DNA from: Caballeronia ptereochthonis
GTDB lineage: Bacteria > Pseudomonadota > Gammaproteobacteria > Burkholderiales > Burkholderiaceae
Direction of reading: 5' to 3'
NCBI RefSeq assembly: GCF_001545075.1
Contig: NZ_FCOB02000008.1
Span: 1 to 64,000, forward strand
Length of the DNA stretch: 64,000 bases
Shown here: piece by piece, positions 1-64,000 of the stretch
How the letters are laid out: each line of letters begins with the position of its first letter
Position numbering within the stretch: position 1 is the first letter of the stretch
Translations under genes and position numbers: made by a program
The notes under the pieces: generated by a model
What the model was told of the DNA's origin: nothing
What the model saw: only the letters and a program-made list of their open reading frames with translations
The model's database searches: none

Positions 1-47
1 AACCTGCCGCGCGCCCGCCGCTCGATGCAGCGTGAAGCGCCTGGCGC

Positions 48-1721
48 TCAGCCCGTCACTGCGCCGCAATTGGCCGGCAGCGCGAGCGCCGCGTACTTCG
101 CGAGCACGCCGCGCGTATAGCGTGGCGCGGGCTTCTTCCACGCGGCGCGGCGGCGCCCGAGTTCCGCGTCGTCGACGTTCAGTTGCAGCAAGAGTTTGTG
201 GGCGTCGATGGTGATGGAATCGCCTTCCTGCACGAGCGCGATCGTGCCGCCCGCATACGCCTCCGGCGCGACGTGACCGACCACCATGCCCCAGGTGCCG
301 CCCGAAAAGCGCCCGTCGGTGATGAAGCCGACCGATTCGCCCAGCCCCTTGCCGATGATCGCCGACGTCGGCGCGAGCATCTCCGGCATGCCGGGGCCGC
401 CTTGCGGGCCCAGATAGCGCAGCACGAGGATGTCGCCGGCCTTGATTTTGTCGCCGAGGATCGCGTCCATCGCGCTTTGCTCGTCGTCGAACACGCGCGC
501 GGGGCCGGTGATGACCGGATTCTTCAAGCCGGTGATCTTCGCGACCGCGCCGTCTTCCGCGAGATTGCCGCGCAGGATCGCGAGGTGGCCCTCCTTGTAG
601 AGCGCCTGCTCGATCGGGAAAATCACCTTCTGATCGGCGCGCGGCTTGCTCGGCACGTCCTTCAGTTCTTCCGCGATGGTGCGGCCGGTGATCGTCATGC
701 AGTCGCCGTGCAGAAGGCCCGCATCGAGCAGGATCTTCAGCACTTGCGGAATGCCGCCCGCCTTGTGCAGATCGGTTGCGACATACTGGCCGGACGGCTT
801 CAGGTCGCAGATGACCGGCACTTTCTTGCGCATGCGCTCGAAGTCGTCGATGCTCCATTCCACTTCGGCCGCGTGCGCGATCGCCAGATAGTGCAGCACC
901 GCGTTGGTCGAGCCGCCCGTCGCCATGATGAGCGCGACCGCGTTCTCGATCGACTTCTTCGTGATGATGTCGCGCGGCTTCAGATCCTTCTTCACCGCCT
1001 CGACGAGCACGCGCGCCGATTCGGCGGCGGAGTCGACCTTTTCCTGATCCGGATTCGCCATCGTCGACGAGTACATCAGCGACATGCCAAGCGCCTCGAA
1101 CGACGAGCTCATCGTGTTCGCCGTGTACATCCCGCCGCACGAGCCGGTGGACGGGCACGCGTTCTTCTCGACGCCCTTGAAATCCTCCTCCGACATGCGG
1201 CCCGCCGTGAACTCGCCGACCGCCTCGAACGACGACACGATGGTCAGATCACGGCCCTTCCAGTTGCCCGGGCGGATGGTGCCGCCGTACACGTAGATCG
1301 CCGGCACGTTCATGCGCGCCACGCCGATCATGCCGCCAGGCATGTTCTTGTCGCAGCCGCCGATCACGACGACGCCGTCCATCCACTGGCCCTGCACGGC
1401 CGTCTCGACGCAGTCCGCGATCACTTCGCGCGATACGAGCGAGTACTTCATGCCTTCGGTGCCCATCGACATGCCGTCGGAGATCGTGGGCGTGCCGAAG
1501 ATCTGCGGATTCGCGTCGGACTTCCTGATCGACTCGACGGCGGCGTCCGCCAGGCGCTGCAGGCCCGCGTTGCACGGCGTGATGGTGGAATGTCCGTTGG
1601 CCACGCCGATCATCGGCTTGTCGAAGTCTTCCTCCTTGTAGCCGAGGGCGTAGTACATCGAGCGGTTGGGCGAGCGCGCGACGCCCTGGGTGATGTTTTT
1701 CGAGCGGCGATTGAAGGCCAT
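48..1721 (-). CDS. ilvD: Dihydroxy-acid dehydratase IlvD
   Basis: This enzyme dehydrates 2,3-dihydroxy-3-methylbutanoate or -pentanoate to the 2-oxo acids that are the last common intermediates of valine, leucine and isoleucine synthesis. The 557-residue product carries the family signature CDKNMPG, and a second conserved block, CPSTGSCGG, follows. Three cysteines, C50, C123 and C195, stand where the Fe-S ligands are expected. The length of about 557 residues and the three cysteines fit the shorter class reported to carry a [2Fe-2S] cluster, unlike the 616-residue E. coli enzyme; the cluster type is inference. The ATG start at 1721 gives the standard N-terminus [12 protein letters not shown] LysR regulator is transcribed divergently across a 108-bp gap. 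Confidence 0.97.
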
Positions 1722-1829
1722 GGTGTGCTCCTTGAGGGGATTTTTTCGTCTAGTGCAGCAAGCATGCAGCGCGCACGATACGCCTGTCCAATATATTATT
1801 CAGGGCTTATTAGGTCGCAAAACATATCA

Positions 1830-2789
1830 ATGGAGCCGCGAAACCCGCCCATCGAATTGCGTCTGCTGCGCTACTTCGTGACGGTCGCCGAAGAGATGCA
1901 CTTCGGCCGCGCCGCGGCGCGTCTCGCGATGACCCAGCCGCCGCTCTCGCAGGCGATCCGCGCGCTGGAAGACGCGCTCGGCGTCGCGCTGTTCGTGCGC
2001 ACGAAACGCACCGTGGAGCTGACGCCGGTCGGCAAGGACCTGCTGCCGGAGGTGCGCCGCCTGCTCGCCTCCGCCGACGCGCTGCGCCCGCTCGCGCAGT
2101 CGCTCGCGCGCGGCGAGGCGGGCGTGCTGTCGCTCGCGTTCGTCTCCACGGCCGACTATGGCCTCCTGCCGGCGCTCCTGCGCGATTTCGGCGCGCGCCA
2201 CCCCGGCGTGCGACTGCAACTGACCGAGGCGACCAGCGACGTGCAGATCGAGGAGCTCGTCGCCGGGCGCATCGACGCGGGCCTGGTGATTCCGCCGCTG
2301 CCGCCGCGCTATGCGAGCTCGCTGTCGTATGTGGCCGTAGCGCGCGAGCCGCTCGTCATCGCGATGTCGGCGGACGCGGCGCTGGAGCTGGGGCAGGGCG
2401 CGGAAGAATGGGCCGAGACGCCCGTCGATCTGCACGATCTCGCCGCGGCGCCGCTCGTCGTCTTCCCAAGGCGGCTCGCGCCCGGTTTGTATGACATCAT
2501 TATGGGCTGCTACGGCGCGGCGGGACTGACGCCGCGCGTCGGGCAGGAAGCGATCCAGATGCAGACCATCGTGAGCCTCGTGTCCGCGGGCATGGGCGTC
2601 GCGCTCGTGCCGCGTTCGCTGCGTCATCTGCGGCGCACGGGCGTCGTATATCGTCCTCTGCGCCCGCTGGACGAGTCGGCGACGCTCGTCGAAACCGGGC
2701 TCGTGTGGCGCGCGGCGGAAGTGAGTCCGGTGCTCGCCGGATTCATCGAGATCGTCCGAACGCGGGCCGCCGTGGTCGGTGCCGTATGA
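1830..2789 (+). CDS. LysR-family transcriptional regulator
   Basis: A 319-residue LysR-type regulator. The N-terminal winged helix-turn-helix covers about residues 9-68 and is rich in typical LysR positions ([27 protein letters not shown]). It is followed by a periplasmic-binding-protein-like effector domain. The reading frame stays open far upstream, but the ATG at 1830 begins the conserved domain at the normal distance, so the upstream extension is antisense to ilvD and is not used. The N-terminal wording resembles the BenM/CatM branch that senses aromatic-type ligands. Divergence from ilvD suggests, but does not prove, control of ilvD. The stop codon lies 37 bp before the lgt start. Confidence 0.93.
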
Positions 2790-2826
2790 TTCGCCTTTGA
2801 AAGTCGCTCAGTTCTTCCACATCAGA

Positions 2827-3729
2827 ATGCTCATACATCCCAATTTCGATCCCGTCGCAATTCATCTCGGACCGCTCGCCGTGCGCTGGTACGGCCTCAT
2901 GTATCTGGTGGCGTTCGTGTCGGCCATCGTCATCGGCCGGCTGCGTCTGCGGCTGCCTTACGTGGCCGCGCAAGGCTGGAGCGCCAGGGACATCGACGAC
3001 ATGCTGTTCTACGGCGTGCTCGGCACGATTCTCGGCGGCCGCCTGGGCTATGTGATCTTCTACAAGGCGAGCTACTATGCGGCGCATCCGCTCGATATCT
3101 TCAAGGTATGGGAAGGCGGCATGTCGTTTCACGGCGGCTTTCTCGGCGTGACGCTCGCGATGGTGCTGTTCGCGTATCAGCGCAAGCGCACGTGGCTTCA
3201 GGTGACCGATTTCGTCGCGCCGATGGTGCCGCTCGGCCTCGCGGCGGGGCGTCTCGGCAATTTCATCAACGGCGAGCTATGGGGACGCGTGACGGACCCG
3301 AACGCGCCGTGGGCCATGCTCTTCCAGAATTCGTCGAACGACGACGCGATCTGGCTCTCGAAGAATCCGCAACTCGATGCGCAGTATCACCTCACGGAAA
3401 TCTTCCAGCGCTATCACATGCTGCCGCGCCATCCGTCGCAGTTGTACGAGATCGCGCTGGAAGGGCTCGTGCTCTTCATCGTGATCTGGACGTTCTCGCA
3501 CAAGCAGCGGCCCGTCGGCGCGATCTCCGCGCTGTTTCTGATCGGTTATGGACTGGCGCGCTTCACGGTGGAATTCGCGCGCGAGCCGGACGATTATCTC
3601 GGCCTCTTGACGTTCGGCCTCTCGATGGGCCAGTGGCTCTCGCTGCCGATGATCATCGCCGGCGTGCTGATGATGGTGTGGGCGTACAAGCGCAACCTGC
3701 GCCTGCCGCCGGAATCCGCGAAGGCTTGA
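2827..3729 (+). CDS. lgt: Prolipoprotein diacylglyceryl transferase Lgt
   Basis: Inner-membrane enzyme that transfers diacylglyceryl from phosphatidylglycerol to the lipobox cysteine of prolipoproteins, the first step of lipoprotein maturation. The 300-residue protein has about seven hydrophobic segments. It also carries the conserved SFHGGFLG loop and the Lgt signature [10 protein letters not shown] at about residues 141-150. I chose the ATG at 2827, which gives [12 protein letters not shown], the usual Lgt N-terminus; an upstream ATG at 2779 would overlap the end of the LysR gene. Substrates are visible in this same window: the OmpA-family lipoprotein near 31 kb and the SodC-like lipoprotein near 33 kb. 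Confidence 0.97.
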
Positions 3730-3734
3730 ATGGT

Positions 3735-3753
3735 GCGGGGCGGCGTGCCCCGC
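3735..3753. terminator. GC hairpin between convergent lgt and SIMPL genes
   Basis: Perfect 7-bp inverted repeat (GCGGGGC / GCCCCGC) with a 5-nt loop, lying between the stops of two convergent genes. There is no strong T-run on either side, so it would be a weak bidirectional terminator or an mRNA 3'-end stabiliser. Confidence 0.45.
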
Positions 3754-3762
3754 GTTCCTCGA

Positions 3763-4494
3763 TCAGCGTCCCATCTGCACCGAACCCGAGACGTCGACGG
3801 TCACCGTCGTGGTGCCGGCTTCCATCGCGATCGGCGCGGCCATCTTCGCATCGGCGCTCATCGCGCGCGACTGCATCATCATGACCGGGCGCGGCTGGAT
3901 GCCGCCGCGTCCGACGTTCACTTCCCGAATCGTGAAACTGTTGTAGCCGAACGCTTGCGCGGCGGTCTGCGCCTGCTTGCGGAACGAATCGATCGCCTGC
4001 GCGACGAGCTTCTGCTCGGCGGCGCGCTGCGCTTCGGGTGAGAGCGAGAAGGCGACGCTGCCGACCTGCATCGACGAGCTCATGCGGCCCGCGAGCTTGG
4101 ACGCCGCCGTGAAATCGTGCGATTCGAGCACGACTTCCGTGCGTCCGCGCCACGCGGAGATCTTGCCGTCGCGGTCGGTGGAGGGATAGACGGTGAACGA
4201 GCCGCTTTTGGCCGTCACGCCTTCGACGCCTTTCGCTTCGCGCAACGCGGCCTCGGCGCGCTGGTTGAGCGTGTTGGTGAGCGACGAGGGATCGGCGGCT
4301 TCCTGCTCGTAGAAGAGCGTGATGTTGACGACATCCTGCGGCACTTGCGCGTTCGCCTGTGCCGAGAGCGAGAGCACGCCCGAAGGCTGCGGCTGGGTGA
4401 TCACCGTTTGCGCGGCGGCCGCTTGAGAGAAGGTGAGCGCAGCGCCGGACATCGCGAGAAGGACGAGCGCGGCGGCGGTTTTCTTGTTGATCAT
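3763..4494 (-). CDS. Periplasmic SIMPL-domain (DUF541) protein
   Basis: A 243-residue exported protein. Residues 1 to about 28 form a classical signal peptide: a lysine pair, a hydrophobic stretch and an Ala-rich cleavage region ending near AAAAQ. The rest matches the SIMPL/DUF541 family (for example E. coli YggE), with the early GVLSLSAQANAQVPQD strand and the late GGIQPRPVMMMQ stretch. Family members are periplasmic or outer-membrane-associated and have been linked to oxidative stress, but no reaction is assigned. The start at 4494 is preferred over an ATG at 4590 because it begins the signal peptide and does not run into the EVE gene. Confidence 0.85.
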   Translation of the reverse strand: MINKKTAAALVLLAMSGAALTFSQAAAAQTVITQPQPSGVLSLSAQANAQVPQDVVNITLFYEQEAADPSSLTNTLNQRAEAALREAKGVEGVTAKSGSFTVYPSTDRDGKISAWRGRTEVVLESHDFTAASKLAGRMSSSMQVGSVAFSLSPEAQRAAEQKLVAQAIDSFRKQAQTAAQAFGYNSFTIREVNVGRGGIQPRPVMMMQSRAMSADAKMAAPIAMEAGTTTVTVDVSGSVQMGR

Positions 4495-4582
4495 CGAAGG
4501 ACTCCGAACGCCTTGTTGGCATAGTGCAATCGCGTGATTCGCGACCGCATTTAGGCGGTGCCTTCGTGTCGTAAGTTCCTCG

Positions 4583-5041
4583 TCAGACAAGGTGCTCGGT
4601 AATAAATCGCCACTGCGCTTCGGTCACCGGCGTGATCGACAGCCGATTGCCGCGCGCGAGCACCTGCATGTCCGCGAGCTCCGCATGCTCGCGCAGCGTG
4701 GCGAGCGGAATGAGCGGCGTCTTCTTCACGAACTTCACGTCGACGAGCATCCAGCGCGGTGTTTCCTGCGTGGACTTCGCATCGTAGTAGTCGCTCTTCG
4801 GATCGAACTGCGTGGGATCGGGATATGCCGTCGAGCACACCTTCGCGATGCCCGCGATGCCAGGCTCGGGACAGCTCGAATGATAGAAGAGCACGCCGTC
4901 GCCGATCTGCATCTGGTCGCGCATGAAGTTGCGCGCCTGATAGTTGCGCACGCCCGTCCATGGCAATGTCTTCTTTGGCGCGTGCGCGAGATGATCGATG
5001 CTCGCTTCGTCCGGTTCGGACTTCATCAGCCAGTAGCGCAT
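4583..5041 (-). CDS. EVE-domain protein
   Basis: A 152-residue single-domain protein. It opens with the EVE hallmark RYWLMKSEPDE and contains WTGVRNYQARNFMRDQM and the GVLFYHS strand. EVE domains share the PUA/YTH fold and are thought to bind modified bases in nucleic acids; in bacteria some occur as modified-DNA readers. The genomic position, immediately downstream of 6S RNA and zapA on the same strand, is typical of a housekeeping member in this group rather than a restriction component. No partner nuclease is adjacent. Function beyond the fold is inferred. Confidence 0.88.
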   Translation of the reverse strand: MRYWLMKSEPDEASIDHLAHAPKKTLPWTGVRNYQARNFMRDQMQIGDGVLFYHSSCPEPGIAGIAKVCSTAYPDPTQFDPKSDYYDAKSTQETPRWMLVDVKFVKKTPLIPLATLREHAELADMQVLARGNRLSITPVTEAQWRFITEHLV

Positions 5042-5076
5042 GATTGTTCGCTATGCAGGATCGACGACGCAAATGA

Positions 5077-5104
5077 AAACGGCACCGGAAAACCGATGCC
5101 GTTT
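5077..5104 (-). terminator. Terminator downstream of 6S RNA
   Basis: Eight-bp stem (AAACGGCA / TGCCGTTT) with an inner CGG/CCG pair. Read on the minus strand, it ends in a T-rich run just after the 3' end of the predicted 6S RNA and before the EVE gene. Confidence 0.6.
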
Positions 5105-5110
5105 GAAATA

Positions 5111-5290
5111 AGGTCCCCGCCACAGCCGCTAGGCCGGCATCCTGAACCTGGGTTCAAGATTGGTCGCGGTAAGCAACACTTCGGGTACATCGGACTAGCG
5201 ACGCGCGCGCCCGTGCTGCAAGGTTCCGCAACCGTGCCAATGTAGCATTGGTTCAAGGAATATATGACCTTGGCGTACCAGGCAGGGAAA
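5111..5290 (-). ncRNA. ssrS: 6S RNA (ssrS)
   Basis: About 180 nt of non-coding sequence between zapA and the EVE gene, read on the minus strand. The two ends pair as a closing stem: TCCCTGCC near 5288-5281 with GGCGGGGA near 5121-5114, eight pairs including one G-U. The 3' half contains CTTGAACCCAGGTTCAGG, which matches the corresponding 3' region of E. coli 6S RNA, and the 5' half has the partner-like CCTTGAACCAATGC. Linkage to zapA is the conserved gene order for ssrS in beta- and gammaproteobacteria. 6S RNA mimics an open promoter and sequesters sigma-70 RNA polymerase in stationary phase. The exact ends are estimates. Confidence 0.85.
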
Positions 5291-5408
5291 CGTCACTCTA
5301 CACCAATCGTTTGCCCAATGCAGCCCCGCCGCGGTTTCTTTTTTCGATTGACATCGGGCGCGTGATTAGCATTCGCCCGAGGCCTGTCTGCACGGGGTTG
5401 CCGCTCGA

Positions 5409-5723
5409 TTACTGCGCTTCATATTGCGCAATGACGGCGCCCAATTGCTCGTTCATCGAATGCATCGTGCGGCGAATTTCCTCGGCGGGAAAGGCCTCCC
5501 CATGACGCACGCTTTCCTGCAGCCTAAGCAATTCCGACGCCAGCGAAAGCGCCGCCATCACCGCGATGCGATCCGTGCCGCGCACGCTGCTCGCGTTGCG
5601 CACCTTGTTCATCTCGGCGTCGACGCGCGCCACGGCTTCGCGCAGAGCGCCTTCCGTTTCCGGCGAGCAGGCGAGGCGATACGGCTGCCCGAGAATGGAT
5701 ACTTCGATTTGCGTGGTCGTCAT
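5409..5723 (-). CDS. zapA: Cell division protein ZapA
   Basis: A 104-residue ZapA, which bundles FtsZ protofilaments at the division ring. It shows the family opening IEVSILGQPYRLACSPE, the central AVARVDAEMNKVR and DRIAVMAALSLASELL helices, and a C-terminal coiled-coil helix ending in the QYEAQ region. Its start codon overlaps the stop codon of the upstream coiled-coil gene (ATGA-type overlap at 5720-5723), so the two are very likely translationally coupled. The 6S RNA gene follows on the same strand. Confidence 0.94.
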   Translation of the reverse strand: MTTTQIEVSILGQPYRLACSPETEGALREAVARVDAEMNKVRNASSVRGTDRIAVMAALSLASELLRLQESVRHGEAFPAEEIRRTMHSMNEQLGAVIAQYEAQ

Positions 5724-6112
5724 GCCTTCTCTCCCTGATGATGCTCGCCGTGCATTTCCTGCTCGTCCGCATGAGCGTGCGCATGTTCATGCGCTTCTTG
5801 CGAATCGGCTTCGAGGAGATCGAGTTGATTGTCGGACTCGGCATGATGCGCGGACTTCGCGCGCGGCAGCTTTTCGAGGATCGCGTTCAGGCGCACTTGC
5901 GCATCGTCGATCTTCGCGGACAGCGAGTCGCGTTCGGACTGCAGCGCATCGCGCTCTTCACGCACCTGGGCGAGTTCGGCCTGCACGTTTGCGTAGTCGG
6001 CGCGCAGCAGTTCGAGTTGTTCCTGCAGCGCGGCACGCGCCTGATTGTGGCGCTCGCTGATCTGGATCAGCCGGCCGATATTTCCTGACAGTGATTCGAG
6101 TTCGTTGAGCAT
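5720..6112 (-). CDS. Coiled-coil protein with His-rich tail, upstream of zapA (ZapB-like)
   Basis: A 130-residue cytoplasmic protein with no signal peptide. Residues 1 to about 80 are one long heptad-repeat coiled coil (LNELESLSGNIGRL, then repeated QLELL / VQAEL / ALQSE patterns). The tail, about residues 88-130, is acidic and histidine-rich, with about nine His in 27 residues (AHEHAHAHADEQ, HGEHHQ). It lies directly upstream of zapA and overlaps it by 4 nt. In length and position it resembles ZapB-type division factors that bridge ZapA to the nucleoid, but the sequence alone does not prove this. The histidine tail could bind Ni, Zn or Cu, which is inference. Confidence 0.75.
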   Translation of the reverse strand: MLNELESLSGNIGRLIQISERHNQARAALQEQLELLRADYANVQAELAQVREERDALQSERDSLSAKIDDAQVRLNAILEKLPRAKSAHHAESDNQLDLLEADSQEAHEHAHAHADEQEMHGEHHQGEKA

Positions 6113-6398
6113 GTGCTGCGTCCTCTAAAGACCTCGCATTTTAGCGCGGTTCAACGGAGCTTCCGATAATTGTCTCGTTTCGAGACGTAACAGCACGCGA
6201 TCTAGCGCTTAAACCATCGATTCAAGCGCGTGTCGCCATGCATTCGTGTGCAGAAAACGCGAGCGCTGGTCATCGCTCGTGAGGACAGGCCCGGCCGATT
6301 CTCGTTCGATTCGTCATGCGCCGCGCTCGATGCCATTCGTGCCCGGGCGGTGCCGTTTCTTGACGGCCCTGACACGCGCTCCTACACTTGCCGCACTT

Positions 6399-6668
6399 TT
6401 GGTGCTCGCATTCGCGGATCTCGCGGATGCAGTCAAACGGGAAACAGGGAGCGAAGTCCCCGAAGTCCGACCGGGACGAGCCAACCTGTGCTGCCCCCGC
6501 AACGGTAAGCGACCGCAACGTAAGTTGCAAGTCGTCCCTTGCGCGTTTTTGCATGGCGGGCGCGTCGATTTTCATCACGCGAAACCACTGCAAGAAACGT
6601 GTCGAAGCCACTGCGCACGATGCGCGGGAAGGCGGGACGATCCGTCGCCAGCCCGGATACCGGCCGGA
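6399..6668 (+). promoter_or_regulatory. Adenosylcobalamin riboswitch
   Basis: A B12-element upstream of the TonB receptor gene. The diagnostic B12 box GCCAACCTGTGCTGCCCC is followed by CGCAACGGTAAGCG at about 6479-6512. The 5' part has GGTGCTCGC and the purine-rich AACGGGAAACAGGGAGCGAAG. The 3' part has the closing GCCCGGATACCGGCC segment near 6650-6665. Bound adenosylcobalamin normally represses the downstream transport or synthesis operon. The switch lies about 95 nt before the btuB start, which leaves room for an expression platform that masks the ribosome-binding site. It would control the whole plus-strand arm btuB-C-D-cobT-S-C. Confidence 0.92.
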
Positions 6669-6761
6669 GTTCGACGCGCCTGCCGCATGACGCACGGCGC
6701 GTTGGTCGCGCATCGACCTCGCGGGGAGCGGGGCCGCGCTCACGCGAAACGGACCCTTCAC

Positions 6762-8645
6762 ATGCTATCGCCACTGGCCGCGTTCAAGGACGGCCTTTCT
6801 CCTCACGGCGCGCTCGCTGCCGCCGTTCTCGGCTTGCCGCTCGCAAGCGCCGCACATGCCGCACAGGCCGCGGATGACGTCTCGCAAACGCTTGCGCCCG
6901 TCGTCGTCACGTCGACGCGCGCGCCGCAGCCGCTCGCCGACGCCATTCCGCAGAGCTCGCTCTTCGACGAACAGGACATCGCCGACTCCAACGCCGACGA
7001 TGCGCTCGGCCTCATCGCGCTCGCGCCGGGCGTGCAGGTCACGCGCAACGGCGGCCCGGGCTCGAACTCGGGGCTCTTCATACGCGGCGCCGCGTCGTCG
7101 CAATCGCTCGTGCTGATCGACGGCGTGCGCGTCGAATCGGCGTCGCTCGGCGCGGCGCAGCTCTCGCAGCTGATGCTCGATCAGATCGGGCGCGTCGAGG
7201 TCGTGAACGGGAACGTGTCCGCGCTGTACGGCTCGAACGCGATCGGCGGCGTCGTGCAGATCTTCACGAAGGAGGGCGAGCCGCATCCGCCGCGCTTCAG
7301 CTTCGAGGCCGAATACGGCAGCTATCACACGCAGCGTCAGTCGGCGGGCGTGAACGGCGCGCTCGACAAGGACGGCCGCACCACCTTCAGCCTGAACGTG
7401 TCGCGCGAAAAGACCGACGGCTTCTCGTCGATCGATCCCGCGAAAGCGCCCGACGCGAACCCGAACGCGAACGGCTATCTGAACGAGAGCGTCGCGGCCA
7501 CGCTGCGCCACAAGTTCAGCGACAGCTGGGACGTGGGCGTGCGCTTTCTGCAATCGAACGGCGTGAACAGCTTCGACGATGCCTACGGCCTGCCGACCGA
7601 TCTCAATGAATCGCACGACCGCGTGCGCTCGGCGTCCGTGTTCGCGAACGGCAGGCTCACCGACAACTGGACCACGCACTTCACGATCGCGCAGGGACAG
7701 GACCGCGCGAATATCGAGCAGAACGGCGTCTATACGAGCCGCTTCAACTCGGAGAATCGTCAATACACGTGGCAGAACGACATCAGGATCACGGACGCGC
7801 ACAAGCTCCTCTTCGGCTACGAGCATCTCGACGAGACGCTCGACTCCGATCAGCTCAGCGCGCCCGATCGTCACGTGAACTCGGTGTTCGCGGGGTATGT
7901 GGGGCGCATCGGGCCGAACGAATTGCAGGCGAATCTGCGTCACGACCAGTATTCCGATTTCGGCGGCGCGAACAGCTACTATCTGGGCTATGCGTACCAC
8001 TTCGATGCGCACTGGAAGGCGAGCGCGAGCTATGCGGCATCGTTCCGCGCGCCGAGCTTCGACGACCTCTACTATCCGTTCAGCGGCAATCCGTCGATCC
8101 AGCCGGAGCGCAGCCATTCGGTCGAGGCGGCGCTGCAGTACGCATCGAACGCGCTCGGCGTGATGCGCGTCACGCTGTTTCAGACGCGCTACTCGAATCT
8201 GATCGACTACGTGTCCGACGGCGGCTTCTACTATGTCGCGCAGAACGTCGGGCGGGCGAAAGTGCAGGGCGTCGAGGGATCGTGGGCGGGGCATGTGGGC
8301 GCGACCGACGTGCGCGCGGGCGTGACGTTCCAGAATCCCGTCGACGAGACGAATCACGAGGATCTGACGCGCCGCGCGCGACGCTTCGCGACGTTCACGG
8401 CGCATCGGACGATCGGGCGCTGGCGCGTCGGCGGCGAATGGATTGTGAGCGGGCAGCGCAGCGACTACGATTCCACGCTCGCGGGCTATGGCATCGTGAA
8501 TCTGTCGGCGCGCTACGACATCTCGAAGTCGTGGTACGTCACCGCGCGCATCGACAACCTGTTCGACAAGGACTATGAACTTGCGTACTCGTACAACACG
8601 CCACGGCGCGGCGCTTACATCACGCTCGGCTGGCATCCGTCGTGA
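6762..8645 (+). CDS. btuB: TonB-dependent cobalamin receptor BtuB
   Basis: Outer-membrane receptor for vitamin B12, 627 residues, close to E. coli BtuB (614). Residues 1 to about 35 form a signal peptide, followed by a TonB-box-like segment (TLAPVVVTSTR). The plug domain contains FIRGAASSQSLVLIDG and ALYGSNAIGGVVQIFT. A beta-barrel follows and ends in the outer-membrane C-terminus pattern AYITLGWHPS. The start at 6762 is chosen because it begins the signal peptide; the frame stays open upstream through the riboswitch. B12 specificity is supported by the riboswitch just upstream and by btuC, btuD and cob genes immediately downstream. The stop overlaps the btuC GTG start. Confidence 0.92.
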   Translation: MLSPLAAFKDGLSPHGALAAAVLGLPLASAAHAAQAADDVSQTLAPVVVTSTRAPQPLADAIPQSSLFDEQDIADSNADDALGLIALAPGVQVTRNGGPGSNSGLFIRGAASSQSLVLIDGVRVESASLGAAQLSQLMLDQIGRVEVVNGNVSALYGSNAIGGVVQIFTKEGEPHPPRFSFEAEYGSYHTQRQSAGVNGALDKDGRTTFSLNVSREKTDGFSSIDPAKAPDANPNANGYLNESVAATLRHKFSDSWDVGVRFLQSNGVNSFDDAYGLPTDLNESHDRVRSASVFANGRLTDNWTTHFTIAQGQDRANIEQNGVYTSRFNSENRQYTWQNDIRITDAHKLLFGYEHLDETLDSDQLSAPDRHVNSVFAGYVGRIGPNELQANLRHDQYSDFGGANSYYLGYAYHFDAHWKASASYAASFRAPSFDDLYYPFSGNPSIQPERSHSVEAALQYASNALGVMRVTLFQTRYSNLIDYVSDGGFYYVAQNVGRAKVQGVEGSWAGHVGATDVRAGVTFQNPVDETNHEDLTRRARRFATFTAHRTIGRWRVGGEWIVSGQRSDYDSTLAGYGIVNLSARYDISKSWYVTARIDNLFDKDYELAYSYNTPRRGAYITLGWHPS

Positions 8646-9670
8646 GCCACGCGCTTGAACGTCCGCGCGCGATGAACGCAGCGCGCGCGACCGCGATCTG
8701 GGCCGTGCTCGGCGTGGCCGCGTTGCTCGTGCTCGTCGCGTCGCTCGCGATGGGCAGCGTCGCGTTGCCCGTATCGCGTGCCATCGGGGCGCTCTTTCAC
8801 GTGCACGCCCAAGCGCCCGACATCGCCGACGAAATCGTGCTCACGCTGCGTTTGCCGCGCGCGCTCGCGGGCTTCGCGTCGGGCGCATTGCTCGCGCTGG
8901 CGGGCGCGCTGTTGCAGGTGCTGTTGCGCAATCCGCTCGCCGAGCCGTATGTGCTCGGCGTGTCCGGCGGCGCGGCGACCTTCGCGCTTGCCGCGATGCT
9001 GGCATCGTCGCCGTGGTGGGGCATCGATCTCGCCGCGTGCGTCGGTGCGTTCGCGTCGATCGTCATCGTGCTCGGTCTCGCGCGCCGCGATCTCTGGCGC
9101 AGCGGCCAGGATGCTTCGCCGAGACTTCTGCTGACGGGCGTCGTCATCGCTTCGGGATGGGGCGCCTTGATCACGCTGATTCTGAGCATCGCGCCCGAGA
9201 ACCGGCTGCGCGGCATGATCTTCTGGCTCACCGGCGATCTCAACGGCGCGGCGGCGCCGTGGCCCGCGCTGATCGCGCTCGTCATCGCGCTCGTGCTGAT
9301 CGTGCCCGTCGCGCCGCAACTGAATGTGCTCCTGCGCGGCGACGCCACCGCGCATGCGCTCGGCGTGCCCGTCGCGCGATTGCGCCTGCGCGTGTATCTC
9401 GTCGCGTCGCTCGCGGCGGCGGCCGCGGTGACGACCGCGGGAACCATCGGCTTCGTCGGGCTCGTCGTGCCGCATCTGCTGCGGCTCGCGTTCGGCAACG
9501 ACCAGCGCATGCTCGCGCCCGCCGCCGCGCTCGCGGGCGGCCTCGCCGTGATGGCCGCCGACCTCGCCGCGCGCACGGTGATCGCGCCGGCGCAGTTGCC
9601 GGTGGGCGTCGTCACCGCGCTCATCGGCGTGCCGATGTTTCTGTGGATGCTGCTGCGGAGACCGCGATGA
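8642..9670 (+). CDS. btuC: Cobalamin ABC transporter permease (BtuC, FecCD family)
   Basis: Inner-membrane permease of the FecCD/BtuC family, 342 residues with about ten hydrophobic helices. Family blocks are visible: LRLPRALAGFASGALLALAG, LRNPLAEPYVLGVSGGA, and the cytoplasmic coupling and C-terminal block GTIGFVGLVVPHLLR. The GTG start at 8642 overlaps the btuB stop; an internal ATG at 8672 is an alternative and would lose only a short hydrophilic leader. The gene ends in an ATGA overlap with the ATPase gene. Its likely partners are the adjacent ATPase and the BtuF-like binding protein encoded on the opposite arm of the cluster. Confidence 0.92.
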   Translation: MSHALERPRAMNAARATAIWAVLGVAALLVLVASLAMGSVALPVSRAIGALFHVHAQAPDIADEIVLTLRLPRALAGFASGALLALAGALLQVLLRNPLAEPYVLGVSGGAATFALAAMLASSPWWGIDLAACVGAFASIVIVLGLARRDLWRSGQDASPRLLLTGVVIASGWGALITLILSIAPENRLRGMIFWLTGDLNGAAAPWPALIALVIALVLIVPVAPQLNVLLRGDATAHALGVPVARLRLRVYLVASLAAAAAVTTAGTIGFVGLVVPHLLRLAFGNDQRMLAPAAALAGGLAVMAADLAARTVIAPAQLPVGVVTALIGVPMFLWMLLRRPR

Positions 9671-10443
9671 GCCTGCATCTCGACGGCATCGTCCTGCGCG
9701 CGGGCGCGCGCACGCTCATCGACGGTCTCACGCAGACGATCGCATCGGGCGAAGTGTGGTGCATCGCCGGGCCGAACGGCGCGGGCAAGACGACGCTCAT
9801 CAACGTGCTCGCGGGTCTCTCGCGTCCGGCATCGGGCGGCGTGTCGCTCGACGGCCGCGCGCTCGCCTCATGGCGCGCGGGGGACCTCGCGCGCGCACGT
9901 GCGTTGATGCCGCAGGCCACGCACGACGCCTTCAGCGCGACCGTGCTCGATACCGTGCTGCTCAACCGCTTTCCGTATCTCACCGGTTGGGGCTGGGAAA
10001 GCGACGACGATCGCACGGCCGCCCGCGCCGCGCTCGATGCGCTCGGCCTCGCGTCGTTCGCCTCGCGCGATGTGCTGACGCTCTCCGGCGGCGAACGCCA
10101 GCGCGTCGCGCTGGCCGCCACGCTGTGTCAGAACGCGCCGCTGCTGTTGCTCGACGAACCGCTCGCGCATCTGGACCTGCATCACCAGATCGACTGCCTG
10201 CACGCACTGCGACACGCGGCGCAGGAGCACAAGCACACCGTAATCTTCTCGTGCCACGATCTGAATCTCGCGCGCCATTTCGCGACGCACGCGCTCTTGC
10301 TCGACGGCAAAGGCAGTGCTTGCGCGGGCCTCGTTGCCGATGTCCTCACGCCCGAACGCGCGAGCGCGGCATTCGGCTATCCGCTCGCGCTGATCCGCGA
10401 CGGCGAGCACGAAGCGCTCGTGCCTTCCATTCACCGTCCCTGA
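9667..10443 (+). CDS. btuD: Cobalamin ABC transporter ATP-binding protein BtuD
   Basis: ATPase subunit of the B12 importer, 258 residues. It has Walker A GPNGAGKTTL near residue 36, the ABC signature LSGGERQR, Walker B LLLLDEPLAHLD and a switch histidine in the IFSCHDLN block. The ATG at 9667 overlaps the permease stop by 4 nt, which settles the start; the frame continues upstream inside btuC but lacks homology there. Ten nucleotides separate its stop from cobT, consistent with one riboswitch-controlled transcript. Confidence 0.93.
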   Translation: MSLHLDGIVLRAGARTLIDGLTQTIASGEVWCIAGPNGAGKTTLINVLAGLSRPASGGVSLDGRALASWRAGDLARARALMPQATHDAFSATVLDTVLLNRFPYLTGWGWESDDDRTAARAALDALGLASFASRDVLTLSGGERQRVALAATLCQNAPLLLLDEPLAHLDLHHQIDCLHALRHAAQEHKHTVIFSCHDLNLARHFATHALLLDGKGSACAGLVADVLTPERASAAFGYPLALIRDGEHEALVPSIHRP

Positions 10444-10453
10444 AGGAATTCCG

Positions 10454-11506
10454 ATGTCCACGCTCAACGACATCCCGACGCCCCGCGCGCTCGACCTTGC
10501 GCTCGAAGCCGAACTGCGCCACGTCATCGACACGAAGACGAAGCCGCCCGGCAGCCTCGGGCGTCTCGAAGCGCTCGCGCTGCAAATGGGCCTGATTCAA
10601 CGCACGACGAAGCCGCGCATCGAGCGTCCCGCGATGATCGTGTTCGCCGCCGATCACGGCATCGCGAAAGAGGGCGTGAGCTCGTATCCGCAGGAAGTGA
10701 CCGCGCAGATGGTCGCGAATTTCCTGGCAGGCGGCGCCGCGATCAACGCGCTCTCGCGCTCGGTCGGCATGACGCTCGAAGTCGTCGATGCGGGCGTCGC
10801 GACGCCGATTCCCATCGATCGCGGCTATGAGCGCCTGTCGCTCGGACTCGGCACCCGCAACTTCGCGCAGGAGCCCGCGATGTCGCGCGAGACCGCGCTC
10901 GAAGGCATCGCGCGGGGCGCCGCGCGGGTGCGGCGTCACGCGTCGCTCGGCACGAACGTGATCGGCTTCGGCGAGATGGGCATCGCGAATACATCGGCGG
11001 CGGCGTGTCTGATGAGCCGGCTGTGCGGCTTGCCGATCGAGGAATGCGTCGGACGCGGCACGGGGCTCGACGACAAGGGTCTCGCGCGCAAGCGCGAGGT
11101 GCTTGGCCGCGCGCTCGCGTTTCATCCGGAAGCAGGCGATGCGATCGACACGCTCGCGACCTTCGGCGGCTTCGAGATCGCGATGATGACGGGCGCGTAT
11201 CTCGCCGCCGCGTGCGAAGGCATGACGATTCTCGTCGACGGCTTCATCGCAACCTCGGCGCTGCTCGTCGCCGCGAGGATCGCGCCCGAGGTGCGCGAAT
11301 ACTGCGTGTTCGCGCATGCATCGAACGAGACGGGGCATCGCCGCATGCTCGCGCATTTCGATGCCGCGCCGCTCCTGCAACTCGACTTGCGGCTGGGCGA
11401 AGGCACGGGCGCGGCGCTTGCGCTGCCGATCCTGCGCGCGGCCGTCGCCTTCGTCGACGAGATGGCGAGCTTCGAGTCCGCCGGGGTATCCAGCAAAGCC
11501 GAATGA
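10454..11506 (+). CDS. cobT: Nicotinate-nucleotide--dimethylbenzimidazole phosphoribosyltransferase CobT
   Basis: Activates the lower-ligand base: it converts nicotinate mononucleotide plus 5,6-dimethylbenzimidazole to alpha-ribazole phosphate. The 350-residue product is the expected length. Family blocks include KTKPPGSLGRLE near the N-terminus, VFAADHGIAKEGVS, GEMGIANTSAAA and the C-terminal LRLGEGTGAALALP. Glu316 of that block is the likely catalytic base, equivalent to E317 of the Salmonella enzyme. A ribosome-binding-site-like AAGGAA precedes the ATG. It is followed after one base by cobS, consistent with joint nucleotide-loop assembly. Confidence 0.96.
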   Translation: MSTLNDIPTPRALDLALEAELRHVIDTKTKPPGSLGRLEALALQMGLIQRTTKPRIERPAMIVFAADHGIAKEGVSSYPQEVTAQMVANFLAGGAAINALSRSVGMTLEVVDAGVATPIPIDRGYERLSLGLGTRNFAQEPAMSRETALEGIARGAARVRRHASLGTNVIGFGEMGIANTSAAACLMSRLCGLPIEECVGRGTGLDDKGLARKREVLGRALAFHPEAGDAIDTLATFGGFEIAMMTGAYLAAACEGMTILVDGFIATSALLVAARIAPEVREYCVFAHASNETGHRRMLAHFDAAPLLQLDLRLGEGTGAALALPILRAAVAFVDEMASFESAGVSSKAE

Positions 11507-11507
11507 G

Positions 11508-12269
11508 ATGAATCGTCCGCTCGACGAACTGCGCTATTTCTTCACGGCGCTCGGCTACTTCACACGCGTGCCGGTGCCGCGCTGGGTCGGCTTCGAGCGC
11601 GAATATCTGAACGCGGCGGCGCGCTACTTTCCGCTCGTCGGCGCGATGGTCGGCGGCGTCGCGGCGCTCGTTTATCTCGCGGCGTTGCGCGTGTTTCCGC
11701 CGGGTGTCGCGGTGCTGCTCTCGATGGCCGCGACGCTCGTGCTGACCGGCGCGTTCCACGAAGACGGCCTGGCCGATTGCGTCGATGCGTTCGGCGGCGC
11801 GTACACGCGCGAGGATGCGCTGCGCATCATGCACGACTCGCGCATCGGAGCGTTCGGCGCGATCGCGCTCGTGATCGCACTGGCGCTCAAGTGGCAGGCG
11901 CTCGCCGCGCTGCCGCCGCCACGCGCCGCGTGGATCATGGTCGCCGCGCACGCCGCAAGCCGCGCGTTCGCGATCAGCTATCTCGTCACGCTCGATTACG
12001 TGCGCGCCGAAGGCAAGGCGAAGCCCGTTGCGCAGCGGATGAGTTTCGCTGCGTTCGCGGCGGCGCTCGTGTTCGGCTTGCCGTGGCTCCTTGCGATCGG
12101 CTGGCGGCTCGCATGCTTCACGATCCTTGCGCTGATCGTGCTGCGCTTCGTCATCGGCCGCTATTTCGTGCGGCGCATCGGCGGCTATACGGGCGACTGC
12201 CTCGGCTTCGCGCAGCAGGTGTTCGAAATCGCGATCTATCTCATCGGCCTCGCATGGATCTCGTACTGA
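11508..12269 (+). CDS. cobS: Adenosylcobinamide-GDP ribazoletransferase (cobalamin synthase) CobS
   Basis: Integral membrane enzyme that joins alpha-ribazole (phosphate) to adenosylcobinamide-GDP, the last or next-to-last step of cobalamin synthesis. The 253-residue protein has several hydrophobic helices. It carries the metal-binding signature HEDGLADCVDAFGG and, near the C-terminus, GGYTGDCLGFAQQ. The ATG at 11508 lies one base after the cobT stop; the open frame further upstream is a cobT shadow. The gene ends with a 16-nt overlap into the CobC phosphatase gene. Confidence 0.94.
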   Translation: MNRPLDELRYFFTALGYFTRVPVPRWVGFEREYLNAAARYFPLVGAMVGGVAALVYLAALRVFPPGVAVLLSMAATLVLTGAFHEDGLADCVDAFGGAYTREDALRIMHDSRIGAFGAIALVIALALKWQALAALPPPRAAWIMVAAHAASRAFAISYLVTLDYVRAEGKAKPVAQRMSFAAFAAALVFGLPWLLAIGWRLACFTILALIVLRFVIGRYFVRRIGGYTGDCLGFAQQVFEIAIYLIGLAWISY

Positions 12270-12826
12270 TCCGGCATCCGGAAGTCGCCGTCGAAGCAGG
12301 CGTTTGTTACGGGCAAACGGATGTGCCCTTGCGGCGCGACGTGCGCGAACTCGCGAGCACGTTGACGACGCGCATGAACGCGCTGAGCGTGCCTGCATGC
12401 ATCGATGGCTGGCACACGAGTCCGCTTCGGCGCTGCGCGTCGCTCGCGCACGCGCTTGCCACCGGCACGCATGTCGACGCGCGCCTCTCCGAGATGCACT
12501 TCGGCGCATGGGAAGGCCGCAAGTGGGACGCGATCGATCACGCCCTCGTCGATGCATGGGCCGCCGATATCGAGCATGCGCGTCCGCATGGCGGCGAGAG
12601 TCTCGCGCAGTTCGCGGACCGCGTGCTGGCATGGTTTCGGGAGACGTGCGCGGATCGCGACGGAGCCGTGCATGTGATCGCGCATGCGGGCGTCGTGCGC
12701 GTGCTCGCTGCGCATCTGCTCGGCGTCTCGCGCGAGAACGCGCTGCAATGGCCGCTCGATTTCGGCGCGCTCGCATGGTTCAGACGGGTGCGCGGGCAAT
12801 GGCTTCTCGTGCGCTGGAACGCGTGA
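12254..12826 (+). CDS. cobC: Alpha-ribazole phosphatase CobC (histidine phosphatase family)
   Basis: A 190-residue histidine-phosphatase-superfamily protein. It begins MDLVLIRHPE, with the phosphorylated His at residue 8 in an RHPE variant of the usual RHG motif. It also contains the AWEGRKWDAI block and the second active-site histidine in VIAHAGVVRVL. In this context it most likely dephosphorylates alpha-ribazole-5'-phosphate or adenosylcobalamin-5'-phosphate. The start overlaps cobS by 16 nt. The TGA stop at 12824-12826 is directly adjacent to the stop codon of the convergent btuF gene, with no intergenic base. Confidence 0.88.
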   Translation: MDLVLIRHPEVAVEAGVCYGQTDVPLRRDVRELASTLTTRMNALSVPACIDGWHTSPLRRCASLAHALATGTHVDARLSEMHFGAWEGRKWDAIDHALVDAWAADIEHARPHGGESLAQFADRVLAWFRETCADRDGAVHVIAHAGVVRVLAAHLLGVSRENALQWPLDFGALAWFRRVRGQWLLVRWNA

Positions 12827-13723
12827 TTACTTCGGACGCCGTTCGCGCGCCGCCTCCAGGTCCCGGCAAAGCTCGGCCGCGCCCAGCGCGAGCCGAGGCG
12901 TCGGCCGGTTGATGAGGTCGCCGTCAATGCCGAAGAGATTGCCGCGCGCGACGGCGGTAAGCGAACTCCAGCGCCTCCATCGGTCGAGCGCGGGCAAGGG
13001 GCGGTCGGGTTTCGTCGCGCCCGGCGTCGCGGTGACGATCGCTTCGGGGTTGGCCGCGAGCACGGCCTCGGTCGAGATCGTCGGCACGCGCGGTTTTTCC
13101 GCCGCGAACACGTTGATGCCGCCGCACAGCCCGATCACTTCGTCGAAGACGTTCTCGCGGTTGAGCGTCATCAGCGGATCGTCCCAGACCTGATAGAACA
13201 CGCTCACGGGCGGCCGCCGCGCATAGCGCGCACGCAGCCGTGCGATGTCGCGCGTGAACGCATCGGATGCGGCGCGCGCGCTTGCCTGCGTGCCGAGCAG
13301 CGTGCCGAGCTTGTCGATGCTCGTCGCGATATCGTCGAGATGCTTCGGCTCGCTGAAGTAGATCGGGATGCCGAGCGCCATCAGCCGATCCATCTGACGC
13401 GCCGCGTTTCCATGCCGCCACACGACGATCAGATCCGGATGCAACGCGACGATGCGCTCCAGATCGAGGGCCTTGTTGTCGCCCACGCGGGGAATCGCCC
13501 GCGCTTCCTGCGGATAATCGCTGTACGTCACCGCGCCGACGATGCGCGCGCCGCCGCCCGCCGCGAACAGCAATTCGGTGACGTGCGGCGCGAGGCTGAC
13601 GACGCGTCCGGCGGGTTGGCCGAGCGTGACGGATGCGCCGCTGTCGTCGATGACGGTGATGGCGGCGTGCGCTTGTGCAATGACGAAGCCGGCCAACAAG
13701 GCAAGCGCGCGCCGCAGCCTCAC
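12827..13723 (-). CDS. btuF: Periplasmic cobalamin-binding protein BtuF
   Basis: A 298-residue class-III periplasmic binding protein. A signal peptide covers about residues 1-22 (basic RLRR then a hydrophobic run ending AQAHA). The binding domain opens with ITVIDDSGASVTL and RVVSLAPHVTELLFAAG and includes the DLIVVWRHGNA block. I chose the GTG at 13723: it directly begins the signal peptide, has an AAGGAG ribosome-binding site 8-9 nt upstream, and forms a GTGA overlap with the stop of the upstream PLP decarboxylase gene. It is the likely partner of the BtuC/BtuD permease encoded on the facing arm. Confidence 0.9.
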   Translation of the reverse strand: MRLRRALALLAGFVIAQAHAAITVIDDSGASVTLGQPAGRVVSLAPHVTELLFAAGGGARIVGAVTYSDYPQEARAIPRVGDNKALDLERIVALHPDLIVVWRHGNAARQMDRLMALGIPIYFSEPKHLDDIATSIDKLGTLLGTQASARAASDAFTRDIARLRARYARRPPVSVFYQVWDDPLMTLNRENVFDEVIGLCGGINVFAAEKPRVPTISTEAVLAANPEAIVTATPGATKPDRPLPALDRWRRWSSLTAVARGNLFGIDGDLINRPTPRLALGAAELCRDLEAARERRPK

Positions 13724-14724
13724 GCGCGGATCTCCTTCAACGCGAGCGTCAGGCGCGCCCAGTCGCCTTCCGCGCCCGGCAATCCGATCCGCAGGCTCGG
13801 CGTCATGCCGGGCGGATCGAACAGGCGCGTCCAGATGCCGCGCAGGGCGAGCGCCTGTTGAAGTTCCGGCGCTCCCGGCGTCGGCGTCCACGCGAAGAGG
13901 GGCGTTGCGCGCACGTCGAAGCCGTGGCTCGCGATCAACGCGGCGAGGCGCGCGCCATCGTGTTGCAGGCGTTCGCGCGTTTCGCGCTGCCACTCGACAT
14001 CGGCGAAGGCGGCCTCGACTGCATGGCGGGCCGGGCCGCTCACTGTCCATGCGCCGAGCGCATCGCGCAACGCATCCGTGATCGAAGGCGCCGCGAGCAC
14101 GAAGCCCGCGCGTATGCCCGCGAGGCCGAAGAACTTGCCGACCGAGCGCAGCACGACGAGTCCTTCGCGCGCGGTCTCACCGGCCAGCGACGATGCCGGA
14201 TCGACATCGGCGAAGGCTTCATCGACGATCAGCGTGCCGCCGCGCGACGCGAGGTGCTCGTGCCAGCGCAACAGCGTGTCGCGCGAGAGGCGCTCGGCGG
14301 TCGGGTTGTTCGGATTGGCGACGATCACGTGATCGAACGTGCCCGGCAAGTCGTGCGCGCCGACGTCGAGCATCGCGATGGCATGTCCCGCGCGCGTGAA
14401 CACGGGCGCATATTCGCCGTAGGTCAGCGGCGCGATGCCCGCCGTGCCGCGCGGCAACAGCGCGGGCAGCGCGCGGATCGCCGCCTGCGATCCCGCCACC
14501 GGCAGGGCGAGCGGCGCGCCGTAATGGCGCGCGGCGGAATCGGCGAGGCCGTCGTCCTCTTCCGGCAGCCTGCGCCATGCATCGGGCGGCACGGGCGGCA
14601 CGGGATAGCCGCGCGGATTGATGCCCGTCGAAAGGTCGAGCCAGTCGTCGAAAGGAATCGCATGGCGGCGCGCGGCTTCGCGCAGATTGCCGCCGTGACG
14701 GATGGGATGTGTCATGTCAGCCAC
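13720..14724 (-). CDS. cobD: Threonine-phosphate decarboxylase (PLP-dependent, CobD type)
   Basis: A fold-type I PLP enzyme of 334 residues that decarboxylates L-threonine-3-phosphate to (R)-1-amino-2-propanol phosphate, the linker that CbiB attaches to cobyric acid. It shows HGGNLREAARR at the N-terminus, DLSTGINPRG, the NPNNPTAERL substrate block, VDEAF for PLP contacts and the Schiff-base lysine K197 in SVGKFFGLAG. Naming differs between systems (CobD in Salmonella, CobC in Pseudomonas). The start could also be the ATG three codons in, at 14715. It overlaps cbiB upstream and btuF downstream, so it is a tightly coupled operon member. Confidence 0.92.
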   Translation of the reverse strand: MADMTHPIRHGGNLREAARRHAIPFDDWLDLSTGINPRGYPVPPVPPDAWRRLPEEDDGLADSAARHYGAPLALPVAGSQAAIRALPALLPRGTAGIAPLTYGEYAPVFTRAGHAIAMLDVGAHDLPGTFDHVIVANPNNPTAERLSRDTLLRWHEHLASRGGTLIVDEAFADVDPASSLAGETAREGLVVLRSVGKFFGLAGIRAGFVLAAPSITDALRDALGAWTVSGPARHAVEAAFADVEWQRETRERLQHDGARLAALIASHGFDVRATPLFAWTPTPGAPELQQALALRGIWTRLFDPPGMTPSLRIGLPGAEGDWARLTLALKEIRA

Positions 14725-15658
14725 TCGTGGTCGCGCTCAGCACGGCGAGGATCAGCAGCACCACGAGCCACATGAGCGTCGCGCGCTCGACGAGACGCAA
14801 CGCCGCGACCACATGCTTCGGGTTCGCGCTGTGGCCCGCGCCGAGCGTCGGCCGCGCTTCCAGCTTGCCGTGATAGACCGCCGTGCCGCCGATCAGCACA
14901 TTCAGGCTGCCCGCGCCCGCGGCCATCACCGGGCCGGCGTTCGGGCTGTCCCACGAGCGCGCCTGAGTGCGCCAGCAGTGCCAGGCCATGTGCGTGTCGC
15001 CCGCGAGCGCGTAGGTCGCCGCCGTGAGCCGCGCGGGGATGAAGTTGAGCACGTCGTCGAAGCGCGCCGCCGCCCAGCCGAAGCGCAGATAGCGCGGCGT
15101 GCGATAGCCCCACATCGCGTCGAGCGTGTTGGCGAGGCGGAACATGAGCGCGCCGGGGCCGCCCGCGACGGCGAACCAGAAGAGCGCGCCGAAGATCGCA
15201 TCGTTGCCGTTTTCCAGCGCCGATTCGACCGCCGCGCGCGAGAGGGCGTTTTCATCCGCCTGCGAGGTATCGCGCGAGACGATGCGCGACGTCAGCGTGC
15301 GCGCGCTGTCGATATCGCCGAAGCTCAAGGCGCGCGCGATCGGCGCGATATGCTCGCGCAGGCTCTTCGCGCCGAGCGCGAACCAGAGCAGCAGCACGTG
15401 CACGAGACACGCGTAGGAAAACGGCAGGACGCTGACGAGGATCCACGCGATGCCCACCGGCGGCGCGACCAGCATGAACCACGCGAGGATGCCCGCGGGC
15501 CGCGCGCGAAAGCCCGTGTTCATGCGCGCTTCGAGCTTCGTCGCGAGGTTGCCGAAGCCGACGAGCGGATGCCGCGCGCGCGGCTCGCCGAACAGGCGAT
15601 CGACGATCACGCCGAGCACCGCGAGCAGGGCCATCACGTAGGCGGAGAGGAGCAGCAT
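14717..15658 (-). CDS. cbiB: Adenosylcobinamide-phosphate synthase CbiB
   Basis: Membrane enzyme that condenses adenosylcobyric acid with aminopropanol (phosphate). The 313-residue protein has about six hydrophobic segments. It carries the family opening DRLFGEPRARHPLVGFGNL, the ALENGNDAIFGALFWF block, TLDAMWGYRTPRY, and the C-terminal NPKHVVAALRLV. It is called CobD in Pseudomonas nomenclature. It overlaps the decarboxylase that makes its substrate by 8 nt and follows cobU by 7 nt, so substrate supply and use are encoded side by side. Confidence 0.94.
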   Translation of the reverse strand: MLLLSAYVMALLAVLGVIVDRLFGEPRARHPLVGFGNLATKLEARMNTGFRARPAGILAWFMLVAPPVGIAWILVSVLPFSYACLVHVLLLWFALGAKSLREHIAPIARALSFGDIDSARTLTSRIVSRDTSQADENALSRAAVESALENGNDAIFGALFWFAVAGGPGALMFRLANTLDAMWGYRTPRYLRFGWAAARFDDVLNFIPARLTAATYALAGDTHMAWHCWRTQARSWDSPNAGPVMAAGAGSLNVLIGGTAVYHGKLEARPTLGAGHSANPKHVVAALRLVERATLMWLVVLLILAVLSATTSG

Positions 15659-15665
15659 CGCGGGT

Positions 15666-16229
15666 TCAGCCCTTGAGCGCGAGCGGCAGGCCCGCGACCA
15701 TCAGCGTCGCGCGCGTGCTCGCGGCGGCGACGCGCTGGTTCAGGCGGCCGAGCTCGTCGACGTAGAGACGCGTGACCGAGCCGAGCGGCACGACGCCCAG
15801 GCCGATCTCATTGCTGACCACGACGATCTTGCCGCGCGTGTCGGCGAGCGCCGAATCGAACTGCACGAAGGCTTCGCGCGTGGACTCGGGCAACACGGCG
15901 ATGTCCTGATCGGCGGAAGCGGACGAGAACAAGAGATTCGCGAGCCACAGCGTCAGGCAGTCGATCAGCACGCAATGCCCCGCGCGATCCGCCTCGCGCA
16001 GCGCACCCGCGAGATCGAGCGGCGCTTCGACGAGCGACCAGTGCGCGGGCCTGCGTTCGCGATGAAGTCTTACGCGCTCCGCGAATTCGCCATCGCCGAT
16101 GCGCGCGGTCGCGATATACGTGACGGGCAACCCGCTGTCCGCGGCAAGACGTTCGGCATGCGCGCTCTTGCCCGAGCGTGCGCCGCCGAGAACGAAGGTG
16201 ATGTCGCGCGATGGGTCGGTCGAAGTCAT
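15666..16229 (-). CDS. cobU: Bifunctional adenosylcobinamide kinase / guanylyltransferase CobU (CobP)
   Basis: A 187-residue enzyme that phosphorylates adenosylcobinamide and then transfers GMP from GTP to make adenosylcobinamide-GDP for CobS. The P-loop GGARSGKS lies at residues 15-22. The guanylylated histidine is expected in [11 protein letters not shown], and the [12 protein letters not shown] block is the family hallmark. I selected the ATG at 16229, which places the P-loop at the usual distance; an in-frame ATG at 16292 would add a leader that overlaps cobQ. It is the first gene of the minus-strand arm and lies 56 bp from the divergent cobQ, so the two promoters must share a very short region. 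Confidence 0.92.
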
Positions 16230-16285
16230 CGCAATATTGTACCGGCGGGCTAAGATGGCGAGTTCCGCTTCGAGGGAATCTCCCC

Positions 16286-17761
16286 ATGCCATTCACGCCA
16301 CGCGGCACGCTGATGATCCAGGGCACGACCTCCGACGCCGGCAAGAGCACGCTCGTCGCCGGCCTGTGCCGTCTCGCGCGGCGCGCGGGCGTGCGCGTCG
16401 CGCCGTTCAAGCCGCAGAATATGGCGCTGAACAGCGCGGTGACCGTCGACGGCGGCGAGATCGGCCGTGCGCAGGCGCTGCAGGCGGTCGCGGCGGGCGT
16501 GCCTGCGCGCATCGACTTCAATCCGGTGCTGCTCAAGCCGACGAGCGATCGCGGCGCGCAGGTCATCATCCACGGTCACGCGCACGCGAATCTCGATGCG
16601 CGCGCGTATCACGATTACAAGCGCATCGCGCTCGATGCGGTGCTCGCGTCCTACGCGCGCTTGCGGAACGAGTTCGACGCGGTGATCGTCGAAGGCGCGG
16701 GCAGTCCCGCCGAGATCAACCTGCGCGAGGGCGATATCGCCAACATGGGATTCGCGGAGCGCGTCGATTGCCCGGTCGCGCTCGTCGCCGATATCGATCG
16801 CGGCGGCGTGTTCGCGCATTTCGTCGGCACGCTCGCATGCTTGTCGGAGAGCGAGCGCGCGCGCATTCGCGGCTTCGTCGTCAACCGGTTTCGGGGCGAC
16901 ATCGGCCTGTTGAAGCCCGGGCTCGACTGGCTGCAAGCGCAGACCGGCAAGCCGGTGCTCGGCGTGCTGCCGTATCTGCACGGCCTCACGCTCGACGCCG
17001 AGGACATGCTGCCGAGTCAGCCGCACGCGCGCGGCGCGATGCCGGCGCTGAAGGTGATCGTGCCCGCGCTGCCGCGCATCAGCAATCACACGGATTTCGA
17101 TGCGCTGCGGGCTCATCGTCAGGTCGATTTCGAATACGTGCGCGCGGGCGTCGCGCCGCCGCCCGCCGACCTGATCGTGCTGCCCGGCTCGAAAAGCGTG
17201 CAGCGCGATCTCGCCTGGCTGCGCGAAAACGGCTGGGACCGCGCGATCGACCGGCATCTGCGTTACGGCGGCAAGGTGCTCGGCATCTGCGGCGGCATGC
17301 AGATGCTCGGGCGGGAGATCGACGATCCGGATGGGGTCGAAGGCGCGGCGGGCCGTGTGAGCGGGCTCGGGCTGCTCGAGCTTTTCACCGTGCTGACGCC
17401 GCAGAAGCAACTGGAGAACGTCGCCGGTCGGTTGACCATTGGCGCCGCGGAAGCGCCCGTGCGCGGCTACGAAATCCACATGGGCCGCACGCACGGCGCG
17501 GCGCTCGCGCGGCCCCTCGTCGCGCTGGATTCGGGGCGACTCGACGGCGCCGTGTCCGAGGACGGCCAGATCGCGGCGACCTATCTGCACGGCGTGTTCG
17601 ACACGCCCGAAGCCTGTGCGGCGCTGCTCGCGTGGGCGGGCGTGAAGGACGCCGAGCCGCTCGATTATCCGGCGCTGCGCGAGGCGTCGCTCGACCGTCT
17701 GGCCGATTCGTTTGCGCAATCGCTCGATCTCGCGGCCTTGCAGGCGGCGTTCGGTCAATAG
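16286..17761 (+). CDS. cobQ: Cobyric acid synthase CobQ (CbiP)
   Basis: ATP-dependent amidotransferase that amidates four side chains of adenosylcobyrinic acid a,c-diamide. The 491-residue protein has an N-terminal dethiobiotin-synthetase-like domain with P-loop [11 protein letters not shown] (residues 13-23) and [11 protein letters not shown] class-I glutamine amidotransferase domain follows, with nucleophile C335 in [10 protein letters not shown] and the catalytic His in TYLHGVFD. The ATG at 16286 with GAGGGAA upstream is chosen over an ATG at 16211 inside cobU. The 3' end overlaps the convergent thioesterase gene by 7 bp. Its presence without ring-synthesis genes nearby implies those lie elsewhere in the genome or are absent. 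Confidence 0.95.
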
Positions 17762-18174
17762 AGGATCATCTGCGTGCAACGGAACATCGCGATGAGCTTG
17801 CCGTCGCCGCTCGTCACGGTCGCGTCCCACACCTGCGTGCTGCGCCCGAGATGCACGGCCGTGGCCTTCGCGACGATCTTCCCTTCGCGCGCCGTCGAAA
17901 CGTGGTTGCTCTTCAGTTCGAGCGTCGTGAAGTTCTGCGCCTTCTCCGGCAGATGCGCGATGCACGCATAGCCGCAGCACGTATCGGCGAGGCCGACCAC
18001 CGTCGCCGCATGCAGAAAGCCGTTCGGCGCGAGCAGTTCCGGGCGGATGACGAGTTCGCCGGTCAACTGGTTCTGATCGAGCGAAACGAGCTGCACGCCG
18101 AGCAGGTCGGGCAGGCGGCCTTTCTGGCGGTTGCGCAGGAAATCGAGCGTGACATCGGGGCGGAGTACGGTCAT
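17755..18174 (-). CDS. PaaI-family hotdog thioesterase
   Basis: A 139-residue hotdog-fold protein. The family core [20 protein letters not shown] contains the helix and the HAA position typical of the PaaI/YbgC-like acyl-CoA thioesterase group, followed by the [15 protein letters not shown] strand. It probably hydrolyses a small or aromatic acyl-CoA; the substrate cannot be read from sequence. The start at 18174 gives the usual length. The frame remains open for 250 residues upstream but that part is the antisense of the divergent ParA gene. It is transcribed toward cobQ and the two 3' ends overlap by 7 bp. Confidence 0.85.
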
Positions 18175-18393
18175 GGGCGTGGTGTGTGTCGGATGGAAGT
18201 CGAAAGAATGACGAAAGGCGGCAGCGGCGGCCAATGCGGCACGGCCGTTCGGCCAGCGTGCCGGATGCGCCACTTTTGCCGATAATATCAACGCTCGAAT
18301 CAGGCATCGGCAGGGATTCATCCAATAACGAACCAAAGCGCGCGCCGCAGGCCAAGGCCCGGCGTGCGCGCCGAACTTTCTCCGGGACCTTTC

Positions 18394-19020
18394 ATGACCG
18401 TGATCGTGGTGGCAAATCCGAAAGGCGGCGTGGGCAAGAGCACGCTCGCAACCAATCTGGCAGGGTATTTCGCGGCGCAGGGCGAATGGGTTGCGCTCGC
18501 CGATCTCGACAAGCAGCGCTCGTCGCACGCGTGGCTCACGCTGCGGGCCGACACGCTGCCGAAGATCGAGGAGTGGAGCATCGATGTCGATTCCCCCGCG
18601 AAGCCGCCCAAAGGTCTGGAAAAAGCCGTCGTCGATACGCCCGCCGGCGTCCACGGTAACCGGCTCGCGCTCGCGCTGGAACTGGCGGACAAGGTGATCG
18701 TGCCGCTTCAGCCGTCGATGTTCGACATCCTCGCGACGCAGGACTTCCTCGCGAAGCTCGCGAAGGAAAAGGCGGTGAGAAAAGGCGCGATCGAAGTCGG
18801 CGTGATCGGCATGCGGGTGGACGCGCGCACGCGTTCGGCGGATCAGCTGCATCGCTTCGTCGAAGGGCTCGATCTGCCGGTGCTCGGCTTCCTGCGCGAC
18901 ACGCAGAACTACGTGCAGCTCGCCGCGCACGGTCTCACGATCTGGGACGTGGCGAAGAGCCGCGTCGAGAAGGATCTGGAGCAGTGGGAGCCGATCCTCG
19001 AGTGGGTATCGAGGAAATGA
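18394..19020 (+). CDS. Orphan ParA/MinD-family ATPase
   Basis: A 208-residue deviant-Walker-A ATPase. KGGVGKST lies at residues 10-17, the switch I region reads ADLDKQRSS (instead of the usual DxDPQ), and the Walker-B-like strand is AVVDTPAGVHG. No parB-like gene, partner DNA-binding gene or parS-like repeat is adjacent, so this is not an ordinary chromosome-partitioning operon. Stand-alone ParA proteins often position protein cargos such as chemotaxis arrays, carboxysomes or flagella, which is inference here. The ATG at 18394 starts directly at the beta-strand before the P-loop; an upstream in-frame GTG at 18364 is possible. Confidence 0.82.
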   Translation: MTVIVVANPKGGVGKSTLATNLAGYFAAQGEWVALADLDKQRSSHAWLTLRADTLPKIEEWSIDVDSPAKPPKGLEKAVVDTPAGVHGNRLALALELADKVIVPLQPSMFDILATQDFLAKLAKEKAVRKGAIEVGVIGMRVDARTRSADQLHRFVEGLDLPVLGFLRDTQNYVQLAAHGLTIWDVAKSRVEKDLEQWEPILEWVSRK

Positions 19021-19032
19021 CGTTTTGATATG

Positions 19033-19056
19033 AAAAAAGCCGCTCCGGGGAGCGGC
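19033..19056 (-). terminator. Rho-independent terminator of the panC-panD operon
   Basis: Perfect 8-bp stem (GCCGCTCC / GGAGCGGC) with a 2-nt loop, followed on the minus strand by six T residues and located 22 nt after the panD stop. Confidence 0.85.
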
Positions 19057-19077
19057 GCTTCATCCGGCAGCGGACGT

Positions 19078-19464
19078 TCAGGTCCAGTTCTGCGTCGGCA
19101 CGTGGTCGCGGCTGCCCTTGATGCGGTTCTTCTCGTCGACGAATACGAGATCCGGCTTCCAGCCCGCCTTGATCTCGTTCTCGTCCACCTGCGCGAACGC
19201 CGCGATGATCACGAGATCGCCCAGTTGCGCGCGGCGGGCGGCCGAGCCGTTCAGCGAGATCATGCCGCTGCCGCGCTCGCCCTTGATCGCGTACGTGGTC
19301 AGGCGCTCGCCGTTGTTCACGTTCCAGATGTCGATCTGCTCGTTTTCCATCAGGTTCGCGGCTTCGAGCAGGTCCTCGTCGATCGCGCACGAGCCTTCGT
19401 AGTGAAGCTCGCAATGCGTGACCGTCGCGCGGTGAATCTTCGATTTGAGCATGGTGCGTTGCAT
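19078..19464 (-). CDS. panD: Aspartate 1-decarboxylase PanD
   Basis: Pyruvoyl-dependent enzyme that makes beta-alanine for pantothenate. The 128-residue proenzyme contains the self-cleavage site at Gly24-Ser25 in HYEGSCAID, which generates the pyruvoyl group on the alpha chain. K9 (in [13 protein letters not shown]) and the [13 protein letters not shown] and [10 protein letters not shown] strands match the family. It follows panC by 30 bp on the same strand, so beta-alanine synthesis and its condensation with pantoate are co-transcribed. Confidence 0.97.
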
Positions 19465-19494
19465 GATGCTTCCTTCCTCTTGCTTCGAATGGCT

Positions 19495-20376
<882 letters not shown>

Positions 20377-20398
20377 TTAAGGAAAGAAAAAGCGAATT

Positions 20399-21298
20399 CT
20401 AGGCGGGCGAGTACGCCAGTCTGACGTAGATCGGCGCGTATGGCTCGGCCTGCGTGATCTCGATCAGCGCTTCGCGCGACAGCTCGAGCATCGCGATGAA
20501 ATTCACCACCACCACCGGCACGCCGCGCGAGGTGTCGAAAAGCTCCGTGAACTCCATGAAGCGCGCCGTCTGCAGGCGCCGCAGGATCACGCTCATGTGC
20601 TCGCGCACCGAGAGCTCCTCGCGCGAGATCTTGTGATGCTGGACGAGCTTCGCGCGCTTGATGACGTCGGCCCACGCGGCGCGCAGGTCGTTCATGTCGA
20701 CGTCGGGGAAGCGCTGCTCGGCAGCCTGTTCGATATAGATGTCCGCGCGCAGGAAGTCGCGGCCGAGCTGCGGCAACTGGTCGATCTTCTGCGCGGCGAG
20801 CTTCATCTGCTCGTATTCGAGCAGGCGCCGCACGAGTTCCGCGCGCGGGTCCTCGGCTTCCTCGCCGGTGTCGGCCTTCTTGACCGGCAGGAGCATGCGC
20901 GACTTGATCTCGATCAGCATGGCCGCCATCAGCAGATATTCCGAGGCGAGCTCCAGATTCGATTCGCGGATCTGGTCGACGTAGCCCAGGTATTGCGCGG
21001 TGACATCCGCCATCGGGATGTCGAGCACGTTGAAATTCTGCTTGCGGATGAGGTACAGCAGCAGGTCGAGCGGGCCTTCGAACGCCTCGAGAAAGATTTC
21101 GAGCGCATCGGGCGGGATGTAGAGGTCGGTGGGGAGCTTCCAGAGCGGCTCGCCGTACAGATGCGCGAACGCGACGCCGTCGATGGTGTCGGGCGTCGAA
21201 TCCGTCGCGGGCGTGGCGAGCGCCACTGCCCCGTCTTCCCGAGCTTCGTCCCGCTTGGATTCGTGGGACGAATGCGGCTCGCGGCCGGCTGCGCTCAC
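20399..21298 (-). CDS. scpA: Segregation and condensation protein A (ScpA)
   Basis: Kleisin subunit of the SMC-ScpAB condensin. The 299-residue protein includes the diagnostic core FEGPLDLLLYLIRKQNFNVL, then DIPMADVTAQYLGYV and EYLLMAAMLIEIKSRMLLP, with a C-terminal winged helix. The GTG at 21298 is proposed as the start because it lies directly after the DUF3460 stop (2 nt apart), although it has no strong Shine-Dalgarno sequence. Residues 1-35 would then be a low-complexity leader before the conserved domain. No scpB gene is adjacent. Confidence 0.88.
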   Translation of the reverse strand: MSAAGREPHSSHESKRDEAREDGAVALATPATDSTPDTIDGVAFAHLYGEPLWKLPTDLYIPPDALEIFLEAFEGPLDLLLYLIRKQNFNVLDIPMADVTAQYLGYVDQIRESNLELASEYLLMAAMLIEIKSRMLLPVKKADTGEEAEDPRAELVRRLLEYEQMKLAAQKIDQLPQLGRDFLRADIYIEQAAEQRFPDVDMNDLRAAWADVIKRAKLVQHHKISREELSVREHMSVILRRLQTARFMEFTELFDTSRGVPVVVVNFIAMLELSREALIEITQAEPYAPIYVRLAYSPA

Positions 21299-21300
21299 GT

Positions 21301-21486
21301 TCAGAAGTTCTGGTAGTAGACGTAGGGCGTCTGGTTCACGCGCGCTTGCTGCTGCTCGCTGCGCTCGTCGAGGTCGATCGGCTGCTTGTCCCACAGAAGC
21401 GCGCGGCCGCGGCGCTGTTCTTCTTCCAGCGACGGCTTTTGCTCTTTCAACTGATTGATGAACTGGGTGATATCCGACTGATACAT
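21301..21486 (-). CDS. DUF3460 family small protein
   Basis: A 61-residue soluble protein (MYQSDITQFINQLKEQKP...) that matches the DUF3460 family, a short conserved protein of Burkholderiales and relatives. It is rich in Gln, Glu and Arg, with a probable helix in the first half and a Tyr-rich end (YVYYQNF). It has no known function. It sits immediately upstream of scpA with essentially no spacing, so it is very likely the first gene of the DUF3460-scpA-panC-panD operon. A 23-bp palindrome lies in its leader. Confidence 0.8.
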   Translation of the reverse strand: MYQSDITQFINQLKEQKPSLEEEQRRGRALLWDKQPIDLDERSEQQQARVNQTPYVYYQNF

Positions 21487-21919
21487 GATCCGGCTTCCGT
21501 TGAGTCGATGCGTGTTCGATGGCGCGTGGGGCGCGAGTCGCGCGCCGGGCGGCCTGGCCGCCCGGCTGCCGCATCCCGCGGCGGCGAGGGCGGGGGCCGC
21601 CTTCGCCTGTGCGCCGCAATTTTACCGCAAGCGTGCGGCACCCACGCATATCGGCGCGCGGGTGTTTCACTGGCCGGAAGGCGCACGCGCGTGCATCTTT
21701 CGCGGAACCGCGCGCCCGGCGAGCCGTCCAAAGGCGCACTTCCGGCGCGAGCCGGGACCGCGTTCCCTGAGGCGCGGGCCGTTTTTGCGATGTCGGCCCG
21801 CATCAGTGTGGTGAAATAGCGCCTGCGCTGCCTGCATCTGAGCCCGCACCGCGCCCGACGGCGCGACGGCTGCACGCATAAGCTTTCAATTCCAGTCATC
21901 CCGATGCCGGAGGTCACGT
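21487..21919. other. Intergenic region between DUF3460 and tamA
   Basis: About 430 bp separate two divergent genes. No credible gene is visible; the reading frames here are Arg/Ala-rich GC shadows. It contains the palindrome at 21544-21566 and a TAAAAT box on the minus strand near 21619-21624 that could be a -10 element, without a convincing -35. It must hold the promoters for the scpA operon and for tamA-tamB. Confidence 0.5.
21544..21566. repeat. 23-bp perfect palindrome in the DUF3460 leader
   Basis: Arms of 11 bp (GCCGGGCGGCC / GGCCGCCCGGC) around a single T, located about 60 bp upstream of the DUF3460 start. There is no T-run, so it is not a classical terminator. It could be a very stable leader hairpin or a dyad operator. 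Confidence 0.55.
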
Positions 21920-23707
21920 TTGGCGGGGCGTTCGTTAGATCCGCTGCGCGCGCTGCGCGTGAAGCCGCTTTGCCTGAGGCGCATGCCGGCCGTGCTTGCC
22001 GCGTTCATCGCGTTGGGCTTTGCCGCGCCCGCGCTCGCGAAGTACGACGTCGACATCGATGCGCCGCGCAGCGTGAAGAAGCTGCTCAAGGACAACCTCG
22101 ACATCGCCCGTTTCGCCAAGCGCGACGACGTGAGCGACGACCAGTTCCAGTTCCTCGTCACCGCGACGCCCAAGGACGTGCGCGATCTCGCCGCCACCGA
22201 AGGCTATTTCTCGCCGGTCGTGCGCACGGACGTGACGACCGTCGACGACAAGCGCCGCGTCAAGGTGAGCGTCGATCCCGGCCCGCGCACCCGGGTCGCC
22301 TCGGTGCAGTTGCATTTCACGGGCGCGGTGACGACCGAGGACCGCGCGCAGGAGAACGCGGCGCGTTTCGCGTTTTCGATCAATGAAGGCGATCCGTTCA
22401 CGCAGGGCGCCTGGAGCGGCGCGAAGAACGCGGCGCTGAGGGCGCTGCAGTCGAAGCGCTATCTCGGCGCGAAGATCGTGCGCTCGCAGGCGCGCATCAA
22501 TCCGCGCGCGCATCTCGCCGATCTCTCGGTGACGTTCGACAGCGGGCCGACCTTCACGCTCGGCAAGCTCGACGTGAGCGGCACGAAGCGCTATCCGGCG
22601 TGGATCGTCGATCACGTGAATCCGATCCGGCCCGGCGAGGTGTATGACGTCGCGCGCATCAACGAGCTGCAGCGTCAGGTCCAGAACACGCCGTACTACG
22701 CGAGCGTCGCGATCGACGTCGACAACGACGTGAACAAGCCGGTCGAGACCCCGCTGCATCTGAAGGTGAGCGAGTACCCGTTCCACAGCATCCGCTATGG
22801 CGTCGGCTACGCGACCGACACCGGTTTTCACATTCAGGGCGCATACAGCTATCTCAACACGTTCGGCGCCGCGTATCCGTTCACCATTTCCGGCCGGCTG
22901 GACCAGACGCAGCAGTACGGCCGCGTGCAGCTGGCGATGCCGCCCGATTCCCACGGCTGGGTGAACGCCGTGTTCGGCTCGTACACGATCACCGACGTAT
23001 CGAGCACGAAGATCTACAGCGCGCGCCTCGGCGTGCAGCGCTCGCGTTCGCGGCAGAACATCGACACGACGTACTCGCTCACCTTCTACGACGACCGCCT
23101 GACGCAGAACGAGCCGAACCCGTCGACGGCGCGCGCGCTCGTGCCCGCATGGAGCTGGGTGCGGCGCGACGTCGACGATCCGCTGTTTCCGCGCCGCGGC
23201 AACATCGTCCGCGCGGAGGCGGGATTTGCGGTGAAAGGCGCGATAACCGACCAAACGTTCGCGCGCCTCTATACCAACGCGCTGCAATATGTGCCGCTCG
23301 GCAAGAACGACCTGCTCGTGTTCCGCGCGGAGTTCGGCGGCGTATTCACGAGCGGGCCGTCCAGCGGCGTGCCGGCGTCGCTGCTGTTCCGCGCGGGCGG
23401 CGCGAACTCGGTGCGCGGTTATAGCTATCTGAGCATCGGCAACAATGTCGCCGGCTCGATCCTGCCAACCAAGTACATGGTGACGGGAAGCAGTGAATAT
23501 CAGCACTGGTTCACGCACGACTGGGGCGGCGCGGTGTTCTTCGACATCGGCACCGCGACCGACACCTGGAGCGAGCGCGTGTTCCAGCCGGGCGTGGGCG
23601 TCGGCGCGCGCTGGCGCAGCCCGGTCGGGCCGGTCAACGTGGACGTGGCCTATGGGCTGAAGAACAAGAGCATCAAGCCGTATCTGACGCTCGGCATCGC
23701 GTTCTGA
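21920..23707 (+). CDS. tamA: Autotransporter assembly factor TamA (Omp85 family)
   Basis: Outer-membrane Omp85/BamA-superfamily protein, 595 residues. A signal peptide is followed by POTRA-like domains (about residues 45-265, including FDSGPTFTLGKLDVSGTKRY) and a C-terminal beta-barrel. The barrel carries the DDPLFPRRG motif and the lid-type FRAGGANSVRGYSY (VRGY). It ends in the typical SIKPYLTLGIAF. With TamB it forms the TAM complex, implicated in assembly of some outer-membrane proteins and in phospholipid transport. The start is uncertain: TTG at 21920 has a GGAGG site 6-7 nt upstream; GTG at 21959 or ATG at 21983 would also leave a signal peptide. Confidence 0.9.
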   Translation: MAGRSLDPLRALRVKPLCLRRMPAVLAAFIALGFAAPALAKYDVDIDAPRSVKKLLKDNLDIARFAKRDDVSDDQFQFLVTATPKDVRDLAATEGYFSPVVRTDVTTVDDKRRVKVSVDPGPRTRVASVQLHFTGAVTTEDRAQENAARFAFSINEGDPFTQGAWSGAKNAALRALQSKRYLGAKIVRSQARINPRAHLADLSVTFDSGPTFTLGKLDVSGTKRYPAWIVDHVNPIRPGEVYDVARINELQRQVQNTPYYASVAIDVDNDVNKPVETPLHLKVSEYPFHSIRYGVGYATDTGFHIQGAYSYLNTFGAAYPFTISGRLDQTQQYGRVQLAMPPDSHGWVNAVFGSYTITDVSSTKIYSARLGVQRSRSRQNIDTTYSLTFYDDRLTQNEPNPSTARALVPAWSWVRRDVDDPLFPRRGNIVRAEAGFAVKGAITDQTFARLYTNALQYVPLGKNDLLVFRAEFGGVFTSGPSSGVPASLLFRAGGANSVRGYSYLSIGNNVAGSILPTKYMVTGSSEYQHWFTHDWGGAVFFDIGTATDTWSERVFQPGVGVGARWRSPVGPVNVDVAYGLKNKSIKPYLTLGIAF

Positions 23708-23744
23708 TGGGCGTAAGAACGATGGTCAAGGATATTGAAACGGC

Positions 23745-26700
23745 ATGACGGACCCGACGACGCAAGCGGACGCTGAAGCACCGCCGCCCGGCAACGCAGG
23801 CGGCGGCGACGGCGGCGCGGGAAAGACGCCGCCGCCGCGCAAGAGCGGCTGGCGGCGCCTCGCGCGCTGGATCGGCGCGCTCGTGCTCGTCGTCGTGCTG
23901 ATCGTCGCGCTCGCATTGGGCACCGTCTTCTATGTGCTGACGACGGAGCGCGGCACGCGCTACGTCTGGGAAGCGGCGACTTCGCTCCTCAAGGGGCAAC
24001 TCACCGGCAAGCTCGACGGCGGGGCGATCGCGACCGGCCTGCAGCTTCGCGACGTGCACTGGAAAGACGCCAAGGGCACGGACATCGCGGTCGACAGCGT
24101 CTCGGGCCGCTGGGCGCTCACGCGCGAGCCAATGCGCTTCACGATCGACTATCTGCATGTCGGAACCGTCGATGCGCGCATCCCGCCGTCGAACGAGCCG
24201 AGCAAGAAGACCGAGCTGCCGAAGGATCTGCGCATCCCGATCCAGCTCGCGATCCGCGATCTCTCCGTCGAGAAGCTGCGCCTGCATCAGGGCACGACGA
24301 CGACCGAATTCTCGCGCCTGCTCTTCAATGGCCGAAGCGACGGCCAGCATCACGAAGCGACGGTCCAGCGCCTCGACACGCCGTTCGGCTCGGTGACGGC
24401 GTCCGCGAAGCTGGATGGCGGCGCGCGTCCGTTCCCGCTATCCGGCGACGCGGGCTATTCCGGCAAGCTCAACGGCGAAGCGGTGAACGTGAGCGCGCGG
24501 CTCTCCGGCTCGCTCGAAGATCTCGCCGCCGACGTCGATGCGAGCGGCATGAAGCTCAACGGAACGGCGCACGTCGAAGCGCTGCCGTTCGCCGACGTGC
24601 CGCTCAAGTCCGCGCTCGTCACCGTCGATCACGTGAATCCGCAGGCATTCAGCCCGGGCGCGCCCGAGGCCGATCTCGCCGTGCGCGCCGAGGTCAAACC
24701 TGTCGAAGGCGCCGACCCGAAGGCGTTCGTGGTGAGCGGGCCGGTGTCGATCGTCAACGCGAAGCCCGGCTCCGTCGACAAGAAGCTGCTGCCGCTGATC
24801 GATGCGCACGCCAACGTTCGCCTCGACGCCTCCGAGCAGAGCATTACGGATCTCACCGTGCGGCTCGTGAAGAACGCGACCGTGACGGGCGGCGGCTCGC
24901 TCGCGGGCGGCAAGGGCAAGTTCGACCTGAAGGTGGCGAAGCTCGATCTCAACGCGATCGAGCCGAGCCTGCGCCCGACGGATTTCGCCGGGCCGATCGG
25001 CATCGTGCTCGCGGGCGACACGCAGACGATCACCGCCGATCTCAACGACCCGAAAGCGGCGCTTCGCGCGCAGGCCAAAGTGAAGCTCGACCCGAAGCAA
25101 ACCTCGCTCGACGACGTGAAGCTCACGGTCGGCAAGGGCCGCGTCGAGCTGAACGGCGCGCTCAGGAAGGACGCCAGTTCGAGCTACGACCTGAAGGCGA
25201 AACTCGTCGACTTCAATCCGCTTCTGCTGCAGCAGCAGTTGATCGCGCAGAAGCCCGCGCCGGCGAAGAAGGGCGCGGCCAAAAAGGCCGCCGCGCCGCC
25301 GCGCGTGATCGAAGCGCGCGTGAACGGCACGCTCGCGGCATCGGGCGCGCTCGCGCCGACGCTCACGACGAAGGCGACCTTCAGGCTCAACGACAGCATG
25401 TACGACAACCTGCCGCTGACGGGCGAGGGCACGGTGCAGGTCGCGGGAACGCGTCTTCTGCCGAGCAAGGCGGCGTTGTCGGTCGCGGGGAACAACGTCG
25501 ACGTGAACGGCAGCTTCGGCGCGCCCGGCGACCGGCTGCGTTTTCGCGTCGATGCGCCCGCGCTCGAGCGGCTCGGCTTCGGCATCGCGGGCACGGCCAA
25601 GGCGGACGGCGATCTGACCGGCTCGATCGCGCATCCGAACGTCGCGGCGAACTATCAGGCCGATGGCGTGGTGTTCGGCGCGAACCGGCTGGGCCACGCG
25701 GAAGGCCGCGCCGATGTTCGCGACGGCTCGAACGGCGCGCTCGTCTTCACGCTGAAGGCGCGCGACGCGAGTGCGGAAGGCATCGAAGTCGCGAACCTCG
25801 ATGCGAACCTGAACGGCACGCGCATGCATCACACGCTCGACGTGACCGCGACCGGCAAGGTGCGCGGCCAGCCGGTGAATCTCGCGCTCGGCGCTGCCGG
25901 CAAGTTCACCGACGCCGCCGACGGCCCGCATTGGGACGGCACGATCACGAAGCTCTCGAACAAGGGCACGCCTTCGCTCAACCTCGAATCGCCGCTCACG
26001 GTCAGCTACGGGCCGAAGCGCCTGGTGCTCGGCGCGACGCGGCTCGTCGCGGAAGGCGCGGCGCTGAACCTCAAGTCCTTCGCGATGGACAACGGCCGCC
26101 TCCAGTCGGCGGGCACGCTCACGAACCTGTCCGTGCCGCATCTGCTGGAAGTGCGCCAGGAACTGACGGGCGCCGAGCCGCCGATTCGCACCGATCTGGT
26201 TTTCGACGGCGACTGGGACTTCTCCCTCGGCGCGAGCGCGACGGGCCATGTCCAGATCAAGCGCCGCATTGGCGACGTGACGATCGACGGCACGCGCGGC
26301 GTCGCCGCGCTCGGCATCTCGGACGTCGCCGCGCGCGCGGACTTTTCCGGCGGCAATCGCCTGAACGCGTCGCTGCATGCGCAGGCGAGCCGCATCGGCG
26401 TGATCGATGCGAACGTGCACACGCCGCTCGTCAACCGCGAGGGCATGCTCACCATCGACGACAACGCGCCGCTCACCGGCGCCATCGACGCGAACATTCC
26501 CGAACTGCGCACGACGGGCGGGCTGCTCGGCGCGAACTATCTGCTCGGCGGGAAGATCGCGCTCAAGCTCGTGATCGCGGGCATCGTCGCGAAGCCGAAT
26601 CTGTCGGGCTCGCTCACCGGCGACGGCATTTCCGCGACGGTCGTCGATCAGGGCGTGCAGCTGAAGGACGGCGTCATCCGCATCGCGCTGTCGGAAAATC

Positions 26701-27869
26701 TCGTCGATTTCCAGCGCGTCGAGTTCCACGGCGCGAGCGGCACGCTGCGCGCAACCGGCAAGGTGCGGCTCGATCAGGAGCAGCCCGATCTGACGGCGAG
26801 CATCATCGCGGACAAGCTGGAGCTGTTCGCGTCGCCCGACCGAGAACTGATGCTCTCGGGCAGCGCGAGCATCGCGAACGCGGGGCTGCAGGGCGGCATG
26901 GCGATCGACGGCAAGTTCACCGTCGATCATGCGCTCATCGATTTGCCGGAATCCTCCGCGCCGGCTCTCGGCGACGATGTCGTGATCGAGCGCCCCGACG
27001 GCACGATCAAGGGCGACAACCAGCAGATCACGGCCGCGACCGGGAAGCCGGTCGGGCCGTTCACGCCGCGCGCGAACATCGACATCAATCTCGGCCAGCG
27101 TTTCCGCTTCAAGGGCGCGGGCGCGGATCTCGGCCTCGCGGGCACCATCACGGCGACGAGCGCGCCGAACATGCCGCTGCGGGCGGTCGGCAACGTGCGC
27201 GTGACGCCGGGTTCGACCTACACGGCGTTCGGCCGCAAGCTCAGTATCGAGAACGGCTTCTTCACGTTCAATGGGCCGGTGGCGAATCCGGGCATCAACA
27301 TTCTCGCGATGCGCCGCAATCAGGAAATCGAGGCGGGCGTGCAGGTGACGGGCACGGTGCAGGCGCCGGTCGCAAGGCTGATCTCCGAGCCGAACGTGCC
27401 CGACAACGAAAAGCTCTCGTGGCTGCTGTTCGGTCACGGCACGGATCAGGGCAACAACGTCGGCCAGCAGAGTGCGATGACGAGCGCGCTCGCGCTACTC
27501 GGGAGCACCAGCGGCAAGCGTATCGCGCAGACCTTCGGGCTCGACGAATTCACGATCGGCTCGAGCGAGGTCGGCCTGACCGATCCGCAAGTGGTGATGC
27601 TCTCGAAGGCGATCAACGAGCGGCTCGTGCTCGGCTACGAACAGGGGCTGCAATCGGCGAGCAATGCGGTCAAGGCGACGCTGAACCTGTCGCGGTTCTG
27701 GGCCGTGACGGCGTACGGCGGGACGTATCAGGGCGTCGATCTTTCGTATACGCGGCGGTTCAATTCGTGGGCGAGGCTGTGGTCGTCGTCTTCCTCTTCG
27801 GCATCGTCGGCTGCGTCGGCTTCGGAGTCCTCGGCCGCTTCTTCGGCTGCCGCGGAATTGCCGGACTAG
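23745..27869 (+). CDS. tamB: Translocation and assembly module protein TamB
   Basis: A 1374-residue inner-membrane-anchored periplasmic bridge protein of the AsmA-like/TamB group. After a Gly/Pro-rich cytoplasmic leader of about 40 residues, one transmembrane helix (about residues 43-68, ALVLVVVLIVALALGTVFYV) is followed by repeated beta-strand sequence that would form a long hydrophobic groove. The C-terminal DUF490 domain includes GSTYTAFGRKLSIENGFFTF and the NEKLSWLLFGHGTDQGN block. The end is odd: after a strand reading GVDLSYTRRFNSW, the protein continues for about 29 residues of Ser/Ala repeats. It starts 38 bp after tamA. Confidence 0.94.
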   Translation: MTDPTTQADAEAPPPGNAGGGDGGAGKTPPPRKSGWRRLARWIGALVLVVVLIVALALGTVFYVLTTERGTRYVWEAATSLLKGQLTGKLDGGAIATGLQLRDVHWKDAKGTDIAVDSVSGRWALTREPMRFTIDYLHVGTVDARIPPSNEPSKKTELPKDLRIPIQLAIRDLSVEKLRLHQGTTTTEFSRLLFNGRSDGQHHEATVQRLDTPFGSVTASAKLDGGARPFPLSGDAGYSGKLNGEAVNVSARLSGSLEDLAADVDASGMKLNGTAHVEALPFADVPLKSALVTVDHVNPQAFSPGAPEADLAVRAEVKPVEGADPKAFVVSGPVSIVNAKPGSVDKKLLPLIDAHANVRLDASEQSITDLTVRLVKNATVTGGGSLAGGKGKFDLKVAKLDLNAIEPSLRPTDFAGPIGIVLAGDTQTITADLNDPKAALRAQAKVKLDPKQTSLDDVKLTVGKGRVELNGALRKDASSSYDLKAKLVDFNPLLLQQQLIAQKPAPAKKGAAKKAAAPPRVIEARVNGTLAASGALAPTLTTKATFRLNDSMYDNLPLTGEGTVQVAGTRLLPSKAALSVAGNNVDVNGSFGAPGDRLRFRVDAPALERLGFGIAGTAKADGDLTGSIAHPNVAANYQADGVVFGANRLGHAEGRADVRDGSNGALVFTLKARDASAEGIEVANLDANLNGTRMHHTLDVTATGKVRGQPVNLALGAAGKFTDAADGPHWDGTITKLSNKGTPSLNLESPLTVSYGPKRLVLGATRLVAEGAALNLKSFAMDNGRLQSAGTLTNLSVPHLLEVRQELTGAEPPIRTDLVFDGDWDFSLGASATGHVQIKRRIGDVTIDGTRGVAALGISDVAARADFSGGNRLNASLHAQASRIGVIDANVHTPLVNREGMLTIDDNAPLTGAIDANIPELRTTGGLLGANYLLGGKIALKLVIAGIVAKPNLSGSLTGDGISATVVDQGVQLKDGVIRIALSENLVDFQRVEFHGASGTLRATGKVRLDQEQPDLTASIIADKLELFASPDRELMLSGSASIANAGLQGGMAIDGKFTVDHALIDLPESSAPALGDDVVIERPDGTIKGDNQQITAATGKPVGPFTPRANIDINLGQRFRFKGAGADLGLAGTITATSAPNMPLRAVGNVRVTPGSTYTAFGRKLSIENGFFTFNGPVANPGINILAMRRNQEIEAGVQVTGTVQAPVARLISEPNVPDNEKLSWLLFGHGTDQGNNVGQQSAMTSALALLGSTSGKRIAQTFGLDEFTIGSSEVGLTDPQVVMLSKAINERLVLGYEQGLQSASNAVKATLNLSRFWAVTAYGGTYQGVDLSYTRRFNSWARLWSSSSSSASSAASASESSAASSAAAELPD

Positions 27870-27891
27870 GGCGCGCCGGCACGCGACCAAA

Positions 27892-27929
27892 AAGTAAAAA
27901 GGGCACGCGAATCGCCCGCGTGCCCTTTT
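27892..27929. terminator. Bidirectional terminator between tamB and metG
   Basis: Nine-bp stem (GGGCACGCG / CGCGTGCCC) centred near 27913. It is flanked by TTTT on the plus-strand side and by an A-rich run (a T-run on the minus strand) on the other side, placed between the convergent tamB and metG stops. Confidence 0.85.
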
Positions 27930-27955
27930 GTATTCCAGCTGCGCTTTGATGCTTC

Positions 27956-30106
27956 CTACTTCACGCGCATCCCCGGCTTCGCACCGCTATGCGGCTCCAG
28001 AACGTAGAGGCCCGGTTCGGCCTTCTCGTCGGCTGCGGAGGCGGCGAGCACCATCCCCTCCGACATGCCGAACTTCATCTTGCGCGGCGCGAGGTTAGCG
28101 ACCATCACCGTCAGCTTGCCGATCAGATCCTGCGGCTGATACGCCGACTTGATGCCCGAGAAGACGTTGCGCGTCTTTTCCTCGCCGACATCGAGGGTCA
28201 GTTGCAGCAGCTTGTCGGATCCTTCGACCACCTTGCAGTCGACGATCTTCGCGACGCGCAGATCGACCTTCGCGAAGTCGTCGATGGAGATGACGCCCGA
28301 CTCTTCCTGCTTCGCGTCCTGTCTGGCCTCCTTCTTCGCCGCGGTCTTCGACGCGGCAACGGGCGCCGCCTCCGCGCCCGGCTGCAGCGATTCGCGGTTG
28401 GCCGCGAGGAGCGCCTCGATCTGCTTCGGGTCGACGCGCGTCGTCAGATGCTTGTACGCGTTGACCGGATTGGCCGACGACAGCGGCTTCGCGGCATCGG
28501 CCCAGACGAGCGGCGCGATGCCGAGGAACGATTCCACCGACTCGACGAGCTTCGGCAACACCGGCTTCAGCGCGAGCGACAACAGGCGGAAGGCCTCCAG
28601 GCTCACGCTGCACGTCTCGTGCAACGCGACCGCGTTCGCCGGATCCTTCGCCTGCTCCCATGGCTTGGAGGTATCGACGTAGGCGTTCACGGCGTCGGCG
28701 AGCTCCATCGTCGTGCGCAGCGCGCGGCCGTACTCGCGCGCCTCGTAGAAGCCGGCGATCTGCGGCACGGTCGCGCGCAACTGCTCCAGCAGCGGATGAT
28801 TCATCGCGCTGTCCTGCACGCGGCCGTCGAAGCGCTTGATCAGGAAACCGGCCGCGCGGCTCGCGATGTTCACGTACTTGCCGACGAGATCGCTGTTTAC
28901 GCGCGCCTGGAAGTCCTCGAGACTGAGGTCGATGTCTTCCATCGTGCTGTTGAGCTTCGCCGCGAAGTAGTAGCGCAGCCACTCGGGGTTCAGGCCCGTG
29001 TCGATCACGCTCTGCGCGGTGATGAACGTGCCGCGCGACTTCGACATCTTCGCGCCGTCCACCGTCAGGAAGCCGTGCGCGAATACGTTGGTCGGCGTGC
29101 GATGGCCGGAGAATTCGAGCATCGCCGGCCAGAACAGCGTGTGGAAGTACAGAATGTCCTTGCCGATGAAGTGATACTGCTCGGCCGCGGCACCAGGCTT
29201 CACCCAGGCGGCGAAATCGAGACCGATGCGGTCCGCGAGATTCTTGAAGCTCGCGTAGTAGCCGACCGGCGCATCGACCCAGACATAGAAATACTTGCCC
29301 GGCGCACCCGGAATCTCGAAGCCGAAGTAGGGCGCATCGCGCGAGATGTCCCAGTCGGCCAGCTTGGCTTCGCCCTTGTCGCCGAGCCATTCGCGCATCT
29401 TGTTGGTGGCTTCGGGCTGCGCGAGGCCGCTCACCCAGCTGCGCAGGAATTCCTCGCAGCGCGGATCGGACAGGCGGAAGAAATAGTGCGTCGAGGTCTT
29501 GCGGATGGGCGTCGCGCCCGAGACGACCGAGTACGGATTGATCAGCTCGGTCGGCTGATAGGTCGAGCCGCAGACTTCGCAATTGTCGCCGTATTGATCC
29601 TTCGCGCCGCACTTCGGGCACTGACCCTTGATGAAGCGGTCCGGCAGGAACATTTCCTTGACCGGATCGTAGGCTTGCTCGATGTCGCGCGCGTCGATCA
29701 GGCCGGCCTGCTGGAGCGCGGTGTAGATCGAGTTGCAGAGGACGCGGTTTTCCTCGGCATCGGTCGAGTAGTAATTGTCGAACGAGATGCCGAAGCTGTC
29801 GAAGTCGCGTTTGTGCTCCTGCCAGACGCGCTCGATCAATGCCTTGGGCGTGATGCCTTCCTTCTCGGCGCGCAGCATGACCGGCGTGCCGTGGGTGTCG
29901 TCCGCGCCGACGTAGTAGACCTCGTGGCCATGCATTCGCAGCGTCCGAACCCAGATATCCGTCTGAATGTACTCGACCATGTGGCCGATATGAATCTGAC
30001 CGTTCGCGTACGGCAACGCGGACGTGACGAGGATCTGGCGGCGGCCGCCTTCATTGGCTGAAGCGGCAGGCGCGGCGGTGGCAGTGGCGGAAATCGGTGC
30101 TGACAT
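27956..30106 (-). CDS. metG: Methionyl-tRNA synthetase MetG
   Basis: Class-I aminoacyl-tRNA synthetase, 716 residues. It has the HIGH motif (QIHIGHM), zinc-binding cysteines in [18 protein letters not shown], and the KMSKS loop at residues 353-357 ([10 protein letters not shown]). The C-terminal tRNA-binding EMAP/Trbp domain opens with [14 protein letters not shown] after a Lys/Ala/Glu-rich linker. The start at 30106 gives a short Ala/Thr-rich leader ([13 protein letters not shown]) before the catalytic domain, a pattern common in Burkholderia. The frame stays open upstream but has no recognisable homology there. Confidence 0.96.
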
Positions 30107-30495
30107 AAAGGCGCGGCCCGGAGGAAATGCTTGAGGTTGGTGAAAAAAGCGGAATTTCGATTTTAGCAGGGTGGGGGAGGAGCCCGGGCGGTGCGTGGGA
30201 TTGGGTTCGAGGAGGGCCAAAGGCGCGCACCGGATCGACTGCATTCCCGCAACGGAAAAATACAACAATAAGCTGCCTTTCTTTGCTGGCGAGAGACAAC
30301 GCTGATGTTGTATTTGGCCCTTCGGTCGGCGGTAGAGGGAATAGAAATGCAGCGAGTTCGGGCGGTAGCTGCGCCAGCGGGCGCCGAATTCGTTCCCGCA
30401 AAGAGGACCGCAAAAATCAGGAAACAACTCGGATTAGAGCGTGTGAAAACCTCGGTGGCATGAGCCCGGCCGGCGTGCTCACGATTCGAGCGCCC
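30107..30495. other. Intergenic region upstream of metG
   Basis: About 390 bp between the metG start and the small-RNA terminator. No credible gene is visible. It is less GC-rich than the coding flanks, with several A/T runs near 30150-30170 and 30250-30275, and should contain the metG promoter and leader. Confidence 0.5.
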
Positions 30496-30590
30496 AAAAA
30501 AAACCGGGGCTCAAACCGGCCCCGGAGCAACAACGACAAGAGGAGAATGGCAGGCGATGGCTTTGCCATCCACCTACCGTAGAGACAGAC
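30496..30590 (-). ncRNA. Candidate small regulatory RNA between the OmpA lipoprotein gene and metG
   Basis: Read on the minus strand, this stretch has small-RNA architecture. The first stem-loop (30578-30549) has 13 pairs: GGTAGGT, one bulged G, GATGGC, loop AAA, GCCATC, GCCTGCC. Next comes a single-stranded pyrimidine-rich linker, ATTCTCCTCTTGTTGTTGCT, that includes the anti-Shine-Dalgarno-like CTCCTCTT. It ends in an intrinsic terminator (7-bp CCGGGGC / GCCCCGG stem, 30525-30504) followed by eight Ts. No reading frame fits. It lies about 110 nt downstream of the OmpA-family gene on the same strand, so it is either its own unit or a processed 3'-UTR RNA. The 5' end is an estimate. Confidence 0.65.
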
Positions 30591-30701
30591 AGCCGCCTCG
30601 CGCCCAAGTTTCAAATTTTTTTCAGGCAGGCGCACGCGCCTGGCCGGACCCGCTCCACGCCGCCCTTGCAGCGGCGTATTCCTCTTTTTAAATCAATCGC
30701 T

Positions 30702-31358
30702 TTACTGAACCTGACCCGGTTGCGCTGTCGCGCGCAGGTAGATCTCCACGCGGCGATTCTGCGCGCGGCCCGCTTCCGTCGAGTTGTCGGCGATCGGCTG
30801 GTTCTGGCCCATGCCCTGCGCCGACAGACGCTGCGCCGGGACGCCGTGCGTCGAGATGTACGAAGCGACGCTCTGTGCGCGGTTCTGCGAAAGCGTCTGG
30901 TTGTAGGCCGGCTGGCCGGTGTTATCCGTATGGCCGACGACGTTCGCGATCAGCTCCGGATGCTGCTGCATCGTCTGCGTAACGGAATTCAGCACCGGAT
31001 CGAACGAAGGCTTGATCGCGTAGCTGTTCGTGTCGAACGAGATCGAATTCGGGATGTTCACCTTGAGCGAGCCGTCCTGCTGCTCGGTCACCTGCGTACC
31101 GGTGCCCTTCGAGTCGCCCGAAATCTTGTTGCGGATCGCCTGCCAGTTGTAGCCGGTGATGCCGCCCACGGCGGCGCCCGTTGCGGCGCCGATCGCCGCG
31201 CCCTTGCCGCCGCCGAAAATGGCGCCGATGCCCGCGCCGGTCGCAGCGCCGACGCCGGTGCCGACCGCCGTGTTGGTGCCCTGCTGCGAGGCGCAGCCGG
31301 CGACGAGCGCGCCTGCCACGGCGAACACGGACAGACGGGTCAAGAATTTGGTATTCAT
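30702..31358 (-). CDS. OmpA-family peptidoglycan-associated lipoprotein with glycine-zipper domain
   Basis: A 218-residue lipoprotein. The lipobox ALVAGC gives acylated C22. Residues about 35-75 form a glycine-zipper (GVGAATGAGIGAIFGGG and GAAIGAATGAAVGGITG), and residues about 110-210 form an OmpA-like domain with the peptidoglycan-contact motif GHTDNTG and NQTLSQNRAQSVASYI. It resembles E. coli YiaD and probably tethers the outer membrane to the wall. The ATG at 31358 is chosen because it begins the signal peptide (MNTKFLTRLSVF) and AAGGAGAT lies just upstream. It is a substrate of Lgt. The candidate small RNA follows it. Confidence 0.93.
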   Translation of the reverse strand: MNTKFLTRLSVFAVAGALVAGCASQQGTNTAVGTGVGAATGAGIGAIFGGGKGAAIGAATGAAVGGITGYNWQAIRNKISGDSKGTGTQVTEQQDGSLKVNIPNSISFDTNSYAIKPSFDPVLNSVTQTMQQHPELIANVVGHTDNTGQPAYNQTLSQNRAQSVASYISTHGVPAQRLSAQGMGQNQPIADNSTEAGRAQNRRVEIYLRATAQPGQVQ

Positions 31359-31621
31359 CTTCGATCTCCTTGGAATCGACAAGCGGTTCGGCGAGAGGCG
31401 CCGACAGTGCGAAAGGGTCTTCGGACGGGCTTCCGGGCGAGCCTCTACAATAGCCAAAGAGGCGGCCGGCTGCCCGATGCGATGCGTCCCCGGAAACATT
31501 TGCAGCGGGATAGTGCAGCGTGCGCGGGCCGCGCGCAATGGCGTTAACAATTCCTTTCAAATTCGTCAGTTTGTTGCAGCGCGCCAATGGCGCATAGCAA
31601 TAACCGTTCCTTGGAGTTTCA

Positions 31622-32710
31622 ATGAGTATTGACCGCGCGAAGATCGACATCGCACTCGCCACACTGGCCGATCCGAACACCAGCCGCAAGTTCGTCGATA
31701 CCAAGAGCATCCGCAACGTGGCCGTGGAGGGCGCGAACGTGGCGGTGGGCGTGGTGCTCGGCTATCCGGCGAAATCGCAGTTCGAATCGATCCGCGAAAT
31801 GGTGGCAGGCGCGCTGCGTCAGGTGCCCGGCGTCGCGAACGTGGCGGTGGACGTTTCGTCGCAGGTCGTCGCCCACACGGTGCAGCGCGGCGTGAAGCTG
31901 CTGCCGAACGTCAAGAACATCATCGCGGTGGCGTCGGGCAAGGGCGGCGTCGGCAAGAGCACGACCGCGGTGAACCTCGCGCTCGCGCTGGCGGCCGAGG
32001 GCGCGTCGGTCGGCATGCTCGACGCGGACATCTACGGCCCCTCGCTGCCGATGATGCTCGGCATCGCCGGCCGCCCGGAATCGCCCGACAATCAGACGAT
32101 GAACCCGCTCACGGGCCACGGCATTCAGGCGAACTCGATCGGCTTTCTGATCGAGCAGGACAACCCGATGGTCTGGCGCGGCCCGATGGTCACCTCGGCG
32201 CTCGAGCAGTTGCTGCGGCAGACCAACTGGCGCGACCTCGACTATCTCGTCGTCGACATGCCGCCGGGCACGGGCGACATCCAGCTCACGCTCGCGCAGA
32301 AGGTGCCGGTGACGGGCGCGGTGATCGTCACGACGCCGCAGGACATCGCGCTGCTCGACGCGAAGAAGGGCCTCAAGATGTTCGAGAAGGTCGGCATTCC
32401 GATTCTCGGCATCGTCGAGAACATGAGCACGCATGTCTGCTCGAACTGCGGCCACGAGGAGCACATCTTCGGCGCGGGCGGCGGCGAGCGCATGGCCAAG
32501 GAATACGGCGTCGAGATTCTCGGCCAGCTGCCGCTCGATATCGCCATCCGCGAGCGCACCGACGCGGGCCAGCCGACCGTCGTGTCGCAGCCGCAGAGCC
32601 GCATTGCCGAAACGTATCGCGCGATCGCGCGCCGCGTGGCGATTTCGATCGCCGAGCGTCAGCGCGACATGAGCTCGAAGTTCCCGAGCATCGTCGTGCA
32701 GAACACCTGA
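31622..32710 (+). CDS. apbC: Iron-sulfur cluster carrier protein Mrp/ApbC
   Basis: A 362-residue P-loop Fe-S carrier. The N-terminal MIP18/DUF59-like domain (about residues 1-85) is followed by the deviant Walker A SGKGGVGKSTT with K112, the DADIYGPSLP switch, and the MPPGTGDIQLT block. The CxxC cluster-bridging pair is C273 and C276 in VCSNCGH. It delivers Fe-S clusters to apoproteins. The start follows a GGAGTTTCA segment and gives the standard N-terminus. Divergent from the OmpA-family lipoprotein across about 260 bp. Confidence 0.95.
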   Translation: MSIDRAKIDIALATLADPNTSRKFVDTKSIRNVAVEGANVAVGVVLGYPAKSQFESIREMVAGALRQVPGVANVAVDVSSQVVAHTVQRGVKLLPNVKNIIAVASGKGGVGKSTTAVNLALALAAEGASVGMLDADIYGPSLPMMLGIAGRPESPDNQTMNPLTGHGIQANSIGFLIEQDNPMVWRGPMVTSALEQLLRQTNWRDLDYLVVDMPPGTGDIQLTLAQKVPVTGAVIVTTPQDIALLDAKKGLKMFEKVGIPILGIVENMSTHVCSNCGHEEHIFGAGGGERMAKEYGVEILGQLPLDIAIRERTDAGQPTVVSQPQSRIAETYRAIARRVAISIAERQRDMSSKFPSIVVQNT

Positions 32711-32829
32711 TTTCGAGCAGTGGATCGAATCTCCACGAGCCTTGTGCGATGCGGCTCGCGGTATCATGTCGCCTTCGATGCGCGGCAGCGTGGACGCACT
32801 GGGCGTCGGCGGGCCGCCGAGAGGATCGC

Positions 32830-33363
32830 ATGAGAAACAGATTCGACGGAAGGGCGCTGCGCGCCTTGATCGCGACGGCCGCCTGCAGCGTCATGCTGAG
32901 CGGCTGCGGCCTCATCTTCCAGAATCACGAAAAACGCGCGGACGCGGTGCTTCAGCCGACGCCCGGCAACGCCACGCGCGGCACCATCACGCTGATCGAG
33001 CGCGCGGACGGCGTGCAGGTTTCCTACAGCCTCACCGACATGCCGCCGAACAGCGATCACGCGCTGACCGTGCACGAGCGCGGCGACTGCATCTCCGTCA
33101 ACGATCCGGAAGCGAGCCCGGTGTTCGCTCTGCCCCCGGAGCGCAGAACGGCGAGCGCGCGGTCCGAGGGCGAGCTCGGCAACATTCACGCGGACGCCAC
33201 CGGCTCCGCCACGGGCTTCATCGTCGCCACCGACGTGTCGCTCGACGGCGTGCGCTCGGTCATTTCGCGCGCGATCGTACTGCACCGCGAGGCGCTGGAT
33301 CCGTACGCGAGCGCGCCGCACAACGTGGGTCCGGCGCTCGCTTGCGGCGTGATTCGCCGCTAG
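32830..33363 (+). CDS. SodC-like lipoprotein with degenerate metal site
   Basis: A 177-residue predicted lipoprotein (lipobox MLSGC, C26) whose body follows the Cu/Zn superoxide dismutase fold. TVHERGDC aligns with the HVHEKGDC copper/disulfide segment, GELGNIHADATGSATG with the GDLPNI..DADG segment, and VISRAIVLHREALDPY plus NVGPALACGVI with the SodC C-terminus. However, the first copper His is Thr80, and the whole histidine-rich zinc loop after Cys87 is missing. Both disulfide cysteines remain. Superoxide dismutation is therefore doubtful and the role is unknown. The ATG at 32830 is used because it begins the signal peptide. Confidence 0.8.
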   Translation: MRNRFDGRALRALIATAACSVMLSGCGLIFQNHEKRADAVLQPTPGNATRGTITLIERADGVQVSYSLTDMPPNSDHALTVHERGDCISVNDPEASPVFALPPERRTASARSEGELGNIHADATGSATGFIVATDVSLDGVRSVISRAIVLHREALDPYASAPHNVGPALACGVIRR

Positions 33364-33527
33364 ACGCGAAAGCCGTATTCGGCGCGCCCGGCGCGCCGCG
33401 TCAATCGCGTAAAATACGCGCTTTCGTTTGGCTCGGGCGGCCGGAAACACCGCCGAAGGCCATGCTCCGTTTCACCGCAGGCGGCGGTCGCGAGACTGAA
33501 AGCCTTCACCGTTGAGTAGCGTCCCCT

Positions 33528-34097
33528 ATGAGCATCAAGTCCGACAAGTGGATTCGCCGCATGGCCGAAGAGCACCGAATGATCGAGCCGTTCGTGCGCG
33601 ATCAGGTGCGCGTGTCCGAGGACGGCCGCAGGATCGTGAGCTACGGCACGTCGAGCTACGGCTACGACATCCGCGTCGCCGACGAATTCAAGATTTTCAC
33701 CAACATCAACTCCACGATCGTCGATCCGAAAGCCTTCGACGAGAAATCGTTCGTCGACTTCAAGGGCGATGTCTGCATCATTCCGCCGAATTCCTTCGCG
33801 CTCGCGCGAACGGTGGAGTATTTCCGCATTCCGCGCTCCTGCCTGACCGTGTGCCTCGGCAAGTCGACGTACGCGCGCTGCGGGATCATCGTCAACGTGA
33901 CGCCGTTCGAGCCGGAATGGGAAGGCTACGTGACGCTCGAATTCTCGAATACGACACCTTTGCCTGCCAAAATCTACGCGAACGAGGGCGTTGCCCAAGT
34001 CTTGTTCTTCGAAAGCGATGAAATGTGCGAGACGTCGTACGCGGATCGCGGCGGGAAGTATCAGGGGCAGCACGGCGTGACGCTGCCGAAGACCTGA
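33528..34097 (+). CDS. dcd: dCTP deaminase Dcd
   Basis: Homotrimeric enzyme that deaminates dCTP to dUTP, feeding dTMP synthesis. The 189-residue product is the usual length. It has [13 protein letters not shown] near the N-terminus, the phosphate-binding [16 protein letters not shown] block, and the catalytic glutamate in YVTLEFSN, and it ends [11 protein letters not shown]. The ATG at 33528 gives the standard [15 protein letters not shown] start. It lies upstream of the amino-acid decarboxylase on the same strand with a 106-bp gap. Confidence 0.97.
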
Positions 34098-34203
34098 TAA
34101 TCGCCGCACTTTCAGAAACGTACACGGCAAACGCTTGTCGAAAGACCGCTGGCATCGAGTTCGGGACTCGGCGCAGCGGTCGTTCCATTTGGAGATTCGC
34201 CTC

Positions 34204-36489
34204 ATGAAGTTCCGCTTCCCCGTCGTCATCATCGACGAAGATTTTCGCTCCGAGAACATCTCGGGTTCCGGCATCCGGGCGCTTGCCGAGGCGATCGAGA
34301 AAGAAGGCGCCGAAGTGCTCGGCCTCACGAGCTACGGCGATCTCGCGGCGTTCGCGCAGCAGTCGAGCCGGGCGTCGTGCTTCATCCTGTCGATCGATGA
34401 CGAAGAGCTGCTGCCTTACGCGGAAAACGTCGTCGTGGAAGGCGACACGCCGGAGCTCGCGTCGGCGATCGTCGCGCTGCGCGCGTTCATCAACGCGGTG
34501 CGCCGCCGCAACGTCGATATCCCGATCTTCCTGTACGGCGAAACGCGCACCTCACGCCATCTGCCGAACGACATCCTGCGCGAGTTGCACGGCTTCATCC
34601 ACATGTTCGAGGACACGCCGGAGTTCGTCGCGCGGCACATCATCCGCGAGGCGAAGGTTTATCTCGATTCGCTCGCGCCGCCGTTCTTCAAGGAGCTGGT
34701 GCAGTACGCGGAGGAGGGCTCGTATTCCTGGCACTGCCCCGGGCACTCGGGCGGCGTCGCGTTCCTGAAGAACCCGCTCGGGCAGATGTTCCACCAGTTC
34801 TTCGGCGAGAACATGCTGCGCGCGGACGTCTGCAACGCGGTCGACGAGCTCGGCCAGCTGCTCGATCACACGGGTCCGGTTGCCGCTTCGGAACGTAACG
34901 CGGCGCGCATCTTCAGCGCGGATCATCTCTTTTTCGTGACCAACGGCACGTCGACGTCGAACAAGATCGTGTGGCACGCGACCGTCGCGCCTGGCGACAT
35001 CGTGCTCGTCGACCGCAACTGCCACAAGTCGATCCTGCACGCGATCACGATGACGGGCGCAATTCCCGTGTTCCTCACGCCGACGCGCAACCACTTCGGC
35101 ATCATCGGGCCGATTCCGCGCGACGAGTTCAAGCCGGAGAACATTCGCAAGAAGATCGAGGCGAATCCGTTCGCGCGCGAGGCGCTCGCGAAGAACCCGA
35201 GGATCAAGCCGCGCATCCTGACGATCACGCAGAGCACGTATGACGGCGTGATCTACAACGTCGAGATGATCAAGGATCTGCTCGGCGACCTGCTCGATAC
35301 GCTGCACTTCGACGAAGCCTGGCTGCCGCACGCCGAGTTCCATTCGTTCTATCAGGACATGCACGCGATCGGCGCGGGCCGTCCGCGCACGGGCGCGCTC
35401 GTGTTCGCGACGCACTCCACGCACAAGCTGCTCGCCGGCATTTCCCAGGCGTCGCAGATTCTCGTGCAGGACAGCGAAAACAGCACGTTCGACCGCCATC
35501 GCTTCAACGAGGCGTATCTGATGCATACGTCGACGAGCCCGCAATACGCGATCATCGCGTCGTGCGACGTGGCCGCCGCGATGATGGAGCCGCCGGGCGG
35601 CACGGCGCTCGTGGAGGAATCGATTGCCGAAGCGCTCGATTTCCGCCGCGCGATGCGCAAGGTCGACGCCGAGTACGGCGACGACTGGTTCTTCAAGGTC
35701 TGGGGCCCGGACGCGCTGGCGGAGGAAGGCATCGGCGACCGCGAGGACTGGATGCTGAAGCCCAACGACCGCTGGCACGGCTTCGGCGCGCTCGCGGAAG
35801 GCTTCAACATGCTCGACCCGATCAAGGCGACGATCATCACGCCGGGACTCGACGTGGACGGCGAATTCGGCGAGACCGGCATTCCGGCCGCGATCGTGAC
35901 GAAGTATCTGGCGGAGCACGGCATCATCGTGGAGAAGACGGGCTTGTACTCGTTCTTCATCATGTTCACGATCGGCATCACCAAGGGCCGCTGGAACTCG
36001 ATGGTCACCGAGCTCCAGCAGTTCAAGGACGACTACGACAACAACCAGCCGCTGTGGCGCGTGCTGCCGGAGTTCGTCGCGCAGCATCCGTCGTATGAGC
36101 GCATCGGTCTGCGCGATCTGTGCGAGCAGATCCACAGCGTCTATCGCGCGAACGACATCGCGCGGCTGACGACCGAGATGTATCTGTCGAGCATGGAGCC
36201 GGCGATGAAACCGTCCGAAGCGTTCGCGAAGCTCGCGCACCGCGAGATCGACCGCGTGCCCATCGACGAGCTCGAAGGCCGCGTGACGAGCATCCTGCTC
36301 ACGCCGTATCCGCCGGGCATTCCGTTGCTGATTCCTGGCGAGCGTTTCAATCGCACGATCGTCGATTACCTGCGTTTCGCGCGCGAGTTCAACGAGCGCT
36401 TCCCGGGCTTCCATACGGATATCCACGGGCTCGTGGGCGAGATGATCAACGGGCGCATCGAGTATTTCGTCGATTGCGTGCGCGACTGA
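34204..36489 (+). CDS. Orn/Lys/Arg decarboxylase, probably arginine-type
   Basis: Fold-type I PLP decarboxylase of the large inducible class, 761 residues. The N-terminal wing domain (VVIIDEDFRSENISGSGIR) is followed by the catalytic core with HCPGHSGGVAFLKNPLGQ, TNGTSTSNKIV and the PLP lysine K408 in THSTHKLLAG. The C-terminal domain has YPPGIPLLIPGE. Length (761 versus about 755 for AdiA and about 711-715 for the lysine and ornithine enzymes) favours arginine decarboxylase, producing agmatine and CO2, but the substrate is not proven. The start at 34204 gives the conserved MKFRFPVVIID. An agmatinase-family gene lies 26 kb away in this window. Confidence 0.9.
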   Translation: MKFRFPVVIIDEDFRSENISGSGIRALAEAIEKEGAEVLGLTSYGDLAAFAQQSSRASCFILSIDDEELLPYAENVVVEGDTPELASAIVALRAFINAVRRRNVDIPIFLYGETRTSRHLPNDILRELHGFIHMFEDTPEFVARHIIREAKVYLDSLAPPFFKELVQYAEEGSYSWHCPGHSGGVAFLKNPLGQMFHQFFGENMLRADVCNAVDELGQLLDHTGPVAASERNAARIFSADHLFFVTNGTSTSNKIVWHATVAPGDIVLVDRNCHKSILHAITMTGAIPVFLTPTRNHFGIIGPIPRDEFKPENIRKKIEANPFAREALAKNPRIKPRILTITQSTYDGVIYNVEMIKDLLGDLLDTLHFDEAWLPHAEFHSFYQDMHAIGAGRPRTGALVFATHSTHKLLAGISQASQILVQDSENSTFDRHRFNEAYLMHTSTSPQYAIIASCDVAAAMMEPPGGTALVEESIAEALDFRRAMRKVDAEYGDDWFFKVWGPDALAEEGIGDREDWMLKPNDRWHGFGALAEGFNMLDPIKATIITPGLDVDGEFGETGIPAAIVTKYLAEHGIIVEKTGLYSFFIMFTIGITKGRWNSMVTELQQFKDDYDNNQPLWRVLPEFVAQHPSYERIGLRDLCEQIHSVYRANDIARLTTEMYLSSMEPAMKPSEAFAKLAHREIDRVPIDELEGRVTSILLTPYPPGIPLLIPGERFNRTIVDYLRFAREFNERFPGFHTDIHGLVGEMINGRIEYFVDCVRD

Positions 36490-36512
36490 TGTTCGCTTGA
36501 GTTGCTGCAAAG

Positions 36513-36541
36513 ACAAACGGCCCTTCGAAAGGGCCGTTTGT
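36513..36541. terminator. Bidirectional terminator after the decarboxylase gene
   Basis: Near-perfect long stem (ACAAACGGCCCTT / AAGGGCCGTTTGT) with a tiny loop, followed by CGTTTC, between the decarboxylase and the convergent glutathione S-transferase gene. Confidence 0.8.
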
Positions 36542-36565
36542 CGTTTCAGGCGTTACCGATCGTTT

Positions 36566-37171
36566 TCAGATCAGCCCTTCCGCCCTCATCGCCGCCTGCA
36601 CACCGGGACGCGCGCCCACGCGAGCCTGATACGCGACCAGCGCCGGCCACTTGCCGAGGTCCAGATCGATGTGCTGCGCCCAGCCGAGCACGGTGAAGAG
36701 GTAGGCGTCGCCGATGCTGAATTCGTCGCCGAGCAGGAATTGCCTGTCGTCGAGATGCTGCGCCGTGTAGGCGAGGCGGCGCTCGAGATTGGCCAGCGCG
36801 GCCGCTTTCCAGTCGCTGCTCGCGGCCGGATTGAAGAACGGCGAAAAGTTCTTGTGCAGCTCCGTGCCGATGAACGTGAGCCAGCCCTGCAGGCGATAGC
36901 GCGCCATCGCGTCGGCGAGCGGTGCGAGGTGCCGGGCAGGAACCTGATCGGCGACGTACTGCATGATCGCCGGGCCTTCGGTGAGCAGCTCGCCGCTGTC
37001 GAGCAGCAGGGCGGGCACGTAGCCCTTCGCGTTGATCCTGGTGAAGTCCGCGCCGCCGGCGGTGATCTTGGTCTTGAGGTCGACAGCCTCGATTTCGTAA
37101 GCCAGCCCGGATTCTTCCAGAGCGATGTGGGAAGCGAGAGAGCAGGCGCCTGCCTTGTAGAACAGTTTCAA
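36566..37171 (-). CDS. gstA: Glutathione S-transferase
   Basis: A 201-residue cytosolic GST of the bacterial beta class. It starts MKLFYKAGACSLASHIALEE; the Cys10 in YKAGACS is the beta-class glutathione-interacting cysteine. The thioredoxin-like domain includes VPALLLDSGELLTEGPAIMQY, and the helical domain includes the FSIGDAYLFTVLGW N-capping box. It probably conjugates glutathione to electrophiles or acts in peroxide detoxification. It is convergent with the decarboxylase and shares its terminator. Confidence 0.93.
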   Translation of the reverse strand: MKLFYKAGACSLASHIALEESGLAYEIEAVDLKTKITAGGADFTRINAKGYVPALLLDSGELLTEGPAIMQYVADQVPARHLAPLADAMARYRLQGWLTFIGTELHKNFSPFFNPAASSDWKAAALANLERRLAYTAQHLDDRQFLLGDEFSIGDAYLFTVLGWAQHIDLDLGKWPALVAYQARVGARPGVQAAMRAEGLI

Positions 37172-37315
37172 AACATTTCCTCCAGGATGAGTGTGCGGAA
37201 TTATGAACGAGCGCAGGCCCGCGCGGCATTCGCCGTCGTGAAACTATGTGTGTCGCTCGGTGAAAGATCGGGCTTGGCGCGCCACTGCTGCCGGACGGCA
37301 AGCGACTGGCGGACG

Positions 37316-38245
37316 TCAGTCGAGAATGAAGTCGCGCGACGGCGCGAACGGCTTGGGCGCGTGGGCAAAATCGGGATCCGCCGCCATGTCGTGCAATGCG
37401 ACTTCGATCGTCTCGCACATCGCGTTTAGCGCGAGATCGTTCTCCTCGAGGCCGAACGGATCCTCGATCTGCGCGGCGATCGCTTCCAGCGACATGAACG
37501 CATACGCCACGAGCAGCGCAAAGAGCGGCGTGAGCAGGCCCGCGCCATCGACGAGCCCGAAAGGCAGCAACATGCAGAAGAGATAGACCGTGCGGTGGAT
37601 CATCACCGAATAGGAGAACGGCAGCGGCGTGGTCGCGATGCGCTCGCAGCCGCCGATCACATCGGACAGCGAATTCAGATTGTGTTCGATCGCGAGCAGC
37701 GCAAAGCCATCGATGGCGCCTTCGCGCTTGCGCTCGGCGGCCCATTCACCGAGCCAGAGCAGGATCAGCGCGGGTGGGAACTTCGCGGCGGCCACGCGTG
37801 CGTGCAGCTCGGGCGGCAGGCGCGGGGAGAGATCGGCGAGCGCATCGGTGCCGCGCAACTGATGACGCAGCGCGTGCGCCAGCGCGCCCAGGGCGGCGAG
37901 AAAGCGGCGGGTTTGAGCGGGGTCGCGCGGATCGGGCAGTGACAGCGCCTGGCGTCCGAGCGAGCGCGCCGTAATGACGAGCGTGCCCCACAGCCTGCGG
38001 CCTTCCCACCAGCGCTCGTAGCTCGCGCCGTTGCGAAAACCCAGAAACACCGCAAGCGCGATGCCCACGAGCGCGAACGGCGGCGTGCCGAGCCCGATCG
38101 GATACGTGCGCATATGGTCGTGCATGAAGATCGCCACCACCGAAAGCGCGAAGATCAGTCCGAGGCGCGGCAGCAGTTGCGGCAGCACGGAGCCTCGCCA
38201 CACGAACAGCAGCCGGAACCAGTTGAGCTTGGGGCGAATGATCAT
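37316..38245 (-). CDS. Bestrophin-like (UPF0187) membrane channel
   Basis: A 309-residue inner-membrane protein of the bestrophin/UPF0187 family, with about four hydrophobic helices. Family features include the N-terminal RPKLNWFRLLFVWRGSVLP, FLGFRNGASYERWWEGRRLWG and, near the C-terminus, the acidic EDPFGLEENDL. Bacterial homologues form pentameric anion or cation channels; E. coli has the related YneE. It is a single gene with no obvious operon partner. The low-GC ATPase/DUF4276 pair begins about 155 bp upstream of its start. Confidence 0.9.
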   Translation of the reverse strand: MIIRPKLNWFRLLFVWRGSVLPQLLPRLGLIFALSVVAIFMHDHMRTYPIGLGTPPFALVGIALAVFLGFRNGASYERWWEGRRLWGTLVITARSLGRQALSLPDPRDPAQTRRFLAALGALAHALRHQLRGTDALADLSPRLPPELHARVAAAKFPPALILLWLGEWAAERKREGAIDGFALLAIEHNLNSLSDVIGGCERIATTPLPFSYSVMIHRTVYLFCMLLPFGLVDGAGLLTPLFALLVAYAFMSLEAIAAQIEDPFGLEENDLALNAMCETIEVALHDMAADPDFAHAPKPFAPSRDFILD

Positions 38246-38399
38246 GACGGGACGCGGCGATTACATGCAGCGCACTCTGAGATCGGAGCAATATGGTTGC
38301 CACACCTGCTTTGACCGCGGTTGCTCCTTCGTACGTTGAAGCGATGCGATTGATCGTGAGCTGGCATCGCCCCCATCGTCCCTTCCTGATGTTTCGTTT

Positions 38400-38984
38400 T
38401 CACGTATTCGCTTGCTCTGCGACTACACGAGCGACGCCTTCGATGAATGCTGCGTAGCTTCGAGACTTGTTCGACCCGTGTTCGACGTTCAGATTAGGCG
38501 CGATTAGCCGAGCGCCTGCCAACTTCTGATAGGAAGGAATCAACGATTTCAATTCGATGGATGGCTTGTTCCAAGAATCGGGCTCGGCGAAGCGCTTCGC
38601 ATGGCGAGGCACGTTGAATTTTTGGTTCGGGTAAGCACGACGGAGCGCTTCCATGTCACCAAGATACCAGCTTTCAAGTTCTTGGCAGACCAAGCGAATC
38701 AAGGTTTCAGGCCTCTTGGCTTTTCGGCATTGTTCCAATAGCCGACCCTTCAGCGCAAGGCAGTCGGCGTTATCATTGTCTCGGACAACGACGAAACGAA
38801 CGTTTGGTTCGCGCCACGCTAACAATTTGCGCGAAATGCTTCGATCAAGGTCGGTCTTGCCCTCATGAGGTACACATTGAAAGTGTTCGTGGCGCACCCA
38901 GCCGGGAACCAAGCGAGGTAGAAGCTGATCGAGGAGGGTCGCCATTGATGGTTCTTCGACAAGAAAGATAATGCGGCCACTCAC
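38400..38984 (-). CDS. DUF4276 family protein (Toprim-like), partner of the adjacent ATPase
   Basis: A 194-residue protein. It shows the DUF4276 pattern: an N-terminal strand with conserved acidic residues, IIFLVEEPSM, then the Toprim-like acidic motif VVVRDNDNADC, and RLVCQELESWYLGD with a conserved Glu. Together these would form a metal-binding Toprim-type active site, so nuclease activity is a reasonable inference. I chose the GTG at 38984 because it forms a GTGA overlap with the ATPase stop codon and brings the family motif to the N-terminus. An ATG at 39017 would overlap the ATPase by 37 nt. Base composition is clearly lower in GC than neighbouring genes. Confidence 0.8.
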   Translation of the reverse strand: MSGRIIFLVEEPSMATLLDQLLPRLVPGWVRHEHFQCVPHEGKTDLDRSISRKLLAWREPNVRFVVVRDNDNADCLALKGRLLEQCRKAKRPETLIRLVCQELESWYLGDMEALRRAYPNQKFNVPRHAKRFAEPDSWNKPSIELKSLIPSYQKLAGARLIAPNLNVEHGSNKSRSYAAFIEGVARVVAEQANT

Positions 38985-40168
38985 CGATTGACCCCTTCGA
39001 ACAAACCTTGTTTCCAAAGATACCCAGGCAGATCACCATGTTCGAAAAGCGATCGTAGATTCTGTGAATCGCTCGCTCTGGAAATGCTAGAGAAGCCTTT
39101 TTCCTTTCTTAGGCAGTAGATTTCGTCGAGACTCAATGCATTGAGGAAGTCCGGAGAGTGCGTGGAAATGAAGACTTGACCTCCACGACGCGCATAGTCA
39201 CGAAACTCCTCTGCGAGTTCAGGTAGCAGTTCTGGATAAAGCTGATTCTCAGGTTCTTCAACCGCAAGCAACGGGTACGGTTGCGGATCATGCAAGAGCA
39301 CGAGATACGCGAACATCTTGATAGTGCCATCGGACACATATCGTGCAATGAAGGGGTCCTTGAAGCTGCCATCTTGGAATCTAAGTACGAGCCGCCCATC
39401 TTCAGTAGGTTTAGCTTCGACGACAGATACGCCCGGGACCCGACGCTGCATTGCATTCAACACTTTATCGAAAGCGTCGCGATGATTCTCAAAGAGGTAG
39501 TTCGCAACTAATGGAAGATTATCTCCGCGCGTGGAAAGATGTTCCGCAAAACCATCCTCTTGGCTTGGGCGCGCCTCGGAAACATGGAAATCCGAAATGT
39601 GCCAATTTTCGATCATCGTGCGAAAAGCACTTGCGGCCTTAAAACGGTCGAACTGGCCCAGACCTTTGATCGCGAGGATATCCGGCGCATCAAGTTCTTG
39701 TTCCTCTCGAGTAAGAAGTTCGTCAGCCTTCGAAAAATCTTCCTCATTCGTGATTGCGTAGCCCTTTCCGTAGTTGAAATCAAGGAAACGGAAAGGCGCA
39801 CCAAAACTTCCACGCTTGTATCGTAAAACCTCGCGGGCGACTATCGGGCGGCCGCTCTGATCTGGCTCGATCTTCAGGAGATAAGTGACCAAGCGTTCAC
39901 GCCCCGTGATCTCCAGGCGAAATTGCAAAGTGAATTCGATCGGCTCGTTCGCATGTCCGCGGCTGGCCAGTTCTTTGAAACCACCGCGTTTCGAGACAGC
40001 CTTTCCGACGTTCATCGATAATGCATCTTTCAAAAACGAAAAGACGTCGAAGAGAGTCGACTTACCTGTTCCGTTTGCGCCAACGAGGACGCAGAGGCGA
40101 GGTATATCCGTCAGTTTTGCGTCCCGGAAGAGCCGGAAATTTTTTATCTCGATGGATTCGATTTGCAT
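38981..40168 (-). CDS. AAA_21/OLD-type ATPase of a two-gene module
   Basis: A 395-residue SMC/ABC-like ATPase. It opens IESIEIKNFRLFRDA, with Walker A at residues 30-38 (GANGTGKST). An ABC-like signature lies in YVSDGTIKMFAYL, followed by Walker B LLAVEEPEN, a D-loop-like ENQLYPEL and the H-loop FISTHSPDFLNAL. This is the arrangement of OLD-family and RecF-like ATPases, but without a fused Toprim nuclease; that function would be supplied by the overlapping DUF4276 gene. The ribosome-binding site AAGGTG precedes the ATG at 40168. Codon usage is relaxed and AT-richer than the flanking argH and bestrophin genes, suggesting horizontal acquisition. The pair resembles ATPase-nuclease defence modules such as PARIS or Gabija in logic, not necessarily in identity. 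Confidence 0.85.
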   Translation of the reverse strand: MQIESIEIKNFRLFRDAKLTDIPRLCVLVGANGTGKSTLFDVFSFLKDALSMNVGKAVSKRGGFKELASRGHANEPIEFTLQFRLEITGRERLVTYLLKIEPDQSGRPIVAREVLRYKRGSFGAPFRFLDFNYGKGYAITNEEDFSKADELLTREEQELDAPDILAIKGLGQFDRFKAASAFRTMIENWHISDFHVSEARPSQEDGFAEHLSTRGDNLPLVANYLFENHRDAFDKVLNAMQRRVPGVSVVEAKPTEDGRLVLRFQDGSFKDPFIARYVSDGTIKMFAYLVLLHDPQPYPLLAVEEPENQLYPELLPELAEEFRDYARRGGQVFISTHSPDFLNALSLDEIYCLRKEKGFSSISRASDSQNLRSLFEHGDLPGYLWKQGLFEGVNR

Positions 40169-40232
40169 AGTGTCACCTTGGAATCATGCATATATCATGA
40201 ACCCCCGACTCGTCCGAAGGCGGGTTGCATAA

Positions 40233-41636
40233 TCAAAGCGCCGCGCGCGCCGCCTTCGCCGCCGCGCGCACCTGATCCGGGGCGGTGCCGCCCGGATGAT
40301 TGCGGCTCGCGACCGAACCTTCGAGCGTCAGATACTCGAACACGTCCTCGCCGATGAGATGCGCCACGTTCGGCAATTCCTTGCGCATTTCTTCCAGCGA
40401 AAGGTCCGCGATATCGCATTCGCGATCCACGCAGATGCGCACCGCGTGCGCGACCGCTTCGTGTGCGTCGCGGAAGGGCAGGCCGCGCTTCACGAGGTAG
40501 TCCGCGAGATCGGTCGCGGTCGAGAAGCCTTGGAGCGCCGCCGCGCGCATCGCCTGCGGCTTGACGGTGATGCCCGCCGCCATTTCCGCGAAGATGCGCA
40601 GCGTGTCGACGACCGTATCGACGGTATCGAACAGCGGTTCCTTGTCTTCCTGATTGTCCTTGTTGTAGGCGAGCGGCTGGCCTTTCATCAGCGTGAGCAG
40701 CGCCATCAGATGGCCGTTCACGCGGCCGGTCTTGCCGCGCGCGAGTTCGGGCACGTCCGGGTTCTTCTTCTGCGGCATGATCGACGAGCCGGTGCAGAAG
40801 CGGTCCGCCAGATCGATGAAGCCGACGCGCGGGCTCATCCACAGCACGAGCTCCTCGGAGAAGCGCGACACGTGCGTCATGATGAGCGCGGCCGCCGCAG
40901 TGAATTCGATCGCGAAATCGCGGTCGGACACGGCATCGAGCGAATTCGCGCAGATGCCGTCGAAGCCGAGCGTCGCAGCGACCGCGTGACGGTCGATCGG
41001 ATAGCTCGTGCCCGCGAGCGCCGCGGCGCCCAGCGGCAGGCGGTTCACCCGCGTGCGGCAATCGCGCATGCGCTCGGCGTCGCGCGCGAACATTTCGACG
41101 TAGGCGAGCAGGTGATGCCCGAACGTCACCGGCTGCGCGACCTGCAGGTGCGTGAAGCCGGGCATGATGGTGTCGGCGTGCTTCTCGGCCATGTCGATGA
41201 GCGCGGCGCGCAGGTCCTTCAGCAAGTCGCCGATGCGGTCGATCTCGCCGCGCAGCCACAGACGGATGTCGGTCGCGACCTGATCGTTGCGCGAGCGGCC
41301 GGTGTGCAGGCGCTTGCCGGCATCGCCGATCAGCGCGGTCAGACGCGCCTCGATGTTCAGGTGCACGTCTTCCAGATCCAGCTTCCACTCGAACTCGCCG
41401 CGCTCGATTTCGCCCTTGATCTGCGCCATGCCGCGTTCGATCGCGGCGAGGTCGTCGGCGCCGATGATCTTCTGCGCCGCGAGCATCGACGCATGCGCGA
41501 GCGAGCCCTGAATGTCGACGAGGGCGAGCCGCTTGTCGAAGAACACCGACGACGTATAGCGTTTGACGAGCTCCGACATCGGCTCGGAGAAGCGAGCCGA
41601 CCAGGCTTCGCCTTTTTTGTGGAGTTGGGACGTCAT
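40233..41636 (-). CDS. argH: Argininosuccinate lyase ArgH
   Basis: Last enzyme of arginine biosynthesis, splitting argininosuccinate into arginine and fumarate. The 467-residue protein belongs to the fumarase/aspartase superfamily, with the signature [12 protein letters not shown] beginning at G283 (S284/S285 in the flexible catalytic loop). It also has [13 protein letters not shown] and the [17 protein letters not shown] block. The start at 41636 gives the standard [16 protein letters not shown]. No other arg gene is adjacent. Confidence 0.97.
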
Positions 41637-41704
41637 GGTGATGTGAATGGCGGTTGAGGCGGCCCGTTCTGCAAGCCGGAAGTCGACGATTTTAACATTT
41701 GGCG

Positions 41705-42517
41705 CTATGCGCTCCCCACGAGTATCACCAGTTTCAGATCCTCGCGATGCGCCGGCTTGAACGTGATCTGATTGAACACGATACGCCCGCGCGCCGGATG
41801 ATTGAACGCGCGCTCGCCGCCTTCACGCTCGAACACGTCCTGCGAGGCCCAGTAGCGCGCGAATGCATCGCTCGCGGCGCTCAGATCGTCGATCAGCGCG
41901 CGCGTCGGCGGATCGTTCAGATGGCGGATCGAATCGGCGCGAAACTCGGCGGCGAGCCGCCGCGCGCGCGTCTCCCAGTCGACGATCAGCTCCCGCGCCG
42001 CCGGCGACGTGAAGGTGTAGGTCAGCAGATTGCGGTCGTGCGCGCCGTCGAGCCAGCCGACGAACAGCTCGGCCGCGTGCCCGTTCCAGCGCAGCGCGTT
42101 CCATTGGCGGTCGAGCACGTAGGCGGGCGCGCCGATCAGGCCGACCGTCTGGAGCAGCGCGGCGGGCGCGTCCTGGCTCGCGGGGTCCGGCTCGGCGGGA
42201 TCGCGCTGGGCGGCGAGCTCGAACAGATACGCGCGTTCGGCGCGCGAAAGCTGCAGGGCGACGGCGATGCGCGCGAGCGCATCGGCGGACGCGGACACGG
42301 GGCGGCCCTGCTCGATCCACGTGTACCAGGTCGGACTCACGCCGCACAACTGGGCGACTTCTTCGCGGCGCAGGCCCGGCGTGCGGCGGCGCGGGCCGGG
42401 CGCGAGGCCGACCGCCTGAGGCGACAGGCGCTCGCGATGCGCGCGGATGAATTCGCCGAGCGCATGCGCGGGCGTCTCGGCGAGAGGTTCTGCGGGGGTT
42501 TTTTCTAAGGCGCTCAT
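41705..42517 (-). CDS. MmyB-type helix-turn-helix regulator
   Basis: A 270-residue regulator. It has an N-terminal XRE-like helix-turn-helix ([19 protein letters not shown] and [18 protein letters not shown], about residues 45-85) joined to a C-terminal MmyB-like ligand-binding domain ([35 protein letters not shown]). Actinobacterial MmyB proteins bind fatty-acid-like ligands and usually control one divergent neighbouring gene. Here the neighbour is a SAM methyltransferase whose start lies 140 bp away on the other strand, which is the probable target. The start at 42517 precedes the conserved domain; the frame extends further upstream into the promoter region. Confidence 0.88.
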
Positions 42518-42657
42518 GAAGCTTGGACCCTTCGACCGGCCGCGGGCGCTGTCGACATGGTGGTTTAGATACCAGAATAATCTGTCAGCTTGTACTGGTA
42601 CAAAGCGGGCTCTATTGTAGCGGCAGACCATCCCCACGACGAACTCCGGAGTCCACG

Positions 42658-43422
42658 ATGAAACACCACGACCAGGTCGCCGATGCATTCGGCAGCACCG
42701 CCGCCGCCTATCTCACGAGCCAGGTTCACGCGAGCGGTGCGGATCTGCAGAATCTCGCCGCGACCTTCGCGGCCACGTGCGGCAGCGCGAGCGTGCTCGA
42801 CATGGGCTGCGGCGCCGGCCACGCGAGTTTCGCGATCGCACCGCACGTGCGCGAGGTCGTGGCTTACGACATCGCGCCTCAGATGCTCGCGACGGTCGAA
42901 GCCGCCGCGAAGGAGCGCGGCCTGACCACGATCCGCACGCAGCAGGGCGCGGCCGAAACGCTGCCGTTCGCCGACGCGACGTTCAACTGGGCCGTGAGCC
43001 GCATGAGCGCGCATCACTGGCGCGACGTTCCGGCCGCCCTGAAGGAAGTGCATCGCGTCCTGAAGCCTGGCGGGCGGCTGAAATTCATCGATATCGCGGG
43101 CATCGACGATCCGCTCTACGACACGCACATCCAGGCGATCGAGCTGCTGCGCGACGCCTCGCACATTCGCGACTACCGCGCCGACGAATGGATCGCGATG
43201 CTCGACGCCGCAGGCTTCGACGCACAGGTGACGGAGCGCTGGCGCATTCCGCTCGAGTTCGAGTCGTGGGTGACGCGGATGCGCACGCCGCCCGAGCGCG
43301 TGACGGCCATCCGCTCGATGTGGAACGGCGCGCCCGACGAAGTGCGCCAGTATTTCGGCGTGAAGGACGATTGCTCCTTCGAGCTCGATGCAATGATGAT
43401 CGAGGCGAAGCGCCGGGACTAA
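42658..43422 (+). CDS. Class I SAM-dependent methyltransferase (UbiE/YcgJ-like)
   Basis: A 254-residue soluble methyltransferase. Motif I is VLDMGCGAGHASFAIAP (about residues 46-62). It is followed by VVAYDIAPQML with the ribose-binding acidic residue, TLPFADATFNWAVSRMSAHHW (motif IV region) and LKEVHRVLKPGGRLKFID, typical of the Methyltransf_11/UbiE-like group. The substrate is not evident. The ATG at 42658 gives the YcgJ-like N-terminus MKHHDQVADAFGSTAAAY. It is divergent from a MmyB-type regulator and is the likely target of that control. Confidence 0.88.
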   Translation: MKHHDQVADAFGSTAAAYLTSQVHASGADLQNLAATFAATCGSASVLDMGCGAGHASFAIAPHVREVVAYDIAPQMLATVEAAAKERGLTTIRTQQGAAETLPFADATFNWAVSRMSAHHWRDVPAALKEVHRVLKPGGRLKFIDIAGIDDPLYDTHIQAIELLRDASHIRDYRADEWIAMLDAAGFDAQVTERWRIPLEFESWVTRMRTPPERVTAIRSMWNGAPDEVRQYFGVKDDCSFELDAMMIEAKRRD

Positions 43423-43457
43423 AAAAACGGCGTCGCGCCGGGAAGGCAGCGACGCCG
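43421..43457 (-). terminator. Terminator of ppc
   Basis: Nine-bp stem (CGGCGTCGC / GCGACGCCG) with a 12-nt loop. On the minus strand it is followed by seven Ts, 25 nt after the ppc stop. It may also act on the methyltransferase transcript. Confidence 0.8.
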
Positions 43458-43481
43458 CGTTTCACTGCGCGTGCAGGCGCG

Positions 43482-46400
43482 TCAGCCGGTGTTGCGCAAG
43501 CCCGCCGCGATCCCGTTGATCGTCAGGTGAATCCCGCGCCGCAGCCGCACGTTCTGATCGCCCGCGCGGTGACGCTTGAGCAGTTCCACCTGCAAGTGGT
43601 TGAGCGGATCGAGATACGGGAAGCGGTTCTTGATCGAGCGCGCGAGCAAAGGGTTGTCCGCGAGACGCTCGTTCCTGCCGGTGAGCTCGGCGAGCGCGTC
43701 GCAGGTGCGCTGGTGTTCCGCGACGATACGGTCGAAGACGTGCTTTCTCAGCTTCTTGTCGGTGACGAGCTGCGCATAGCGCGATGCAACCGCTAGATCG
43801 GTCTTCGCGAGCACCATGTCCATGTTCGACAGCAGGTTCTTGAAGAACGGCCACGTCTTGTGCATCTTGCGCAGCGTGGCCAAGCGCTTCGCGCGTTCTT
43901 CATCCGAGCCCGCGTGGTCGAGATAGGCCGACACCGCGCTGCCGAAGCCGTACCAGCCGGTGAGCAGCAGGCGGCATTGCCCCCACGAGAAGCCCCACGG
44001 AATCGCACGCAGGTCTTCGATCTTGCGCTGCTTCGGATCCTGCAGCTTGCGTGACGCCGGGCGGCTGCCGATGTTCAGCTCCGCGATCTCCGCGATCGGC
44101 GTCGAAGAGAAGAAGTAATCGGTGAAGCCGGGCGTCTCGTAGACGAGCGCGCGGTACGCGGCCATCGCGGCGTCCGACAGCGTCTGCATCACCTCTTCGA
44201 ATTGCGGCAATTGCGCGGGCGCGTTTTCGTGCGGCAGCAGCGAGGCCTCCAGCGTCGCCGCGACCACCGTCTCCAGATTGCGCCGGCCGATTTCCGGATT
44301 GCCGAACTTGCTCGCGATCACTTCGCCCTGCTCGGTCAGGCGAATCTGTCCGTCGACGGTGCCCGGCGGCTGCGACAGGATCGCCTGATAGGTCGGGCCG
44401 CCGCCGCGTCCGACCGTGCCGCCGCGGCCGTGGAAGAGCCGCAGTGTCGTGCCGCGCTCCTTGAAGAGCGCGACGAGCGCCAGTTCCGCGCGATAAAGCT
44501 CCCAGTTCGACGTGAGAAAGCCGCCGTCCTTGTTGCTGTCCGAATAGCCGAGCATCACTTCCTGTTCGTTGCCCTGATTCGCGATGAGCTTGTCGATGCC
44601 CGGCAGCGCGAAGAACTCGCCCATGATGACGGGCGCATTGCGCAGGTCGGCGATGGTCTCGAACAGCGGAATCACCATGAGGCCGTCGCGCGCCGGATCG
44701 TCCTTGCTGCCGACGCAGCCTTGCAGCACGCCCGTTTCCTTCTGCAGCAGCATCACTTCGAGCAGATCGCTGACGGTTTCCGTGTGCGAGATGATGTAGT
44801 TGCGCACCGCGCGCGCGCCGAACTTCTGGCGGGTTTCGCGCGCGGCTTCGAGCACGCCGAGTTCGCTTTTCGCGAGATCGGAATACTCGGCGTACGGCAG
44901 GCGCAGCGGACGCGGCTGGGCCAGTTCCTTGAGCAGCACCTCACGCTTCTGTTCTTCGGAAAGCGATGCGTAATCGGCCACCACGCCCGCGCGCGCGAGC
45001 AATTCGGCGACGACCGCTTCGTGGATGTCCGAGCTCTGCCGCAAGTCGATGCTCGCGAGATGGAAGCCAAAGACTTCGGACGCGCGCGCGAGCGGCGACA
45101 GACGCAGGATCGACATCGACGCGCCATGATGCTCGGTGAGCGAGTCGATCAGCACGTGAAGATCGCGCGTGAACTCGGCGGCATCGGCGTAGGGCGTCGC
45201 GCGAATGGGCGCCGCGCCGCGCCCCGCGCTGCGCACCGCGACCGCGCCTTCGCCGAGGCGCACGCGCGCGCTCGCCGCAAGCCGCGTGTAGATGCCGATG
45301 AGCGCGCGCCGATAAGGCTCGTCGGTGCGATGCGGCGACTGGTCAGGCGATGCATCGGCGAGCGCCTTCAGCGCATCGCTCGATCCCGCGAGCAGATTCG
45401 ACACGGACAGCTCCGCGCCGAGCATGTGAACCTGTTCCAGATAGTGCTCGAAGATCACGGTCGCCTGCCGCGTGATGGCGGTCTCGAGCGTCTGCGCCGT
45501 GACGTTCGGATTGCCGTCGCGGTCGCCGCCGATCCAGCTTCCCATCTGGAAGAACGGCGGCAGGCGCACGGGCAGGCCGTGCTCGCCGAGGGCGGTTTCG
45601 ATGTCGGCGTAGAGCGCGGGAATCTCTTCGAGGAAGGTCGCGCGATAGTAGGACAGCGCGTTCTCGATTTCATCGGCGACGGTCAGGCGCGCGTCGCGCA
45701 GCATGCGCGTCTGCCAGAGCGAGGTGACGCGCGCGCGCAGCACCGCCGCGTTGTGGGCGCGCTCGCGCGCGGTCAGTTCCTGGTCGCGCTCGGCGAGCAG
45801 GCGCGCGATGTCGTGCTGCGCGTCGAGAATGCTCTTGCGCGACACTTCGGTCGGGTGCGCGGTGAGGACCGGAACGATCAGCGCGTCGCCGAAGAATTTC
45901 TCCAGCAGCTTGCGCGTCGCGCTGACGTTCTTCTGCTCCCGCATGCGCTCGATCGCATAGGCGATCGTGCCCGGCTGCGAGCCGGAGCCCGCGAGCGCGT
46001 GAATGCGGCGGCGCCGATTGTGATGCCGGTCCTCGGCGATGTTCGCGAGATGCGAGAAATAGCTGAACGCGCGCACGACGGAGACCGTCTGTTCCGGCGA
46101 CAGGGCGCGCAGGCGTTTCTCGAGGGTCTGCGCGGCCTCCCTGTCGTCCTCGCGGCGGAATTTCACGGCCGACTGACGAATGGCTTCGACCACGTCGAAC
46201 ACGGCGTCGCCTTCCTGCTCGCGCAGCACTTCGCCGAGCAGGCGGCCGAGGAAGCGGATGTCCTCGAAGAGCGGGCGGTCCTTGTCGTCGCGGGTGCGGC
46301 TCGACGGCTTCGCGCGCGCCGCGCCGTTCGGACGCGGTGCGGCTTTGGCCCGGGTCGCGGCGGGCTTCACCGCGGCCTTGACGCCGGGTGCGGCGGGCCT

Positions 46401-46550
46401 CGCCTTCGGCGCGGCGGCCGCTTTCGATGCCTTCGCGGCCGTGGCGGCCTTCGTGACGATGGGCGACGACGCCGCGGCGGACGCGTCGGAGGAAGACTCG
46501 GGCAATGCGGCGTTGCGGCGCGCGGAGCGTGCCGATCCAGAAGACGTCAC
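43482..46550 (-). CDS. ppc: Phosphoenolpyruvate carboxylase Ppc
   Basis: Anaplerotic enzyme that carboxylates PEP to oxaloacetate. The 1022-residue protein has the catalytic His232 in [13 protein letters not shown] (His138 in E. coli) and the second signature [18 protein letters not shown]. It also carries the glycine-rich [14 protein letters not shown] loop and the C-terminal NTG that binds the aspartate inhibitor. The first ~90 residues are an Ala/Lys/Pro-rich low-complexity extension absent from E. coli Ppc, which accounts for the extra length. The conserved domain begins near [19 protein letters not shown]. It is divergent from hemC across about 340 bp. Confidence 0.96.
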
Positions 46551-46888
46551 GTTGGGTTCCTCTCAGAAGCTGCGAAGCCAAAGACACATCGACGTGACGC
46601 GGCGACTTCGGAAAGCGCCGCATCCTGCAGGAAACCGCCGGCCGTGGTGAACGGCCGTGCGTCAAACCGGCGACAGCATGCCGCGCCGTTCCTCGCGCCC
46701 GGAAGCGTTCATCGGGCACGATGCGGCTGTTGCCGCCGCTCACGCCGATTCAAACGCACCGCGGACGCCCCGAAAGGCGCATCGGACAAGGCTCTCGCGC
46801 GCTGCCCGTCTGTCAGTGGACCTTGGCGTGCGTGCTACCATTGTTCGCTAATATCCATTCATCCATCCCGTCATTCGATCGAGCATCA
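46551..46888. other. Intergenic region between ppc and hemC
   Basis: About 340 bp between two divergent genes. No gene is evident in any frame. The last 50 bp before hemC are AT-richer (GCTAATATCCATTC) and probably contain the heme-operon promoter, but I cannot assign a -35/-10 pair with confidence. Confidence 0.5.
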
Positions 46889-47896
46889 ATGAATTCCGAG
46901 ACGCATTCCACGACACCGCCCGCGAGCCTCACCATCGCTTCGCGGGAAAGCCGTCTTGCCATGTGGCAGGCCGAGCATGTGCGGTGTGCGCTGCACAAAT
47001 TATATCCATCTTGCGACGTGAAAATCCTCGGAATGACGACGCGCGGCGATCAGATTCTCGATCGCACGCTCTCGAAGGTCGGCGGCAAGGGTCTTTTCGT
47101 GAAGGAGCTCGAGGCGGCGCTCGCCGACGGCCGCGCCGATCTCGCCGTGCATTCGCTGAAGGACGTGCCGATGGAACTGCCCGAAGGCTTCGCGCTCGGC
47201 GCCATTCTCGAGCGTGAAGATCCGTGCGATGCGTTCGTGTCGCCGCACTACGAATCGCTCGAGGCGCTGCCCGCGGGCAGCGTCGTCGGCACGTCGAGCC
47301 TGCGCCGCGAAGCGATGATCCGCGCGCGCTTTCCTCATCTCGACGTGCGTCCGCTGCGCGGCAATCTCGATACGCGTCTGGCCAAGCTCGATCGCGGCGA
47401 GTACGCGGCGATCATTCTCGCGGCGGCCGGTTTGAAGCGGCTCGGCCTGGAGGCGCGCATCCGCGCGCGGCTCGATGCATCGCAGAGCCTGCCGGCGGCG
47501 GGGCAGGGCGCGCTCGGCATCGAGATTCGCGCGGACCGCGCCGAGCTCGCCGCGTGGCTCAGGCCGTTGCACGATGAAAGGACCGCGCTCGCGGTCGAAG
47601 CGGAACGCGCGGTGTCGCGCGCGCTCGGCGGCAGTTGCGAGGTGCCGCTCGCCGCCTTCGCCGAATGGCGCGACGACGCGCTGCATCTGCGCGGCGCGGT
47701 GTCCATGCCCGACGGCAGGCGCGTGCTGCGCGCGGAAGAAGCCGTGCGTTCGCCCGATCTCGCCGCCGCGCTCGCATTGGGCAAGCGCGTCTCGGCGGAC
47801 CTCGAGGCGCAAGGCGCGATGGACATCGTGAACGCGCTCACGACGGCGAGCCGCGCCGACGCTCCGAACACCGCTCCCTCGGGGCCGAAGTCCTGA
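46889..47896 (+). CDS. hemC: Porphobilinogen deaminase HemC
   Basis: Polymerises four porphobilinogens into hydroxymethylbilane. The 335-residue protein has [37 protein letters not shown], the [12 protein letters not shown] block, and [12 protein letters not shown] with C250 as the dipyrromethane cofactor attachment site. The ATG at 46889 gives the N-terminus 13-14 residues before the conserved strand. Its stop shares the TGATG junction with the hemD-hemX fusion, so translation is coupled. Confidence 0.96.
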
Positions 47897-50052
47897 TGGC
47901 GAGCGAACGCCGCGCCACGATCGTCATCACGCGTCCGGCCGGACAGTCGCCCGGGCTGCTCGCGCTTCTTGCCGGCGCCGGATTCGACACGCTGGACTTC
48001 CCGCTCATCGACATCGCGCCCGTCGCCGACGATTCTTCCCTGCGCGCCGCGCTCGACGAGCTCTATCTCCCGCCCGATGCGCCCGCGCGCTACGCGCTCG
48101 TCGTGTTCGTGTCGCCGAATGCGATCGATCACGCGTTCAGCCGGCTCGGCGCGCCGTGGCCCGCGGATCTGCCGGTCGCGGTCGTCGGCCCGGGATCGGT
48201 CGCGGCGTTGACGCGCCAGGGCGTGCACGCGCCGGCGCATCGCGTGATCAGCCCTTCGGCGGACGAAGCCGATCCGCGCTTCGATTCGGAAGCGCTCTAC
48301 GCCGCGATCGAAGCGCATTTCGGCGCGAACGGGCTCGAGGGCAAGCGCGTGCTGATCGTGCGCGGCGACGGCGGCCGCGAGTGGCTTGCCGAGCGCCTCG
48401 CCGAAGCGGGCGCGCGGGTCGAGAAAGCCGCCGCGTATCGCCGCGTGCTGCCCGAGCCGTCGATGCGGAAATGGGAGCGCATTCATGCGCTGCTCGCGGG
48501 CCTGCCGGACGGCCGGCACGCGTGGCTGCTGACGAGCTCCGAAGGCGTGCGCAATCTCGACGAGCTCGCGCACGAGCACCTCACCGCCGACGAAATCGTG
48601 CAGCTCAAGCGCACGCCGCTCGTCTGCCCGCACCCGCGCATCGCCGAGGCCGCGCGGGGAGCGGGTTTTGATAGGATTACGGTGTCCGGCGCGGGCGACG
48701 AACGCATCGTGCACTCGCTGGAAGCGTTGTTCCCGCTCGACCTCGCCCGTGCTTCCGCGCAGGCGGAAGCAGGACGCGGATCGGGCGATTCGGAGGCCCA
48801 CGCACAAGCGAGCGCGTCCGCGAGCACAGGCGCGAGCAGAAGCGCGAGCGCGTCGAGCCCGATTCATTCCCCATCCGCGCCGACGGACGCCAAACCGGCC
48901 ACCGCGCCGGCCCACCAACCGGCTCAATCACGCATGACTGACTCGAACGATTCCAAGAAAGCTTCACCTCAGCCGAACGTGACACCGCCCTTGCCGCCGA
49001 ACACGCCCTTCACGCCTTTTGAGCAGCAGAAGCGTCGCGGCGGCGCGGGCATCGTGTTGTTGTGGTTCGTCGTCGTCATTCTGGCGGTGGCGGCGGGCGC
49101 GGGCGCCTTCGTCCTGAACCGCAAGTTCGACCGCGCCGACACCGAGATGTCGCAGCGTCTCGCCCAGGCCGACGAGCAGAACGCCGATCTGCGCGCGAAA
49201 GCCGATCAGGCGGCGAGCGCGACCACCGCGCTCAACACGCAGATCATCCAGCTGCAAGGCAAGCTCTCCGATGCCGAAGCGCACAGCCAGGCGCTGCAGC
49301 AGCAGTACCAGGATCTCGCGAGCAATCGCGACGACTGGACCGTCGCCGAAGTCGAGCAAATTCTGTCGAGCGCGAGCCAGCAGCTGCAATTGACCGGCAA
49401 TGTGCAGCTGGCTCTGTTCGCGCTGCAGAGCGCCGACACGCGCCTTGCCGCGACCACCGGCCCGCAGGTGGTGGCGATCCGCAAGGCCATCGCGCAGGAC
49501 ATCGACAAACTGAAGGCGACGCCGACCACCGATCTCACCGGCCTCGCGATCAAGCTCGACACGGCCATCGAGCAGATCGACCAGCTACCGCTCGCGGGCG
49601 AAGCGCCGATCGCGCGCGCCCATGCGCAGGCCGCCGCGCCGGCGAATAGCGCGTCGATCGCGGCGGCCACCGGCGAGCCGCGCTGGAAGGTGCTGTGGCG
49701 GCAGATCACGAGCGGCATCGGGCAGCAGTTGTCGAGCCTCGTGTCGGTGCGCCGCATCGACAACGCCGACGCGATGCTCACCTCGCCCGATCAGGGCTAC
49801 TTCGTGCGCGAGAACGTGAAGCTGCGCCTGCTGTCCGCGCGCCTGTCGCTCCTTTCGCGCAGCGAGCCGGCGCTCAAGTCGGACCTGCACGCCGCCGACG
49901 CGGCGCTCGCGCGCTACTTCGACGCGTCGTCGAAGAAGGTACAGGCCGTGCGTGATCTCGTGAAGCAGGTCGATCAGGCGTCGCTCGCGGTCGCCGTGCC
50001 GAACCTGAACGCCAGCCTCGCGGCCGTCCATCAGTTCAAGCGAGGCGGATGA
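47896..50052 (+). CDS. hemDX: Fused uroporphyrinogen-III synthase HemD / membrane protein HemX
   Basis: A 718-residue fusion. Residues 1 to about 285 are HemD, which cyclises hydroxymethylbilane to uroporphyrinogen III (IVITRPAGQSPGLLALLAGAG, VVFVSPNAIDHAF, VLIVRGDGGREWLAERL, WLLTSSEGVRNL). A Ser/Ala/Pro-rich linker of about 80 residues follows. Residues about 370-718 are HemX: one transmembrane helix (about 375-398, IVLLWFVVVILAVAAGAGAF) then a long coiled coil and helical domain. The frame is continuous, with no frameshift. Known in Burkholderiales. The start overlaps the hemC stop (TGATG) and the stop overlaps the hemY start. Confidence 0.93.
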   Translation: MASERRATIVITRPAGQSPGLLALLAGAGFDTLDFPLIDIAPVADDSSLRAALDELYLPPDAPARYALVVFVSPNAIDHAFSRLGAPWPADLPVAVVGPGSVAALTRQGVHAPAHRVISPSADEADPRFDSEALYAAIEAHFGANGLEGKRVLIVRGDGGREWLAERLAEAGARVEKAAAYRRVLPEPSMRKWERIHALLAGLPDGRHAWLLTSSEGVRNLDELAHEHLTADEIVQLKRTPLVCPHPRIAEAARGAGFDRITVSGAGDERIVHSLEALFPLDLARASAQAEAGRGSGDSEAHAQASASASTGASRSASASSPIHSPSAPTDAKPATAPAHQPAQSRMTDSNDSKKASPQPNVTPPLPPNTPFTPFEQQKRRGGAGIVLLWFVVVILAVAAGAGAFVLNRKFDRADTEMSQRLAQADEQNADLRAKADQAASATTALNTQIIQLQGKLSDAEAHSQALQQQYQDLASNRDDWTVAEVEQILSSASQQLQLTGNVQLALFALQSADTRLAATTGPQVVAIRKAIAQDIDKLKATPTTDLTGLAIKLDTAIEQIDQLPLAGEAPIARAHAQAAAPANSASIAAATGEPRWKVLWRQITSGIGQQLSSLVSVRRIDNADAMLTSPDQGYFVRENVKLRLLSARLSLLSRSEPALKSDLHAADAALARYFDASSKKVQAVRDLVKQVDQASLAVAVPNLNASLAAVHQFKRGG

Positions 50053-51245
50053 TGACGATTCGTGGACTCATCTGGCTCGCGCTGCTATTCGCCGTCGCGG
50101 TGATCGTCGCGACCGTCGGCGGCTTCAACGGCGGACAGATCCTGCTGGTGATGCCGCCGTATCGCGTGGACGTGTCGCTCAATCTGTTCATCGTGGCGCT
50201 CGTCGTGATGTTCATCGTGCTGTACGCGCTGATTCGCGCGGCGCGCGGCGTGTGGAAGATGCCGTCGCGCGTCGCCGCGTATCGCGCGCGCAGCAAGCTC
50301 GCGAAGGCGAATGCGTCGCTGCGGGATGCGGTCGGCCATCTGTACGCCGGGCGCTTCTCGAAGGCCGAGAAGGCCGCGCGCGACGCGCTTTCGGTCGACG
50401 ACAACAAGGGCGCGGCCGGGCTGATCGGCGCGAACGCGGCGCATCGGCTGCACGAGTACGCGCGCCGTGACGAATGGCTCGCCCAGGTCGCCGGCGCCGA
50501 CTGGCAGGACGCGCGCCTGATGGCGACCGCCGACATGCGCGCCGATGGCCGCGACGCCGACGGCGCGCTCGTCGCGCTCACCGAGATGCAGGCGCAGGGC
50601 AGCCGGCGCATCCACGCGCAGCAGATCGCGCTGCGCGCGCAGCAGCAACTGAAGAACTGGGGCGAAGTGCTCAAGCTCGTGCGTGTGCTGGAAAAGCGCG
50701 AGGCGCTGCATCCGGCGGTCGCGGTGCGGCTGCGGCAGGTGGCGGCGGAAAATCTCCTGCGCGACCGGCGGCATAACCCTGACGCACTTCTGGAACTGTG
50801 GCAATCGCTCTCGGCGACCGAGCGCCAGTCGCCGCGTCTCGCCGATCTCGCCGCCGAACTGCTGATCGCGCTCGACCGGCGCGCGGAGGCGAAGAAGATC
50901 GTCGAGGATGCGCTCGCGCACAACTGGGACGCGCGCTTGCTGCGGCGCTATCCGGACTGCATCGTCGGCGGCGACGCGTTCCCGCTGATCCAGCGCGCCG
51001 AAGCGTGGCAGAAGGAGCGCACCGAGGACGCCGACCTGCTTTTCACCCTCGGCCGGCTGTGCCTGCATCAGCAGCTGTGGGGCAAGGCGCAGGCCTTCCT
51101 CGAATCGGCGCTGAAGCTCGCCGACAACGAGCCGCTCAAGATCCGCACGCATCGGGCGCTCGCCCGCCTGCACGAGCAGCTCGGCGACACGGAGAAGGCC
51201 GCGGAACATTACCGCGCGAGCGCGCTGGCGATGAACGTCGTCTGA
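50049..51245 (+). CDS. hemY: Heme biosynthesis-associated TPR protein HemY
   Basis: A 398-residue inner-membrane protein of the proteobacterial HemY family (not the protoporphyrinogen oxidase of the same name). Two N-terminal hydrophobic helices (about residues 5-22 and 41-60, with FNGGQILLVMPPYRVDVSLN between) precede TPR-like helical repeats, for example LYAGRFSKAEKAARDALSVD and FTLGRLCLHQQLWGKAQAFL. Its role is still unclear; it may scaffold late heme enzymes. The start overlaps the hemDX stop by 4 nt, so hemC-hemDX-hemY is one coupled operon, closed by a strong terminator. Confidence 0.92.
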   Translation: MMTIRGLIWLALLFAVAVIVATVGGFNGGQILLVMPPYRVDVSLNLFIVALVVMFIVLYALIRAARGVWKMPSRVAAYRARSKLAKANASLRDAVGHLYAGRFSKAEKAARDALSVDDNKGAAGLIGANAAHRLHEYARRDEWLAQVAGADWQDARLMATADMRADGRDADGALVALTEMQAQGSRRIHAQQIALRAQQQLKNWGEVLKLVRVLEKREALHPAVAVRLRQVAAENLLRDRRHNPDALLELWQSLSATERQSPRLADLAAELLIALDRRAEAKKIVEDALAHNWDARLLRRYPDCIVGGDAFPLIQRAEAWQKERTEDADLLFTLGRLCLHQQLWGKAQAFLESALKLADNEPLKIRTHRALARLHEQLGDTEKAAEHYRASALAMNVV

Positions 51246-51275
51246 TCCGCGCGGCGCGGGAAGCGCCTCGGGAAG

Positions 51276-51311
51276 AGCCGCATGAGCGAACGCTCATGCG
51301 GCTCTTTTTTT
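51276..51311 (+). terminator. Rho-independent terminator of the heme operon
   Basis: Thirteen-bp stem (AGCCGCATGAGCG / CGCTCATGCGGCT) with an AA loop, followed by C and seven Ts, 30 nt after the hemY stop. Confidence 0.92.
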
Positions 51312-51491
51312 ATGCGACCCGCGTGGTTCGCGGTTTTGCGATGTCTGTACGGCAGCGCACGGCGACGGTGGGCACCATGGTCTAGTTTCGCTCTACCAAA
51401 TTGCGCGGCGGCGCCGGGCACAGTGAATCCGCGGAGTCGTTCTGCGGAATACCCTGCGCGTGGACGACCGTCCGAAAACAAGGAGGCTGAC

Positions 51492-53063
51492 GTGAAACCA
51501 GGGCTTCGCAGGCTGATCGGCTTGGCGCTCGTCGTCTTCCTCTCCTGGCCGGACACGTCGCATTACTTCGCTCAGGGCGTCGTGACGACCGCGCCCTGGA
51601 CCGGTACCTGGGCGATCGCGCCCGCGATCACGCCCGACCCCGGCTTCAACAATCAGACGATTCGCCATATCGTGCGCACGAGTATCGGCGGCACGGCGGC
51701 GCGCCTGAAGTTTTCCAATCTGTTCGGCGCGCAGCCCGTCACGATCGGCGATGTCCATGTCGCGCGCCGCTCGCGCGGGGCGCGCACGATCGCCGGCACC
51801 GATCGCCCGGTCACCTTCAACGGCCAGTCCTATGTGACGATTCCCGCGGGCGGCGCGGTGCAGAGCGACGCGGTCGCGTTCCAGGTTCCGGCGCTCGCCG
51901 ACATCGCCGTGAGCTTTCACATTCCGTCGAAGACACCGCCGAATTCGACCGGCCACGTCGACGGCTTGCAGGACGTCTACGTCGCGCCGGGCGACGTGAG
52001 CAGCGACCCGGCGTTCGCGGGCGGCGTCGTGAATGCGGCGGGCGGACAGTCGTACTATTTCCTCACCAACGTCGACGTGATGAACGCCGCCGCGACGGGC
52101 GCCGTGGTCGCGTTCGGCGCGTCGATCACGGATGGGTTGTCGTCCACGCCCAACACGAACCGGCGCTGGCCGAACCTGCTCGCGAACCGGCTGGCGCGCG
52201 CGGGCATGACGGTCGGCGTGCTGAACCAGGGCATCAGCGGAAACGATTTCTTCACCGACGCCTCGGGTCAGGCGGGCCTTGCGCGCTTCGGCCGCGACGT
52301 GCTCGGGCAGGCGAACGTCAAATGGGTGATCGTCTCCGACGACGCCGTGAACGGCCTCATCAACGGCAACCCGGCGACTTACCAGCAGCTCGTCGGTGCG
52401 TACCGGCAGTTGATCCGGCAGGCGAAAGCCGCGAACGTCGGCGTGATCTGCTCGACGCTGACGCCGTTCAAAGGCCTCGCCGAATGGACGCCCGCAATCG
52501 AAAGCACGCGCGAGGACGTGAACGCGTTTCTCCGCGACGGCGGCAGTGGCTGCGATGCGGTGCTCGATCTGGCCGAAGTGACCGGCGGCCAGGACGGCGA
52601 CAGCGCTGCCTATGTGCCGGCCTTCAACAGCGGCGACGACCTGCATCCGAACGACGCGGGCATGCAGGCGATCGCGAAAGCGGTCGATCTCACCTGGTTC
52701 GCGGCGCTGCCGCCGATCAATTCGCCGGGCGCGTGCGGCCATATCGCGACGGGCGAAGGCCTCGCGCTGGGCGAGTCGCTCGCGGCGTGCAGCGGAAATG
52801 TCGCGCTGAGCCTGCAGGGCGATGGCTATCTCATCGCGATGCAGGACGGCGTGGCGGTCTGGTCATCGAACGTGAGCGGCACGCCGGGCGTCGAAATCCG
52901 CATGCAGGAGGACGGCAATCTGGCGATGTACGACAGCAACGGCGCAATGGTGTGGCAGACGCACACCTCGGGCAATCCGGGCGCCTACGCGTCCATCCAG
53001 AAGGACGGGCATCTCGTCATCTATTCGGCGAACGGCACGGCGCTGTGGTCCAGCGCGGGATGA
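51492..53063 (+). CDS. Secreted SGNH/GDSL hydrolase with C-terminal B-lectin domain
   Basis: A 523-residue exported protein. It has an N-terminal signal peptide (about residues 1-28), a beta-rich N-domain, then an SGNH hydrolase. The nucleophile is Ser211 in VVAFGASITDG (GAS in place of GDS), block III reads NQGISGN, and the catalytic pair is Asp382/His385 in DDLHPNDAG. Residues about 415-523 form a bulb-type mannose-binding-lectin-like domain with three repeats; MQEDGNLAMY keeps the QxDxNxxxY pattern, while LQGDGYLIAM and IQKDGHLVIY are degenerate. The GTG start at 51492 has a perfect AGGAGG six nucleotides upstream. It is likely an extracellular carbohydrate esterase; the substrate is unknown. 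Confidence 0.87.
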   Translation: MKPGLRRLIGLALVVFLSWPDTSHYFAQGVVTTAPWTGTWAIAPAITPDPGFNNQTIRHIVRTSIGGTAARLKFSNLFGAQPVTIGDVHVARRSRGARTIAGTDRPVTFNGQSYVTIPAGGAVQSDAVAFQVPALADIAVSFHIPSKTPPNSTGHVDGLQDVYVAPGDVSSDPAFAGGVVNAAGGQSYYFLTNVDVMNAAATGAVVAFGASITDGLSSTPNTNRRWPNLLANRLARAGMTVGVLNQGISGNDFFTDASGQAGLARFGRDVLGQANVKWVIVSDDAVNGLINGNPATYQQLVGAYRQLIRQAKAANVGVICSTLTPFKGLAEWTPAIESTREDVNAFLRDGGSGCDAVLDLAEVTGGQDGDSAAYVPAFNSGDDLHPNDAGMQAIAKAVDLTWFAALPPINSPGACGHIATGEGLALGESLAACSGNVALSLQGDGYLIAMQDGVAVWSSNVSGTPGVEIRMQEDGNLAMYDSNGAMVWQTHTSGNPGAYASIQKDGHLVIYSANGTALWSSAG

Positions 53064-53087
53064 GCGAGCGGTTCGGAGGTAGAAGGA

Positions 53088-53411
53088 TCAGTACGTGGGA
53101 ACCGACGGGTCGACCTGACGCGACCACGCATCGATGCCGCCGTACAGGTTGAACATCTGCGTGAAGCCGCGCGATTCCAGGAACATGGCGACCTGGGCGC
53201 TGCGCGCGCCGTGATGGCAGATGCAGACGATCTGCGCTTCGTCGTCGAGTTCCTCGCTGCGCGCGGGGATGTCGCGCATCGGAATCGACACGATGTTTTC
53301 GATCTTGGCCGTCTGGATTTCCCACGGCTCGCGCACGTCGAGCAGAACGGGAGCGGGGCGCGAGGAATCGGCGAGCCACGCGGCGAGTTCGGGTGCGGTG
53401 AGATTTTGCAT
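53088..53411 (-). CDS. Single-domain rhodanese (GlpE-like) sulfurtransferase
   Basis: A 107-residue rhodanese. The active-site loop is CHHGARSAQV with nucleophile C65, the same position as in E. coli GlpE. The LLDVREPWEIQTAKI block and VSIPMRDIPAR are also present. It transfers sulfane sulfur in the cytoplasm. The start at 53411 begins the conserved domain; the frame continues upstream but overlaps the pcm gene. It lies 64 bp after pcm on the same strand. Confidence 0.92.
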   Translation of the reverse strand: MQNLTAPELAAWLADSSRPAPVLLDVREPWEIQTAKIENIVSIPMRDIPARSEELDDEAQIVCICHHGARSAQVAMFLESRGFTQMFNLYGGIDAWSRQVDPSVPTY

Positions 53412-53475
53412 GGAAAACTTAATAAGACGAGAGGGGGCGCCGCCGCGACGATTCGCCCGGCGGCGCGGACCTGAT

Positions 53476-54129
53476 TCAGAACCGGAACAGCGACGGATGC
53501 ACCGCGTTCCTGAGCGGCGCGACGAGCGTCTCGAACACGTCCGACACGCGGAACTGCTTTTCATCGACGCGCGTGATGATTTGCGCCTTCATGACGGGTG
53601 CAGATCCGACGAACGCCGCGATGCGGCCGCCGATCTTCAGTTGTTCCAGAAATTCCTGCGGCATGACCGGCAGGCCGCCCGACACGCAGATCACGTCGTA
53701 GGGCGCGCCCTGGTCCCAGCCGAGCGCGCCGTCGCCGACGATCACTTCCACGTTCGTCACGCCGTTCGCCGAGAGGTTCTGCTTCGCGAAGCCGGCGAGT
53801 TCCGGCGAGATTTCGACCGTGGTCACGCTGCGGCCGCGGTGCGCGAGCAGCGCCGCCATGTAGCCGGAGCCCGTGCCGATTTCCAGCACCGTTTCGGCCT
53901 TGTGAACCGCGAGCTCCTGCAGGATGCGCGCCTCGATCTTCGGCGCCAGCATGCGCTCGCCGCCGGGCAGCGGCACTTCGAGGTCCGCGAAAGCGATGTT
54001 GCGGTACGCGGCGGGAACGAAGTTCTCGCGCTTGACGATCGCGAGCAGGTTCAGCACGTCCTGGTCCAGCACTTCCCACGGACGAATCTGTTGCTCGATC
54101 ATGTTGAAACGCGCTTGCTCGATGTTCAT
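53476..54129 (-). CDS. pcm: Protein-L-isoaspartate O-methyltransferase family protein
   Basis: A 217-residue class I methyltransferase of the PCMT family. It has SAM motif I VLEIGTGSGYMAALLA (about residues 81-96), followed by VTTVEISPELA and the VEVIVGDGALGWDQGAPYD block. The family enzymes methylate isoaspartyl residues to start their repair. It opens MNIEQARFNMIEQQIRPWEV, as in other betaproteobacterial members. Some PCMT-family proteins lack repair activity, so the substrate is probable rather than proven. It is followed by the rhodanese gene. Confidence 0.87.
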   Translation of the reverse strand: MNIEQARFNMIEQQIRPWEVLDQDVLNLLAIVKRENFVPAAYRNIAFADLEVPLPGGERMLAPKIEARILQELAVHKAETVLEIGTGSGYMAALLAHRGRSVTTVEISPELAGFAKQNLSANGVTNVEVIVGDGALGWDQGAPYDVICVSGGLPVMPQEFLEQLKIGGRIAAFVGSAPVMKAQIITRVDEKQFRVSDVFETLVAPLRNAVHPSLFRF

Positions 54130-54255
54130 GTTCTGTGTGCGTAGTGGCGACCGGCGCGTGCACGCGTCGCGGCCGGATGCGGGGCTAGAAAACTACCGGA
54201 TTGTAGCAAAAGGAGGGGTTTTCCCGCCCGTTTCTCCTCCCATGCCCGCTCGACG

Positions 54256-54876
54256 CTAGTGCGGCAGGCGGATATCGAACTTGAAGGTGACGAGCCGCGC
54301 GAGCAGGATGAACGCCGTCGACAGGAGCACGTTGTAGACCGTGTCGACGTCGAGCCGCTCGAGCCCGAGATAGATCCAGCAGCCCGCGAATGCGCACACC
54401 GCGTAGGGGCGCGAGTCGCGCAGGATCAGCGGGATCTCGTTGCAGAGCACGTCGCGCAGGACGCCGCCGAACACGCCGGTGATGACGCCCATCATCGTCG
54501 CGGTGAAGGCGGGCATCTGCGCGTCGAGCGCGATCGAGGTGCCCGACACGCTGAAGAGGCCGAGCCCGATCGCATCGGTGACGAGCAGCGCGCGCTGGTC
54601 GAACAGGCGCGAGGTCAGCCGCAGGAAGAGCGGCGCGAAGATCGACATGGCGAAGATGAAGAGCACGTAGTCCTGATGCTCGACCCAGTAGAACGGCCGG
54701 CGCGAGAGCAGCACGTCGCGCACCGTGCCGCCGCCGAACGCCGTGACGAGCGCGACGAGGAACGCGCCGACCGCGTCGAGCCGGCGCTTGCGCGCCTCGA
54801 TGAGCCCCGAGAAGGCGTACGCGAAGATCGCGAGCGCCTCCATGATGGCGATGGCGAGGGAAAGTCTAGGGTGCAC
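54256..54876 (-). CDS. TRIC-family (UPF0126, YicG-like) membrane channel
   Basis: A 206-residue integral membrane protein with about six to seven helices arranged as two repeats, each with a glycine-rich motif: AFGGGTVRDVLLSRRPFYWV and GVFGGVLRDVLCNEIPLILR. This is the trimeric intracellular cation channel family, which in prokaryotes conducts K+ and other cations. The start at 54876 overlaps the last 11 nt of the upstream smr gene, suggesting coupling. Confidence 0.92.
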   Translation of the reverse strand: MHPRLSLAIAIMEALAIFAYAFSGLIEARKRRLDAVGAFLVALVTAFGGGTVRDVLLSRRPFYWVEHQDYVLFIFAMSIFAPLFLRLTSRLFDQRALLVTDAIGLGLFSVSGTSIALDAQMPAFTATMMGVITGVFGGVLRDVLCNEIPLILRDSRPYAVCAFAGCWIYLGLERLDVDTVYNVLLSTAFILLARLVTFKFDIRLPH

Positions 54877-55681
54877 TGTGGGGTCCGGGCCCGCGGCTCT
54901 TGTCCTGCGGATGGTTGTGATGCCGCGGCGCGCCGTGCGGCTGCAGGAGCACGAGCACCGCGCCCGCGCCGCCGTCGTGCGGGCGCGCCTGGCAGAACGC
55001 GATCACTTCCGACTTCTGCACGAGCCACGCGCGCACCTTGCCCTTCAGCACCGGCTCGCGGCCGATGGAGCCGAGCCCCTTGCCGTGGATCACGCGCAGG
55101 CAGCGCAGCCCGCGCTTCACCGACTCGCGGATGAACTCCGCGAGCGCCTCGCGCGCTTCCTCGCGGCGCATGCCGTGCAAGTCGAGCTGCGCCTGCACGA
55201 TCCACGCGCCGCGCCGGAGCTTCCTGACGACTTCCTGGCTGATGCCGGGCCGGTGGTAGGACAGCGTTTCGTCGATGTCGAGCAGGCTTTCGGGGTCGTA
55301 CTCGTCGGAGAGCGCTTCCTGCAGCACGGCTTCCTCGTCGCGGCGGCTTTGCAGCGGCACGGGCGGCGGCGGCACGCGGGCGATCGTCGTGCGGGGCGGC
55401 GTCCTGAGCGGCTCGACTTCGCCGATGGCGCGGCGGAACTCGTCCGCTTCGGCGACGGCTTCGCGTTCGGCGCGCGCTTGAGCGACGCGCTGCACCTCGC
55501 GCTTCTCGGCGTCGGCCTTCAGCGCGCGCTTGAGCGACGACAGGCCGGCGAGACCCTCGCGCTTCACGGCGGCGGCTACGTCGCGCGCATCGGCCGGGCC
55601 GGGTTCCGCGGGCGCGGCCGCGCGCGGCGCTTGCGTGCGCCGGACTTTCGACTCGTTCGGGTGAGGGAGATTCTTCGGCAT
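54866..55681 (-). CDS. Smr-domain protein
   Basis: A 271-residue protein. The first ~175 residues are charged and Ala/Arg/Pro-rich; residues about 180-265 form a Smr domain with the hallmark LDLHGMRREEAREALAEF and VIHGKGLGS motifs. This resembles the E. coli SmrA/YdaL and SmrB/YfcN architecture. Smr domains are endonucleases; SmrB cleaves mRNA between collided ribosomes, and a comparable role here is inferred. The start at 55681 gives MPKNLPHPNESKV; upstream in-frame sequence is antisense shadow. It overlaps the downstream channel gene by 11 nt. Confidence 0.88.
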   Translation of the reverse strand: MPKNLPHPNESKVRRTQAPRAAAPAEPGPADARDVAAAVKREGLAGLSSLKRALKADAEKREVQRVAQARAEREAVAEADEFRRAIGEVEPLRTPPRTTIARVPPPPVPLQSRRDEEAVLQEALSDEYDPESLLDIDETLSYHRPGISQEVVRKLRRGAWIVQAQLDLHGMRREEAREALAEFIRESVKRGLRCLRVIHGKGLGSIGREPVLKGKVRAWLVQKSEVIAFCQARPHDGGAGAVLVLLQPHGAPRHHNHPQDKSRGPGPHSAP

Positions 55682-55795
55682 CGTTCGGCCAGCGGAAATC
55701 GTCAGGAAGCAGACTCGACGCGCAGCGCGCCGATTGTGCCACGCGCGCGCTGCCGGATGCCCGCGCATGAAACGCGGCCAGACGCACGTCGAAAC

Positions 55796-55829
55796 GAAAA
55801 CGGGCCGGCGGCGTGAACCGTGGCCCGTT
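55796..55829 (-). terminator. Terminator of trxB
   Basis: Eight-bp outer stem (AACGGGCC / GGCCCGTT) with an inner CGG/CCG pair, followed on the minus strand by TTCGTTT. It lies about 115 nt downstream of the trxB stop and upstream of the smr start. Confidence 0.6.
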
Positions 55830-55944
55830 CTGCAACCCGGATGCGCGGTGCGAAACGCCCGGCGCCGGCGATGGACGCTTTCCGGAAAGCGGGCGACACA
55901 TATTTTAATGTCTCGCCGCGCCTTTCCGCGCCCCGGAAGGCCGA

Positions 55945-59631
<3,687 letters not shown>

Positions 59632-59666
59632 GCGCGTCGTCGGCATCACGAAGGGAGAACAAAAGC

Positions 59667-60347
59667 ATGAAGCAGCAAACGGGGAATCGTTCCATCAAGG
59701 CGTTGAGCGCCGCGCTCCTGTCGGCGTCCATGCTCTTCGCATCGCACGCCTTCGCGAGCGGCACGGAGCAGTTGAAGGCGTTCGTGTCGCAGGTCCGCGC
59801 GGCGCGCGGCGACTTCACGCAACAGGAAGTCAAGGCGCCGGGCAAGGCGAACAACGGCGCGACTTCGAACCCGATGCCGACCAAGGGCACGACCTCCAGC
59901 GGCACGTTCATGTTCGCGCGGCCGGGCAAGTTCATCTGGTCGTATGAGAAGCCGTACTCGCAGATCCTGCAAGCCGACGGCGACAAGCTCTACGTCTACG
60001 ACAAGGACCTGAACCAGGTCACCGTGCGCAGTCTCGGCGGCGCGCTCGGCGCGAGCCCGGCGGCGATTCTCTTCGGCAGCAACGACCTGCAGAAGAACTT
60101 CAACCTGCGCGATGCGGGCGAGAAGGGCGGCATCGACTGGCTGGAACTCACGCCGAAGGCGAAGGACACGCAGTTCGAAACGGTCGGCATCGGCTTCAAG
60201 GACGGCAACCTGCAGGCGATGGAGCTGCACGACGTGTTCGGCAACGTCACGCTGCTCACGTTCTCGAACATTCAGAAGAACCCGCCGATCAAGAGCGATA
60301 CGTTCAAGTTCACCGTGCCGAAGGGCGCGGACGTGATCAACGGTTGA
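59667..60347 (+). CDS. lolA: Outer-membrane lipoprotein carrier protein LolA
   Basis: Periplasmic chaperone that ferries lipoproteins from the LolCDE complex to LolB. The 226-residue protein has a signal peptide (about residues 1-31). The mature start [20 protein letters not shown] is followed by [15 protein letters not shown] with the conserved Arg/Trp, and [13 protein letters not shown]. The ATG at 59667 is selected: it begins the signal peptide and has AAGGGAG upstream; an in-frame GTG/ATG-type start at 59628 overlaps ftsK. It lies 35 bp after ftsK, the usual gene order. Confidence 0.94.
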
Positions 60348-60358
60348 GGCTCCATTGC

Positions 60359-60377
60359 GCGGCCCCGCGCGGGCCGC
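60359..60377. terminator. GC hairpin between lolA and the convergent secreted-protein gene
   Basis: Perfect 7-bp inverted repeat (GCGGCCC / GGGCCGC) with a 5-nt loop, just after the lolA stop. No T-run follows, so it is at best a weak terminator. Confidence 0.4.
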
Positions 60378-60384
60378 ATATCGT

Positions 60385-60861
60385 TCAACGATAGTTCGTC
60401 ATGAGCGTCACCTGCTTGGGGGACGCCGGGGCATCGTCGTTTGCGCGCATCGACAGTGTGCCGCCCAGCGCGCCGACATGATATGTCCCGCGGGCGTCCG
60501 GCCTGACGATATGCCCCTTGCCGTCCGTGAAGTCGGCGGCGAGCGCATCCGCGCCGGTTGCATGGCCCGCGACCGACAGGGAAACCTCGGCGTTGGGCGG
60601 ATTGTTCGGCTCAGGGACGAACGTAACGTAGGTCGTTCGTCCGCGCGTGTCCGTGATCTGCGTCTGCGCCGCAAAGGGAGCGTGCGATCCCGGCGCGGAT
60701 CCGACCGAAACGTCAAACGAAGGCGCCACCAGCGCGCCGGTGAAGGTAATGACGCCTCCGGTCGCGGCGGTTGCCTCGGCCGCGAGGGAGCAACAAACAG
60801 TCGCGCTCGCCAGCATGATTCGTCCAGCCAGTGTTGCATCTCTCAGGTTCGTTTTATTCAT
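60385..60861 (-). CDS. Putative secreted protein with fimbrial-subunit-like start
   Basis: A 158-residue protein I cannot assign to a named family. Residues 1 to about 33 form a signal peptide (MNKTNLRDATLAGRIMLAS..., cleavage near ATAA). The mature start GGVITFTGALVAPSFDVSVG resembles the first strand of type-1 pilin subunits. The rest is beta-rich (YVTFVPEPNNPPNAEVSLS, GTYHVGALGGTLSMRA), but the pilin cysteine pair is absent. The ATG at 60861 is preferred over 60873 because GGGGGA sits at good spacing before it. No chaperone or usher gene is nearby, so it is an orphan. Confidence 0.6.
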   Translation of the reverse strand: MNKTNLRDATLAGRIMLASATVCCSLAAEATAATGGVITFTGALVAPSFDVSVGSAPGSHAPFAAQTQITDTRGRTTYVTFVPEPNNPPNAEVSLSVAGHATGADALAADFTDGKGHIVRPDARGTYHVGALGGTLSMRANDDAPASPKQVTLMTNYR

Positions 60862-60992
60862 CTTTTCCCCCATTGAAAAGAAGCTGGCCCGCCTCCTGGC
60901 GGGTTTGCACCCGATACGGCGGAAGCGCGCATCGCGCCGCTCGGACGAGTCGTTGCGTCTTATTTTTGAGATGCGCGCGAGTTGATATTAGG

Positions 60993-61095
60993 AGGAGTCA
61001 TATTGCTCCTGCAATACGATTTTGATAGCAGAACTGTAAAAATATGTGCTATCAGCCTCGAAGCATTTGTAGTGCTTATTTTGTTGCTTCGAGGC
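60993..61095. repeat. Three consecutive stem-loops in an AT-rich intergenic region
   Basis: Three inverted repeats follow each other between the secreted-protein gene and the LysR gene: AGGAG/CTCCT (60993-61010), GATAGCA/TGCTATC (61024-61053), and GCCTCGAAGCA/TGCTTCGAGGC (61055-61095). The segment is much richer in A+T than its surroundings. No reading frame explains it. It could be an unannotated structured RNA, a complex operator, or a mobile-element remnant. Confidence 0.5.
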
Positions 61096-61137
61096 CGTTA
61101 AATACGCGAGCTCAATCGCCCGCGGCAACGCCTGGCG

Positions 61138-62049
61138 TCACGCATGCGCGGCCTGCATGTCCTCGATGAACGCTTCGACGATCTCACGTTTCGCTCCGCG
61201 CAGGCCGCTCGCTCGTTCCGTGCGCGTGACCATCTGAAACGCGACGCGATAGCGCATCGCCTTCGGATTCAGCGGTGCGAGCAGTCCTTCCTTCACGTAG
61301 GGCGCGGCGAAATGCTCGGGCAGATAGCCCAGATGCCGGCCCGACAGGACGAGCATCGCGACGGCCTCCATGTTGTCCGCGACCGCGCCGATATTGCGCG
61401 GCGTGAGCGCGCCTGCTTCGGGCAGCGGATAGCTGCGCCACGCCCACTCATGCTCGAAGGCGTCGGCCACGCGGATGCGCCCCGCGCGCGCGAAAAGCGG
61501 ATGATCGCGCCCGCAATAGGCGAGCTGATCTTCCGCGAAAATCTCCGTGTAATCGAGCGACGGCACGCGATGCCAGAAATACCCGATCGCCATCTGGATG
61601 CGCTCCGACAGCAGCATCTCCTCGAGCTCACCCGGCGAGCGCACGAGCACCGCGAAGCGCACCGATTCGTCGCGCTGCCGGAAACGCGCGATCGCCTGAC
61701 TGACGCGCGCGTTCGCGCTGACGGGCGTATTGCCGATCATCCCGAGCGTGAGCGTGCCGACGAGCTTCTTGCCGACGTTGCGCGCGGTCGAATCGAAGGT
61801 GTCGATGGCGGCGAGCAGCGTCCGGCACGCGTCGACGAACTGCTCGCCGCGCGAGGTCAGCGCGAAGCCGCCTCGCCCGCGCTCGCAGAGGCGGTAGCCG
61901 AGCCGCGTTTCGAGCGTCGCGAGCTGGGTGCTGATGGTCGATTGCCCGACGTTGAGCGTTGCCTGCGCCGACGACACGCCGCCCGCATCGACGATGGCGA
62001 GAAACACGCGGATGAGCCGCAGATCGAGATCGGAGAGATGGGTGAACAT
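61138..62049 (-). CDS. LysR-family regulator divergent from the agmatinase-family gene
   Basis: A 303-residue LysR-type regulator. The helix-turn-helix (about residues 10-68) includes VFLAIVDAGGVSSAQATLNV and QSTISTQLATLETRLGYRLC, and a typical LysR effector domain follows. It is divergent from the ureohydrolase gene across 138 bp, an arrangement that matches LysR control of guanidino-compound ureohydrolases in pseudomonads. It is therefore the likely activator of the adjacent gene and perhaps the permease; this is inference. Confidence 0.93.
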   Translation of the reverse strand: MFTHLSDLDLRLIRVFLAIVDAGGVSSAQATLNVGQSTISTQLATLETRLGYRLCERGRGGFALTSRGEQFVDACRTLLAAIDTFDSTARNVGKKLVGTLTLGMIGNTPVSANARVSQAIARFRQRDESVRFAVLVRSPGELEEMLLSERIQMAIGYFWHRVPSLDYTEIFAEDQLAYCGRDHPLFARAGRIRVADAFEHEWAWRSYPLPEAGALTPRNIGAVADNMEAVAMLVLSGRHLGYLPEHFAAPYVKEGLLAPLNPKAMRYRVAFQMVTRTERASGLRGAKREIVEAFIEDMQAAHA

Positions 62050-62187
62050 GGGCGTGCCGCCATTACATCGATGAATATCGATGTGAAGTTAATTTCCTCT
62101 CCATTTTAACTTCGGAAAAAAGCGGCTATTAATTCCGGGATGAGGCGAGCCAGCCGACTTGCCAGACAACCGGAATCATCTAACGTC

Positions 62188-63204
62188 ATGAATACGTCCT
62201 CGCTCTTCGCTCCCGCCGAGCACTTCGACTCGCACTTTCTAGAACATCGCGCCGAGCGCCCGCAGCCGCTCTCCGGCAACCAGATGCCGCGCTGCGGCGG
62301 CATCACGACGATGATGCGCCTGCCGCACGTCCAGTCCGCCGAGGGGCTGGATGCATGCTTCGTCGGCGTGCCGTTCGATCTGGGCACGTCCAACCGCACC
62401 GGCGCGCGTTTCGGCCCGCGCCAGGTGCGCAGCGAGTCCGTGCTGCTGCGTCCGTACAACATGGCGACGCGCGCGGCGCCCTTCGATTCGCTGCGCGTCG
62501 CCGATATCGGCGATGTTGCGATCAACCCGTACAACCTGCTCGATTCGATCGACCGCATCGAGCGCGCGTATCGCGAGATCCTGAAGCACGACTGCAAGCC
62601 GCTCACGCTCGGCGGCGATCACACCATCGCGCTGCCGATCCTGCGTGCGATTCACGCGAAGCACGGGAAGGTCGGGCTGATCCACATCGACGCGCACGCG
62701 GACGTCAACGACACCATGTTCGGCGAGAAGATCGCACACGGCACGCCGTTTCGCCGCGCGGCGGAAGAGGGCTTGCTCGACTGCTCGCGCGTGGTGCAGA
62801 TCGGCCTGCGCGGCACGGGCTACGAGGCCGGCGATTTCGACTGGTGCCGCGAGCAGGGCTTTCGCGTCGTGCAGACGGAGGAATGCTGGAACAAGTCGCT
62901 CGCGCCGCTGATGGAGGAAGTGCGCGCGCAGATGGGTGACGGCCCGGTCTACATCACCTTCGATATCGACGGCATCGATCCCGCGTTCGCGCCGGGCACG
63001 GGCACGCCGGAAATCGCCGGGCTGACCGTGCCGCAGGCGCTGGAAATCGTGCGTGGCGCGCGCGGGCTCAACATCGTCGGCGCGGATCTGGTGGAGGTCG
63101 CGCCGCCCTATGACCCGTTCGGCACGACCGCGCTGCTCGGCGCGAACCTCGCGTTCGAGCTGCTGTGCGTGCTGCCGGGCGTCGAGTATCGCGCGGCGAA
63201 GTGA
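62188..63204 (+). CDS. Agmatinase-family ureohydrolase
   Basis: A 338-residue Mn-dependent ureohydrolase of the arginase/agmatinase family. Metal ligands are visible in LGGDHTIALPIL, HIDAHADVND and TFDIDGIDPAFAPGTGTPE. It would hydrolyse a guanidino compound such as agmatine, 4-guanidinobutyrate or 3-guanidinopropionate, releasing urea. Length and the N-terminal SGNQMPRCGGITTMMRLP segment are nearer to the guanidinobutyrase/guanidinopropionase branch than to E. coli SpeB (306 residues), so I leave the symbol blank. The ATG at 62188 gives MNTSSLFAPAEHFDS; an ATG further upstream at 62140 lacks support. Divergent LysR gene upstream. Confidence 0.92.
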   Translation: MNTSSLFAPAEHFDSHFLEHRAERPQPLSGNQMPRCGGITTMMRLPHVQSAEGLDACFVGVPFDLGTSNRTGARFGPRQVRSESVLLRPYNMATRAAPFDSLRVADIGDVAINPYNLLDSIDRIERAYREILKHDCKPLTLGGDHTIALPILRAIHAKHGKVGLIHIDAHADVNDTMFGEKIAHGTPFRRAAEEGLLDCSRVVQIGLRGTGYEAGDFDWCREQGFRVVQTEECWNKSLAPLMEEVRAQMGDGPVYITFDIDGIDPAFAPGTGTPEIAGLTVPQALEIVRGARGLNIVGADLVEVAPPYDPFGTTALLGANLAFELLCVLPGVEYRAAK

Positions 63205-63226
63205 GCGAGCGGCGTGCCGCGCGCTG

Positions 63227-63262
63227 ATGCGGGAAAGCCGCCGCTCGGCGGCTTTCCCGCAT
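63227..63262. terminator. Bidirectional hairpin terminator after the ureohydrolase gene
   Basis: Perfect 17-bp inverted repeat (starting ATGCGGGAAAGCCGCCG) with a 2-nt loop, placed between the ureohydrolase stop and the convergent permease stop. It lacks a long T-run, but the stem is exceptionally strong. Confidence 0.75.
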
Positions 63263-63267
63263 GAACA

Positions 63268-64000
63268 TCACGCGTAAGCGCGACGCCTTCCCGATACGAG
63301 CAGCAGATAGCACACCGCGCCGAGCGCGAGCGCGGGCAGCGTCGCGCCGAGATTCGGCAGCCATTGATTGATCGCGTGATACGCGGCAATCCCGATGCCC
63401 CACGCGACGAACGCGCTCACGTGCCAGCCGCCCGAAAAGCCGTAGCGTCCGTCGATGGACCCGAGCGCGTCGGCGTCGATGCGGCGCTTTCTCACGATGA
63501 AGTGATCCGCCAGCACGACGCCGAAGAGCGGCGCGAACACCGAGCCGATCAGCAGCAGGAAGTTCTGGTACTTGCCCATCTCGACGACGAGCGCGACCAG
63601 CGTGCACAGCGCGCCGAACGCGCACGAAAGCATCGGCACGCCGGCGCGCGCCCAGAACGTGCCCGTCGATACGGCCGCGGAGTGGATATCGGCGAAGGCG
63701 TTGTCGATTTCGTCGATGAGAATCAGAAAGAGCGCGATGCCGCCGCCCGCCTGCGCGAGCGCGACGGTCAGCAGCGCATCGCCGCCGCCTGCGGCGAGCC
63801 CGTACACCGCGCCCAGCGCATAGAACCACAGATTCGCGATGCCGTAGCCCAGCAGCGTGCCGCGAAACGCGCCGCCGGCGCTCTTGCCGAAGCGCGTGTA
63901 ATCGGCGATGAGCGGCAGCCACGAAAGCGGCATCGCGACGACCAGATCGATGCCCGCGCCGAACGCCATCTCGCCCGTGCCGGGGCGCGAGAGGAGCGCG
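63268..64000 (-). CDS. NCS1-family permease, CytX-like (partial, 5' end beyond the window)
   Basis: The visible 244 codons are the C-terminal part of a purine/pyrimidine/thiamine-precursor permease of the NCS1 family; the frame is open through the right edge, so the gene starts outside the window. About six to seven hydrophobic helices are seen. The segment LVVAMPLSWLPLIADYTRFGK is typical of CytX-like hydroxymethylpyrimidine transporters, and the LIDEIDNAFADIHS and FAPLFGVVLADHFIVRK blocks fit NCS1 transporters. The substrate is inferred only; its proximity to the ureohydrolase raises a guanidino compound as an alternative. It is convergent with the ureohydrolase. Confidence 0.82.
   Translation of the reverse strand, partial: ALLSRPGTGEMAFGAGIDLVVAMPLSWLPLIADYTRFGKSAGGAFRGTLLGYGIANLWFYALGAVYGLAAGGGDALLTVALAQAGGGIALFLILIDEIDNAFADIHSAAVSTGTFWARAGVPMLSCAFGALCTLVALVVEMGKYQNFLLLIGSVFAPLFGVVLADHFIVRKRRIDADALGSIDGRYGFSGGWHVSAFVAWGIGIAAYHAINQWLPNLGATLPALALGAVCYLLLVSGRRRAYA

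Follow-up and report, generated by a model that had tools for sequence, protein, structure and literature searches.

The pair of genes considered here, an OLD/ABC-type ATPase gene followed by a gene of the domain family DUF4276, is likely an OLD-type defence module split over two genes, of the kind listed as HEC-01 (Hma-embedded candidate 1, PADLOC-DB), that was acquired as one cassette. It lies in the window, i.e., the whole analysed stretch of 64,000 nucleotides of Caballeronia ptereochthonis DNA. On the minus strand the ATPase gene comes first (38981..40168, 395 aa, ATG start) and the DUF4276 gene second (38400..38984, 194 aa, GTG start, with a predicted OLD-type Toprim fold); a longer in-frame TTG start of the latter is possible and would give 205 aa. 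The ATPase stop codon overlaps the DUF4276 start codon in the four nucleotides GTGA (38981..38984, minus strand), through which translation of the two genes would be coupled. An earlier note on this DNA had described this layout, and the open reading frame (ORF) coordinates confirm it.

The ATPase matches the Pfam families AAA_21 (E 4.6e-33) and AAA_15, and the small protein matches DUF4276 (E 1.2e-14, 55 bits against a cut-off of 30); judged by these scores, the AAA_21 and DUF4276 matches are not chance. Each protein has one match in its own genome (DUF4276 by family search, the ATPase by protein search). PADLOC models of HEC-01 cover nearly the whole length of both proteins, with PDLC04144 matching the ATPase (E 5.9e-194, 642.6 bits, residues 1-394 on model positions 1-393 of 395) and PDLC04143 the small protein (E 9.2e-56, 186.5 bits, residues 4-191 on 3-187 of 190). 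The A and B labels of HEC-01 are swapped between its subfamilies, and we therefore use the names ATPase and nuclease. The candidate defence system proposed in the earlier note is supported, with the correction that the module is already catalogued in PADLOC. HEC systems were reportedly defined in a 2024 preprint by Payne; contrary to its name, the HEC-01 pair of the window is not embedded in Hma and lies between a bestrophin gene and argH. A literature search found no experiment on an ATPase-DUF4276 pair and no antiviral test of HEC-01. HEC-01 appears as a defence system in one paper (PMC12724379), and several HECs, HEC-06 among them, show antiviral activity according to another (PMC12988326).

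The ATPase carries the complete motif set of the broad OLD family, namely Walker A (GANGTGKST, with K36), the signature (SDG, 279-281), Walker B (VEEPEN, with E304/E305) and the H-loop (THSP, with H337). All four had been claimed before and prove to be conserved; in an alignment of the window with 69 related loci, K36 and H337 are each retained in 69/70 sequences. Compared with solved structures, the ATPase profile reaches PtuA, OLD, retron ATPases, AriA and GajA, and lower down the heads of Rad50 and SMC proteins.

For the small protein, the predicted model has a Toprim fold, as the earlier note had suspected. OLD nuclease regions form the top five solved matches listed when the 1000 chains ranked highest by Foldseek were compared and the best 50 entries were listed; AriB is one of the families that such a list may miss. 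In profile-profile comparison DUF4276 also matches OLD, with a probability of 82.8% (90.5% with a second setting) for an input of 20 of 21 OLD loci, one being too short, whereas 40 column-shuffled controls, run with the first setting only, reached at most 0.66%. Queried with the sequence of the small protein, the PDB yielded no match up to E 10. The profile of the small protein hit only designed helical proteins and CytR there, at profile positions 129-203, and these hits, two of them with E below 0.001, were set aside as chance or composition. Together with the HEC-01 models for both genes, the predicted OLD-like fold argues for a role in defence.

The metal site can be compared with that of BpOLD, in which metal A is bound by E400, D455 and D457 and metal B by E404, T506 and E508, with K562 as the catalytic lysine (PMC6755086). 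The small-protein motifs FLVEEPS, RDNDNADC and ELESWYLGD are present as they had been described and their acidic residues are conserved: E10 is found in 68/70 sequences (window and 69 loci), D69 in 66/70, D71 in 64/70, and E104 in 66/70, while E102 falls within the range of 62 to 68. K154 is likewise retained, in 62/70. E10, D69 and D71 align with the Glu and DxD positions of OLD metal A, which are thus all occupied. E104 aligns with the E508 type and E102 stands at the T506 position; K154 is a candidate for the lysine by its spacing, which is similar to that of K562, without column-to-column alignment. The E404-type position is Met in 68/68 residues of the HEC-01-like set (two gaps) but E or D in 20/20 OLD proteins, so that the metal B pair of E404 and E508 type is incomplete. 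The split OLD-type effector claimed in the earlier note is supported by fold and pairing, but its metal site is not the standard OLD site. Outside this set, the position is again non-acidic in the E. coli (Ala) and Synechocystis (Leu) relatives, as read by eye.

A different picture emerges from the wider set of DUF4276 proteins (33 of 38 loci, picked by frame length), where the E404-type position is E in 26 and D in 2, and the second Asp of the DxD motif is Tyr in 22/33. Counted per sequence, 63/70 of the HEC-01-like set are without the E404-type acid but keep the second Asp, and 2/70 are without both; in the wider set 25/33 keep the first acid without the second Asp, two have both, three are like the HEC-01-like set, one has neither and two have gaps. 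The HEC-01-like branch also has a second Glu (E11) beside the first. The metal site is thus altered in two nearly reciprocal ways within the DUF4276 family. Without the E404-type carboxylate the nuclease could cut weakly or in an altered manner, which weakens the case for defence. Taken further, the uniform Met at this position, along with the few sequences that also lack the second Asp, could indicate that DUF4276 keeps its Toprim fold as a structural part only and no longer cuts; the retention of E10, D69, D71, E102, E104 and K154 would be unexpected in such a non-catalytic protein, and we give this reading only a very slight chance.

A second feature is found at the C-terminus of the ATPase, in a tail with GYLW (GxLW motif; 38984..39046, minus strand) that is conserved in DUF4276 partners. 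The pattern occurs in 70/70 sequences of the first, HEC-01-like set and in 33/37 frames of the wider DUF4276 set, the four misses comprising one motif further inside, one broken gene and two members of another subfamily. Across 28 AAA_21 loci it was present in 8/8 with an adjoining DUF4276 gene, the window's own pair being one of these, and in 0/20 without (Fisher p 3e-7); this is not a blind test, as the pattern was picked after reading the tails and then tightened, and a looser pattern in the last 70 residues also fits 4/20 AAA_21 loci without DUF4276. We regard the association of the GxLW tail with DUF4276 partnership as a strong lead from sequence comparison, and the tail may dock the nuclease.

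Co-occurrence of the two genes in other genomes, the further expectation of the earlier note, is borne out. Relatives of the small protein were collected at 70 loci, and 69 of these have an ATPase match immediately upstream, at an intergenic distance (from estimated starts) of -14 to +65 nt in 68/69, the exception (L041) being a shortened, broken copy. A separate draw of best-scoring, i.e., not random, matches found the ATPase beside DUF4276 in 28/29 phylum loci, the 29th being at a contig edge, and in 9/9 genus loci. The two genes are thus a near-obligate pair. Moreover, the pairwise distances among the ATPases correlate with those among the DUF4276 proteins (Mantel r 0.946, 64 pairs, 0/999 permutations as high, with six of the 69 loci omitted for partial genes), and this, like the near-constant upstream position of the ATPase, supports a defence module. 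Within a close clade of 14, the nuclease had diverged more than the ATPase in 91/91 comparisons (mean 0.347 vs 0.154). At one locus (L071, 3925-4904), a DUF4276 relative follows an ORF that ends, by eye, like the ATPase tail and begins with what we take to be the start of a type I methyltransferase subunit, possibly a recombination product or a remnant.

The spread of the family is patchy, since any DUF4276 was found in 8/58 genomes of the genus (own included) and in 61/299 genomes of the phylum. Searched by tblastn with the small protein, the nine other DUF4276 loci of the genus yielded only L078 (28% identity, E 6e-9; next E 0.47), and its profile recovered L078 (1.8e-33) and, weakly, L079 and L077. 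No close copy of the pair was seen in the other 57 genus genomes searched. Phage records contained no match to the small protein and two distant ATPase matches, and viral contigs held three loci (28-33%).

The pair occupies an inserted stretch of 1987 bp (38246..40232) between a bestrophin gene (37316-38245) and argH, encoding argininosuccinate lyase (40233-41636), both assigned by Pfam. GC content is 0.49-0.53 in intervals inside the pair vs 0.61-0.75 in intervals outside. Among 29 same-genus loci, taken as best matches (53 other genomes have a bestrophin match), the gap between bestrophin gene and argH is 100-191 bp in 17, three of these values being slightly overestimated because the argH match stops before the protein end, and 603 bp in one; argH is beyond 1.5 kb or not found in the other 11. 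Longer stretches were retrieved for ten of these 11, two of which start at a contig end, and for the 603-bp locus, the eleventh locus lying at a contig edge; only one of the ten contained argH, at a distance of 5171 bp. The ATPase-DUF4276 pair is a cassette acquired as one unit, and its insertion at a site that is compact in most of the 29 loci, together with the patchy spread, adds to the case for defence. The same distribution and the low-GC insertion, as well as the defence and mobile-element context of relatives described below, tell against an OLD/Rad50-related nuclease pair that serves DNA repair or housekeeping and has no part in defence. Such a pair would agree with the reach of the ATPase profile to Rad50 and SMC heads and has a precedent in Cran1, an OLD-fold ATPase-nuclease that works in the cell cycle (PMC12796447). 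Despite this precedent, which weakens the inference of defence, we hold a repair or housekeeping function to be very unlikely.

A PADLOC scan of six flanking genes gave a single match, a methyltransferase-type hit to mad2, and this weakens the defence interpretation; the earlier statement that the pair is the only clearly accessory unit in the window was checked against these six genes. A defence hotspot at the argH-bestrophin junction is unsupported by the 29 same-genus loci, and a rough ORF list for 9/11 longer stretches held nothing recognised by eye as defence. In some other species of the genus (L111-L119), different genes adjoin the bestrophin gene, e.g., a gene whose product carries HGTLETP close to its N-terminus. 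Alignment of nine compact relatives revealed a hairpin after argH within the gap. A search of the window for the hairpin of one relative, allowing up to 3 mismatches, gave no match, and argH transcription might therefore run into the ATPase gene. A promoter scan returned 3 sites vs 1.1 expected, none of them in front of the pair because all lie on the plus strand, and a terminator scan returned 3 vs 2.7 expected. A near search of plasmid records with a flanking stretch gave no match. Elsewhere in the same genome, an open frame of 591 residues on contig C106 (L176) has an OLD-like Toprim match.

Defence-type genes are found in the neighbourhoods of relatives. At a threshold of 1e-20, 150 PADLOC families were matched by 106 neighbour ORFs from 20 of the closest loci vs 15 by 106 control ORFs, figures that count families and not ORFs, as one ORF can match many, and that depend on a rough ORF caller; counting in families, and the 15 matches of the control regions, weaken this line of support. 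The neighbour list was meant to draw on the 26 closest loci but was full (after L021) before six of them had contributed; for the control, a list of 143 ORFs was cut to its first 106, which covered 11 of 14 regions. Six of 8 chosen neighbours had PADLOC matches. Type I restriction subunits adjoin the pair at two loci (L007 and L008, the former also with the candidate PDC-S02), Wadjet JetC at another (L013), and a type III methyltransferase and a helicase at a fourth (L010); the HmaB and HmaC models were matched by two neighbour ORFs each.

On pSYSM of Synechocystis sp. PCC 6803 (L123, 6820-8561), a related pair with a 1-nt overlap (61% and 39% identical) adjoins a cysteine desulfurase gene, with a phosphorothioation-associated gene two genes away and the toxin-antitoxin genes RelE/ParE-HigA and nucleotidyltransferase-DUF86 nearby. 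In E. coli, DNA matches covering a fifth of the query, within the ATPase, occur in 6/5426 genomes, and in the two examined (L217 and L218, 8289-10036) the pair is flanked by the CI repressor and integrase genes of a prophage, with 61% and 37-38% identity and a 4-nt overlap as in the window. We take this prophage to be P2/186-like; places between cI and the integrase of such prophages often hold defence cargo. The defence-type neighbours, the prophage cargo and the phosphorothioation-associated gene all favour a defence function. Copies on plasmids and in prophages, the tight coupling and the toxin-antitoxin genes near the pSYSM pair could be cited for a toxin-antitoxin-like addiction pair, in which a nuclease toxin would be held by the ATPase and the main benefit would be persistence of the cassette. 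This we consider unlikely, given that the ATPase gene precedes its partner and is the better conserved of the two, and that in PARIS either gene can be deleted without toxicity, defence then being lost (PMC9122126).

A dyad of an OLD-ABC ATPase and a Toprim protein has already been described (PMC12839542, PMC10568477). TOPRIM-linked OLD-ABC dyads in BREX loci have been proposed as back-up effectors beside restriction-like systems (PMC12839542) and have the same architecture as the ATPase-DUF4276 pair. OLD Classes 1-3 combine ATPase and Toprim in one protein, unlike the two-gene pair, and Class 2 OLD/GajA differs both in its single gene and in the E404-type residue that is lost here. Gabija was rejected, there being two genes with no fused GajA and no match to GajB (UvrD-like) in the six flanking genes, and so was MADS, with a mad3 score of 116 bits vs the NF047739 cut-off of 420. 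HEC-04/IbfA likewise joins an ABC ATPase to a Toprim domain, but in a single fused gene; for HEC-04, protection from the phages T4 and T5 has been reported (PMC12111858), which lends support to a defence function of the present pair.

PARIS (AriA/AriB), the Class 4 OLD system (PMC10568477, PMC12796447), is alike in that an OLD-type ATPase gene precedes the Toprim nuclease, which has a gene of its own. Its nuclease AriB is however a DUF4435 protein, whereas the nuclease here belongs to DUF4276; membership in the PARIS family was rejected, as DUF4276 is the only family matched by the small protein at E values up to 10 and the genome contains no match to DUF4435. Fused, one-gene forms of PARIS are known as well (PMC9122126), whereas no ATPase-DUF4276 fusion was seen and no DUF4276 match of the phylum search lies in an open frame longer than 377 aa; in this longest frame the match is in two pieces, with a stop inside one. 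It can be speculated, with somewhat less than even confidence, that DUF4276 pairs are a class of split OLD systems of their own apart from PARIS, with recruitment through the GxLW tail and a Toprim centre rebuilt in two ways.

By analogy, the evidence fits a split OLD system that would work like PARIS, in which AriA, on sensing a phage protein, sets free the Toprim nuclease AriB, which cuts tRNA (PMC12409363). We infer that the ATPase would form a complex with the DUF4276 Toprim nuclease as a regulatory or sensing scaffold, holding it probably via the conserved C-terminal GxLW tail. An infection cue, e.g., a phage protein or a DNA intermediate, would change the state of the ATPase, which would then release or activate the nuclease. 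The latter would cut nucleic acid by a metal-dependent Toprim mechanism, and cleavage would stop the infection, for which the cell would probably pay a price. The substrate could be DNA, as OLD and GajA cut DNA (PMC6755086, PMC10568477), or RNA, given the tRNA cleavage by AriB.

The system itself is catalogued and not a new kind. What is added is the fold assignment together with the altered metal site and the tail, since no paper found in the literature search names DUF4276 (PF14103). A domain of unknown function thereby gains a predicted fold and a predicted active site, and HEC-01, a listed defence candidate, is linked to the OLD nucleases. If DUF4276 pairs do form their own class, the two branches may cut different substrates. 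The possible docking tail and the altered metal site are two features that can be tested, and the related pair in E. coli prophages offers a tractable laboratory version of the system.
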